In this document: one piece after another, positions 1 to 41,469 of the stretch
Position numbering within the stretch: position 1 is the first letter of the stretch
How the letters are laid out: every line of letters starts with the position of its first letter
Assembly (NCBI GenBank): GCA_029245525.1
Contig: JAQWPD010000059.1
Coordinates: 1-41,469, forward strand
Length of the DNA: 41,469 nucleotides
Direction: 5' to 3'
DNA from: Gammaproteobacteria bacterium
GTDB lineage: Bacteria > Pseudomonadota > Gammaproteobacteria > Steroidobacterales > GCA-2729495
Program-made: the position numbers and the translations under genes
Notes under the pieces: generated by a model
The model's input: only the letters and a program-made list of their open reading frames with translations
What the model was told of the DNA's origin: nothing
The model's database searches: none

Positions 1-13
1 CAAGAAGTTAGCT

Positions 14-826
14 ATGAGCTCTACCCGACCTATTCGTGCCCTGCTTCGCGGGCTTGAAGTACTCCATGTCTTAAACCGCCACAATGGCGCGACGGTTTCG
101 GAAGTCGCCAGCGCGATTGATTTACCGCGAACCACAACCTATCGGATACTTGAGACGCTGTGCACCGCTGGTTATGCCTACCGGGCCTCGAGCGATGACC
201 GTTATCGGCTCACTATTCTCGTCCGCGGCCTCAGCGATGGGTTTGATGATGAAGCGTGGGTGACACAAATTGCCCGCCCCTATCTTTACGAGCTCTGCCG
301 CGAACTGGTGTGGCCCGTTGCTATTTCGACCTTGTCCGGCAGCAGCATGCTGGTGCGCCAAACTACTGACCACAAAAGCCCATTGGCCGTTGAAAAACGC
401 GGTCCTGGTTTTCGTGTATCGATAATGAATTCGGCATCTGGCATCGCGTATCTTGCTTTCTGCCCGAAACAACAACGTGATAACCTTCTCGATCTTCTGG
501 CGCAGTCCAAACAAACTGAAGATCAGCCTGCGAAAAATCGCAACAAAGTGTATGAAAGCCTCGTTGAAACACGAAAGAAAGGCTTCTCTGTTTGGAAGCG
601 CTCACGTCGCGTTGCCGATGAAACCAGCTTTTCTGTGCCGGTGATGGCCGGAGAGCGATTGCTTGCCGTGTTAACTCTGCGCTTTGCCAGCACGGCCATT
701 AGTGAGGCCGAAGCCATAGAAAAGTTCGTGCCTCATCTGCGCAGCGTCGCACAAAGCATAGCCGGTGATTTTCTGCGTCAACAAGATAAAGAACCCCTCG
801 GACATACACTCTCAGACGCGCCCTAG
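14..826 (+). CDS. IclR family transcriptional regulator
   Basis: This 270-residue protein has the two-domain IclR layout. A winged helix-turn-helix lies at about residues 8-70, with the recognition region LPRTTTYRILETL followed by the wing. A C-terminal effector-binding domain lies at about 85-255, in which the SIMNSASGIAYLAF stretch corresponds to the usual ligand-domain core. IclR proteins are dimeric repressors or activators that bind small organic acids or aromatic intermediates and usually control an adjacent catabolic operon. Here it converges on hyuB across a shared terminator and is the only DNA-binding protein of the catabolic block, so it probably controls the hyuAB/lyase/CoA-transferase genes; that is inference. 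Its own promoter lies outside the window. The family assignment is secure, the effector unknown. Confidence 0.93.
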   Translation: MSSTRPIRALLRGLEVLHVLNRHNGATVSEVASAIDLPRTTTYRILETLCTAGYAYRASSDDRYRLTILVRGLSDGFDDEAWVTQIARPYLYELCRELVWPVAISTLSGSSMLVRQTTDHKSPLAVEKRGPGFRVSIMNSASGIAYLAFCPKQQRDNLLDLLAQSKQTEDQPAKNRNKVYESLVETRKKGFSVWKRSRRVADETSFSVPVMAGERLLAVLTLRFASTAISEAEAIEKFVPHLRSVAQSIAGDFLRQQDKEPLGHTLSDAP

Positions 827-861
827 CGCACCACAAAGAGCGCTCTGACAACAACGAATAT

Positions 862-906
862 CAGGCAATAAAAAACCCGGGATAACCCCGGGTTTTTTAT
901 TGCCTG
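862..906. terminator. Bidirectional Rho-independent terminator
   Basis: A perfect inverted repeat with 20-base arms (862-881 and 887-906) and a 5-base loop. The GC core cccggg is flanked by A6 on the left and T6 on the right, so it forms a hairpin with a U tract on both strands. It separates the convergent iclR-type gene and hyuB and can serve both. Confidence 0.93.
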
Positions 907-923
907 ATAAAGCAAGCAGTGCC

Positions 924-2792
924 TTAACGGAAGACCGGTTGCACAGGAGCCTCAAGGCCGGTTTCAGCTTTGCAGCTGGCACGCAATTCGTCGATTGAAG
1001 GCCCTAAATTAAAGGTCTCAATCGGCGCTCGGCTGGAGCGCATCTCATCACGCAGAGCTGTGGTAGCAGCTTCATCAACCGCGCCCTCAATAATGACAAC
1101 ACCGTAGTCTTTAGCTCCCTCAACAGTGGCGAGATTGCGATTAACGTCAGCCAGAACCAGATCAGCATCCCGCTCAAGCGGGTCGCCCCAGCCGCCACCG
1201 CCCCAGGTATTAAAGTAGAGCAAGTCACCCACTTTAACATCGATGCCATCGCACTTAGATGGCAGCCACTCTTCAGAACCATCGGCCCGAACCAGCTTCT
1301 TGGTTGAGCGCGCGCCAACCTGACCACCGAGAACGCCCCATGGATACACGAGCCAGCGTTCATCATGAATACCGATATGGCCATCAGCCAGAAAGCGGTA
1401 GGCAACACTCAAACCATTGCCGCCGCGGTGCAAGCCAGCACCACCTGAATCAGGAATAGTTTCGTAGCGTTCAATACGCAGTGGGAAGTAAGACTCGATG
1501 AATTCGTTCGGTACATTGGTGAACCCGGGCCACAAAGAGTGACCATCAGGACCGTCACCGATCGGACGCCCCGGAATACCACCGAAGCCAATCTGGAACA
1601 ACTGAAACCACTCGCCGTCTTTGCCTTCACGATGGTCATAACCGGCATAGAACAGGTGAGGTGAATCCGAGAAGCCCGCTGCATTAAGCATCTGTTCAGG
1701 CGCACCTGAACCGAGCAAAGCACCCAAGATGTCAAAGATACGACCCAAGGCATGAGTACGCCCTGAAATCGCTGCAGGGAACTTAGGCTTTAACAGAGTC
1801 CCTTCTGGAATATTTACTTCAACCAGATCATAGAAACCGTCATTAAACACGATATGCGGATCAACCACATTAATGGTGAAGGAACCGAAGAACATCTTGA
1901 ACATATCTTCATTCAGATAGAAATTCACTGAGCTCTGAGCCTGAGGGTCGGTGCCGTCAAAATCGAAATGAGCAATGTCGCCTTCACGCCACATCGTGCA
2001 CTTAATTTTGTAAGGGCCCATACCCATGCCGTCATCACAGAGGTAGTCTTCAAAGACGCGCGGTTCTTCAGGAATGAAATTCTGAATAATAAACTTCATT
2101 GCCTTAAAGTTACGTTCCAGCATGATATCCATGGTACTGAAGAACGTATCGTCATCGAAACGTTCTGCAATTTCGACACAACGCTTAGCCGCAGTGTTGC
2201 AGGCAGCAACCAGAGCATTCAGGTCGAAACGGTTCCAGGTTGAAGTGCGCACGTTGTGCAGAATCAGCTCAAGGATATCGGATTGCAATACGCCTTTCTT
2301 GTACAGCTTGATTGGCGGAATGCGAACACCCTCCTGATAGATGTTTGTGGCCTCAATGGGGATAGAACCCGGCACCATTCCACCGTTATCAGACATGTGG
2401 CCAAACATTGCCGTCCATGCAATGTGACGGCCGTCTTTGAACACAGGTTTCAGCACCAGCCAATCCGGTAAGTGAGAAACAGCCGCATTACACATGTACG
2501 GATCGTTAGTCAGAATGATGTCGCCTTCTTCGATCTCCTCGTCGTAGGCTTCCATGAACGGGCCGATGAATGAGCCGAACTGACCCACAACCATCTTGCC
2601 GTCTTTGTTTGCAATCATCGGGAAGCAGTCACCCTGCTCACGAATACCCGGTGACATTGCCGTACGAAATAACACGGCGTCCATTTCGATGCGCGCGTTT
2701 TTCAGCGCGTTCTCGATGATGTCTACGGTTACGCCTTCAACCTCAATCTTTTTCAGAGGAGCGCTGTTGGTTTCAATTATTGATGCTGACAT
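924..2792 (-). CDS. hyuB: Hydantoinase B / oxoprolinase family subunit (HyuB)
   Basis: A 622-residue member of the HyuB/oxoprolinase-B/acetone-carboxylase-alpha superfamily. These proteins pair with a HyuA ATPase subunit to open lactam or hydantoin rings or to carboxylate ketones using ATP. Family features include the segment around LTNDPYMCNAAVSHLPD (about residue 95-110), GFGGIPGRPIGDGPDGHS, the glycine-rich SGGAGLHRGGNG, and the C-terminal GGGGWGDPLERD. It starts at ATG 2792 behind a good ribosome site (aggaga), 14 bases after the hyuA stop, so the two are cotranscribed. It is somewhat longer than the roughly 520-570 residues common for HyuB, owing to an extended C-terminus. The exact substrate cannot be read from the sequence: N-methylhydantoinase, 5-oxoprolinase-like and carboxylase roles are all possible. 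Confidence 0.93.
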   Translation of the reverse strand: MSASIIETNSAPLKKIEVEGVTVDIIENALKNARIEMDAVLFRTAMSPGIREQGDCFPMIANKDGKMVVGQFGSFIGPFMEAYDEEIEEGDIILTNDPYMCNAAVSHLPDWLVLKPVFKDGRHIAWTAMFGHMSDNGGMVPGSIPIEATNIYQEGVRIPPIKLYKKGVLQSDILELILHNVRTSTWNRFDLNALVAACNTAAKRCVEIAERFDDDTFFSTMDIMLERNFKAMKFIIQNFIPEEPRVFEDYLCDDGMGMGPYKIKCTMWREGDIAHFDFDGTDPQAQSSVNFYLNEDMFKMFFGSFTINVVDPHIVFNDGFYDLVEVNIPEGTLLKPKFPAAISGRTHALGRIFDILGALLGSGAPEQMLNAAGFSDSPHLFYAGYDHREGKDGEWFQLFQIGFGGIPGRPIGDGPDGHSLWPGFTNVPNEFIESYFPLRIERYETIPDSGGAGLHRGGNGLSVAYRFLADGHIGIHDERWLVYPWGVLGGQVGARSTKKLVRADGSEEWLPSKCDGIDVKVGDLLYFNTWGGGGWGDPLERDADLVLADVNRNLATVEGAKDYGVVIIEGAVDEAATTALRDEMRSSRAPIETFNLGPSIDELRASCKAETGLEAPVQPVFR

Positions 2793-2806
2793 TGAACTGT
2801 CTCCTC

Positions 2807-4867
2807 TTACTTAACAGGGTTGATTAAAAGGTTGCCAACTTTATCCACCGTGGCTTCATGCCCCGGCAAAATAACAGTCGTTGAATCCATTTCCATCACG
2901 ATGGATGGTCCCGGAACCAAAGTACCTTCGCTCAACTTGTTACGGTCATAAAGGTTGATGTCATACCACTCGCTTTCATAGCAGAACTTAGTGGCATGAA
3001 CGATGGTGTCTTCGAGCTTCGTGCCGACTGAACCAACAGTCGCAGCAGCCATCTCAGTTGGCTTCGCTTTAACAACAGCACGAATCATCAGAATCTCGTG
3101 ACCATCATCAAGCTTGAAGCTAAACAACTGATCATGTTCTGCGTCGAACTGTTCAGTTACAACAGCAATGCCCTTCTCTCTCAAGCCTTCCTCGGTGAAG
3201 TCCAGAGAAATCTCAAATGCCTGACCCGCATAACGCACATCGGCCTGATAAGACACAATGTGCTCTTCAACCGGAATGCCGTCATCAAGCAACGCCTGAC
3301 CAGCGCGGGTTTCGAGTGCCTTTAGGTCTTTAAGCAGATCGTCGGCAGACACATCTTCAGCCATCTTGATATAAGTACGGGTTGCTTCGTCCTGCACACT
3401 GGTTGTTGCGTCACCACGGGCACATAAAACGCCCGGGCCCGGAGGAATAATGACGGGCCATGCATCAGACAAAATGCCCATGGCATTGGCGTGCAAAGGA
3501 CCGGCACCGCCAAAGCAAACCAAACCGAAATCACGTGGGTCATAGCCCTGCTCAACCGACACCAGACGCAACGCGCCAAACATTGCTTCGTTGGCAACTT
3601 TAATAATGCCTTCCGCTGCATCAGTCAAACTGATACCCAATGCATCAGCAATGGTTTGAACCGCTTTCTCGGCAGCCTCTTTCGAGATCTCCATCTTACC
3701 GCCCAGCTGCACGTCTGAAGGCAGGTAGCCTAGAACCACGTTTGCATCACATACCGTCGGCTTGTCACCGCCTTTCATGTAAGCAGCCGGCCCAGGCACA
3801 GCGCCAGCAGACTCAGGGCCAACACGCAAGGCACCGGTGAGCTCCGGTACGAATGCGATAGAGCCACCGCCCGCACCAACCGTGCGGACATCGCATGAAG
3901 GTGCACGAACTTTAACGTCACCCACAAAGGTCTCGCGGCGAACACGTGCTTTAGAATTCTGAATCAAGGCAACGTCAGTAGACGTACCACCCATGTCGAA
4001 AGTCAGGATGTCGTCAAAGCCTGCGCGTGAGCAGAAGTAAATCGCACCTGCAACACCGCCGGCAGGACCGGACATCAGCATATTTACCGGAGAGTCTGCC
4101 GCAGAACGTGCAGACGCCAAACCACCATCAGAGCGCAACAGCGATAATGCGGTGTCTTCAGCCATACGCTCATTCAAAGCGCGCTGAAGGTTGTCTATAT
4201 ACAACTGCATTTCCGGACGAACATAAGAGTTCATCACTGTGGTTTCTGTCCGCTCGTATTCCTGCATTTCAGGAACAACCTCGCTGGATACAGAGACCGG
4301 GGTTTCGCCGAAGATTTCACGGGCAATAGCAGCCGCCTTCTCTTCGTGCTCGGCGTTGATATAGGAGTTAACGAAGCAGATAGTCAGCGCTTCCACTTCA
4401 CCGGTAGCAAACAGCGCCTTGAGGTCTTCGCGTAACTTGTCTTCATTAAGACCCCGGACAACTTTACCGTCAGCAGAAATTCGTTCTTCGGCGCCGATGG
4501 TCAGCTCCAGAGGCGCAAGCAAAGGCTCTTTGTTAAAAGTAACCCAACCGCCGAGACCACCCGGGCAGAACGAACGGGCAACCTGCAAAGTCTGCTCATA
4601 ACCGTCTGTGGTTACCAGGCCAACTTTAGAGCCTTTCTTCTGCAACACCGCATTGGTCGCGACGGTAGTACCGTGCATGACGCGTTTGATGTCAGTTGGA
4701 TCGATGCCAGACTCATCACAAATTCGGGCAACGCCGTTAAGCACACCGATAGACGAATCATCGGGAGTAGAAGGAACCTTAGCGGTAAAAGTCTTACCGG
4801 TATCCTCATTGATTAAGAGTAGATCGGTAAATGTACCCCCGACGTCTACACCAAGACGGTAGCTCAT
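2807..4867 (-). CDS. hyuA: Hydantoinase A / oxoprolinase family ATPase subunit (HyuA)
   Basis: A 686-residue HyuA-type subunit with the actin/hexokinase-fold ATPase signatures. The N-terminal phosphate loop is LGVDVGGTFTDLLLI (residues 5-19). A second motif, TFDMGGTSTDVALI, comes after the glycine-rich MSGPAGGVAGA. The conserved VRTVGAGGGSIA and CFGGAGPLHA segments follow. Family knowledge: HyuA supplies ATP-driven activation of a cyclic amide or ketone, with the second active site in HyuB. The start at ATG 4867 is preceded by gagaggaaag, a good ribosome site. It is transcribed after the HMG-CoA-lyase-like gene (150 bases upstream) and before hyuB. That context suggests a role in degrading a compound that ends as a branched dicarboxyl-CoA, which is inference. 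Confidence 0.94.
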   Translation of the reverse strand: MSYRLGVDVGGTFTDLLLINEDTGKTFTAKVPSTPDDSSIGVLNGVARICDESGIDPTDIKRVMHGTTVATNAVLQKKGSKVGLVTTDGYEQTLQVARSFCPGGLGGWVTFNKEPLLAPLELTIGAEERISADGKVVRGLNEDKLREDLKALFATGEVEALTICFVNSYINAEHEEKAAAIAREIFGETPVSVSSEVVPEMQEYERTETTVMNSYVRPEMQLYIDNLQRALNERMAEDTALSLLRSDGGLASARSAADSPVNMLMSGPAGGVAGAIYFCSRAGFDDILTFDMGGTSTDVALIQNSKARVRRETFVGDVKVRAPSCDVRTVGAGGGSIAFVPELTGALRVGPESAGAVPGPAAYMKGGDKPTVCDANVVLGYLPSDVQLGGKMEISKEAAEKAVQTIADALGISLTDAAEGIIKVANEAMFGALRLVSVEQGYDPRDFGLVCFGGAGPLHANAMGILSDAWPVIIPPGPGVLCARGDATTSVQDEATRTYIKMAEDVSADDLLKDLKALETRAGQALLDDGIPVEEHIVSYQADVRYAGQAFEISLDFTEEGLREKGIAVVTEQFDAEHDQLFSFKLDDGHEILMIRAVVKAKPTEMAAATVGSVGTKLEDTIVHATKFCYESEWYDINLYDRNKLSEGTLVPGPSIVMEMDSTTVILPGHEATVDKVGNLLINPVK

Positions 4868-5017
4868 ACTTTCCTCTCAATATTTCCAGTTTTAAATCAA
4901 AAGCGCAGTGAAAAGCCAGATAACCTGACCCATTGCTGCGAAGCCCTTATATTACCGGCCCAAGGCATTATTATTACTATTCAGACCAGCTTACAGCCCA
5001 CCAGTTTTATGCAACAC

Positions 5018-5944
5018 TCAACCGGCAGCTTTGTAATCTTCAGCGACCTGCGGAAAGATGCCGGCTTTCGGCAACATCGCAGGAACACCTGTTTCTAATT
5101 GTTCTTCTAACCAAGCACTTATTTCAATAATCTTATCCAGAGAAACGCCCGTCTCAATACCGCAACGATCCAACATATACAATAGATCATCTGTCGGGAT
5201 GTTTCCGGTCGCTGCTGGTGCAAACGGACAACCGCCGATCCCACCAATACTCGAATCCAAAGAATCCACGCCCGCATTAACTGCGGCCATCGCATTCGCA
5301 ATACCCGTATTACGCGTATTATGAAAGTGAAACCGCAACGGCAACGAGGGGTACTTATCTTTCAAGGCCCCGACCATATCCGTCACTTGAGACGGCACGC
5401 CCACGCCAATACTATCAGCAATTCCGAGCTCTACGGGCTCTGCGCCAACAATCTGATCGGCAATGTCCAATATACGCTGCAAGGGCACTTCACCTTCAAA
5501 TGGACAACCAAATGCTGAAGAAATCATCACATTAGCGCGGACACCCTCTTTGAGGGCTTCAGCAGCCATGTCGTTCCAGGCATCAATAGAACCTTGAATC
5601 GGCGCCCCATTATTGCGTTGATTGTAGGTTTCACTGGCAATGACTGCCATGCCAATCTCATCAATACCACAATCTAGGGCCCGATCGAAGCCGCGCTTGT
5701 TGAGCACCAGACCAATCGCGATAAAATCGTCGCGCTTGCCCAAGCCTTTGACCACGGCTTCAGCATCTGCCATTTGCGGAACCCGCTTGGGGTGAACAAA
5801 ACTGGTAACCTCCATGCGGCGGATGCCAGCATCGATAGCCCGGTTAATAAATTCGAGCTTGGTTTGGGTGGACAGCAGTGTCGGCTCACTTTGAAGCCCA
5901 TCTCTGGGCCCTACTTCAATAATGGATATTTTCTGGCTAGCCAC
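5018..5944 (-). CDS. Hydroxymethylglutaryl-CoA lyase family protein
   Basis: An HMGL-like TIM-barrel aldolase, 308 residues from the proposed GTG start at 5944. Motifs seen: the catalytic EVGPRDGLQSE (residues 10-20, with R14 and D15), metal ligands in FHFHN (H206, H208), and the cysteine loop GGIGGCPFAPAATGN (C239). These match HMG-CoA lyase (HMG-CoA to acetyl-CoA plus acetoacetate) and also related 3-hydroxy-3-methyl acyl-CoA lyases such as citramalyl-CoA lyases. An in-frame ATG at 6076 would add 44 residues unlike the family. GTG 5944 places the conserved barrel strand at residue 5 and has tagg nine bases upstream, so I prefer it. It heads the operon with hyuAB and is divergent from a family III CoA-transferase, a likely partner that makes its CoA-thioester substrate. 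Confidence 0.88.
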   Translation of the reverse strand: MASQKISIIEVGPRDGLQSEPTLLSTQTKLEFINRAIDAGIRRMEVTSFVHPKRVPQMADAEAVVKGLGKRDDFIAIGLVLNKRGFDRALDCGIDEIGMAVIASETYNQRNNGAPIQGSIDAWNDMAAEALKEGVRANVMISSAFGCPFEGEVPLQRILDIADQIVGAEPVELGIADSIGVGVPSQVTDMVGALKDKYPSLPLRFHFHNTRNTGIANAMAAVNAGVDSLDSSIGGIGGCPFAPAATGNIPTDDLLYMLDRCGIETGVSLDKIIEISAWLEEQLETGVPAMLPKAGIFPQVAEDYKAAG

Positions 5945-6147
5945 GCATTTTCGCCTAACAGTTAGTTCAATCGAGATATTGTATATAATGCCGGTGCCGA
6001 TACAACCGCAACACGGCTTTACGCCATTTTCAGCAGACTGAATAATGGGTGAAAGACAGGATTGCGGATAGCGCACACTGGATTTGCAGTTGTATTATGG
6101 CGCATCGCGCTTATTCGCGGGTAATTAGCTTTGTTTAAGGAACAACA

Positions 6148-7362
6148 ATGACAACGGAAGAAATACCGAATCGTGGCCCTTTGGCTGGACTTAGAGTCAT
6201 CGAGATGGGCACCCTGCTCGCCGGACCGTTCTGCGGACAGCTATTGGGCGACTTTGGCGCAGAGGTAATTAAGGTTGAGCCCCCTAATCAGGGCGATCCA
6301 ATGCGCAGCTGGGGTCGTGAGAAGGCGCATGGCAAATCGTTGTGGTGGCCAACCATTGCCCGCAATAAAAAGTCTGTGACTATTAATCTGCGTGAAGAAG
6401 AAGGCCAGGCGCTGGCGCGCGAACTGATTGAGCAGGCTGACTTTCTACTTGAGAATTTTCGCCCTGGCACTATGGAGCGATGGGGTCTTTCTTATGAGGA
6501 ACTCAAAAAGATTAATCCCAAGCTAATTATGATTCGAGTCTCAGGCTACGGTCAGACCGGACCTTACTCGAAACGTGCCGGCTTCGGTGCTATCGGTGAG
6601 GCCATGGGAGGTCTGCGCTATGTCTGCGGCGACCCATCCACCCCACCCAGTCGCATGGGCATTAGTATTGGCGATACACTTGCGGCAACCTTTGCGTGCA
6701 TTGGCGCACTGTCTGCTCTGCATCATCGCAACACGACCGGCGAAGGTCAGGTTGTTGACTCAGCCATTTATGAAGCCGTGCTGAATATGATGGAGTCATT
6801 GGTTACCGAATACGATCAGGCCGGTTACATTCGCGAACGCACCGGTGCCATTTTACCAAACGTTGCCCCTTCCAATGTATACCCGACCAGCGATGGGACC
6901 TTCATTCTCATTGCTGCTAACCAAGATACCGTGTTCAAACGCCTTGCAAATGCTATGGGCCGCCCAGAGCTCGCTGAGGATCCGCGTTATGCTACGCACA
7001 TTGCCCGCGGCGACACGCAGAAGGAGCTGGATGACATTATTGCGGAGTGGACAAAAACGCACACAGCGGAAAAGCTGGAGGCACTGATGGAGGAATTCGG
7101 GATTCCTTCCGGCAAAATCTACCGCACGCCCGACATGCTTGAGGATGCGCACTTCAGGGCACGCGAGGCTATTGTTACGACTCAGCACCCTGTGTTTGGT
7201 GAACTCAAAATGCAGAACGTCGCCCCAAAGCTTTCGGACACTCCGGGTGGAATCCGCACGCCTGCCCCTGAACTGGGTGAGCATAACGAGCAGGTGTATA
7301 AAACGGTGCTGAAGAAAACGGACAGCGAACTGTCTGATTTGAAAGATCGCGACATTATTTAA
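6148..7362 (+). CDS. Family III CoA-transferase (CaiB/BaiF type)
   Basis: A 404-residue family III CoA-transferase, related to formyl-CoA:oxalate and succinyl-CoA:dicarboxylate CoA-transferases. The N-terminal PLAGLRVIEMGTLLAGPFCG and GAEVIKVEPP are diagnostic. The catalytic aspartate expected in GISIGDTLAA is present at residue 176. Length is normal for the family. It starts at ATG 6148 with aagga upstream and is divergent from the HMG-CoA-lyase-like gene, with about 200 bases of shared promoter region. It probably activates a free acid to the CoA thioester that the lyase then cleaves; that pairing is inference from position. Acceptor and donor cannot be assigned. A Rho-independent terminator follows. 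Confidence 0.93.
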   Translation: MTTEEIPNRGPLAGLRVIEMGTLLAGPFCGQLLGDFGAEVIKVEPPNQGDPMRSWGREKAHGKSLWWPTIARNKKSVTINLREEEGQALARELIEQADFLLENFRPGTMERWGLSYEELKKINPKLIMIRVSGYGQTGPYSKRAGFGAIGEAMGGLRYVCGDPSTPPSRMGISIGDTLAATFACIGALSALHHRNTTGEGQVVDSAIYEAVLNMMESLVTEYDQAGYIRERTGAILPNVAPSNVYPTSDGTFILIAANQDTVFKRLANAMGRPELAEDPRYATHIARGDTQKELDDIIAEWTKTHTAEKLEALMEEFGIPSGKIYRTPDMLEDAHFRAREAIVTTQHPVFGELKMQNVAPKLSDTPGGIRTPAPELGEHNEQVYKTVLKKTDSELSDLKDRDII

Positions 7363-7374
7363 AGCCCAACCCGT

Positions 7375-7407
7375 AAAACCCCCTGTCGCACAGGCAGGGG
7401 GTTTTTT
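7375..7407 (+). terminator. Rho-independent terminator after the CoA-transferase gene
   Basis: An 11-base stem (7375-7385 with 7395-7405) of sequence aaaaccccctg, a 9-base loop and a run of T, located 12 bases after the CoA-transferase stop codon. A smaller inner hairpin can form as an alternative. Confidence 0.9.
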
Positions 7408-7464
7408 ATCGGCGATACTGGCTGAGCAAAGTAAGCGTTTGCCCTACTCCACTGAGCGAGACAC

Positions 7465-8343
7465 ATGAGCACATCACAGCTTGGCAAAATTGCCTGCGTC
7501 ACCGTATCGGCGCCTGATCTCGATGCTATCGAGCGGGCCTACAGCCGCAACTTTAATTACCGGGTCACTGAAACGGGCAGCGTCAGCGAAGCACAAGCTG
7601 GGCTCTGGGGTACTAAGGGTATGGCGGGTGCGCAAACCCTGATTATGGCACCCGCATCCGGATCCGATTTTGTGTTCCGCTTTATCGAACGGCCTGCTGA
7701 TCCGAACTATGTGCCACTGACCACGTGGGGCTGGAATGCTTCAGAAGTTCTGGTTGAAAACGTCGACGCCCTCGCCGAGCAACTGGTTGACGGTGATTTT
7801 GATGTATTGGGCGAACCGAAGAACCTGTCATTTACCGATGATATCCGTGCAATGCAGCTGCGCGGCCCTGCGAATGAAATTCTCTACATGACAGAATTAA
7901 AGGCGCCAATTCCGGGCATGGATCTGCCGACATCGACCTGTTTTGTCGATAACACCTTTATTGTGATTCTTGGTGGCGGGGATATTAACGCCATGATTGA
8001 ACGCTATGCCCAGCAGTTTGATATTCTGCCGGCGCCTATAATGGAGTCGCGCATCACCGTCGCATCAAAAGCCTTCGGCCTGTCAATCGAACACCGTTAT
8101 CCCATTTCGGCATTGGGCATTAACGATCAGTGCATGATTGAAGTCGATGAACTTCCGGAGCAAGCCGGCCCGAGAATATCTGATCCGGATCTACTGCCAC
8201 CCGGTATCGCTATGGTCAGCTTTCGCAGCAGTGCGGCGGCGGGACCGCAGGCGGTCGCTTGCCAGGGCATGCCTTATGCTGGCCTGAAGGCAAGCTGCAC
8301 CAGCGGTGCCGCCGGTGAACTCATCGAATTGATTCACAGCTAA
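7465..8343 (+). CDS. VOC superfamily (glyoxalase/dioxygenase-fold) protein
   Basis: A 292-residue protein with two vicinal-oxygen-chelate modules, at about residues 5-148 and 155-290. The opening KIACVTVSAPDLDAIERAYS and the segment ending ANEILYMTEL are typical of VOC modules, which bind a divalent metal and act as glyoxalases, ring-cleaving dioxygenases, epimerases or resistance proteins. I cannot identify a full set of metal ligands with confidence, so the reaction is unknown. It follows the CoA-transferase after a terminator and precedes a TauE-type permease by 30 bases; those two are probably cotranscribed. A CoA-linked epimerase or lyase role in the same catabolic block is possible but unproved. 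Confidence 0.75.
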   Translation: MSTSQLGKIACVTVSAPDLDAIERAYSRNFNYRVTETGSVSEAQAGLWGTKGMAGAQTLIMAPASGSDFVFRFIERPADPNYVPLTTWGWNASEVLVENVDALAEQLVDGDFDVLGEPKNLSFTDDIRAMQLRGPANEILYMTELKAPIPGMDLPTSTCFVDNTFIVILGGGDINAMIERYAQQFDILPAPIMESRITVASKAFGLSIEHRYPISALGINDQCMIEVDELPEQAGPRISDPDLLPPGIAMVSFRSSAAAGPQAVACQGMPYAGLKASCTSGAAGELIELIHS

Positions 8344-8373
8344 TTTCCACAACAACCTTATCGAGGCACAAAT

Positions 8374-9204
8374 ATGCTCGGCAATGAAACCGACGTTCTT
8401 CTCTGGATGATTCCTCTGCTCGCCGCAGCCGGCATTGCTGCCGGCATTCTCGCCGGGTTGCTTGGCATTGGTGGCGGTATAGTTATCGTTCCGGCTCTGT
8501 ATTACATCTTTAGCTACATTGGTATCGATCCCGACGTAAAGATGCATCTTGCCGTCGGTACCTCACTTGCCACCATTGTGCCTACCAGCATTCGCTCGGT
8601 CCGTGCCCATCAACAACGCGGCGGCTTTGACCTCAAACTTTTCAAAGCATGGGCTCCGGCAATTGTTGTAGGCGTTCTTATTGGTACTTGGCTGGCGTCC
8701 AAAGCTGACGTAGGAGAACTGACCGCTATTTTCGGCACGGTGGGTCTAACCGCCTCTCTCTATATGGCTTTCGGTAATCCCGAGTGGCGATTGGCACGGC
8801 AGCTGCCTCGGGGCTTAGCATCAATACCCCTGCCAGCATTTATCGGCACCATCTCTTCGATGATGGGTATCGGTGGAGGCACTATCAGCGTGCCGGCACT
8901 AACCCTGTTTGGCACACCGATACACCGTGCCGTCGGCACCTCCGCGGGTTTCGGCGTTGTTATTGCAGTGCCCGGCTTTATCGGCTTTATTATTGCCGGC
9001 TGGAACGCCCCGGGACTCCCCTTTGGCAGTGCGGGTTATGTGAGCCTGATTGGGTTTGCATTGATTGTTCCGCTCACAACACTGGCTGTACCCTGGGGTG
9101 CAAAGCTCGCCCATGCACTCAGCCAGAAAGCCCTGCGCAATGCCTTCGCAATCTTTCTCGGTTTAACGTCGGTCAAAATGCTGACCACCTCATTCGGAGG
9201 CTAA
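8374..9204 (+). CDS. TauE/SafE family membrane permease
   Basis: A 276-residue inner-membrane protein with about eight hydrophobic helices in two homologous halves. Each half begins with a glycine-rich GIGGG motif: AGLLGIGGGIVIVPALYY near residues 27-44, and SSMMGIGGGTISVPALTLF near 164-182. The conserved VGTS motif follows in both. This repeat is the hallmark of the TauE/SafE (DUF81) family, proposed exporters or importers of sulfite, sulfoacetate and other small organic anions. It sits directly downstream of the VOC gene with a gagg ribosome site. The transported anion is unknown; the setting suggests a carboxylate or sulfonate linked to the catabolic cluster. Confidence 0.92.
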   Translation: MLGNETDVLLWMIPLLAAAGIAAGILAGLLGIGGGIVIVPALYYIFSYIGIDPDVKMHLAVGTSLATIVPTSIRSVRAHQQRGGFDLKLFKAWAPAIVVGVLIGTWLASKADVGELTAIFGTVGLTASLYMAFGNPEWRLARQLPRGLASIPLPAFIGTISSMMGIGGGTISVPALTLFGTPIHRAVGTSAGFGVVIAVPGFIGFIIAGWNAPGLPFGSAGYVSLIGFALIVPLTTLAVPWGAKLAHALSQKALRNAFAIFLGLTSVKMLTTSFGG

Positions 9205-9272
9205 CGCCTTGGTCCAAAGTTTAGCGGATGTTTTATCGGGGATCGCTGCTCAAACCAGAACAACCCGAATAA

Positions 9273-9593
9273 CTAAAGGTCGTTATTAGCCACTTCAAGC
9301 AGCAAGCCGTCGAGCTCTTCAGTAACCTCAATCTGACAGGTCAGCCGGCTGTTTTCACGGCGGTCTGCTGCCGCGTCCAGCATGGCGTCTTCCATGTCAT
9401 CAAGTGGTGGCAACTTGCCCAGCCACTCAGGGGCGATGTAGGCGTGACAGGTGGCACAGGCGCAGGCCCCGCCACACTCGGCGACAATGCCTGAAACAGT
9501 GTTATCGATAGCGCCTTCCATGAGTGAATGACCGACAGGAACGTCAACTTCCTGTCGTTCGCCAGAACGCTGAACATAGATAATTTTTGGCAT
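9273..9593 (-). CDS. 2Fe-2S ferredoxin (adrenodoxin type)
   Basis: A 106-residue ferredoxin with the adrenodoxin-type ligand spacing C40-X5-C46-X2-C49-X36-C86, in the motif AECGGACACATCHAY and a distal LTCQIEV. An additional cysteine, C44, lies inside the loop and is not a usual ligand. It carries electrons to monooxygenases, P450s, reductases or Fe-S assembly. The start at ATG 9593 lies 5 bases after the stop of the TPR gene, with no independent promoter room, so it appears to be the last gene of the TonB2-type operon. That is an odd partner for a TonB system. A bilin-reductase-like gene at 28.9 kb would also need a ferredoxin, but no link is shown. Confidence 0.95.
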   Translation of the reverse strand: MPKIIYVQRSGERQEVDVPVGHSLMEGAIDNTVSGIVAECGGACACATCHAYIAPEWLGKLPPLDDMEDAMLDAAADRRENSRLTCQIEVTEELDGLLLEVANNDL

Positions 9594-9598
9594 ACGAG

Positions 9599-10969
9599 CT
9601 AGCTGGCTATGTCTATCTGCAATTCACGCATCGAGCGCTCGAGCCGCTCGATGCGCTCTTCTTCGCTGGTGATGAATAGAATCCATTGCTCAGCGCCTTT
9701 GCTGCTGCGATCGTCGTTCTTTGCTTTACGAAAGGCTGCTTTAGCATCAACAAGATCGTCGATTTCAAACAGGCACATGCCGAGAATCATGTTGCTGATA
9801 TCGTTACGCTTCAGGTCACCTTTTTTAAGCCCCTGACGTGCCGCGCCAACACAGTTCTTGTACTCGCCCAGATTCAGGTAAGACTGCGCCAGACGAATAT
9901 CAAGCTCGCCATCGGACGAAAGCTTTGCGGCTTCTTTCAAGGGAGCAATTGCACGCCGGTCCTCGCGCGCCAATGCCCATGACTGAGAATACAAGCGCAG
10001 GTTCTTCGCATTGCGTTCAACATCACCATCTGCCAGGCCCTTCTCAAGTATTTTTGCAGCCTTATAAGGCACATCATTAGCAAGATACAACTGAGCGATT
10101 TGGAGCAGTTCAGAATTAGTGGTTAACAGGTTTTGATCATAAGCCGATGCAAATGCAGACAACTGCTTCTGCTCATCATCCAGCTCACCATAAACAGCCG
10201 ACAACTGTGACCAGTATTCTTTCTTCGGCCAGTTCGCCACCAATACCTGAAGAATGTCACGAACCTTTTTGTTGTTACCTTTCTCCCAGTACGCAACCCG
10301 CAACAACAACCACCACTGCTCTTTGGTCTCAGTACCACGCTCTCGCGCAATAGCCATAGCTTTTTCAACCGGAGGGATAATCTTATCGATTTCCTCGAGC
10401 TGGTAGTAACCGGTGGCAATAAGAATATAGGGTTCCGGGCCCGGGTTCTCTTGCGTCTTCAACCAATTATTGAGCAGGTCAATAGCTTCCTGATACTGCT
10501 CGGTAGTGAACTTAAGCTGCGCCAAAGTGTAAATAACCTGATTGCGCAGACCCGGTGGAATCTCCTGCAGTGCGATAACTTTTTCGTAGGCATCAATACT
10601 CTGCTGGTACTTCTCCTGACTGTAATAAATAAAGCCATAGAAATTATACAACTGGGCTTCTTCGTATTCCGAAAGACCATCCAAGGCAGCGATTTCCTTG
10701 AGCTGAGCTTCTGCAGCCGCAAAATCGGGTTCCACAGATTCATCTTCGGGGGCGGCAAGCGCCTGGGCTTCAGAAAGGCGCTTGTATACACGCTCGCTCA
10801 TTGAGCCGGTTTTGGTGGTCTCACGCTTCTCGCTCTCAGCCGCTTCTTGCGCCGATACAGAGGTTATCGTTAGCGCGAACATCAATGCGCAGAGGCCGGT
10901 AAAAACAAGAGCCCTGATCATCGCAACCGATAAACCAGCCAACTTTGGTGAATATGCTAGCGAGCTCAT
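9599..10969 (-). CDS. TPR repeat protein of a TonB2-type operon
   Basis: A 456-residue exported protein. A hydrophobic segment (about residues 18-38) ends SVSAQEA, a plausible signal-peptidase site. Tandem tetratricopeptide repeats follow; the clearest is LYNFYGFIYYSQEKYQQSID, and further copies run to about residue 400. The extreme C-terminus ERIERLERSMRELQ is charged and helical. TPR proteins of this kind close the DUF3450-TtpC-ExbB-ExbD-TonB clusters of Vibrio and Shewanella relatives and are thought to scaffold periplasmic assembly. The start at ATG 10969 is preceded by ggagg, which lies inside the end of tonB, pointing to translational coupling. An internal ATG at 10918 would give a shorter signal peptide but lacks a good ribosome site. 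Confidence 0.88.
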   Translation of the reverse strand: MSSLAYSPKLAGLSVAMIRALVFTGLCALMFALTITSVSAQEAAESEKRETTKTGSMSERVYKRLSEAQALAAPEDESVEPDFAAAEAQLKEIAALDGLSEYEEAQLYNFYGFIYYSQEKYQQSIDAYEKVIALQEIPPGLRNQVIYTLAQLKFTTEQYQEAIDLLNNWLKTQENPGPEPYILIATGYYQLEEIDKIIPPVEKAMAIARERGTETKEQWWLLLRVAYWEKGNNKKVRDILQVLVANWPKKEYWSQLSAVYGELDDEQKQLSAFASAYDQNLLTTNSELLQIAQLYLANDVPYKAAKILEKGLADGDVERNAKNLRLYSQSWALAREDRRAIAPLKEAAKLSSDGELDIRLAQSYLNLGEYKNCVGAARQGLKKGDLKRNDISNMILGMCLFEIDDLVDAKAAFRKAKNDDRSSKGAEQWILFITSEEERIERLERSMRELQIDIAS

Positions 10970-10972
10970 CCT

Positions 10973-11584
10973 TTAGTCCTCCAGCTTATAGGTAATGACG
11001 TGACGCACGCCCGGCACTTCAATCGGATTGCCATCAACCACACGAGGCTTGTACTTAAACCTCAATACCGCATTTAACGATGCTCTGGCAAACAGACTGC
11101 TTGAGCATTCGACAACACTCGGGTCACGAACTGCGCCCGACGTGGTCACGGTGTACTCAATGAGGCAATCGCCTTCCACACCGCGGGTCATCGCACGCCG
11201 AGGGTAGATGGGCGCCACTTTCACAATTGGCAGGTAATCACCATCGACAATCTGAAAACCACCGAGTTGGTTTTGGACAGAAATTGAGCCCGATATAGGC
11301 GTCATCGAAACGGCCTGGCTGGTATCGACATTATCCATCTGCGGCGGCGGAGCATCAGGTGGCTGAGTATCCGGCTCAGGCGGCTTATCCGGTTTATCTT
11401 CTTCCTGATTCACTGTTTCGTCACGTTTGACACGAACGAAATCGACAAACTTAAATTCTTGATTCTTCGTTAGCGCCTGTTTACCCGTGGCGATAAGTAC
11501 CTGCATGGTCCATATCAGCCCAAAAGTCACCACAGTAGCGGCGACAAAAGCAATTGCGTAACGACTTAGTGCCGCAACATTCAT
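10973..11584 (-). CDS. tonB: TonB family energy-transducing protein (TonB2 type)
   Basis: A 203-residue TonB-like protein. An N-terminal membrane anchor lies at about residues 8-32, then an acidic/proline-rich spacer with KPPEPDTQPPDAPPPQ. A C-terminal TonB box-binding domain occupies about residues 115-203, including PIVKVAPIYPRRAMTRGVEG and the closing VRHVITYKLED. The spacer is short compared with E. coli TonB, as usual for TonB2 proteins. TonB transmits proton-motive force from ExbB/ExbD to outer-membrane receptors for siderophores, heme, B12 or other substrates. No TonB-dependent receptor is encoded in the window, so the substrate is not defined by context. Confidence 0.93.
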   Translation of the reverse strand: MNVAALSRYAIAFVAATVVTFGLIWTMQVLIATGKQALTKNQEFKFVDFVRVKRDETVNQEEDKPDKPPEPDTQPPDAPPPQMDNVDTSQAVSMTPISGSISVQNQLGGFQIVDGDYLPIVKVAPIYPRRAMTRGVEGDCLIEYTVTTSGAVRDPSVVECSSSLFARASLNAVLRFKYKPRVVDGNPIEVPGVRHVITYKLED

Positions 11585-11668
11585 ATACTAGTCATCCTGT
11601 CTCTAAACCCGGCTTGCTTTAAATCTGCACAATAGGCGTTGCAGCGAGCCATTTGCTTAGCACTTAAA

Positions 11669-12076
11669 TTAATCGGTCAGCGAAGCAATCGAAACGTTAA
11701 ACACCTTAGCTTGCCGCGATGCATCCATCACACCGACCACGGTTTCGGTATACGCCTTTTTATCGGCCTGAATTACCACCGACCCCTCAGGGTTTTCGGC
11801 ATGCATGCGCTCTATCACGGCCCGGACTGCACGCGGGTCAACCTTGCGCCGATCAATCCAGATCTCATTTTTGTCATTAATCGCTATCAGAATATTAGCA
11901 TTCTCAGCAACCGTTGCTGTAGGCGCATCGGGTCGATTCACATCAATGCCCGATTCTTTAATAAACGAAGCAGTAACAATAAAAAAGATAAGCATAATGA
12001 ACACGACGTCCAACATCGGCGTCAGGTCGATTGAAGTATCTTCTTCCTCTTGAGCTTGAGTCACACCTCTACGCAT
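11669..12076 (-). CDS. exbD: ExbD-type biopolymer transport protein
   Basis: A 135-residue ExbD/TolR family protein. A short cytoplasmic start is followed by the segment DLTPMLDVVFIMLIFFIVTA (about residues 17-36), containing the conserved membrane aspartate that carries protons in ExbD. The remainder is the periplasmic domain ending in NVSIASLTD. It works with the adjacent ExbB proteins as the proton-driven motor that energises TonB. Gene order ExbB, ExbD, TonB is that of TonB2 clusters. Confidence 0.95.
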   Translation of the reverse strand: MRRGVTQAQEEEDTSIDLTPMLDVVFIMLIFFIVTASFIKESGIDVNRPDAPTATVAENANILIAINDKNEIWIDRRKVDPRAVRAVIERMHAENPEGSVVIQADKKAYTETVVGVMDASRQAKVFNVSIASLTD

Positions 12077-12131
12077 GTTCTATCCTCTCGTATCTGTTAC
12101 GTTTTAAACAATGAAAACAGGGCATCTAGCC

Positions 12132-12659
12132 TTAATGATCCATCGTCAAATGTTCTTCAATGTATTCTACTTTGCGCTGAACAGTGCGGGTAATCATCGT
12201 CACCAAAAACACACCTGATAGAGCACCCACCATACCGGCCATAGTCGGGATAGTGGCTTTCGAAACACCCGCAGCCATCGACCGAGCATTGCCCGTGCCC
12301 GAAATTGCCATCACATCGAAAACCTCAATCATTCCGGTAACGGTGCCCATAAGCCCCAATAACGGACAAAGCCCAACCAGCGTCTGAATGATAGGCACCG
12401 ATTGATTTGCGGCAATTGAATACTTAGACAGCAGAGAATCGCGAATGGCATGCGCATTCCAAGAACGGCGCTCCTCACGAGCTTCCCAGGCAGACAGGGT
12501 CTCATCACCGAGCTTTTGCAGCCCGGTACGATAGTAAATCAGCCGTTCAAAAATCAGGGCCCACATAGCAAAAATGACAACCGCTATGTAGGTGAGGACG
12601 TCGCCGCCCATAGTCATGAAATCCCTGACCGCTTCAAATGCATTAACTATGAATTGCAT
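12132..12659 (-). CDS. exbB: ExbB/TolQ/MotA proton-channel family protein
   Basis: A 175-residue ExbB-like inner-membrane protein. The first helix lies near residues 15-40. The conserved MotA/TolQ/ExbB core runs from about residue 85 to 165, including LVGLCPLLGLMGTVTGMIEVF and the glycine/threonine-lined last helix. It is shorter than E. coli ExbB (about 244 residues), as is typical for the ExbB2 of TonB2 systems. It lies between the TtpC-like gene and exbD and is presumably part of the same pentameric motor. Confidence 0.94.
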   Translation of the reverse strand: MQFIVNAFEAVRDFMTMGGDVLTYIAVVIFAMWALIFERLIYYRTGLQKLGDETLSAWEAREERRSWNAHAIRDSLLSKYSIAANQSVPIIQTLVGLCPLLGLMGTVTGMIEVFDVMAISGTGNARSMAAGVSKATIPTMAGMVGALSGVFLVTMITRTVQRKVEYIEEHLTMDH

Positions 12660-12720
12660 TATTCAGTTTCTCCGACGATACCTGCCCCGCAAGGGGCAGG
12701 TATTCAGAAATTTCCTGTTA

Positions 12721-14097
12721 TCAGGCCCGGGCACTCTTCTCAGCATGCTGCGCAATAATACCTGCGCTTTGCTCTTGCAGAACCTGAACAATACGCTTAC
12801 TGCGTCCGCTCACCAGCGTATGCAACAACACCATCGGAATAGCCACAACAAGACCAAGCACTGTGGTTACCAATGCCTGAGAAATACCACCAGCCATCAG
12901 CTTCGGATCACCCGTGCCGTAGAGGGTGATAGCCTGGAAGGTATTGATCATACCGGTCACGGTACCCAAGAGACCCATCAAGGGAGCAATCACAGAGATA
13001 ATTTTAATAAAGAGCAATGCACGGTTCAGTGCAGGGGTCTCTTTAAAAATAGCCTCCGACAGCTTCAGCTCCAGCGTCTCGGTATCGACAGATGTGTTCG
13101 ACTGGTACACAGCCAGAACCCGACCCAGAGCATTATCATTGCTCGGTGTATCGCTCGCTAACTGAGCCGTAACCTTGCGACTCGCAATACCCAGCACAAC
13201 CAGACGCTCCAATGAGATCAACAAGCCCACAGCACCCAGTGCCAGAATCAGATAACCCACAAGTCCGCCCTGCTGGACTCGCTCGATCAGATTCGGACGG
13301 GCCACCAGTGATTTCAGTACACCACCCAAAGTGGGATCAAGCCCAAAGCGAACCGGACCATCGGTTGCAGAAAGCAACTCTTCGGTGCTGTTGGTAAAGC
13401 GAGACTGCTCAGGCTGCCGCGGCAATTCTGTGAGGTTTTTGGTGCTTGGTTCGTAGTTGAGATACTTACCATCAGCAACGACACCATAGAGACCAACACG
13501 GACAACATCCATTGTCTCCTTAGTACCGTCCTGAGTCGTCACCTCAGCCGGGAACTTCACAACACGACCGCTTTCAGTCATCTCACGTTGCAGCTCAAAC
13601 CACAGACCTTCAATGTCTTCCATTGATGGAAGTTCGGAAGAACTGCCAATTTTCTTAGCCAGCGCTCCAAGCTGTTCGCCACGATCAGGGTACTGAATGC
13701 TGGTAACCGATGCATCGAAGTTACCGCGGGCATCGCCGGCAACCTGCTGCATAACGCCAAACAACTCTTTTAGATCACCGAGACGCTCAGCATAAGTCTC
13801 CTCAAGAATATCCAGCTCTAAGGCGTTCTCCTCGAACGTTGTTTCCAGTCGTTGACTGCGATTTTCTTCAGCAACTTTTTCGGCTCTAGCGTCCTTCAGA
13901 AGTTTATCTTGCTCATTCCGCGAGGCCCTAAAACGCTGCTCACGAGCACGGTTTTCTTTATTGTCATTTACGGTGCCCTGCTCTACACGACGCAGCAATT
14001 CATCGAGACTCAATGCATCCTGAGCCTGAACACCGGTAACGCCCAACATGGCGACAACAGCTGATACAGACAGCAATTTAACAATTAAACGGCTCAT
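12721..14097 (-). CDS. ttpC: TtpC-like MotA/TolQ/ExbB family protein
   Basis: A 458-residue protein resembling TtpC, the extra ExbB-like component of Vibrio TonB2 systems. The N-terminus is a signal peptide ending GVQAQ (about residue 25). A long charged, probably coiled-coil periplasmic region follows (about 30-110), then a globular stretch and a first membrane helix near 275-300. The MotA/TolQ/ExbB domain closes the protein, with PLMGLLGTVTGMINTFQAIT near 365-385. Its start overlaps the DUF3450 stop by four bases (ATGA), so translation is probably coupled. In Vibrio, TtpC is required for TonB2-dependent uptake; the same role here is inferred from architecture and gene order. Confidence 0.9.
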   Translation of the reverse strand: MSRLIVKLLSVSAVVAMLGVTGVQAQDALSLDELLRRVEQGTVNDNKENRAREQRFRASRNEQDKLLKDARAEKVAEENRSQRLETTFEENALELDILEETYAERLGDLKELFGVMQQVAGDARGNFDASVTSIQYPDRGEQLGALAKKIGSSSELPSMEDIEGLWFELQREMTESGRVVKFPAEVTTQDGTKETMDVVRVGLYGVVADGKYLNYEPSTKNLTELPRQPEQSRFTNSTEELLSATDGPVRFGLDPTLGGVLKSLVARPNLIERVQQGGLVGYLILALGAVGLLISLERLVVLGIASRKVTAQLASDTPSNDNALGRVLAVYQSNTSVDTETLELKLSEAIFKETPALNRALLFIKIISVIAPLMGLLGTVTGMINTFQAITLYGTGDPKLMAGGISQALVTTVLGLVVAIPMVLLHTLVSGRSKRIVQVLQEQSAGIIAQHAEKSARA

Positions 14098-14873
14098 TGG
14101 TTTGCCTCCGGGGCGTCGACAGGCATCATCAGCAATTCTGGTGCAATTTCTTTACGCGCAATACGAATACCTTTGCGGATTTCGCTGCGGTAATCACTGC
14201 CAAGGTCAATCCAGGTGCGGTTCCTTTGATCCCATACACCGGACAATTTGCCGTCTTCACTCTGGTATAGAAGGCCGATGCGGCCGATACGCAGAAAGTC
14301 TACCTGCCGAACAGCGCCATCAATAGTCAGCTCACCTTTGTAAGCTTCAATCGTGCGGCCAAATTCATTTTCGATCTGATAAGCCTCGGTAACCTTGCGA
14401 AATTTCTCAGCAACGGTGACATCCTGACGCTCAAGAGTTTCTTCTAGACCATCGACGCGGTTACGACGCTCCTCAAGGAGAAAAGGCACATCGAGCTCAA
14501 CGAACTGATCAAGAGAATCGACCATATTAGTCATTAAGGGAACAATCTGACGGTTGATAATTTCAACCCCATCAATAGACGCTACCAATTGCTCCTGCTG
14601 CATCTCCTGACGAGTGATTTGTCGTTCCAGCAATGTGTTGTACACCTGCAAACCTTCGATCTGTTTAAGTACAGCTTTGTAGCTGTCTTCAAGACCGCGG
14701 GTCTCATCAACAACCGCATCAATTTTCTGCTGCGACTGTTGTGACAGTTTAGTGCGTGATTGCTGTTTAGCTAGGACGTCATCGACTGATTGGCTGATCC
14801 CTGCAACCGGATAGGCAAGTGCCAATATGACACCACCAGCCAGCAGCCGGAATCTCCTGTGCGTCAAACTCAT
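14094..14873 (-). CDS. DUF3450 family periplasmic protein
   Basis: 259 residues from the ATG at 14873, which follows the strong ribosome site aggggag. An upstream in-frame TTG at 14891 would run through that site and is rejected. The signal peptide covers roughly residues 1-28 (cleavage near AGISQS). A long helical, probably coiled-coil region follows (about 30-115), then a compact C-terminal domain. DUF3450 proteins are regularly the first gene of TtpC/TonB2 clusters; their biochemical role is unknown, and a periplasmic scaffold or regulator is a guess. It is the first gene of the seven-gene operon that runs to the ferredoxin. Confidence 0.88.
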   Translation of the reverse strand: MSLTHRRFRLLAGGVILALAYPVAGISQSVDDVLAKQQSRTKLSQQSQQKIDAVVDETRGLEDSYKAVLKQIEGLQVYNTLLERQITRQEMQQEQLVASIDGVEIINRQIVPLMTNMVDSLDQFVELDVPFLLEERRNRVDGLEETLERQDVTVAEKFRKVTEAYQIENEFGRTIEAYKGELTIDGAVRQVDFLRIGRIGLLYQSEDGKLSGVWDQRNRTWIDLGSDYRSEIRKGIRIARKEIAPELLMMPVDAPEANQ

Positions 14874-15575
14874 GAAGTCTCCCCTTCTCAACGGAGTGAA
14901 TTAGATTGTGTAAATGGCCATGGGAAAGCGCTTTATCCAAGCCGCCGCGCCTGCAGCAACTCAACTCCACAAGTTAAACGGGAACGCCCGCGACAAACCT
15001 TGCGTCATTCTTGATAGCCTGCCCCCACAGCAGAACCCTATTTATACAGACCGAAACGCATAAAAGCCAACTTTTGCAATTGCGCCGAGCCGTGCAAACA
15101 GGCAATTAAGTCTGGCTGCATAGAGCGGCGGCAGGATAGCACAAGCAGCAATGAACGCCAGCATTTTGGTTAACATTTTTTCATCGGGCATCCCAGCAAA
15201 GTTCGCCACTAGCAACGTCTTTAGGACAACCTTGAAACACGAATAATTCCATGAAACGGGCCCGATTGATTCTGTGCACAAATCGTTGGCCCCAAGGGTC
15301 GCATTGGTGGGCAAGCATCCGGGCGTCGGTATCATCAGCGCCAGCGCAGCGACAAGCCACATCTTTCTGACCACATTATCCCGCTAAATTTCATTTTTTT
15401 CAGTATTTTACCGAATCACTCTCATATTAATATCATCAAGCGAACAGGCCCGAACCACGGCTTAAGCCACGACGGAAATGAACGCGACGCGATACTGCCG
15501 CAGCCGCTGTATTGCAGGGGTCTGAAGCAACGACCGGCGCAAAGCAGAGGGAGCCAGCGAATCAAGCGCTTCAGG
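14874..15575. other. Intergenic region between divergent TonB2 and leucine operons
   Basis: About 700 bases without a gene I can support. It must contain the promoter for the minus-strand TonB2 operon, but I cannot point to a convincing -35/-10 pair. A minus-strand open frame (15042-15374, GTG start, 110 codons, hydrophobic and cysteine-rich) lacks recognisable homology and a good start signal. An AT-rich palindrome (atattaatat, 15424-15433) lies about 550 bases upstream of the DUF3450 gene. No tRNA or known riboswitch shape was recognised. Confidence 0.5.
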
Positions 15576-15604
15576 TTGACACAATGGCGCAATTCCATGA
15601 AAAT
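15576..15604 (+). promoter_or_regulatory. Candidate sigma-70 promoter of the leucine operon
   Basis: A perfect -35 hexamer ttgaca (15576-15581), a 17-base spacer, and the -10-like gaaaat (15599-15604, four of six matches). Start of transcription would fall near 15611, which is the A of the leader-peptide ATG. The weak -10 keeps this a candidate. Confidence 0.55.
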
Positions 15605-15610
15605 CGCAGC

Positions 15611-15727
15611 ATGTTTACCCGCACAGTCAACTCAAGCATTTTCCGGCCGGAGACGAGCAGTCGTCACCTGCTGTTCTTGCTGCTGCCTGAAAAGGCAACA
15701 CGGTGGTGCGGACCTATAACCGGGTAA
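15611..15727 (+). CDS. leuL: Leucine operon leader peptide
   Basis: A 38-codon open frame beginning ATG 15611 and ending TAA 15725-15727. It contains a control run LLFLLL (codons at 15668-15685: ctg ctg ttc ttg ctg ctg), five leucines in six codons. It is followed immediately by a hairpin terminator and then leuA, the arrangement of classical leucine attenuators: ribosomes stalled for Leu-tRNA favour an antiterminator. The candidate promoter would place the transcript start at this ATG, making the message leaderless. An upstream in-frame ATG at 15584 with agg nearby would give 47 residues if transcription starts farther upstream. The peptide itself is not expected to have a function after synthesis. 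Confidence 0.75.
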   Translation: MFTRTVNSSIFRPETSSRHLLFLLLPEKATRWCGPITG

Positions 15728-15760
15728 TAGAGAAACAAATTACTGAAAAACCCCGCACCA
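15704..15760 (+). promoter_or_regulatory. Antiterminator pairing of the leucine attenuator
   Basis: The segment tggtgcgg at 15704-15711, inside the end of the leader frame and 18 bases after the last Leu codon, is perfectly complementary over 8 bases to ccgcacca at 15753-15760. That second segment includes the left arm of the terminator. Pairing would block the terminator when a ribosome stalls at LLFLLL. A ribosome at the stop codon (15725) would shield much of the first segment and allow termination. A clear protector segment 1 was not found. Confidence 0.65.
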
Positions 15761-15780
15761 AATGGTCGCGGGGTTTTTTT
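15746..15780 (+). terminator. Leucine operon attenuator terminator
   Basis: An 11-base stem (15746-15756 aaaaaccccgc with 15768-15778), a small inner acc/ggt pairing in the loop, and eight or more T at the end. It lies 18 bases after the leader stop codon and 83 bases before leuA. No other gene upstream on this strand needs it, which supports an attenuator role. Confidence 0.9.
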
Positions 15781-15863
15781 TGTGCTGAAAGCAATCAGAT
15801 TGTCACGGGCAAGACCCTGACTCTGATGCACTGTATTAAAGTTATGGCAATGGAGAGAGTCAG

Positions 15864-17438
15864 ATGAGCAATCAAGCGGATGATCGCGTCATCATTTTTG
15901 ACACGACACTAAGAGACGGAGAGCAGGCGCCCGGCTGCAGCATGACGCTGCGCGAAAAACTTCGGGTTGCCTCGGCCCTCAATGATCTCAAGGTCGACGT
16001 CATTGAGGCTGGCTTCCCGGCAGCCTCACCCGGCGATTTTGAATCGGTGCAGGCGATTGCCACCGAAACGCAGGGCCCCACTATTTGCGGCCTCGCCCGA
16101 TGCCATCCCGATGACATCGAGAAAGTTGCTGCGGCAGTCAAGCCCGCGGAAAACCAACGGATCCATGTTTTTCTTGCGACCAGCGAAATTCATCGCGAAT
16201 ACAAGCTGCACATGGCAAAAGAAGAAATCATCCGCAGGGCCGTAGCCGGCGTGCAGCAAGCCAAGTCACTTTGCGCACAGGTTGAGTTCTCGCCTGAAGA
16301 TGCTTCGCGCACTGAGCCGGCCTTTTTGGCCGATGTGGTTGCGGCAGTGATTGAAGCTGGCGTTACCACTGTCAACATTCCGGATACCGTGGGGTACACC
16401 GTGCCTGGCGAGTTTGCGAACCTGTTCAGCTATCTTAAGCAAAATGTTGCCGGCATAGACGACATCGTCCTTAGCGTGCATTGTCACAACGACCTGGGAA
16501 TGGCTGTGGCAAATAGCCTTGCCGCAGTGACAGCCGGTGCACGTCAGATTGAGTGCACCATAAATGGTATTGGTGAACGAGCCGGGAATTGCTCTCTTGA
16601 AGAAATCGTTATGGCGCTCAAAACCCGCGCCGATTTCTTTGGTATCGATACCGATCTTGATACACGCAAGCTCTACCCTACTGCCAAACTGGTTTCAACC
16701 ATCACCGGCATGTCGATTCCGCGGAACAAGGCCATTGTGGGTGAAAATGCATTTGCTCACGAAGCAGGCATCCATCAGCATGGGGTTCTGCAGAATGCAG
16801 AGACTTACGAGATCATGAGACCCGCAGACATCGGGATCAAAGCAACAAGCTTAGTGCTCGGCAAACACAGTGGTAAGCACGCATTCCGCGATCGTGTTCA
16901 GTCGCTTGGCTTTGACCCTAGCGATGACGAAATTGTGCGGGCATTTGATGAGTTCAAAAAACTTGCCGACCGCAAAAAAGAACTGTTCGATGCTGATATT
17001 GAAGCGATCATCATGCACACGGGCGGTAAGCAACCTGGTCCATGGTCATTGGCAGACCTAAGCTTTTCTTCAAGCAAGAACGGGGGCGCGAAAGCCGAAG
17101 TTACGCTAATGCATAATGATGGAAAATCTGTTACGACCAGCGCGCAGGGCGATGGTCCGGTGGAATCAGTATTTATCGCACTCGAACAGGCAACCACAGT
17201 AACCCTGAAGTTGAAGAAATTTCAGGTCAACAGCGTAACGGTTGGCGAGGACGCTCAGGGTGAGGTGACCGCTACGGCAGAGTACAATGGCGACAGCTAT
17301 CGGGGCCATGGGGTCAGCACGGATATCGTCGAGGCCGGTGCACTCGCCTACCTTGAGGTCATTAATCGCATCAGTCGGCGACTCGAATCTGGCACGCTAA
17401 GCACTGGTGGAGACAAAACCAAGACTGCAAATATCTGA
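15864..17438 (+). CDS. leuA: 2-isopropylmalate synthase
   Basis: Condenses 2-oxoisovalerate with acetyl-CoA, the first committed step to leucine. The 524-residue protein has the DRE-TIM aldolase start FDTTLRDGEQAPGCSM (residues 10-25) and the metal-binding HCHNDLGMA. ECTINGIGERAGNCSLEE and the AHEAGIHQHG motif follow. A C-terminal LeuA allosteric dimer domain, the site of leucine feedback in this family, occupies about residues 390-510. The length is that of the long bacterial form. It starts at ATG 15864 with gagag upstream, and is first in the operon leuA-ilvE-leuC-leuD-leuB behind the attenuator. Confidence 0.97.
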   Translation: MSNQADDRVIIFDTTLRDGEQAPGCSMTLREKLRVASALNDLKVDVIEAGFPAASPGDFESVQAIATETQGPTICGLARCHPDDIEKVAAAVKPAENQRIHVFLATSEIHREYKLHMAKEEIIRRAVAGVQQAKSLCAQVEFSPEDASRTEPAFLADVVAAVIEAGVTTVNIPDTVGYTVPGEFANLFSYLKQNVAGIDDIVLSVHCHNDLGMAVANSLAAVTAGARQIECTINGIGERAGNCSLEEIVMALKTRADFFGIDTDLDTRKLYPTAKLVSTITGMSIPRNKAIVGENAFAHEAGIHQHGVLQNAETYEIMRPADIGIKATSLVLGKHSGKHAFRDRVQSLGFDPSDDEIVRAFDEFKKLADRKKELFDADIEAIIMHTGGKQPGPWSLADLSFSSSKNGGAKAEVTLMHNDGKSVTTSAQGDGPVESVFIALEQATTVTLKLKKFQVNSVTVGEDAQGEVTATAEYNGDSYRGHGVSTDIVEAGALAYLEVINRISRRLESGTLSTGGDKTKTANI

Positions 17439-17454
17439 TACCACAAGGTATCAG
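17435..17454 (+). other. Intercistronic hairpin between leuA and ilvE
   Basis: A perfect 8-base inverted repeat (ctgatacc, loop acaa, ggtatcag) that includes the leuA stop codon. No U tract follows, so it is not a terminator. It could affect mRNA stability or expose the strong aaggag ribosome site of ilvE, but this is inference. Confidence 0.6.
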
Positions 17455-17474
17455 TTTAAGGAGATGGCACAGCA

Positions 17475-18398
17475 ATGAATAAGAGCGAATGGATTTGGCA
17501 TAACGGTGAAATGGTTCCCTGGGAGGATGCCAAGGTTCATGTGATGACGCATGCTCTGCACTACGGGTCATCCGTATTTGAGGGAATCCGCGTGTACAAG
17601 ACACCCGACGGGTCAAAAGCATTCCGCCTCAGTGCCCACACCAAGCGCATGTTGGAATCGGCAAAAATTCATCGCATGCCAATGAAGTGGTCTGTTGATG
17701 AGCTGAACACCGTATGCTGCGAATTGGTTGTAAAAAACAATCTCGAGAACGGTGCGTATATTCGTCCTATCGCCTATCGCGGATACGGTGAAATCGGTCT
17801 AGCACCCAGCAAAAATCATCCGGTTGATCTCTCGGTTGCCGCATGGCAATGGGGAACCTACTTGGGTGCGGATGCCCTAGAAAACGGTGTGGATGTCTGT
17901 ATCTCGTCTTGGCAGCGCGTCGCGCCGAATACCATTCCTGCCCTGGCTAAGGCGGGCGGTAATTACCTGTCGAGCACCCTTATCAGCATGGAAGCCCATG
18001 ATCGTGGCTTTGATGAGGGCATTGCTCTATCGACCGACGGCACTGTATCTGAAGGGGCTGGCGAAAATATTTTTGTTATTAAAGATGGTGTGGTTTACAC
18101 GCCAGGTGCAGCAGCATCGATCCTTACAGGCATTACCCGGAACAGCGTCATGGTGCTGGCAAAAGAAGCAGGTATTGACATCGTGCAACAAAGCATTCCG
18201 CGCGAGATGCTGTATATCGCAGATGAAATATTTCTGACCGGCACTGCTGCCGAAATCACTCCGGTGCGTTCGGTCGATCGTCTGCCTGTCGGTAACAGCG
18301 AACGTGGAGAGATCACGAAACATCTTCAGGATGTATTCTTCGGCTTGTTCTCGGGGAAAACAGAAGATAAATGGGGCTGGCTAACAGCACTTAAATAG
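17475..18398 (+). CDS. ilvE: Branched-chain amino acid aminotransferase
   Basis: A 307-residue class IV PLP aminotransferase of the IlvE group, which makes leucine, isoleucine and valine from their 2-oxo acids. Seen are the N-terminal WIWHNGEMVPW and the substrate-loop region VFEGIRVYKTPDG. The PLP lysine lies in IPALAKAGGNYLSS, and the class IV signature in EGAGENIFVIKDGVVYTPG. It starts at ATG 17475 behind a near-perfect aaggag. Its position between leuA and leuC lets the last step of leucine synthesis be made from the attenuated leu transcript. A D-amino acid transaminase is unlikely given the BCAT motifs and context. Confidence 0.95.
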   Translation: MNKSEWIWHNGEMVPWEDAKVHVMTHALHYGSSVFEGIRVYKTPDGSKAFRLSAHTKRMLESAKIHRMPMKWSVDELNTVCCELVVKNNLENGAYIRPIAYRGYGEIGLAPSKNHPVDLSVAAWQWGTYLGADALENGVDVCISSWQRVAPNTIPALAKAGGNYLSSTLISMEAHDRGFDEGIALSTDGTVSEGAGENIFVIKDGVVYTPGAAASILTGITRNSVMVLAKEAGIDIVQQSIPREMLYIADEIFLTGTAAEITPVRSVDRLPVGNSERGEITKHLQDVFFGLFSGKTEDKWGWLTALK

Positions 18399-18535
18399 GC
18401 GCCCGCAGCCCTCAGGTTCGCAACTCCGGGGTTCTGGCTAACAATAATGGCACAGCAACCTGAACTGCCGAATTAACACGCACAGCAATAACAATACGAA
18501 TTACTCATTTGCATTAAACTGGAGCACACGCCGTC

Positions 18536-19942
18536 ATGGGTGGAAAAACTTTATTCGACAAAGTCTGGGACGATCACGTCGTCGTCCCGGAAAACGAACA
18601 AACACCAGCGGTGTTTTACATTGATCTGCACATAGTGCATGAAGTAACAACCCCGCAGGCGTTTGACATGCTGCGTGAGAAAAAGCTTCCGGTGCGTCGT
18701 CCCGATCTTATGCTGGCGACCATGGACCACTCAACGCCGACGGTTCCGGTAAACGACTTATCGGCGCTTGATGATCCGGCCATATCCGCTCCTGAACCTG
18801 CCAAACAAATACGCCAGATGATTGTTAACTGCGAAGAATTCGGCATCGAATTGCATGGCTTTGGTGATCATCACCGTGGCATCGTTCACGTTATAGGCCC
18901 TGAAATTGGTGCCACTCAGCCAGGCAAGACTATCGTCTGCGGTGACAGCCACTCGTCTACCCATGGCGCTTTTGGCGCACTCGGTTTTGGTATCGGCACC
19001 ACGGAAGTTGGCCATGTACTCGCCACCCAGTGTCTGTTACAGCGCAAGGCAAAATCAATGGCTGTGAACATTACTGGCAAGCTGCAACCGGGTGTCTCGG
19101 CAAAGGATATTATCCTCGCATTGATTGGCAAGATCGGTGTTGACGGCGGTACAGGTCATGTCATCGAATATCGTGGTGAAACGATTCGCGGCTTGAACAT
19201 GGATGAGCGCATGACCATCTGTAATATGTCCATCGAGGCTGGCGCCCGTGCAGGCATGATTGCCCCCGATGAAACCACGTTCGCGTACATGAAAGGGCGC
19301 GACAAAGCACCTCAGGGTGAAGACTGGAACATCGCAGTTGAACGCTGGAAAGAGCTAAAGACCGATGCTGATGCGAGTTTCGACAAAGAAGTGAGTCTCG
19401 ATATATCCGATCTGGAGCCACAGGTCACCTTCGGCACGAATCCCGCCATGGTTGCATCAATTAGCAAAGCTATTCCGAAGATCGATGATCTCAGCTTTAA
19501 TAAGGCCATCAACTACATGCAGGTTAAGGCAGACCAACCTATGCTCGGCACCAAAGTCGACATTGTGTTTGTTGGCAGCTGCACAAACTCGCGCATGACT
19601 GACTTGCATTCAGTGGCAAAAATATTGGACGGAAAAAAGGTTGCCAGCAATGTTCGCATGATGATTGTGCCCGGCTCCGAAGCGCTGAAATCTCAGGCCG
19701 AGACCGATGGTCTGGATAAAATATTCACTGCCGCAGGTGCAGAATGGCGGGAAGCCGGCTGCTCGATGTGCCTGGGCATGAACAGCGACAAACTGGGTAA
19801 AGGTCAGTTGTGTGTCAGTACCAGCAACCGTAACTTCGAAGGACGACAGGGTCCGGGCGGACGTACCGTATTGGCAAGTCCTGAAACCGCAGCAGCATCG
19901 GCTATCGCCGGCGTCATTGCCGATCCCCGCGACTATATTTAG
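18536..19942 (+). CDS. leuC: 3-isopropylmalate dehydratase large subunit
   Basis: A 468-residue aconitase-family large subunit that, with LeuD, isomerises 2- to 3-isopropylmalate. The start KTLFDKVWDDHVV and the CGDSHSSTHGAFG motif are diagnostic. The three 4Fe-4S ligands are in FVGSCTNSRM and CSMCLGMN. Length equals the usual 466-470 residues. It starts at ATG 18536 after ggag, 137 bases behind ilvE, and is followed by leuD after 13 bases. Confidence 0.98.
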   Translation: MGGKTLFDKVWDDHVVVPENEQTPAVFYIDLHIVHEVTTPQAFDMLREKKLPVRRPDLMLATMDHSTPTVPVNDLSALDDPAISAPEPAKQIRQMIVNCEEFGIELHGFGDHHRGIVHVIGPEIGATQPGKTIVCGDSHSSTHGAFGALGFGIGTTEVGHVLATQCLLQRKAKSMAVNITGKLQPGVSAKDIILALIGKIGVDGGTGHVIEYRGETIRGLNMDERMTICNMSIEAGARAGMIAPDETTFAYMKGRDKAPQGEDWNIAVERWKELKTDADASFDKEVSLDISDLEPQVTFGTNPAMVASISKAIPKIDDLSFNKAINYMQVKADQPMLGTKVDIVFVGSCTNSRMTDLHSVAKILDGKKVASNVRMMIVPGSEALKSQAETDGLDKIFTAAGAEWREAGCSMCLGMNSDKLGKGQLCVSTSNRNFEGRQGPGGRTVLASPETAAASAIAGVIADPRDYI

Positions 19943-19955
19943 GATCATATATATC

Positions 19956-20540
19956 ATGGAAAAGTTAACAAAACTCACCTCCAAAACAACCGTTTTGCCC
20001 ATTGATGACGTCGACACTGACCAGATTATTCCGGCACGCTTTCTTACCACCACAACGCGCGAGGGCATCGGTAAGGCACTTTTTGCCGATTGGCGCTTCG
20101 ACGCGCAGGGAAACACGATTAAAGATTTCCCGCTTAACGCACCGGGCATTGCTGAGTGCAAATTCTTAGTGGCCGGTCGAAACTTCGGTTGCGGCTCATC
20201 ACGTGAACATGCGCCCTGGTCCCTCGTTGATTTCGGCATACGCGCGGTAATCAGCAGTGAGATCGCGGATATCTTCCGTAATAACTCGCTTAAAAACGGC
20301 TTAGTCCCTGTCATTGTCGATAATGATACCCACCAATGGTTGCTGGCTAACCCTGGTGCAGAAGTAACGGTTGACGTTGAAGCGCGCGAACTGCGGTTGC
20401 CAACCGGCAAAACGGTGACCTTCCCTATCGATAACTTTGCCCGGCATTGCATTCTTGAAGGTATCGATCAAACAGGCTTTCTTATGCAGAATGTCGATAA
20501 CATTGGACGGTTTGAAAACAACCGGTCGTGGCAGCCATGA
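19956..20540 (+). CDS. leuD: 3-isopropylmalate dehydratase small subunit
   Basis: A 194-residue small (swivel) subunit of isopropylmalate isomerase. Characteristic segments are [14 protein letters not shown] near residues 18-31, [12 protein letters not shown] near 74-85, and GLVPVIVD. The open frame extends upstream to 19812 through leuC, but the family start is the ATG at 19956, where the protein opens [11 protein letters not shown]. The stop overlaps the leuB start (ATGA). Confidence 0.97.
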
Positions 20541-21598
20541 AAGCAACAATCGCTATTCTCCCGGGCGACGGAATAGGTCCGGAAGTTACTGCTGAAGCCG
20601 TAAAAATACTCACTGCTATAGCGGCGAAGCACGGTCATGAGTTTGATATGCCACAAGGCCTGATCGGCGGCGTGGCGCTTGATGCTGAAAACGATCCGTT
20701 CCCTGCCAGCACAGCGGCTGTTTGCGAAGGCGCCGCAGCCGTGCTGCTTGGTGCGGTCGGCGGCCCCAAGTGGGATACGGTGCCTACAGAATCACGCCCC
20801 GAACGCGGCCTGCTCCGGCTTCGTGCGCTACTGAATGTCTTCGCAAACATTCGCCCGGTGGCGGTAAATAACGTTCTTGCTGGGGCCTCACCTATCCGCG
20901 CTGAACTTCTGGAAGGTGTCGACATGATTGTCGTCCGCGAACTCACCGGTGGCATTTACTTTGGAAAAAAGGAGCGCAGCGCTGACAGTGCTACCGATGT
21001 CTGCACCTACACCCGCAGTGAAATAGAGCGCGTACTGCGCATTGCCGGACAAATGGCTCAACAGCGTCGGGGCAAGGTGACCTCTGTCGATAAATCAAAT
21101 GTCCTCGAAACATCGCGCCTGTGGCGTGAAGTGGTTAATGAGTTAATGCCCCGTGAGTTTCCGGATGTGCAGGTTGAACACCTTCTGGTTGATGCCGCAG
21201 CAATGCACCTGTTGTCGCGCCCGGCCGACTTTGACGTTATTGTTACCGAAAATATGTTCGGCGATATTCTGACCGATGAGGCCTCAATGCTTGCCGGCTC
21301 AATGGGCATGTTACCGTCAGCCTCACTGAACGATGGCACTGTCGGTTTGTACGAACCGATTCACGGTTCAGCGCCCGATATCGCGGGACAAAACAAAGCC
21401 AACCCCTGCGCCACCATCATGAGTGCCGCCATGTTGCTGCGTCACTCACTCGGGCTAACGGCGGAAGCCGATGCCGTTGAAGCTGCCGTCAATCAGGCGC
21501 TGTTAAACGGGGCGCGAACCGGCGATATTGCTCAAGCCGGCGACACCGTTGTGGGTACCCAAGCCATGGGTGATGCGGTGTTGCAAGCCCTCGGATAA
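20537..21598 (+). CDS. leuB: 3-isopropylmalate dehydrogenase
   Basis: An NAD-dependent decarboxylating dehydrogenase that makes 4-methyl-2-oxopentanoate from 3-isopropylmalate. It has 353 residues from ATG 20537, which overlaps the leuD stop. A GTG nine bases upstream would add only three residues. Motifs are [11 protein letters not shown] at the start, [10 protein letters not shown] in the active-site loop, [13 protein letters not shown], and the metal/NAD region [11 protein letters not shown] with the later [12 protein letters not shown]. It is the last gene of the operon and is followed by a strong terminator. Confidence 0.98.
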
Positions 21599-21620
21599 GC
21601 AGCAAACCCGCCAATAGCAA

Positions 21621-21654
21621 CAAAAACGCCCCGGTTTCGGGGCGTTTTTGTTTT
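21621..21654 (+). terminator. Rho-independent terminator of the leucine operon
   Basis: A perfect 13-base stem (21621-21633 with 21638-21650) around a GTTT loop with core cgccccg, followed by a T-rich tail. It lies 22 bases after the leuB stop and separates the leucine and histidine operons. Confidence 0.95.
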
Positions 21655-21692
21655 GCCGCAACGACCCGCTTGTCTGCGAAGTGACAATCTGT

Positions 21693-21719
21693 TAGTGTAC
21701 TAGCGTGTTAATACATTAA
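21693..21719 (+). promoter_or_regulatory. Candidate operator for the TrpR-like regulator
   Basis: Two adjacent palindromes lie 14-40 bases before the regulator start: TAGT-gt-ACTA (21693-21702) and TTAAT-ac-ATTAA (21708-21719). The first resembles the CTAG-rich half sites recognised by TrpR-family proteins. Position fits an operator controlling the regulator and the whole his operon, by autoregulation. This is inferred from one sequence only. Confidence 0.45.
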
Positions 21720-21732
21720 TGCAGACGATACT

Positions 21733-22044
21733 ATGAAAGATCACCGAATACTCTCATCGCAAGAAGAGCAAGCCGCAGAAACCGCTCTGTACCGCGCGAT
21801 ACTGGCACTGAAGAGCACCGAAGAGTGTCGCAACTTCTTCAACGACCTGTGCACACCCGCAGAATTGCAGGCAATGAAAGATCGCTGGTTTGTCGTCGAA
21901 CTGCTCGATAAAGGCAAAACCTATCGCGATATTCATGACCTTACCGGCGTGAGTATCACCACAATTGGTCGTGTCGCCCGCTGCCTCAATAATGGTGCCG
22001 ATGGGTACGCCACAGTTATAAAACGAATTGGAAATAAGTCGTAA
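21733..22044 (+). CDS. YerC/YecD-type TrpR-family regulator
   Basis: A 103-residue all-helical protein of the TrpR superfamily. The segment LCTPAELQAMKDRWFVVELLDKG is followed by the helix-turn-helix TYRDIHDLTGVSITTIGRVARCL (about residues 61-85), matching YerC/YecD proteins. Family knowledge: YerC-like proteins have been proposed as histidine-biosynthesis regulators in Firmicutes. Here the gene directly precedes hisG, with stop and start overlapping by one base (TAATG), so it is part of the his operon. This suggests transcriptional rather than leader-peptide control of his in this organism. The corepressor is presumably histidine, but that is not shown. Confidence 0.9.
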   Translation: MKDHRILSSQEEQAAETALYRAILALKSTEECRNFFNDLCTPAELQAMKDRWFVVELLDKGKTYRDIHDLTGVSITTIGRVARCLNNGADGYATVIKRIGNKS

Positions 22045-22949
22045 TGAATGCAGACAAACAAACCCGAATTAAGATTGCTATCCAGAAATCGGGTCGCCTT
22101 ACCGACCACTCACTGGAGTTGCTGCAGCAAGTTGGCCTGAAGTACAGCCGCGGGCGCGATCAACTCATCGGCTATGGCGAGAACATGCCGGTCGATTTTC
22201 TGCTGGTCCGTGATGATGATATTCCCGGCCTGGTAAAAGACGATGTGTGCGATCTCGGTATCGTCGGTTTGAACGAATTAGAAGAACGGCGCATTCAGTA
22301 TAAAAATGATGGAATCGATAATGCATTTCAACAGATTATGCCGCTGGACTACGGTCAGTGCCGGCTCGCGTTTGCCTATCCGGAAAATGGCAGCATTAAG
22401 AGCATTGCTGACGCTAAAGACAAATGCATTGCCACCAGCTACCCATATATCGTCACCGAGTATCTAAAAACAGCGGGTATTAATGCGGACGTAATTGAGT
22501 TTTCCGGCGCAGTAGAAATTGCACCGAGCCTAGGCCGTGCCGACATGATCTGTGATCTGGTATCCAGTGGTGCCACGCTTGCGGCCAATAAATTGGTCGA
22601 AGGCGAGACCATACTGCAGAGCACCTCGGTACTCGTTCAAACCACTGTGGCTCTGTCTTCTGAAAAACAGCAATGGGTCGACAAGATTGTGCAACGGATT
22701 AAGGGTGTGCAGCAGGTGCGTGAAAGCAAATACATCATGATGCATGCTCCCCGCTCAGCGCTCAAAGCGATTACTGATCTATTGCCGGGGGCTGAGTCAC
22801 CGACGGTGCTGCCTTTAGGTGGCATCGATAATAAAGTGGCTGTGCACGTAGTCTGTCGCGAAGCTGTATTTTGGGACACGCTGGAAAACCTAAAAGCGGT
22901 AGGTGCCAGCTCTATTCTGGTTTTACCTGTGGAGAAAATGCTGGCATGA
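22044..22949 (+). CDS. hisG: ATP phosphoribosyltransferase (long form)
   Basis: The first enzyme of histidine synthesis, joining ATP and PRPP. It has 301 residues and the start RIKIAIQKSGRLTDHSLELL. The phosphate-binding stretch DMICDLVSSGATLAANKLVE lies near 170-189. A C-terminal ACT-like regulatory domain begins at about residue 220. This is the long, HisZ-independent, histidine-feedback-inhibited form found in enterobacteria. It overlaps the upstream regulator by one base and the downstream hisD by four. Confidence 0.97.
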   Translation: MNADKQTRIKIAIQKSGRLTDHSLELLQQVGLKYSRGRDQLIGYGENMPVDFLLVRDDDIPGLVKDDVCDLGIVGLNELEERRIQYKNDGIDNAFQQIMPLDYGQCRLAFAYPENGSIKSIADAKDKCIATSYPYIVTEYLKTAGINADVIEFSGAVEIAPSLGRADMICDLVSSGATLAANKLVEGETILQSTSVLVQTTVALSSEKQQWVDKIVQRIKGVQQVRESKYIMMHAPRSALKAITDLLPGAESPTVLPLGGIDNKVAVHVVCREAVFWDTLENLKAVGASSILVLPVEKMLA

Positions 22950-24271
22950 GCGAGCGTCTTAGAACAATCCGTTGGCAACAACTGACTGCAGCAGAGCAAT
23001 CGGCGGTACTAGAGCGTCCGGCTGTTAAAGCAAACGCTGAAATATCAGCCGAAGCAGCCTTGATCATTGATCGAGTAAAACAAGGCGGCGATAAAGCCCT
23101 TATCGAACTCGCGGCTGAACTCGATCAGGTCAAGCTGACCGAGCTTAGCGTCAGCGATACCGAAGCCGCTGAAGCCGCGGGTCTAATCGGACCTGATGCC
23201 TGTAAGGCAATCAATACCGCCATCGCTAACGTCACGACTTATCACGAGGCTCAGCAGACTGCGCCGATGACCGTTGAAACAACGCCGGGTGTTGTCTGTG
23301 AGCGAATCATCCGTGCTGTCCCTGCGGTCGGGTTGTACGTGCCTGCAGGCACGGCACCGCTGCCCTCCACCGCAATTATGCTGTCTGTTCCGGCCGCAAT
23401 TGCCGATTGCAATACCCGGGTGATGTGCACTCCGGCTCGCCCCGATGGCAGGGCTGATCCGGCAGTGGTCTATGCAGCATGGCAGTGTGGCGTGCGTAAC
23501 ATTTATAAAGTCGGTGGTGCGCAGGCTGTAGCGGCAATGGCTTACGGCACTGAAAGTATCGCTAAGGTCGACAAAGTATTCGGGCCGGGTAATGCCTGGT
23601 TTACTGCCGCCAAAACGATTGTGTCGGCGGACCCTGGTGGTGCCGCGCTCGACATGCCTGCAGGCCCTTCCGAAGTTATGGTTGTCGCTGATGACAGCGC
23701 TGCTGTGCGCGCCGTCGCGCTCGACCTCCTCTCACAGGCTGAACATGGTCCGGACTCGCAGGTAATTTTGGTAACCACCAGCGAGCAACTGGCGAAAGCG
23801 GTTGATGCGGCAATTGGTGTAGCCCTTAAGACCCTGCCCCGACGCGCCATTATCGAACAGGCTCTGAACTACAGCATGAGCATTCTGGTCGACTCGATTG
23901 AAGAAGCCATCGATGTCGCCAATGCCTATGCACCCGAGCACTTAATTATTCAAGTGAATGCACCGCGCGATTATATGAAACGGGTGCAAAATGCCGGCTC
24001 TATTTTCCTTGGCCCATGGACGCCTGAATCGGTAGGCGACTATTGCAGCGGCACGAACCATGTCTTACCCACCTATGGCTACGCCCGTTCCTACAGCGGC
24101 TTATCGCTGGCTGCATTCCAGAAACAAATCTCGGTGCAAGAACTGAGCTATGCCGGACTAAAAACGCTAGAGCCCACCGTCACTGCGCTCGCCGGACTGG
24201 AAGGCCTGGATGCACATGCACAGGCGGTGCTGGTGCGAATTGAAGATGAGGAAGGAAAGCAAAGCTCATGA
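22946..24271 (+). CDS. hisD: Histidinol dehydrogenase
   Basis: Catalyses the last two oxidations from histidinol to histidine with NAD and zinc. It has 441 residues from ATG 22946, which overlaps the hisG stop. An upstream in-frame extension to 22871 lies wholly in hisG and is rejected. Motifs include VPAGTAPLPSTAIM, FGPGNAWFTAAK and DMPAGPSEVMVVADD. Zinc-site residues are in SQAEHGPDSQ and near the C-terminus in GTNHVLPTYGYARSYSGL. Confidence 0.98.
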   Translation: MSERLRTIRWQQLTAAEQSAVLERPAVKANAEISAEAALIIDRVKQGGDKALIELAAELDQVKLTELSVSDTEAAEAAGLIGPDACKAINTAIANVTTYHEAQQTAPMTVETTPGVVCERIIRAVPAVGLYVPAGTAPLPSTAIMLSVPAAIADCNTRVMCTPARPDGRADPAVVYAAWQCGVRNIYKVGGAQAVAAMAYGTESIAKVDKVFGPGNAWFTAAKTIVSADPGGAALDMPAGPSEVMVVADDSAAVRAVALDLLSQAEHGPDSQVILVTTSEQLAKAVDAAIGVALKTLPRRAIIEQALNYSMSILVDSIEEAIDVANAYAPEHLIIQVNAPRDYMKRVQNAGSIFLGPWTPESVGDYCSGTNHVLPTYGYARSYSGLSLAAFQKQISVQELSYAGLKTLEPTVTALAGLEGLDAHAQAVLVRIEDEEGKQSS

Positions 24272-25341
24272 GCAGCACGGCAGCAAAACTGGTGCGACCT
24301 GAAATTGGCGCACTCAAACCCTATGTCGCGGCATCCTATGCCGAGGGTGTGCTGCGTCTTAATGCAAATGAAGCCCCATGGAGTCCGCTTGCACCCAACA
24401 GCCGCATTGACCTAAACGACCTCAACCGCTATCCCGATGAACGACCGTGGGAGCTTACAGCGCGCCTTGCCGACTTTTACGGTGTCGATCCCGATTGTCT
24501 ACTGGTAACCCGTGGCAGCAGCGAGGGCATCGACCTATTGATTCGCAGTTTCTGCAGATCCGGTATAGATGAAATTATTATCAACCCCCCAACCTTTGGC
24601 ATGTATCGGGTGTATGCGGATGTGCAAGGGGCCGCCGTAAAAGAGTTGCCATTGCTGGCTGACCGGGGCTACGCGCTCGATGTTGACGCTGTTATTAATA
24701 ACTGGAGTGACACCAGCAAACTGGCTTTTATCTGCACGCCAAACAACCCGACAGGTAACGCCGTACCTGCAGATGAACTCGATCGTTTATGCAAAGCGCT
24801 GGTGGGTAAAGGCATGGTGATTATTGATGCGGCCTACACCGAGTTCGCCGATTATGACCCCACTGAACTGCTCACCCGTTATGACAATGTTGTCGTGCTG
24901 CGAACCTTATCCAAAGCATTGGGGCTCGCCGGTGTTCGCTGCGGTGCTGTACTGAGCAATCCTGAAGTTATCGGCTATCTGCAGCAAATACTACCACCCT
25001 ACTCTTACCCGAAGCCCTGTCAGGAGGTGGTGCTTGCGGCACTCAATCCGGCAAATCGAAGCGAGCAATTGCGACGTGTTTCCATTTTAAAAGAGCAACG
25101 CGAAAGACTGATTAGCTATTGTCGAAGCAACCCCGGGTTCAGCGCCGTGCAGCCAAGCAACGCCAATTTTATTTTTGTCACAGCGGTCAACCCTGACGAT
25201 GTGATTGCGGCAACTGAAGCCGCCAAAGTACGCATTCGAGACTTTAGCAAAGACCCGGCAGCACCGGCTGGCTTTCGCATCACAGCAGGCACTGCTGAAG
25301 AAAACACCCAATTGATTAACGCCCTGGACACACTCAAATGA
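24268..25341 (+). CDS. hisC: Histidinol-phosphate aminotransferase
   Basis: A 357-residue class I/II PLP aminotransferase converting imidazole acetol phosphate to histidinol phosphate. Seen are LRLNANEAPWSP, NRYPDERPWELTARLA, the TPNNPTGN substrate loop, and the PLP lysine in VVLRTLSKALGLAGVRCG. Size fits the HisC family. Starts and stops overlap those of hisD and hisB by four bases each, indicating tight translational coupling. Confidence 0.97.
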   Translation: MSSTAAKLVRPEIGALKPYVAASYAEGVLRLNANEAPWSPLAPNSRIDLNDLNRYPDERPWELTARLADFYGVDPDCLLVTRGSSEGIDLLIRSFCRSGIDEIIINPPTFGMYRVYADVQGAAVKELPLLADRGYALDVDAVINNWSDTSKLAFICTPNNPTGNAVPADELDRLCKALVGKGMVIIDAAYTEFADYDPTELLTRYDNVVVLRTLSKALGLAGVRCGAVLSNPEVIGYLQQILPPYSYPKPCQEVVLAALNPANRSEQLRRVSILKEQRERLISYCRSNPGFSAVQPSNANFIFVTAVNPDDVIAATEAAKVRIRDFSKDPAAPAGFRITAGTAEENTQLINALDTLK

Positions 25342-26408
25342 GCGACAAAATTATTTTTATCGATCGCGACGGCACTATGGTTATCGAACCCGCCAGCGAC
25401 AAACAGGTTGACCGAATCGACAAAGTTGAATTGGTCCCCGGTGTTATTCCGGCGATGCTTGAATTGCGTGACGCGGGCTACGACTTTGTCATGGTGAGCA
25501 ATCAGGATGGCTTAGGCACCGACAGCTTCCCGCAAGCCGACTTCGAAGCTGCACAGAACTTTATCCTTGATCTGTTCAGCTCTCAGGGCATTCAGTTTCG
25601 TGAAGTTCTGATTTGCCCGCACTTCAACGAGGACGGCTGCAATTGCCGCAAGCCATTGCCCGGTCTGCTCACGCCATTTTTGCGCGACAACAGCATCGAC
25701 AGAGAAAGCAGCTACGTCATCGGCGATCGTCAGACCGATCTTGATCTTGCGATCACCATTGGCGTCACCGGTGTGCTTATCGACCCGACGGATACAAAGG
25801 CATGGGCAACCATTGCACGTAACATCACGCGGCCGCCGCGCGTTGCTGTAATCAACCGAAAAACGAACGAAACCAATATCGAACTGCGCGTCGACTTGGA
25901 CAATCCGGGTACGGCTGACATTGATACCGGTATCGCTTTCTACGACCACATGCTGGAACAGGTGGCTAAACACGGCGGCTTCTCGCTTACGGTTAAGTGC
26001 AACGGTGACCTTGAGGTCGACGAGCATCACACGGTTGAAGACGTGGCTCTGGTGTTAGGTCAGGCAATCAAAGAGGCACTTGGTGACAAGCGCGGTATTG
26101 GTCGCTACGGCTTTACTGTGCCGATGGATGAAGCACAGGCAAGCGTTGCTATTGATCTGGGTGGTCGCCCCTTCATGGTCTTTGAAGGTGAATTCGATCG
26201 TGAAGCCGTTGGTGGATTACCAACGGAGCTCGTGCCCCACGTATTCCGCTCGCTCAGCGATACGCTGGCCGCCGCGATTCACGTTTCGGTGAAGGGTGAC
26301 AATGCGCATCACATGATCGAAGGTTGCTTCAAGGCGACAGGTCGCGCGCTGCGCCAGGCTTTTGCCATAGAAGGCAATGATCTGCCCAGCACGAAAGGCA
26401 CGCTGTAA
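25338..26408 (+). CDS. hisB: Bifunctional histidinol-phosphatase / imidazoleglycerol-phosphate dehydratase
   Basis: A 356-residue fusion. Residues 1-160 form an HAD phosphatase with the DxD motif in IFIDRDGTMV and a zinc loop around CPHFNEDGCNCRKP. Residues about 165-356 form the dehydratase, with the metal-binding histidines in DHMLEQVAKHGG and DEHHTVEDVALVLG. This two-domain HisB is the enterobacterial form (HisNB) and is restricted mainly to gammaproteobacteria and a few other groups. It supplies steps seven and nine of the pathway. Confidence 0.97.
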   Translation: MSDKIIFIDRDGTMVIEPASDKQVDRIDKVELVPGVIPAMLELRDAGYDFVMVSNQDGLGTDSFPQADFEAAQNFILDLFSSQGIQFREVLICPHFNEDGCNCRKPLPGLLTPFLRDNSIDRESSYVIGDRQTDLDLAITIGVTGVLIDPTDTKAWATIARNITRPPRVAVINRKTNETNIELRVDLDNPGTADIDTGIAFYDHMLEQVAKHGGFSLTVKCNGDLEVDEHHTVEDVALVLGQAIKEALGDKRGIGRYGFTVPMDEAQASVAIDLGGRPFMVFEGEFDREAVGGLPTELVPHVFRSLSDTLAAAIHVSVKGDNAHHMIEGCFKATGRALRQAFAIEGNDLPSTKGTL

Positions 26409-27007
26409 TGGCGGAGTCACTTGCCATCATTGATGGTGGCGGCGCGAACATTGCGTCGCTGACCTTCGCCTTGCAGCGCCTTGGCATCAAAGCTGAGCTG
26501 ACCACTGACAAGTCGGTTATCGGCAATGCTGACCGAGTGATTCTGCCAGGGGTAGGCGCAGCTGCGGATGCAATGCAGCGCCTGAAAAATGCTGACCTTG
26601 TGCAATTCATTAAAGAGCTTCAGCAACCTGTGCTCGGCATTTGTCTCGGCATGCAACTCATGTTTGATGCCTCCGAGGAAGAAGACGCAGATTGCTTAGG
26701 GATTATTTCCGGCACGGCCAGCAAGTTCGCACCAGCGAAAGACCGCCCGGTGCCCCACATGGGCTGGAATAAAGTGAAACAGCAGAACGATTCGCCACTG
26801 TTTGAAAACATTGATGACGATGCATACTTTTACTTTGTGCACAGTTTTGCGCTGCCAGTGTGTGATGCAACTGTTGGCATGACCGACTACGGCAAATCAT
26901 TTACTGCAGCAGCCGAACAGAACAACTTTGTTGCCGCTCAGTTTCACCCGGAGCGCTCCGGTGCTGCCGGCGCTCAACTGCTGCGCAATTTTATTAGCAA
27001 CTATTAA
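26408..27007 (+). CDS. hisH: Imidazole glycerol phosphate synthase, glutaminase subunit
   Basis: A 199-residue class I glutamine amidotransferase. The catalytic cysteine lies in LGICLGMQLMF, with the histidine and glutamate in QFHPERSG near the end. The ammonia it releases is channelled to HisF, encoded downstream after hisA. The start ATG at 26408 overlaps the hisB stop by one base. Family length is about 196-210 residues, so the gene is intact. Confidence 0.97.
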   Translation: MAESLAIIDGGGANIASLTFALQRLGIKAELTTDKSVIGNADRVILPGVGAAADAMQRLKNADLVQFIKELQQPVLGICLGMQLMFDASEEEDADCLGIISGTASKFAPAKDRPVPHMGWNKVKQQNDSPLFENIDDDAYFYFVHSFALPVCDATVGMTDYGKSFTAAAEQNNFVAAQFHPERSGAAGAQLLRNFISNY

Positions 27008-27027
27008 ATAAGTTACTGGACGCATTC

Positions 27028-27768
27028 ATGGAAGTTATACCTGCAATTGATCTGATGAACGGCGGCTGCGTACGTCTGTACAAAGGCGACTTCGACCAGG
27101 TCACCGAATACGATCAGGATCCACTGGATATCGCCGCACGCTATCGTGAATCCGGTTCCGAACGCCTGCACTTAGTGGACCTTGACGGTGCCCGCAGCGG
27201 CGAACTGGTCAACATTGATGTCATTCGCCGGATCACCAGTGAGCTTTCACTGAAAGTTCAGGTCGGTGGCGGCATCCGCGATTTTGATCGTGTGCAGCTG
27301 CTGCTGGATGCCGGGGCAGACCGGGTGGTTATTGGCTCAACTGCAGTGCAGCAACCTGAAGAGGTTGCAGGATGGATCAAACAAGTCGGTGGCGAACACG
27401 TGGTGCTCGCCTTTGACGTATTCATCGACGACAACGGCGTGCCTGTGCCACAGACTCACGGCTGGACAGAAGCCGGCGACAAAACACTGTGGGATCTGCT
27501 CGATTATTTTGTGGCGAATGGCGGTATTCACTACCTGTGCACCGATATCGATAAAGACGGCACGTTGGAAGGTCCTAACTTTGATCTCTATAGCGAATGC
27601 TCACGGCGTTACCCCGATGCAAAGTTTATTGCCTCGGGTGGCGTTGCGTCTGCAACCGACTTACCGAAGTTAAAAGCAACCGGTGCCGATGGTGTGGTGA
27701 CCGGTAAAGCTCTGCTCGACGGTCGCTTAACGCTTGAGGAGATACAGTCATTCTCGCAAAACGGATAA
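27028..27768 (+). CDS. hisA: ProFAR isomerase (phosphoribosylformimino-AICAR-P isomerase)
   Basis: A 246-residue half-barrel-repeat TIM protein. The start [20 protein letters not shown] carries the catalytic aspartate D8. The partner aspartate lies in the C-terminal half around [14 protein letters not shown], and the phosphate motifs are VGGGIRDF and [11 protein letters not shown]. It opens the ribosyl ring of ProFAR to PRFAR, the HisF/H substrate. Its last 19 bases overlap the start of hisF. Confidence 0.97.
27736..27741 (+). promoter_or_regulatory. Ribosome binding site deciding the hisF start
   Basis: gaggag inside the end of hisA, 8 bases before the ATT at 27750. The nearest in-frame stop upstream (TGA 27735-27737) leaves no ATG, GTG or TTG between it and the conserved hisF N-terminus. 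The site therefore points to ATT as start. Confidence 0.7.
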
Positions 27769-28517
27769 TCCCCTGCCTCGACGTACGCGACGGTCAGGTC
27801 GTTAAAGGGGTGCAGTTCCGCAACCACGAGGTTGTGGGCGATATCCTGGCGCTTGCGGAACGCTATCGCGATGAAGGCGCCGATGAACTGGTCTTCTATG
27901 ACATCACCGCAAGCCCGGACGGACGCACGGTAGATCGTCAATGGATCAATCGGGTAGCCGAAATACTCGACATACCCTTCTCTGTTGCTGGCGGCATCAA
28001 AACGCTAAAAGATGCCGAAGAAGTGCTGAACTACGGTGCCGACAAAATCTCAATCAACAGCCCCGCCCTCGCTAACCCAGACCTGATCAATGAGCTGGTC
28101 AAACGCTTTGGTTCACAGTGCGTGGTTATCGGCATCGACAGTCGCGATGAAGACAATAGCTATCGTGTTTACCAGTACACCGGTGACCCTGAAAAAACCA
28201 AACACTCTGGAAGAATCACTGCCAACTGGGTGAAAGAAGTTCAGGAAAGAGGCGCTGGCGAGATTGTGCTTAACTGCATGAATCAGGACGGCGTCCGCAA
28301 CGGCTATGACTTGAAGCAGTTAAGTGAGATACGCAGTGTGTGCGATGTACCCCTCATTGCCTCTGGCGGTGCCGGTGAAATGCAGCACTTTGCCGATGTA
28401 TTTACTGAAGCCGATGCCGATGGTGGACTCGCTGCCAGCGTGTTTCATAAGGCCATTATCGACATCGGTGACCTTAAACGATTCTTAAGCACACAGAATG
28501 TCGAAATTCGAATTTAA
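27750..28517 (+). CDS. hisF: Imidazole glycerol phosphate synthase, cyclase subunit, with ATT start
   Basis: A 255-residue TIM-barrel cyclase that forms the imidazole ring from PRFAR and ammonia. The conserved N-terminus (initiator)[14 protein letters not shown], with the catalytic D11, begins at an ATT codon at 27750. The second catalytic aspartate is in VIGIDSRDE, and phosphate loops are VAGGIKT and ASGGAGEM. The frame has a stop at 27735-27737, and no standard start codon occurs before a GTG at 27810. That GTG would remove the first strand and D11. With the gaggag site 8 bases upstream, ATT is the best start. A sequencing error changing ATG to ATT is the main alternative. It overlaps hisA by 19 bases. 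Confidence 0.9.
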
Positions 28518-28545
28518 CGCTGCCCATGCAGCAAGAGAAGCCACA

Positions 28546-28833
28546 ATGAGTAATATTGATTTTTTAACCGAGCTTGAAACCATTATTGAAGAGCGCAGCA
28601 AGGTGTCGCCCGAAGAAAGCTACACGGCTCAACTGCGACACAAAGGCATCCCGTTTATCGCGCAAAAGGTGGGCGAAGAAGCCGTTGAGACTATTATCGA
28701 AGCGCTGCAAGGAAACCGGGAGCGACTCACCTCCGAATCCGCAGACCTGATTTATCACTTACTGGTATTGCTCAACAACAGCGACCTCTCACTGAGTGAC
28801 GTTGCAGCCGAACTTCAACGCCGCCATAGTTAA
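28546..28833 (+). CDS. hisE: Phosphoribosyl-ATP pyrophosphatase
   Basis: A 95-residue MazG-like all-helical pyrophosphohydrolase acting on PR-ATP. Motifs are SYTAQLRHKGIPFIAQKVGE, EEAVETIIEALQGN and SADLIYHLLVLL, which carry the acidic metal ligands. In enterobacteria this domain is the C-terminal half of HisIE. Here it stands alone and the HisI cyclohydrolase domain is absent from the operon. The start is ATG 28546 with agagaag upstream. The frame is open to 28498, but the extra residues overlap hisF and are unlike the family. Confidence 0.95.
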   Translation: MSNIDFLTELETIIEERSKVSPEESYTAQLRHKGIPFIAQKVGEEAVETIIEALQGNRERLTSESADLIYHLLVLLNNSDLSLSDVAAELQRRHS

Positions 28834-28872
28834 GGCAAGCTGCTCACCGAATCAGCATCAAGGATCACGAGC

Positions 28873-29559
28873 ATGGATCAGAACACACTGTTTGACCGCG
28901 TTATTGAAAGGATTGGCGCCGTTAGTCCGCTCAAAGCAATGCCGATTGAAGCTGAGCTCGCCAAACCAAAATCATTTCTAAAGCTGGTTGATGCCGAGCA
29001 CTATAACTGGTCGAGCAATGAGTTTCGCAAAGTATTTGGCATGCGCTTCCGCGTCAAAGTGCCGCCGCTTGATCAACTCAATATTATTGCTTATCCGGCA
29101 GCGGACAAGAACCTGCCTATTTTTATCTTCTTTTGCATGCTCACCAAGCGAAAGTGCATTGCGCATATTAACGTCAACCTGCCCTTCTCTGATGCTGCCT
29201 ATATTGACCAGCATGTAAAACCACTGGTCGACATCCGCAACACTTACGAGCCTTTCGAATGCAAAGATCGCTACCCCGCGTGGATGCAAAAGTTTCAGAA
29301 TGAATGCTCGATATATGGCCTATTTCCCCGTGATCGCTACGATGATATTGCCGATTGCGCGATACGCTATGCCGACGCTTATATGCAGCAAGTGGCAGCT
29401 GCAGAGGTAGAAACAAACCCCGAGCGTCTGGGCCAGCTAAAGGCCTTTCAGGATCAGTTCATCGATGATATACGCACACAGGATAAGGCTCAGGGCATGA
29501 TTGCAAAGATGATCGGGAAGAAAACCGCCCGCCGCATCTTCTACGAAGTTACAACGTAG
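28873..29559 (+). CDS. Ferredoxin-dependent bilin reductase-like protein
   Basis: A 228-residue protein I align from memory to the FDBR family (PcyA, PebA, PebS, HY2). Matching points: FRKVFGMRFRV; LDQLNIIAYP, where N70 aligns with the conserved Asn of PebA/HY2 (His88 of PcyA); NLPIF; a following hydrophobic strand ending IAHINV; YIDQHVKPLVDI; and the C-terminal DKAQGMIAKMIGKKTARR, typical of the family end, with D204 at the conserved C-terminal Asp. The central catalytic Asp of most FDBRs (Asp105 in PcyA) appears to be F87 here. Start ATG 28873 has aagga upstream and lies 39 bases after hisE, so it is probably in the his operon. No heme oxygenase is nearby. Activity may be altered or absent; an unrelated fold remains possible. 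Confidence 0.6.
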   Translation: MDQNTLFDRVIERIGAVSPLKAMPIEAELAKPKSFLKLVDAEHYNWSSNEFRKVFGMRFRVKVPPLDQLNIIAYPAADKNLPIFIFFCMLTKRKCIAHINVNLPFSDAAYIDQHVKPLVDIRNTYEPFECKDRYPAWMQKFQNECSIYGLFPRDRYDDIADCAIRYADAYMQQVAAAEVETNPERLGQLKAFQDQFIDDIRTQDKAQGMIAKMIGKKTARRIFYEVTT

Positions 29560-29596
29560 AGCATTTATTAGCCTACTTTCCGAACTTTAACCCCAT

Positions 29597-29633
29597 AAAA
29601 AAAGCCCGAAGCATCCGCTCCGGGCTTTCTTCA
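29597..29633. terminator. Bidirectional terminator between the his operon and lysC-lysA
   Basis: An 8-base stem aaagcccg (29601-29608) with cgggcttt (29621-29628), preceded by an A run and followed by a T-rich tail. It lies between two convergent units and can act in both directions. Confidence 0.88.
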
Positions 29634-29650
29634 TTTATGCAGGAAGCTAC

Positions 29651-32263
29651 CTAAACGATAAACTCAGCTGCGATACCCCGAAGATTGTAGTTTGAACCCA
29701 TAACATAGCCATACGCACCCGCATTGGCGATCAATAGCACATCACCCTCTTCTGTCGCAGGCAACAAGCGATCAACACCAAGACGGTCGCCGGTTTCACA
29801 AATAGGCCCTACAACCGAGACAACCTGACTCGGTGACTCATCCGCTTTACTGAGATTCGCGATCTCGTGATACGCACCATACAGTGACGGACGCAGCAAC
29901 GAGTTCATGCCCGTGCTGACCCCCACATAGCGAACCTCGCCTTTGCCTTTTGTCTGCGTAACCGTGGTTAACAGCACGCCGGAGTTGGCAACCACATAGC
30001 GCCCAGGCTCCATCCAAAGCTCCAGTTGTGGGAACTCGGCTTTAACCGCATCAAGCGACTCTGACACTGCAGCCATGTCCAACGGCGCCTGACCAGGCTT
30101 CTCTGGAATCCCTAAGCCACCACCCAAATCGAGGAATTTAACTGCAGGAAACACCTCCAGCGCCTCCACCAAATGACGTGCAACGTAGTGCCAGTTATCG
30201 GCCTGCAAAATCCCGCTACCGGTATGGGCGTGCAAACCGACAACCGCAGCACCAGCCGAATCAACCAGCTCACATGCTTCTTCCAACTCGAACATAGGAA
30301 TGCCAAATTTAGAATGCACACCCGCGGTGCGCACATGCTCGTGATGACCACGTCCCTGACCAGGGTCCAAACGCAATATCAGCTCTTTGCCGGCAAATAG
30401 CTCAGCCCAATGCCGCAACGGATGCAGGTTGTCCAGCGTGACCCGAACGCCCTGCTCCAAACCGAATGCATAATCTTCACGCGGCGCAAAGTTAGGCGTA
30501 AACAGTATCCGCTGAGGGTCAATATCCGGAAACAATTCAAGAACCCGGCGAATTTCGCCCGGTGAGACGCACTCAAAGTTCAAGCCACTCTCATGCACAA
30601 TCCGTAAAACCTCAGGATTGCTATTAGCTTTGATGGCATAAAATACGCGATCAACTGACTTCAAGCCCAACAAATTGGCGCAGGCCTGCTGAATTGACTC
30701 GCGATCATAAACATAGGCGGAAGAATGCTCTTGGGCCAAGCTAATTAACGCTTCACGCTTTTGCATCCACCAGGAAGGAGCCGCCTCTGGCAACACTTTC
30801 TGTGCCGCAGGACCTTCCTGAATCTCCTCCCAGGTCTCGCCGAATACTTTGTCCCTTGCCTCGGCTTGAACCAGCGTTGCATGAAAGCTCTTCACCAAAC
30901 GCACAGACTGCTCTTCATCCACCACAAAACTCAGATTCAGATCACTGGCGGCCTGACTCACCAAATGAATTTTATTTTCTTCAAAGACTTCCAGCGTCGG
31001 TCCGATCTCATGCAACAGCGCACGAATCTTCTGACCCACCAGACTGACTACAGCCACATTGGTTTGTATCTGCACACGACACAAACTGCTCAGCCGGTTG
31101 CGCAAACGCTCCAGCATGGCCTGATCCATTGAGTTCGCGCCGGGATCCAGCGTCACCGTAACGCTACTTTCCGATGTTGAAACAAGATCAATAGAAATTC
31201 CTAAGTCACTGAAAACCCTGAATGCATCGGCAAGAAAACCGACCTGATGCCACATTCCCAACGTTTCCATCGACACCAGCGTGATACCACGACGGTGCGA
31301 CACCGCTTTCACCCTTGCAGAGTCATCACCGGCATCGCGAGTGATGAGGGTACCGGGCTCTTCCGGACGATGGGTGCAACGAACCCACAAGGGTATATCG
31401 TAGCTGCGCACTGGAGAAATCGAGCGAGGGTGCAAAACAGATCCCCCGGTAGAGGCTATCTCCTGCGCCTCTTCATAGCGCAGTGCTTTCAGCAAACGGG
31501 CGCCGGAGACGACCCGCGGGTCAGCGCTGAACATGCCCGGCACGTCCGTCCAGATTTCTAAACGCTCGGCCTCCAGCTTTGCCGCAAAATAAGCCGCGGA
31601 GGTATCCGACCCACCGCGCCCTAACAGCACGCTTTCACCCAGCTCATTGCGGGCAATAAAGCCCTGAGTCAGAACGATGTCACCGTTACGAGAAAAATCA
31701 GCCTGCAAGTCAATATCCGGGGCATAGGCACAGGTCGCCGACAAATAGCCCGCACGTTCAGCAACATTGCTTGGCTCAGTACTGGTAAGCACATCACGGG
31801 CATCAACCCAAACCACGGGCAAGCCCTGCTGTTGCAAATAGGCAGCACCCAGAGCAGTGGTCATCAGTTCGCCCATGGACATGACCTTTACCTGCATACG
31901 GTCACTCACTTCGCGCACTAAGCGGACACCACTCACCAGCTGATCCAGCTCTTCCAGGTAGCCACCCAACAAGGACTGACTGTCGAGACCCAATGAATCA
32001 CCCAGCCCGAGATAACGCGCCTTGAGCTCGGCCAGCAGCTCAGCATGCTCTCCACGAGTGGCCAAGCCAAGCAGCGCTTCTAGCTGATTGGAGGTGCCAC
32101 GAATAGCGGAGTGCACAATGACCGGCTGCACACCTTCAGCAACGCGCTGACGCACCAGGTCCGCAATAATTGCCCAGCTTTCAGCGGTAGCGACACTGGT
32201 GCCGCCAAACTTCATTACCACCCAAGGCACGGCAACCTCACTGTTCTGATTTTTTGCGTTCAT
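29651..32263 (-). CDS. lysC-lysA: Bifunctional aspartate kinase / diaminopimelate decarboxylase
   Basis: About 870 residues, a fusion of the first and last enzymes of lysine synthesis. The aspartokinase part (about 1-465) begins WVVMKFGGTSVATAESW and carries GRGGSDTSAAYFAAKLEAE and two ACT domains (near LISMETL-type and VSLVGQKIRAL segments). The decarboxylase part (about 490-870) has the PLP lysine in VFYAIKANSNPEVLRI, then HAHTGSGI, EPGRYVVANSGVL and ICETGDRL. This fusion is known from Xanthomonas relatives and other gammaproteobacteria. I prefer ATG 32263; a GTG at 32308 would start only 13 bases after a terminator. A leader ORF and terminator precede it, suggesting lysine-responsive control. 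Confidence 0.95.
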   Translation of the reverse strand: MNAKNQNSEVAVPWVVMKFGGTSVATAESWAIIADLVRQRVAEGVQPVIVHSAIRGTSNQLEALLGLATRGEHAELLAELKARYLGLGDSLGLDSQSLLGGYLEELDQLVSGVRLVREVSDRMQVKVMSMGELMTTALGAAYLQQQGLPVVWVDARDVLTSTEPSNVAERAGYLSATCAYAPDIDLQADFSRNGDIVLTQGFIARNELGESVLLGRGGSDTSAAYFAAKLEAERLEIWTDVPGMFSADPRVVSGARLLKALRYEEAQEIASTGGSVLHPRSISPVRSYDIPLWVRCTHRPEEPGTLITRDAGDDSARVKAVSHRRGITLVSMETLGMWHQVGFLADAFRVFSDLGISIDLVSTSESSVTVTLDPGANSMDQAMLERLRNRLSSLCRVQIQTNVAVVSLVGQKIRALLHEIGPTLEVFEENKIHLVSQAASDLNLSFVVDEEQSVRLVKSFHATLVQAEARDKVFGETWEEIQEGPAAQKVLPEAAPSWWMQKREALISLAQEHSSAYVYDRESIQQACANLLGLKSVDRVFYAIKANSNPEVLRIVHESGLNFECVSPGEIRRVLELFPDIDPQRILFTPNFAPREDYAFGLEQGVRVTLDNLHPLRHWAELFAGKELILRLDPGQGRGHHEHVRTAGVHSKFGIPMFELEEACELVDSAGAAVVGLHAHTGSGILQADNWHYVARHLVEALEVFPAVKFLDLGGGLGIPEKPGQAPLDMAAVSESLDAVKAEFPQLELWMEPGRYVVANSGVLLTTVTQTKGKGEVRYVGVSTGMNSLLRPSLYGAYHEIANLSKADESPSQVVSVVGPICETGDRLGVDRLLPATEEGDVLLIANAGAYGYVMGSNYNLRGIAAEFIV

Positions 32264-32321
32264 AAGCCTTGCAAAGCCTTTGTTCTGAATATCTGTACCA
32301 GCCGACACTTCAAGCCGCCGA

Positions 32322-32350
32322 CAAAAAAAAGCCCGCGGATGTGCGGGCTT
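32322..32350 (-). terminator. Terminator between the lysine-rich leader ORF and lysC-lysA
   Basis: On the minus strand an 8-base stem aagcccgc/gcgggctt (32350-32343 with 32336-32329), 6-base loop, then eight U. It lies 43 bases after the leader ORF stop and about 60 bases before the lysC-lysA start. It could end ilvD transcripts, act as the lysine attenuator, or both. Confidence 0.92.
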
Positions 32351-32433
32351 TATTGTTTTTATCGAACTGTTTCAGTTCCCGCAAACATTGCCTCACACAA
32401 AACCAGCAACGGGTTTCTTACCTTTGCCGCGGG
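32331..32433 (-). promoter_or_regulatory. Candidate lysine attenuator: mutually exclusive pairings
   Basis: Reading the minus strand: segment 1 (32433-32423, cccgcggcaaa) lies on the Arg-Gly-Lys codons of the leader. Segment 2 (32385-32378, tttgcggg) starts about 7 bases after the leader stop. Segment 3 (32348-32341, gcccgcac) and segment 4 (32338-32331) form the terminator core. Possible pairings are 1:2 (cccgc/gcggg), 2:3 (tgcggg/cccgca, 6 bases) and 3:4 (terminator). A separate 6-base hairpin (gaactg, 32378-32364) lies between 2 and 3. Geometry matches classical attenuation, but pairings are short and no energies were computed. Confidence 0.5.
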
Positions 32434-32461
32434 TATTGCGCATACGCTTCGTGTGAGACAT
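32393..32461 (-). CDS. Lysine-rich leader ORF upstream of lysC-lysA
   Basis: A 22-codon frame, ATG 32461 to TGA 32393, beginning MSHTKRMRNT and continuing RGKGKKPVAGFV. It has four Lys and three Arg; three Lys codons fall within four (aaa ggt aag aaa). It is followed by a terminator and then the lysine biosynthesis fusion gene, and preceded 7 bases upstream by the -10 of a candidate promoter. It could be an attenuator leader peptide sensing Lys-tRNA. Alternatives: a longer small membrane protein from in-frame TTG codons upstream (adding a hydrophobic segment ending LGLLAV), or chance. No Shine-Dalgarno is visible, as would be expected if the transcript is leaderless. Confidence 0.5.
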   Translation of the reverse strand: MSHTKRMRNTRGKGKKPVAGFV

Positions 32462-32468
32462 GACCGCA

Positions 32469-32497
32469 AGTAGACCCAATACGCCGACACAGGTCAA
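32469..32497 (-). promoter_or_regulatory. Candidate promoter of the lysine leader / lysC-lysA
   Basis: On the minus strand, -35 ttgacc (32497-32492, five of six), a 17-base spacer, and -10 tctact (32474-32469, four of six). It begins 30 bases after the ilvD stop. Transcription would start at about 32461, the leader ATG. Confidence 0.5.
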
Positions 32498-32526
32498 GTA
32501 CTGTTGCTAATTGCCAATAAGACCGG

Positions 32527-34212
32527 CTAATCGCCCGTTACTGCGCCGGTCGACGCCGAACTCACCAGCTTCGCGTATTTGGTGAGCACACCGGGCGTAG
32601 CCCCTGAGTCAGGGCACACCCACTTCGCCTTACGCCGATTAAGCTCCGCATCAACCACGTGCAGATCAATTTCACGAGTCTCGGCATTAATGGTGATGAC
32701 ATCACCGTCTTCAACCAGCGCCAGCGGACCCCCTAAGGCGGCTTCCGGACTAACATGCCCCACAACGAACCCATGGCTGCCGCCTGAAAAGCGGCCATCG
32801 GTAATTAGCGCGACCTTGTCTCCCAGACCTTTGCCCATAATCGCGGCAGTGGGGCTGAGCATTTCACGCATACCCGGGCCGCCTTTCGGCCCTTCGTAAC
32901 GAATAATCACCACATCGCCGGCAACAATATTGCCATCCAAAATTGACTGCAAGGCCTCTTCTTCTGAACCAAAAACCCGGGCGGTGCCTTCGAAGCTGGT
33001 TCCTTCCTTGCCGGTGATTTTGGCAACGGCACCCTCGGGTGCAAGGTTGCCGTACAAAATAACCAGATGCGAATCCTCTTTAATGGGGTTGCCGAAGTCG
33101 CGAATAATGCCCTGGCCGGACGGATAGTCCTCCACATCAGCAAGATTTTCAGCCATGGTTTTGCCACTCACGGTCAAACAATCACCGTGCAACATGCCAT
33201 TATCAAGCAAGCGTTTCATCAGCGGACGAATACCGCCAATCGCAATCAACTCGGACATCGAGTATCGACCACTGGGCTTAAGATCAGCCAACAGCGGCGT
33301 TTTTGCACCAATGCGAGTGAAATCATCGATATCAAGTTCAACACCCGACTCGCGCGCCATTGCCAACAAATGCAATACAGCATTGGTTGAGCCACCCAAG
33401 GCGATCACGACGGTGATCGCGTTCTCGAAAGCGTCACGAGTGAGAATATCGGACGGCCTTATGCCTTGGCGAACCATGTTCATTACGGCCTGTCCGGCGC
33501 GAAAGCAATCCTCGCCCTTTTCCTCGGACACCGCATTCTGTGCAGAGCTGTTCGGCAAACTCATGCCCAGTGCCTCAATGGCAGAGGCCATGGTGTTGGC
33601 CGTGTACATGCCGCCGCAGGAGCCAGCACCAGGAATTGCGGTGCGCTCAACCTCGAGCAGTTCCGCTTCACTGACCTTGCCGCCGGCAAGCCCACCAACA
33701 GACTCGAACACAGACACAATGTCGCGGCCCTCGGCTCCTGGCTTAATGGTGCCACCGTAGACAAATATCGAAGGACGATTGAGGCGAGCCAGAGCCATTA
33801 AACAGCCCGGCATATTTTTATCGCAACCACCAATGGCAACAATGCCGTCGAAACCTTCGGCACCTGCAACAGTTTCAATAGAATCTGCAATAACCTCACG
33901 CGAAACCAGCGAGTAACGCATACCCGGGGTGCCCATCGAAATCCCGTCTGAGACCGTAATGGTGTTGAACTCAAGCGCTTTACCGCCCGCCTCGTCAACA
34001 CCTGCGGCAGCCCGATGAGCCAGCTTGTCAATATGCATATTGCACGGAGTCACCATGCTCCAAGTCGATGCAATACCAATCTGGGACTTATTAAAGTCTT
34101 CTTCAGCAAAGCCTACCGCACGTAACATGGCGCGACTCGGCGCCTGTTCAACACCATCGACAACAATGCTTGAATAACGGCGTTCCTGAGATTCTTTGGT
34201 TTTGTCAGTCAT
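32527..34212 (-). CDS. ilvD: Dihydroxy-acid dehydratase
   Basis: A 561-residue Fe-S dehydratase of valine, isoleucine and pantothenate synthesis, making the 2-oxo acids from dihydroxy acids. Cluster cysteines are in [23 protein letters not shown] and [15 protein letters not shown]. The [13 protein letters not shown] and [21 protein letters not shown] signatures are intact. It supplies 2-oxoisovalerate for LeuA and substrates for IlvE encoded elsewhere in the window. It is transcribed alone; the nearest terminator downstream on its strand is the one at 32322-32350. The start is ATG 34212. Confidence 0.97.
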
Positions 34213-34322
34213 AATTTTTAAATTCTAGGGCTGAAAACAGCGGCTATTGTACACGCAAGGAGCGCTAAGGACGCCATTCTAAAAGGATTTGCCGGCGATA
34301 TTTTGCTCGCCAGAGATGCTAA

Positions 34323-35750
34323 CTACAGCAGTTTATTTGGGTTCATAATGCCATTGGGGTCAAACGCCAGCTTCACTGAACGCATTAACGCCAAGCCCAC
34401 CGGATCGGCAAGCCTCGCCAACTCGTCCCGCTTTAACAGGCCGATGCCGTGCTCGGCGCTGAAACTGCCGCCCAGGCTTACGGCCAGACTGTGAATACGC
34501 TGGTTCATAACGCCCCACAATGCCAAAAAATCTTTGGCCGACATCGCTTCAGGCTGACTCAAATTAAAATGGATATTGCCATCGCCGACATGCCCAAACG
34601 GCACTGGACGAACTCCGGGCGCAATCGACTCCGCCACCGCCGACGCCTTCTCAATAAGCAGAGGAATCTGCGACACCGGTACTGAGATATCATGCTTAAT
34701 ACTTGCTCCAGCCAACTTTTGCGCTTCGGAGATCGCGTGACGAATACGCCAAAAGGCATCGCGCTGCGCGCCGGACTGCGCAACCACGCCATCGGTCACC
34801 AGACCAAGGTCGAGTTGCGCCTCAAGAAATGCCAATAAGCCTGTATCGACCATAGATTGTGAGCGTTGGCTGGACAGGTCAAGCAGCACATACCAACTGT
34901 ATTCGTCATCGAATGGACTGTGACAACTGTCGATATGCTGTTGCACCATATCCATCGCAATATGAGGAAACGTTTCAAACGCGAGGATCTCATCGCCCAG
35001 TGCGGTGCGCGCGGCTGCAAAGAAATCAACCACCGCACTGATCGAATCCAGCGCGATCAGCGCTGTCGCCACGCTCGCAGGCTTGGGAAACAATTTACAG
35101 GTCACTGCGGTAATCACACCCAAAGAGCCTTCGGCACCAATAAACAGCTGTTTCAGGTCGTAGCCGGTATTGTCTTTGCGAACGCCTTTCAACTCATCAA
35201 GCACCCGGCCATCCGGCAGCACCACTTCAAGCCCAAGCACCAAATCACGGGTATTACCGTAACGAAGCACTGCCGTGCCTCCCGCATTGGTCGACACATT
35301 GCCGCCGATCTGACAGCTGCCTTCGGAGGCCATACTCAGCGGAAACAGACAATCAGCATCGGCTGCTGCCTGCTGCAGACGCTCGAGCACACAACCGGCC
35401 TCAACGATAATGGTGAAATTGGCGGTATCAATTGCGCGGATATCGCGCATCCTTTCCAAGGACAACAGCACCTCATTTTGATCATTCAGGCCGGGAATAG
35501 CGCCGCCAGCCAAACCTGTATTGCCCCCCTGAGGCACGACTGCCACGTTGTTCGCGTTGCAACAACTCAAGATGGCAGCAACTTCCGCGGTACTCGCAGG
35601 GCGCAACAACAATGGTGTGCACCCAGTAAATAACCCCCGCCATTCCTCAAGATACGCAGTTAAATCTGCGCTGCTATCGAGCCAGCCACCCTCGCCGACG
35701 ATGGACTTTAGCTCAGCGATCACTGCGTCGGGAATCGTTTTTGTTAGCAC
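34323..35750 (-). CDS. FAD-linked oxidase (D-2-hydroxyglutarate/D-lactate dehydrogenase type)
   Basis: A PCMH-type flavoprotein of about 475 residues. The FAD-binding domain has VPQGGNTGLAGGA, the SEGSCQIGGNVSTNAGG loop, and KDNTGYDLKQLFIGAEGSLG. The C-terminal FAD-oxidase domain has the metal histidines in PFGHVGDGNIHFNL and SAEHGIGLLKRDEL. These fit the D-2-hydroxyacid dehydrogenase group (D2HGDH, GlcD, Dld2). Activity on D-2-hydroxyglutarate, a by-product of serine synthesis, is plausible but D-lactate cannot be excluded. I prefer GTG 35750, with aaagg nine bases upstream; the frame runs to an ATG at 35813 with an uncharacteristic extra 21 residues. It is divergent from the cyclase-like gene. 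Confidence 0.9.
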   Translation of the reverse strand: MLTKTIPDAVIAELKSIVGEGGWLDSSADLTAYLEEWRGLFTGCTPLLLRPASTAEVAAILSCCNANNVAVVPQGGNTGLAGGAIPGLNDQNEVLLSLERMRDIRAIDTANFTIIVEAGCVLERLQQAAADADCLFPLSMASEGSCQIGGNVSTNAGGTAVLRYGNTRDLVLGLEVVLPDGRVLDELKGVRKDNTGYDLKQLFIGAEGSLGVITAVTCKLFPKPASVATALIALDSISAVVDFFAAARTALGDEILAFETFPHIAMDMVQQHIDSCHSPFDDEYSWYVLLDLSSQRSQSMVDTGLLAFLEAQLDLGLVTDGVVAQSGAQRDAFWRIRHAISEAQKLAGASIKHDISVPVSQIPLLIEKASAVAESIAPGVRPVPFGHVGDGNIHFNLSQPEAMSAKDFLALWGVMNQRIHSLAVSLGGSFSAEHGIGLLKRDELARLADPVGLALMRSVKLAFDPNGIMNPNKLL

Positions 35751-35919
35751 AACAGACAACCTTTTATAATGCGTGCGGCTCGGGTTTGGCAGCGCGACAG
35801 GTAACGGGACCATCGCAGCAACCGGTTATAGTTGGGTTTCTCCACCAGCAACCATACAATGTGGACAGCATTTTGCACACCGTTGGCTGCATACCCTCAG
35901 AGACTGCGTATTACGCCCT

Positions 35920-37158
35920 ATGGATAAAGTGAGCACAAATCACCTCAGCACACTCAAGATGAGCACCAATGGTGGCATTCTCGGGTTGGATCTAGAGGAA
36001 CGCAGCAATCTGATTGAACTGGATCGCCAGCTGCACACTCACTGGGGCCTTGGCAGAAACTTTATTTTGGGCTGGTGTCCGCATGATCAGGGCATTTTGC
36101 TGCTGGTCGTGCCTCACTATGCTGTCGCAAGCTATGCGCTGCCCGATGAGGCCGGCGCTTCCGAACCGGACAGCCCCTCACAAAATTTCATCATGGACTT
36201 GCTGTCACGCCGGCGGCAGATAGACCAGCGTCGGCTCGAAAATGCAGCAAAATTATTTCATGTTGAGCCAAGCTATGTTGCTCTCAGAAAGCCACTCAAT
36301 GAGGGCCAAACCGATCTCGATATTATCGAACAACTGGTTCGTCGCTACAGCATTAACTACATACCGAATCGTGCGGTGGCGCTTTTCGACATTGTCGGCT
36401 TCAGCCTGCTAACACCGTTTGAGCAAATGACCCAACTTAACAGTTTGTCGTACTCACTGAATTCGGCTCACCACAAAATGGTGGGCACCAACATTGATGT
36501 TAACTTTGCACGCTCGAGTACCGGCGATGGCTTTTACATTTGGAATCGCGACAATGGCATGCAGGCCAACAGCAATCTCTATCACTTAATGCATTTGGTC
36601 ATGGCCGATAACGCTATTGCACGACGCAGGGCCAAAGGCCGTATCGTGCCGTTACTCAGAACCTGTTTCCACGTTGGTGGTTGCTACGAATTTCATCAGG
36701 CCGAAGGTCTGAGTCCAACGATACGCAGCGACATTGTCGGTGACGTAACCATTGAACTTGCGCGGATGATTGCGCAGGCTTTGCCCGGGCAAATTTTAGT
36801 CGGTGAATTTGAAACGCTGATGCCAGAAAACGAGTCTCGCGATGAAGTACTGGTTGACTCCATTCGCTTCGTCAATATCGCACAAAAAGATTTAAGCGAG
36901 CTTAACGGCCTGGAGCTGTCGGGCGAAGCCATCGATTCCATCAAGTGCTACCTGACAGGGCAACAACAAGGCAGTGGCCAATACTCGGTGAGGAAACTCT
37001 CCATCAGCGACAAACACGGTCTCACCCGAAACGTATTTAATGCGAAGATTAATATCTACCGCCGCGATGCGGAGCCCATTCTGCTGGGTATCGAAGACAA
37101 AATATTAAGCGATGGCAGCCTGGGAATGACCACGGTTACGCAAATCATTGCAGATTAA
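35920..37158 (+). CDS. Class III adenylate/guanylate cyclase-like protein
   Basis: About 412 residues from ATG 35920 (the frame continues upstream to 35773; ATG 35959 is another choice). Residues about 150-300 form a cyclase homology domain: RAVALFDIVGFSLL contains the first metal Asp (D157), and RSSTGDGFYIW the second (D203). Then come FHVGGCY and IVGDVTIELARMIAQALPGQILVGEFE, with the transition-state Arg at R282. The Lys that selects adenine (in the usual KTxGD motif) is Ser, and the Asn of the usual VNxAxR motif is Ile, so activity or nucleotide choice is uncertain. The N-terminal 150 and C-terminal 110 residues are unrecognised. No membrane segment is evident. It is the only signalling protein in the window. 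Confidence 0.75.
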   Translation: MDKVSTNHLSTLKMSTNGGILGLDLEERSNLIELDRQLHTHWGLGRNFILGWCPHDQGILLLVVPHYAVASYALPDEAGASEPDSPSQNFIMDLLSRRRQIDQRRLENAAKLFHVEPSYVALRKPLNEGQTDLDIIEQLVRRYSINYIPNRAVALFDIVGFSLLTPFEQMTQLNSLSYSLNSAHHKMVGTNIDVNFARSSTGDGFYIWNRDNGMQANSNLYHLMHLVMADNAIARRRAKGRIVPLLRTCFHVGGCYEFHQAEGLSPTIRSDIVGDVTIELARMIAQALPGQILVGEFETLMPENESRDEVLVDSIRFVNIAQKDLSELNGLELSGEAIDSIKCYLTGQQQGSGQYSVRKLSISDKHGLTRNVFNAKINIYRRDAEPILLGIEDKILSDGSLGMTTVTQIIAD

Positions 37159-37174
37159 CAGCGCATAAAAATTG

Positions 37175-38209
37175 TCAGCCTTGCTGCTCTTCAGCAAACA
37201 TCACCCACATCGATAAAAAAAGTGCGGCGATAATGGGACCAAGCACAAAACCCGAAATCCCGAATAAACTAAGGCCACCGAGCGTGGAAAACAAAACCAG
37301 GTAATCGGGCATCCGCGTATCGCGCCCAACTAGCAGGGGTCGAAGCAGGTTATCGATAAGCCCGATGGCAATTGCCCCAAAGGCCAATAGAAAGATGGCG
37401 TTACCCACCTGACCGTTAATAAACATTATGAGTGCAGCCGGCGCCCAGACTAAACTGGCGCCAACCACCGGCAACAGCGATAGCACCATCATCATCACGC
37501 CCCAAAACACAGCCGCTTCAATGCCGACAAAATAAAACATCAGCCCACCCAATGCACCCTGAATAAGGCCAATCAGCAGGGTGCCTTTGATAGTGGCGCG
37601 CGACACCTCAGCAAACTTAGCGAATAACGCCCGCTCCCGCTCATCACCCAATGGCAATGCGTATATCAATGCTTCCAGTATCGTCTTGCCATCACGCAGA
37701 AAAAAGAACAGCAGGTAAAGCATTAAAAAAAACATCACCGTGAAGTTCACCGCATTCTGTCCGACCGTAAGCGCTAACGATCCGACAAACTGACTGCCGG
37801 TTACTGCAATACGGGACACATTGGCGCGAACGTCATTAATATTCACGCCAATATCGGCAAGGTACTCGCCGACTGCAGGCAACTGAATCTGGATCCAGGT
37901 GAGTATCTCGTTAGGGTCAAATTGACCGTTCTGAATCCGCACATAAAGCAGCGATGCCTCACTAACCACAGCAGAAAAAAGAAACATTGTGGGAATAATA
38001 ACCGTCGCAACAATCAGCAATAACGTCAACAATGCCGCCGGTGTTGCGCGGCCCTTCAGCCGGCGCTCGATAAAGGTTTGGACCGGATTAAACACAATCG
38101 CCAAGGCTGCCGCCCAAAACACCGGCATAAGAAATGGCGACACAAGCCAGACAAACGCTAATGAAACCAGCCCAAGCGCACCAAGAAAAGAGGCCTTCTG
38201 CAGGGTCAT
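37175..38209 (-). CDS. AI-2E/PerM family membrane transporter
   Basis: 344 residues from ATG 38209, chosen because ggag lies seven bases upstream. The frame is open to 38422, but the added cysteine-rich residues are not membrane-like and lack family character. It has about seven to eight hydrophobic helices, with early WLVSPFLMPVFWAAALAIVFNP, central LLFFFLRDGKTILEA, and late GFVLGPIIAALFLSMW. These are typical of the PerM/TqsA (AI-2E) family. Members export small molecules or act as Na+/H+ antiporters; the substrate is unknown. Converges with the cyclase-like gene, 16 bases apart. Confidence 0.9.
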   Translation of the reverse strand: MTLQKASFLGALGLVSLAFVWLVSPFLMPVFWAAALAIVFNPVQTFIERRLKGRATPAALLTLLLIVATVIIPTMFLFSAVVSEASLLYVRIQNGQFDPNEILTWIQIQLPAVGEYLADIGVNINDVRANVSRIAVTGSQFVGSLALTVGQNAVNFTVMFFLMLYLLFFFLRDGKTILEALIYALPLGDERERALFAKFAEVSRATIKGTLLIGLIQGALGGLMFYFVGIEAAVFWGVMMMVLSLLPVVGASLVWAPAALIMFINGQVGNAIFLLAFGAIAIGLIDNLLRPLLVGRDTRMPDYLVLFSTLGGLSLFGISGFVLGPIIAALFLSMWVMFAEEQQG

Positions 38210-38500
38210 GTAATAACTCCATTGCGACATAACGCCATTGAGGGTAATGAGCGTCTTATTGCATATCGCCAGAATCTGCGGAGAGTTGCAACTGCAACAA
38301 CCGCCGAAGCCCCTGCTGAAGCATGCAAATGCCGATAAGCCCACGCGTATAACACCCCGAGTGCTCGACTGCAGATTAACTAATCTGCCGAATAACCGAC
38401 TTTTTAGCTTGCAATAAAGCACACCAAGCTAGTCTTATAGGCAAGTGAAAGCTAGAATGCGCATTCTGCCACGTGGCATCAATCATGGAGATCAACACCT

Positions 38501-38794
38501 GTGGGCACTAGACACACACCAAGCGTACTGATCGCAGTTACCTTCACCATAACGTTTGTGCCGCAGATTGCATTAGCCTATGTCGGGCCGGGTGCCGGTA
38601 TTAGCCTGCTAGGGGCGTTATGGGGTTTGATCGTTGGTGTGGTCATGGCTCTGGGGATTGTGCTGTTCTGGCCTATCCGGATAATGCTCAGAAAACGAAA
38701 AGCAGCCGCCGAGGCTAAAACCGCTGACACATCAGAAGCGCTGCCTGCAGAACCTGCTGTTTCTGCTGAGCCGGAGTCGGACCAAACGCCTTAA
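38501..38794 (+). CDS. Small membrane protein with AYVGPGAGISLLG motif
   Basis: 97 residues from GTG 38501, with ggag ten bases upstream. A signal-like hydrophobic segment (about 9-26) ends in ALA. The glycine-rich motif YVGPGAGISLLGALWG follows directly, then a second hydrophobic helix (about 38-60), a basic RKRKAAAEAK patch and an Ala/Glu/Pro-rich tail. Short proteins with this YxGPGxG motif occur beside sulfotransferase and phosphatase genes in marine bacteria; I know no function. It precedes a membrane protein and a sulfotransferase on the same strand. Confidence 0.8.
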   Translation: MGTRHTPSVLIAVTFTITFVPQIALAYVGPGAGISLLGALWGLIVGVVMALGIVLFWPIRIMLRKRKAAAEAKTADTSEALPAEPAVSAEPESDQTP

Positions 38795-38859
38795 ATTGCG
38801 CTCGATAACCGTTAGCGAGCTCACGCAGGATCAACATTAATTAGCGACACGGGTTGAAC

Positions 38860-39612
38860 ATGGGACTATTCGACATACCTGCACCTTTGTTCTCGGCAGC
38901 AAACAATCTGGTCTCTTTTCTTCCTGACACGCTTAAGCTAATGCTCTGGGCCATACTTGGCGCTGGAGTTTCGATGTACCTCTACTTGAAAATGTCACGG
39001 CAAGACGCCATTAGCCAAATCAAAAAAGACACCGTCATTGCCCGTAACGCACTGAGCGACTATGAAGGCACAGAATTTGGAGAAATGATGCCTTTGGCAA
39101 GCCGTGTACTCGGGCTGTCGGGCAAGCATTTTGCGGTTGTTCTCGGTCCTGCAGTACTTAGCTCACTGCCTGCGCTGACGCTCATCGTTTGGGTTAGCAG
39201 CCAGTTCGGGGTGGCGGTGCCGGCAGCGGGCACGAAAGTTTTAGTGACAACCACCCCGGCAACTCAATTGGTCTGGTCAGATAAGGTCAGCGAAAATGAT
39301 ATGGGTTATACCGTAGCCTGGCCCGGGCAAAATGAAGCAGTCACGGCAAAAAACAAAAATGGAAAACTGCTGTTTCAACTAGGCGCAGGAACGACACCGC
39401 TTATTCACAAAAAGATCTGGTGGAATAGCCTCATTGCTAACCCGGCCGGCTACCTTCCTGAGAATAGCAGCATAGAACTCGTTGAAATTCAGCTGCCCAT
39501 GCAACAGTTTCTGCCTTGGGGGCCAGACTGGCTGAGAGATTGGGCAGGCTTATTTTTTATCGTGCTGCTGGGCGCATCTATTGGCATTAAAGTGATATTT
39601 AAGATTCACTGA
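38860..39612 (+). CDS. Membrane protein of unknown function in a sulfotransferase operon
   Basis: About 250 residues from ATG 38860 (a TTG two codons earlier is possible). Hydrophobic helices lie near residues 20-45, 92-115 and 225-248. A charged region with SRQDAISQIKKDTVIARNAL follows the first helix. Between helices 2 and 3 is a roughly 110-residue, probably extracytoplasmic domain. The layout of a helix, a charged helix and then further helices faintly recalls EMC3/YidC-like DUF106 proteins, but I would not assign it. Its stop overlaps the sulfotransferase start by one base, so translation is coupled. Confidence 0.8.
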   Translation: MGLFDIPAPLFSAANNLVSFLPDTLKLMLWAILGAGVSMYLYLKMSRQDAISQIKKDTVIARNALSDYEGTEFGEMMPLASRVLGLSGKHFAVVLGPAVLSSLPALTLIVWVSSQFGVAVPAAGTKVLVTTTPATQLVWSDKVSENDMGYTVAWPGQNEAVTAKNKNGKLLFQLGAGTTPLIHKKIWWNSLIANPAGYLPENSSIELVEIQLPMQQFLPWGPDWLRDWAGLFFIVLLGASIGIKVIFKIH

Positions 39613-40745
39613 TGCCTATAACAGAAGATGATGCCATGAGCGATGACGAGCAAATTTTTCATGTGTCCAACAGCATGGAATTATTCGGGCGGCTAATCAC
39701 CAATCATCCGGAGTTCTGGCGCAAAGTCGGCAATCTGGAAACCAAGCTGCTTACCGACCAACTTGAGAACAGCGAACTTAAAAGCCCCGTCTATGTCACC
39801 GGCCTCGCTCGCTCAGGCAGCACAATACTGCTCGAGACACTGGCACAAATTCCGGGTGTCATTTCGCATCGTTACAAAGACTTCCCCCCTGTGTACACAC
39901 CCTATTGGTGGAACTGGTTCATGAAGCAGGCCGGGGCTGGAGCAATCAAGCCGCAGGAGCGCGCGCACCGGGATGGCGTTATGGTGACGCCCGACAGCCC
40001 CGAAGCTATTGAAGAAGTTATCTGGATGGGCGCGTTTAAACACTTGCACAATCCGGCTGTATCCAACGCCCTAAGCGCAGAAGCGGCTGACCCTGAGTTT
40101 GACCGGTTTTATCGGGAACATTTAAAAAAGCTTCTGCTAAGTCGTGGCGGAAATCGCTACCTGTCTAAAGGCAACTACTTGGTGACACGGCTGCAATACA
40201 TCTTAAACATGCTGCCGGACGCCCGCTTCGTTATACCGGTTCGACACCCCTTCGGACACATTGCATCACTGATGAAACAACATGACTTGTTCAGCCGCGG
40301 CCAACAACACAACCTGCGCGCACGCGAGCATTTAAAACGGGTGGGGCACCTTGAGTTTGGTCTGGATCGGACGCCGATAAACACCGGTGACACCAGCACC
40401 ACCCAATCAATTCTGAACTTGTGGGACAGCGGTGAAGAAGTGCGTGGCTGGGCACGTTACTGGAATCAGATTTATGGGTTCCTAACAGATGAGATGACAG
40501 AGAACCCGCTGGTAGGCAATGCGTCAAAAATCATTCGCTTCGAAGATTTATGTGCCACGCCCGCAGACACCATCATGGCTGTGCTCACGCATTGCAATTA
40601 CCCGGCTGACCCTGACTTTATCAGCAGCACTGCAGCAGGCATTCACGCGCCCTCCTACTACAAGTCGACATTCACCGCACAGGATGAAGCCATCATTCTG
40701 GAGGAAACCGAGAGCGCTCGCGAGAAGCTGGGCTACAGCAACTAA
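39612..40745 (+). CDS. PAPS-dependent sulfotransferase family protein
   Basis: 377 residues. The 5'-phosphosulfate-binding loop is YVTGLARSGSTILLETLAQ (61-79). The 3'-phosphate-binding segment is RFVIPVRHPFGHIASLMKQ (about 206-224). A later WARYWNQIYGF and the C-terminal RFEDLCATPADTIMAVL fit the sulfotransferase fold. It would transfer sulfate from PAPS to a hydroxyl or amine on a lipid, glycan or small molecule; the acceptor is unknown. It is coupled to the upstream membrane protein, hinting at an envelope substrate. Its end overlaps by four bases with the convergent LLM gene. An internal ATG at 39636 is an alternative start. Confidence 0.87.
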   Translation: MPITEDDAMSDDEQIFHVSNSMELFGRLITNHPEFWRKVGNLETKLLTDQLENSELKSPVYVTGLARSGSTILLETLAQIPGVISHRYKDFPPVYTPYWWNWFMKQAGAGAIKPQERAHRDGVMVTPDSPEAIEEVIWMGAFKHLHNPAVSNALSAEAADPEFDRFYREHLKKLLLSRGGNRYLSKGNYLVTRLQYILNMLPDARFVIPVRHPFGHIASLMKQHDLFSRGQQHNLRAREHLKRVGHLEFGLDRTPINTGDTSTTQSILNLWDSGEEVRGWARYWNQIYGFLTDEMTENPLVGNASKIIRFEDLCATPADTIMAVLTHCNYPADPDFISSTAAGIHAPSYYKSTFTAQDEAIILEETESAREKLGYSN

Positions 40746-41467
40746 CGCAAAGCCGGCAGCACACGTTCGCCAATCATTCTGATCGAGTCTTCCGGCTGGT
40801 CATACAGGCGAATACCAAACTCGGTAAGACCCGCTGCCTTAAACGCCAGCAACTGATCAATAAAGCCCTCGACATCATCGGGGGTGCCGGTAAATGTGAG
40901 CTCCTTAACCAGTTTATTGGCTAAGGGCTCAGGCACACCGGGAAACTCCGCCGTATTGTTGATGTAGGCGTTTGCGAACACGTCAAACTTGTCTTCCACC
41001 AAAGCGCATTCTTCATCGCTTAAAAATGTCGAGATATACCAACGCTCCAACATACCGCGAACCCAGAGTTTGCGGCGCGCTTCATCCAACGCAGCGGCTT
41101 TATCTGACTTTACATGCCAGGAATACAGGTTACTGATACGGAAGTCTTGCGGATCACGGCCTTGCAGCTGAAGCGAGTCTTTGAGCACCGACATGGTTTC
41201 AGGCATGCGTGCGAGCGTTACGTCACTGAGCATGACACCGTCGGCGACATCCGCTGCCAGAGCCAGCATCTTGGGCTTGGATGCGCCCACATAAATTAGC
41301 GGGGCTTGGTCAGGCGCCCATGCTGGGTAATAGCCGCTCACTTCAAACACATCACCGTGGTAGTTCACCAGACTGCCAGTTGCGGCAGCACGGAGCATCT
41401 CGACACATTCACGCACCCCGCGAAGCATCTTCGGGTGCATAACGCGCCTGCCGGTCTTCAGGCCCAT
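40742..41467 (-). CDS. LLM class flavin/F420-dependent oxidoreductase (partial)
   Basis: The C-terminal 241 residues of a bacterial-luciferase-like protein; the gene runs off the right edge. Seen are PAWAPDQAPLIYVGASKPKM and ADGVMLSDVTLARM, followed by FTGTPDDVEGFIDQLLAFK near the end, as in tetrahydromethanopterin-reductase-like LLM proteins. Family length is about 330 residues, so roughly 90-100 N-terminal residues are missing; the Met at 41467 is not the true start. FMN versus F420 use cannot be decided. It is convergent with, and overlaps, the sulfotransferase gene by four bases. Confidence 0.88.
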   Translation of the reverse strand: MGLKTGRRVMHPKMLRGVRECVEMLRAAATGSLVNYHGDVFEVSGYYPAWAPDQAPLIYVGASKPKMLALAADVADGVMLSDVTLARMPETMSVLKDSLQLQGRDPQDFRISNLYSWHVKSDKAAALDEARRKLWVRGMLERWYISTFLSDEECALVEDKFDVFANAYINNTAEFPGVPEPLANKLVKELTFTGTPDDVEGFIDQLLAFKAAGLTEFGIRLYDQPEDSIRMIGERVLPALR

Positions 41468-41469
41468 AG

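Follow-up and report, generated by a model that had tools for sequence, protein, structure and literature searches.

The enzymes of the ferredoxin-dependent bilin reductase (FDBR)/RCCR superfamily whose activities are known act on tetrapyrroles, and they do so mostly in or for phototrophs. What use, then, does an uncultured and apparently non-photosynthetic heterotroph among the Gammaproteobacteria make of such a protein, and why does its gene stand behind the last gene of a histidine operon? The question is raised by a gene, here called gene A, in a stretch of 41,469 nucleotides (hereafter the window; Table 1). A sequence-only reading had compared its product with FDBRs, and had considered a divergent FDBR, a pseudo-enzyme or a binder of bilin or heme.

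Table 1. Gene A, its key codons and its immediate surroundings in the window
Feature	Position	Strand	Basis
hisE, last gene of the histidine operon, upstream neighbour	28498..28833	+	ORF and his gene order
Spacer between hisE and gene A, 39 bp	28834..28872	+	Sequence
Gene A, FDBR-superfamily gene (subfamily A), 228 aa	28873..29559	+	Pfam PF05996, AF2 fold, dN/dS
Codon of Asn70 (position of PcyA His88 / Peb Asn88)	29080..29082	+	Alignment with PcyA, PebA, PebB and GtPEBB
Codon of Phe87 (where PcyA has the central catalytic Asp105)	29131..29133	+	Alignment
Codon of Asp204 (PcyA Asp220 / PebS Asp206 / GtPEBB Asp219)	29482..29484	+	Alignment
Hairpin between gene A and the convergent lysC-lysA gene	29601..29628	.	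RNA folding

Family membership, fold and active site

Gene A is a complete open reading frame with an ATG start, 39 bp past the hisE stop on the plus strand. It is intact and under strong purifying selection: a dN/dS of 0.09 against the gene of a congener (locus L034, 88% identical) indicates that it is maintained by selection and is not a decaying gene. That the encoded protein belongs to the FDBR/RCCR superfamily is nearly certain. The Pfam profile PF05996 (Fe_bilin_red) matches it with an E-value of 2.8e-16 and 60.3 bits, well over the cut-off of 31, and the match pairs residues 8-225 with profile positions 2-224 of 228, which bears out the alignment along most of the protein claimed from the sequence. 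The NCBIfam models for PebA, PebB and PcyA match at 7.5e-9 to 3.5e-6, far under their equivalog cut-offs, and RCC_reductase (PF06405) gave no match at E-values up to 5. When a profile built from 19 relatives was searched against the PDB, it found GtPEBB (3e-14), PebA (9e-6) and HY2 (4e-5), as well as PcyA.

The AlphaFold (AF2) model of the protein (pLDDT 89, pTM 0.88) contains the alpha/beta/alpha sandwich of PcyA, PebA, PebB and HY2 (Z 23-26), and it superposes on PebB, HY2, PebA, PcyA and RCCR with Z-scores of 22-26. Its best structural match is 6qx6 (GtPEBB; Z 26.4, 2.1 Å over 227 residues), followed by HY2 (25.3), PebA (25.1), PcyA (23-24) and RCCR (about 22); further down the list are coproporphyrinogen oxidases (Z 13-18), and unrelated rows reach at most 5. 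GtPEBB is thus the closest solved structure by both profile and fold. The sequence-only reading had proposed both the profile search and the structural comparison, and would have given up its assignment on a missing profile hit together with an unlike fold; the matches to PF05996 and to the FDBR fold leave that assignment standing.

The protein is nevertheless not a canonical FDBR. Aligned with PcyA, it has Phe55 for His74, Met57 for Glu76, Asn70 for His88, Phe87 for Asp105 and Asp204 for Asp220, so that the PcyA triad of Glu76, His88 and Asp105 is absent altogether; the Arg-Lys pair ahead of His74 is kept. The conserved Asn, the LPIF strand and the C-terminal Asp noticed in the sequence align as claimed, as does the Phe in place of the central Asp, and Asn70, Phe87 and Asp204 are invariant in all 19 aligned members of subfamily A. 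At the positions of the RCCR pair Glu154/Asp291, the gene A protein has Phe87 and Asp204.

A missing central Asp need not abolish activity, since HY2 (phytochromobilin synthase) has Asn there, with Asp116 as a substitute at the His88 position (PMC6755814), and AtRCCR has Glu. HY2 thus resembles the gene A protein in fold and in its missing central Asp, whereas gene A has Asn where HY2 has Asp116; because this substitute has no counterpart in the gene A protein, activity on biliverdin is uncertain. Like the gene A protein, GtPEBB and PebB carry Asn at the position of PcyA His88 and retain the helix Asp (GtPEBB Asp219), but they have Asp99 where gene A has Phe87; identity is only 15%, and the window genome yields no PF01126 match. 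RCCR (PF06405) is similar in fold, and the three other superfamily members of the window genome fall on its side, but the gene A protein has neither a match to RCC_reductase nor an equivalent of Glu154.

Phylogeny and distribution

In a tree of the superfamily, subfamily A lies outside the clade formed by PcyA, the Peb enzymes and HY2 (support 97/90), and it did so again in a second tree from which the longest rows had been removed. Subfamilies A and B join the FDBRs outside the clade of known enzymes, and subfamilies C, D and E join AtRCCR (support 99/96); deep branches are long and may affect these joins, and the sequence set did not include pre-1 proteins. The trees thus place the gene A protein on what appears to be a deep branch of its own on the FDBR side. 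The term divergent FDBR holds for superfamily and fold.

The distribution of the family is narrow. Of 40 genomes from the window's family, 24 have a PF05996 match, as does one of 59 others from the order; among 369 genomes sampled from the class there were three, two of them in the window's own family, and among 398 sampled from the phylum the window genome was the only one. A census of 84,980 species genomes with exact peptide patterns placed subfamily A at 19 loci, a lower bound, and every one of them is in a metagenome-assembled genome. A scan of viral_contigs found no relatives of subfamily A, and a structure search of viral proteins returned only FDBR-like phage proteins at E < 0.001.

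Subfamily B, the second group on the FDBR side (L016:1399-2328 and L030:1441-2331; also L057, L059, L061, L063, L069 and L070), has Gln at the Asp105 position. Two full-length members were scanned and gave a weak C-terminal match to PCP_red (PF08369), a domain of light-independent protochlorophyllide reductase (E 0.0011 for L030 and 0.098 for L016).

Genomic company of gene A and its paralogues

The place of gene A behind hisE had seemed unexplained. The his genes precede it, hisE last, and the order is the same in the congener L034, where the spacer measures 86 bp against 39 bp in the window; the linkage is absent from the other loci with upstream sequence. A promoter scan of the interval between hisE and gene A gave nothing above chance. 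At eight loci, spread over three other genera, a gene for a type II DMSO-reductase-like molybdoenzyme of about 930 aa precedes gene A by 8-60 bp; this enzyme also scores as an ethylbenzene dehydrogenase alpha subunit. At L045 gene A stands 70 bp past an FdhF/YdeP-type molybdoenzyme, and at L048 it follows a Rieske oxygenase gene after 316 bp. UbiD and nitrilase-like genes also occur in several of these clusters, and L051 holds subfamilies A and D, the molybdoenzyme, UbiD and two nitrilase-like genes within one 20-kb stretch. In genus g9, inspection by eye identified MoaD-, MoaE- and MobA-like genes a few kilobases downstream. The window genome carries the orthologous molybdoenzyme on another contig (C84, locus L054), without gene A. 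As the gene so often follows molybdoenzyme genes in other genera, its place behind hisE is most simply read as a genus-specific relocation. The neighbours of gene A vary across loci (hisE, molybdoenzyme, membrane protein).

Downstream, gene A converges with a gene for a fusion of aspartate kinase and diaminopimelate decarboxylase (29651-32308, minus strand; 1192 bits, above the equivalog cut-off). The T-tract of the hairpin between the two lies mainly on the minus strand according to RNA folding, and the hairpin is absent from the list produced by a consensus scan. Elsewhere in the window, a 2Fe-2S ferredoxin gene (9273-9593, minus strand) encodes a possible electron donor, and a luciferase-like monooxygenase gene (40742-41467, minus strand), interrupted by the contig end, belongs to the same cluster as those adjoining FDBR/RCCR-like genes elsewhere. 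A HyuA/HyuB-type pair (924-4867, minus strand), nearest to the alpha and beta subunits of caprolactamase with 525 and 209 bits, under the equivalog cut-offs, is possibly an ATP-dependent lactam or hydantoin hydrolase; CoA-transferase- and HMG-CoA-lyase-like genes adjoin it.

Four genes of the superfamily are present in the window genome: gene A and L053:3964-4752, L054:2999-3766 and L055:7688-8521. The L053 protein (contig C15), of subfamily C, scores 25.9 bits on PF05996 and 18 bits on RCC_reductase; the L054 protein (contig C84), of subfamily D, is weak by sequence, but its fold confirms it as a member (RCCR Z 20.3, PebA 20.0); and the L055 protein (contig C112), of subfamily E, scores 23.6 bits on RCC_reductase, just under the cut-off. 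None of the four has a central Asp of the canonical type; subfamily C has Glu at the Asp105 position and keeps the Glu/Asp pair of AtRCCR.

The surroundings of these paralogues are of a degradation type or luciferase-like. The subfamily C gene adjoins an MFS gene and has within 10 kb a Rieske oxygenase, a luciferase-like enzyme, an isochorismatase-like hydrolase and two PuuE-like proteins of the polysaccharide-deacetylase family. The Rieske neighbour scores on the VanA_C, KshA_C and methylsterol monooxygenase models. The subfamily D gene is accompanied by UbiD, two nitrilase-like enzymes, an amidohydrolase, an esterase, a PuuE-like protein and the molybdoenzyme, and the subfamily E gene is flanked by two luciferase-like genes. 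Of ten luciferase-like genes in the genome, three lie within 10 kb of the four loci against 0.29 expected (p 0.003, a post hoc comparison). A cyclic imidase function for the PuuE-like pair would be a guess from family resemblance only. Both L129 and L054 combine a subfamily D gene with UbiD-family decarboxylases and a pair of nitrilase-like genes. Among relatives, the RCCR-like subfamily E2 (18 loci, L110-L127) has a conserved neighbourhood: a 2Fe-2S ferredoxin gene occurs within 6 kb in 16 of the loci, and many also have response regulator, histidine kinase, ExbD/TonB-type, radical SAM and methyltransferase-like genes.

The partners expected of known systems were not found. In the window genome, which is 98% complete, heme oxygenase (PF01126), phytochrome (PF00360, PHY domain) and V4R proteins gave no match in searches whose positive controls matched; the PHY domain is missing from the window's family, and PaO-domain proteins from both the window genome and 60 relatives (again with positive controls). 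Staygreen gave no match in a search without a positive control. The earlier remark that neither heme oxygenase nor phytochrome is nearby thus holds genome-wide by PF01126 and PF00360, the proposed look for a heme oxygenase elsewhere having been made. With these matches missing, nothing supports a role in making chromophores or a chlorophyll pathway of the plant type: we reject photoreceptor use on the PHY result and plant-type breakdown on those for PaO and Staygreen.

Candidate functions

The explanation that we tentatively favour is that gene A encodes a divergent ferredoxin-dependent reductase that serves to break down an open-chain tetrapyrrole or some similar substrate; ferredoxin dependence, substrate class and catabolic role are all features that we infer. 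The alpha/beta/alpha sandwich would bind an elongated conjugated substrate, reduced [2Fe-2S] ferredoxin would give electrons singly, and Asp204 with its neighbours would act as the proton source in place of the missing central Asp. The role of the protein is probably catabolic: an open-chain tetrapyrrole or similar conjugated molecule would be imported from outside and reduced, and the gene A product would not supply chromophore to photoreceptors. What speaks for a catabolic reductase is membership by profile and fold, purifying selection and the degradation-type neighbours of subfamily A and its paralogues; we also counted in its favour the ferredoxin genes near E2 genes (16/18) and the RCCR-type Glu/Asp pair of subfamily C. 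Against it we counted that both central acids of known FDBRs are missing (Asn70, Phe87), that Staygreen, the PaO domain and PF01126 are unmatched, and that the neighbours of gene A are variable.

A further point against it is the broad substrate range of the neighbouring enzyme families, which would suit the degradation of steroids or aromatic compounds equally well. The main rival to a catabolic tetrapyrrole reductase is a reductase of the same fold, ferredoxin-dependent or other, that handles a non-tetrapyrrole intermediate in the degradation of an aromatic, steroid or terpenoid compound by a pathway that the molybdoenzyme, Rieske and UbiD enzymes run. We consider this unlikely, yet several observations are in line with it: the scores of the type II DMSO-reductase-like partner on ethylbenzene dehydrogenase and of the Rieske neighbour on VanA_C, KshA_C and methylsterol monooxygenase models, the Phe for the central Asp in every member, consistent with a changed substrate, and the missing PF01126 heme oxygenase. 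Fold size and layout are kept, however, and superfamily enzymes of known activity use tetrapyrroles (PMC10151467).

It is improbable that the protein is non-catalytic, either as a tetrapyrrole-binding pseudo-enzyme or as an assembly or electron-transfer partner of molybdoenzymes. An invariant Phe at a catalytic position, a gene directly behind two unrelated molybdoenzyme families and the MoaD-, MoaE- and MobA-like genes of g9 would suit such a role, but the protein retains Asn70, Asp204 and the Arg-Lys pair, the subfamily C paralogues still have an acid pair, and gene and molybdoenzyme are apart in the window's genus. The pseudo-enzyme of the sequence-only reading has become less likely than stated, given the dN/dS of 0.09, the retention of Asn70 and Asp204 and the validated relatives without the Asp; in its favour, neither central position holds an Asp, unlike in HY2.

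A pre-PcyA-type or otherwise canonical FDBR, which would provide a photoreceptor or bilin globin with reduced bilin, is more improbable still. The pre-1 pre-PcyA proteins, from heterotrophic hosts that include gamma-proteobacteria, likewise have none of Glu76, His88 and Asp105, and one of them weakly reduced biliverdin (PMC10151467). According to Rockwell et al. (2023; PMC10151467), their genes typically cluster with one for heme oxygenase, two for V4R proteins and those for an Fe-S protein and a globin; this cluster is missing around gene A, PF01126, V4R and PHY are unmatched in the window genome, and subfamily A lies outside the PcyA, Peb and HY2 clade in a tree that contained no pre-1 sequence and thus may conceal a link to pre-1. 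A role in histidine synthesis or its regulation, suggested by the common strand, the 39 bp after hisE and the same linkage in L034, is scarcely credible and was rejected, since the linkage is limited to the window's genus and the L034 spacer is longer.

That a heterotroph should have an FDBR relative is not in itself novel, because pre-PcyA enzymes of heterotrophs are known and also reduce biliverdin (PMC10151467). The present case differs in the missing cluster of heme oxygenase, V4R and globin genes, the Phe throughout at the central position and the separate branch, together with four superfamily members in one genome and their degradation-type neighbours; in the open-licence literature, we found no description of degradation-type clusters like these that include relatives of FDBR or RCCR. 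Four members without the canonical Asp and with degradation-type neighbours, in an apparent heterotroph that yields no PF01126 match, suggest a different use of the fold, and hint that such enzymes may break down pigments or similar molecules instead of making light-sensing ones. It is conceivable, if rather unlikely, that this uncultured gammaproteobacterial lineage degrades open-chain tetrapyrroles, whether bilins or products of chlorophyll breakdown, by a catabolic route that is as yet undescribed. Several reductases of the FDBR/RCCR fold, the gene A protein among them, would then work alongside Rieske, luciferase-like and molybdenum oxidoreductases, as well as enzymes that hydrolyse amides and imides. 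Were bilins or chlorophyll catabolites the substrates, these genes would be candidates for the breakdown of such compounds by bacteria in the sea; otherwise, the superfamily would here be acting on something other than tetrapyrroles.

In another gammaproteobacterial family, two FDBR/RCCR-like genes (1563-2462 and 8631-9461 of L142) share one cluster. The identification of L142:5073-5852 as a maleate isomerase was weakened, as it scores as EutA/arylmalonate decarboxylase; such EutA/arylmalonate-decarboxylase-like genes stand in this cluster with nitrilase-, acyl-CoA-dehydrogenase-, MFS- and aldehyde-dehydrogenase-like genes.

Follow-up and report, generated by a model that had tools for sequence, protein, structure and literature searches.

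What controls lysC-lysA, the gene for a bifunctional aspartate kinase / diaminopimelate decarboxylase, in this gammaproteobacterium? Lysine genes in Gammaproteobacteria are usually described as riboswitch-controlled. In the window, by which we mean the whole 41,469-nucleotide stretch of DNA analysed here, an Rfam search at the gathering score gave no match, including to the lysine riboswitch (RF00168), the T-box and the Thr, Leu, Trp and Phe leaders. A permissive search returned weak, sub-threshold matches only, over the terminator region. RF00168 was found in 0 of 60 relatives, and the controls from E. coli, B. subtilis, T. maritima and L. lactis all matched.

A predicted leaderless unit between ilvD and lysC-lysA

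The interval between ilvD and lysC-lysA, on the minus strand, contains a promoter (TTGACC-17-TCTACT), a 22-codon ORF and an intrinsic terminator (Table 1). A preliminary description of the sequence had placed promoter-like hexamers, this ORF and a strong terminator before lysC-lysA, and all are where it put them. Its count of three Lys in four codons is also correct (codons 13, 15 and 16), and codon 5 is a further one. The true start of lysC-lysA is likely the ATG at 32263, behind AAGG. A 228-aa ORF adjoining lysC-lysA (28873-29559, plus strand) has weak, sub-cut-off similarity to ferredoxin-dependent bilin reductases (E 7.5e-9).

Table 1. Positions of the leader elements and neighbouring genes in the window
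Element	Position	Strand	Basis or remark
-35 hexamer TTGACC	32492..32497	-	17-nt spacing to NNNACT in 43/43 leaders examined
-10 hexamer TCTACT	32469..32474	-	Spacing and hexamers recur in 43 leaders
Predicted transcription start, A of leader ATG (+/-1-2 nt)	32461	-	Predicted from the 7 nt between -10 and ATG
Leader ORF, 22 codons, ATG...TGA, peptide MSHTKRMRNTRGKGKKPVAGFV	32393..32461	-	Frame and family conservation
Lys codon 5 (AAG)	32447..32449	-	Present in 3/3 genomes of the genus
Lys codons 13, 15, 16 (AAA GGT AAG AAA)	32414..32425	-	Two congeners retain K16 only
Segment 1, TCTCACACGAAGC	32446..32458	-	Folding: partner of segment 2 if ribosome absent
Segment 2, TGTGTGAGGC, overlaps stop codon; antiterminator 5' strand	32390..32399	-	Folding and switch statistic
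Segment 3, GCCCGCACA; antiterminator 3' strand	32340..32348	-	Folding; congeners identical here
Intrinsic terminator AAAGCCCGC-ACATCC-GCGGGCTTT and T-run	32323..32351	-	Stem 32351-32328; 3' arm is segment 4
lysC-lysA, bifunctional aspartate kinase / diaminopimelate decarboxylase	29651..32308	-	NF006515, 1192 bits, cut-off 802
ilvD, upstream neighbour outside the attenuator unit	32527..34212	-	Same direction as the terminator

The promoter is absent from a consensus promoter scan because the scan requires A at position 2 of the -10 hexamer. TTGAC-17-NNNACT is present in 14/14 aligned leaders of the window's family, and an ATG lies 6-9 nt past the -10 in 13 of these 14 and in 8/8 leaders of family f6 (6-8 nt in the latter). 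In the window the distance is 7 nt, a feature overlooked by the preliminary description, so the transcript is predicted to begin at or beside the start codon, and the leader would be both transcribed and translated in leaderless form. The pattern by itself is uninformative, since the window genome holds six other TTGAC-ACT-ATG units against three for a reversed control pattern. A longer frame of 34 codons from TTG 32497, co-conserved with the 22-codon ORF, was dropped because its first codon falls within the -35 element, and promoter conservation accounts for what is conserved 5' of the ATG.

Lysine codons and the predicted switch

Judged from the sequence and from folding models, the unit is very likely a translated attenuator, and it probably controls lysC-lysA transcription through the ribosome in response to lysine. 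RNA polymerase would initiate at a dedicated promoter downstream of ilvD, the RNA 5' end would be the start codon of the leader ORF, and a ribosome would translate it immediately. With ample Lys-tRNA the ribosome would reach the stop codon and mask segment 2, segments 3 and 4 would pair, and transcription would terminate. With scarce Lys-tRNA it would stall at the Lys codons, and 2:3 pairing would block the terminator, so that lysC-lysA is transcribed. We infer both Lys-tRNA as the signal and this direction of control.

The leader region folds more stably than 200/200 shuffles (z -4.2). Segment 2 pairs with either segment 1 or segment 3, and segment 3 is common to the antiterminator and to the 5' arm and loop of the terminator; 1:2, 2:3 and the terminator are thus mutually exclusive by folding, as had been proposed. 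In the window, the antiterminator forms between TGTGTGAGGC, over the stop codon, and GCCCGCACA of the terminator arm and loop. By equilibrium folding, which leaves out polymerase pausing and kinetics, its probability is ~1.0 with the ribosome at the Lys codons and 0.32 with the ribosome at the stop codon, for transcripts cut before the terminator 3' arm and free RNA counted from 14 nt past the first base of the A-site codon. Summed over the 13 leaders of the window's family, the switch is 7.72 vs 1.60 +/- 0.97 in shuffled sequences, and f6 together with family f15 gives 5.19 vs 1.49 +/- 0.93. This shuffle-controlled folding supports the earlier suggestion that stalling at Lys codons frees segment 2 to act against the terminator.

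Fifty-six of 58 Lys codons occupy positions at which a stall permits antitermination (Fisher p ~2e-8), a result that weakens to p 0.005 at a 16-nt offset and is partly trivial, since past the boundary lies GC-rich antiterminator sequence. The last permissive codon marks where the control region ends by the definition of PMC1183508, and each of the eight f6 leaders has its final Lys codon there or directly beside it. When the RNA is free of ribosomes, most leaders of the window's family are predicted to favour the antiterminator. Shut-off there would therefore depend on translation, and the models give no clear sign of the classical shut-off in which segments 1 and 2 pair in the absence of a ribosome.

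Lys is the most enriched residue in the 13 leader ORFs of the window's family, with 33 observed vs 14.2 expected (z 7.1), in a set of sequences that are related and hence not independent. The expectation is drawn from dinucleotide shuffles that keep the frame open; the standard deviation for Lys is 2.6, and 0/400 shuffles reach 33. Met comes second (z 3.35), and Arg is at z 0.1. The two Lys codons, AAA and AAG, occur in equal measure (17 and 16). The ORF frame holds 33 Lys and the other two frames 9 and 3, so selection acts on the amino acid. The lysC-lysA protein itself has a Lys content of 2.7%. Lys positions drift, with two congeners keeping K5 and K16 without K13 and K15, and Lys codons are scarce in several leaders (one each in L023 and L261). 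The conservation in relatives that the preliminary description looked to extends to the ORF and its Lys content and not to the individual KxKK codons, even within the genus. The third-codon-position excess is 9/13 and 11/16 within the window's genus and is not significant in pairs more diverged than that. A Pfam search of the leader peptides gave no match.

A K[RHY]M motif is recurrent between families, as would suit a TnaC- or SpeFL-like nascent peptide that stalls its own ribosome with free lysine as the trigger. We find such arrest very improbable, because the peptide drifts fast except in its Lys and its length, and little is invariant even among 14 leaders. We consider it unlikely that the leader senses several aspartate-family amino acids (Lys, Met, Thr) rather than lysine alone, in the way that the E. 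coli thr leader responds to both Thr and Ile. Besides the second rank of Met in the window's family, f6 leaders hold 24 Met vs 8.0 shuffled (z 6.6) and 23 Thr vs 12.3, next to 20 Lys vs 6.6 (z 6.8). However, Lys ranks first in both families, and some Met codons adjoin K[RHY] by descent. The window genome also encodes a second aspartokinase, in a long fusion-sized frame, and lysC-lysA serves lysine. We therefore favour lysine as the main signal, and regard this as probable. The f6 leader peptides L255-L265 are rich in Met, Thr and Lys, e.g. MAMTTKGKTTMTMAIGKCAVSGLVLPMV; as all three are aspartate-family amino acids, multi-amino-acid sensing is possible in that family.

Leaders in relatives and their independence of ilvD

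We sampled lysC-lysA homologues from the window's family and order, plus named genome records. By our count, 35 genomes of the window's family have an upstream region that can be assessed; the unit stands before lysC-lysA in 15 of them and is absent from 20. Four families of the order have it in all: besides the window's own, these are the related Woeseiaceae, most of which carry it, and two more. In f6, eight lysC-lysA loci carry it with ORFs of 27-28 codons, e.g. MNRTGLKQTTSKPIMRKRIVSGSLVPMR, and in the best cases the antiterminator CAGCGGGTT is complementary to the terminator arm AACCCGCTG. One f15 genome has the leader MKLIITLIKKHKPAKPVLELF, then a terminator. The ORF is lost in L027 of the window's family and in a near-identical relative. 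Two other f6 loci, L266 and L267, retain a TTGAC promoter-like element with start codon and terminator gone, an apparent decay of the attenuator.

A terminator downstream of ilvD and in the same direction could simply belong to that gene, as the preliminary description had cautioned, with the ORF a chance frame. We reject that caveat and hold this reading to be extremely improbable. In every leader, a conserved promoter separates ilvD from the terminator. Within the window's family, ilvD and lysC-lysA are either 6-115 nt apart, too close for the unit to fit, or 270-330 nt apart, and every member with the longer gap has the promoter together with a terminator placed ~150 nt from the -35. The unit also travels with lysC-lysA where ilvD is missing, which the same description had named as a point to look for. 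The fetched flank of L056 contains no ilvD, and what precedes the leader and lysC-lysA there is a kinase-like 785-aa ORF; neither L158-L160 nor L261 and L262 (f6) gave an ilvD match within the fetched stretch. Because the unit survives where ilvD is absent, the terminator is not that of ilvD.

The Woeseiaceae leader RNA

The 28 Woeseiaceae-type lysC-lysA loci in alignment A1 share this promoter and terminator, and the start codon is exactly 6 nt past the -10 in 63/81 scored leaders. A covariance model made from Woeseiaceae leaders strongly matched 84 genomes in the order, essentially Woeseiaceae only, and elsewhere in the class gave two weak matches. Helix 1:2 joins CACCCAC..GUGCC with GGUGC..GUGGGUG over 12 pairs. 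Together with a variable hairpin it covaries (107 cells changed on both sides vs 28.3 shuffled), and these helices are 94.4% paired vs 24-55% when slid. The alternative 2:3 pairing has 53 double-sided changes vs 25.9 shuffled, and in L067, L075 and L089 changes in segment 2 are matched in both segments 1 and 3. Covariation of 1:2 and of 2:3, the latter suggested earlier as a check, is thus found in the Woeseiaceae-type leader; in the window's family the evidence for these pairings is shuffle-controlled folding.

Leaders L045-L095 and L140-L225 (e.g. L125:1261-1448) carry this covarying aptamer-like RNA, with an ultraconserved core, AUGGCGCGCCAGAGG. It is nearly always present once per genome, and no Rfam family matched it in the loci scanned. 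The ORF is present in most genera and lost in a group of leaders within genus g54, several of which stand before lysA alone; the RNA core is kept in this group.

Such an RNA raises the possibility that the leader binds its ligand (lysine) directly, as a riboswitch, with the ORF secondary. The covarying three-helix structure of the Woeseiaceae leader, its ultraconserved unpaired stretches and its persistence in ORF-less genomes speak for this. Woeseiaceae Lys codons are mostly AAA (120 vs 32), as expected if selection is on RNA rather than codons. For the window we find a riboswitch improbable, because its family is without such a conserved core (55% column identity), is not detected by the Woeseiaceae model, and shows codon-level selection for Lys with AAA and AAG mixed. 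In Woeseiaceae a riboswitch is conceivable, since the aptamer-like RNA is retained even after loss of the ORF; the leader there could act as a riboswitch, under ribosome control, or in both ways. More doubtfully, Woeseiaceae could hold a second, unrelated class of lysine-responsive riboswitch, with three helices and the core GUAnnGUGCC...UAAAAnnnAUGGCGCGCCAGAGG. It would have derived from, or been exchanged with, the leader-peptide attenuator, and intermediates with both a leaderless ORF and an aptamer would be extant.

Seven orphan Woeseiaceae leaders, L230-L236 (G235, G283, G251, G227, G275, G279, G233), lie behind ilvD and are followed, over the downstream stretch fetched, by a glutathione S-transferase-like gene or by genes on the opposite strand instead of lysC-lysA. 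In G275, lysC-lysA is encoded elsewhere; the other six genomes have only distant homologues (about 30%). These leaders may be relics, small RNAs or switches that have been retargeted. In another Woeseiaceae genome, G327 (L061 / L227), a deletion runs from just past the Lys codons through half of the terminator. Unless it is an assembly error, this would be a natural loss of the switch and would give constitutive expression.

Relation to known lysine control

Comparative studies attribute the control of lysine genes to the L-box riboswitch (PMC1262725; PMC2659441), including lysC of Shewanella, another gammaproteobacterium (PMC2659441), the same gene for which no such element was found in the window or the 60 relatives. 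In the open literature, to which our search was confined (subscription papers lay outside it), we found no lysine leader peptide or attenuator. Older surveys of proteobacterial attenuators cover his, thr, leu, ilv, trp and phe and are not known to include lys.

The predicted mechanism resembles that of the trp, his, thr, leu, ilv and phe attenuators (PMC1183508, PMC2659441), which likewise have codons for the product amino acid in a short ORF, mutually exclusive segments, an intrinsic terminator and a stop codon at segment 2. The window differs from them in its Lys codons, its lysC-lysA target, a start codon predicted at the RNA 5' end and fewer regulatory codons. A leader ORF that begins at the RNA 5' end is known from Sinorhizobium meliloti trpL, where the attenuator transcript starts with the ATG itself (PMC7298713), although that is a Trp leader before trp genes in an alphaproteobacterium. 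The unit, conserved over several families, would be a lysine-specific leader-peptide attenuator, predicted to be leaderless.

Replacement of the sensor at the same gene has been described for T-box vs leader peptide, where syntenic attenuators have different sensing parts (PMC2965389). Here, the pair would be a leader ORF (the window's family, f6, f15) vs an aptamer-like RNA with or without an ORF (Woeseiaceae). The locus thus appears to be a lysine version of leader-peptide attenuation, predicted leaderless, in families without RF00168 in the sampled genomes. One order holds leaders of the peptide type, leaders that combine an ORF with elaborate RNA, and leaders of RNA alone, and with the three side by side, sensor replacement at the same gene becomes directly testable.
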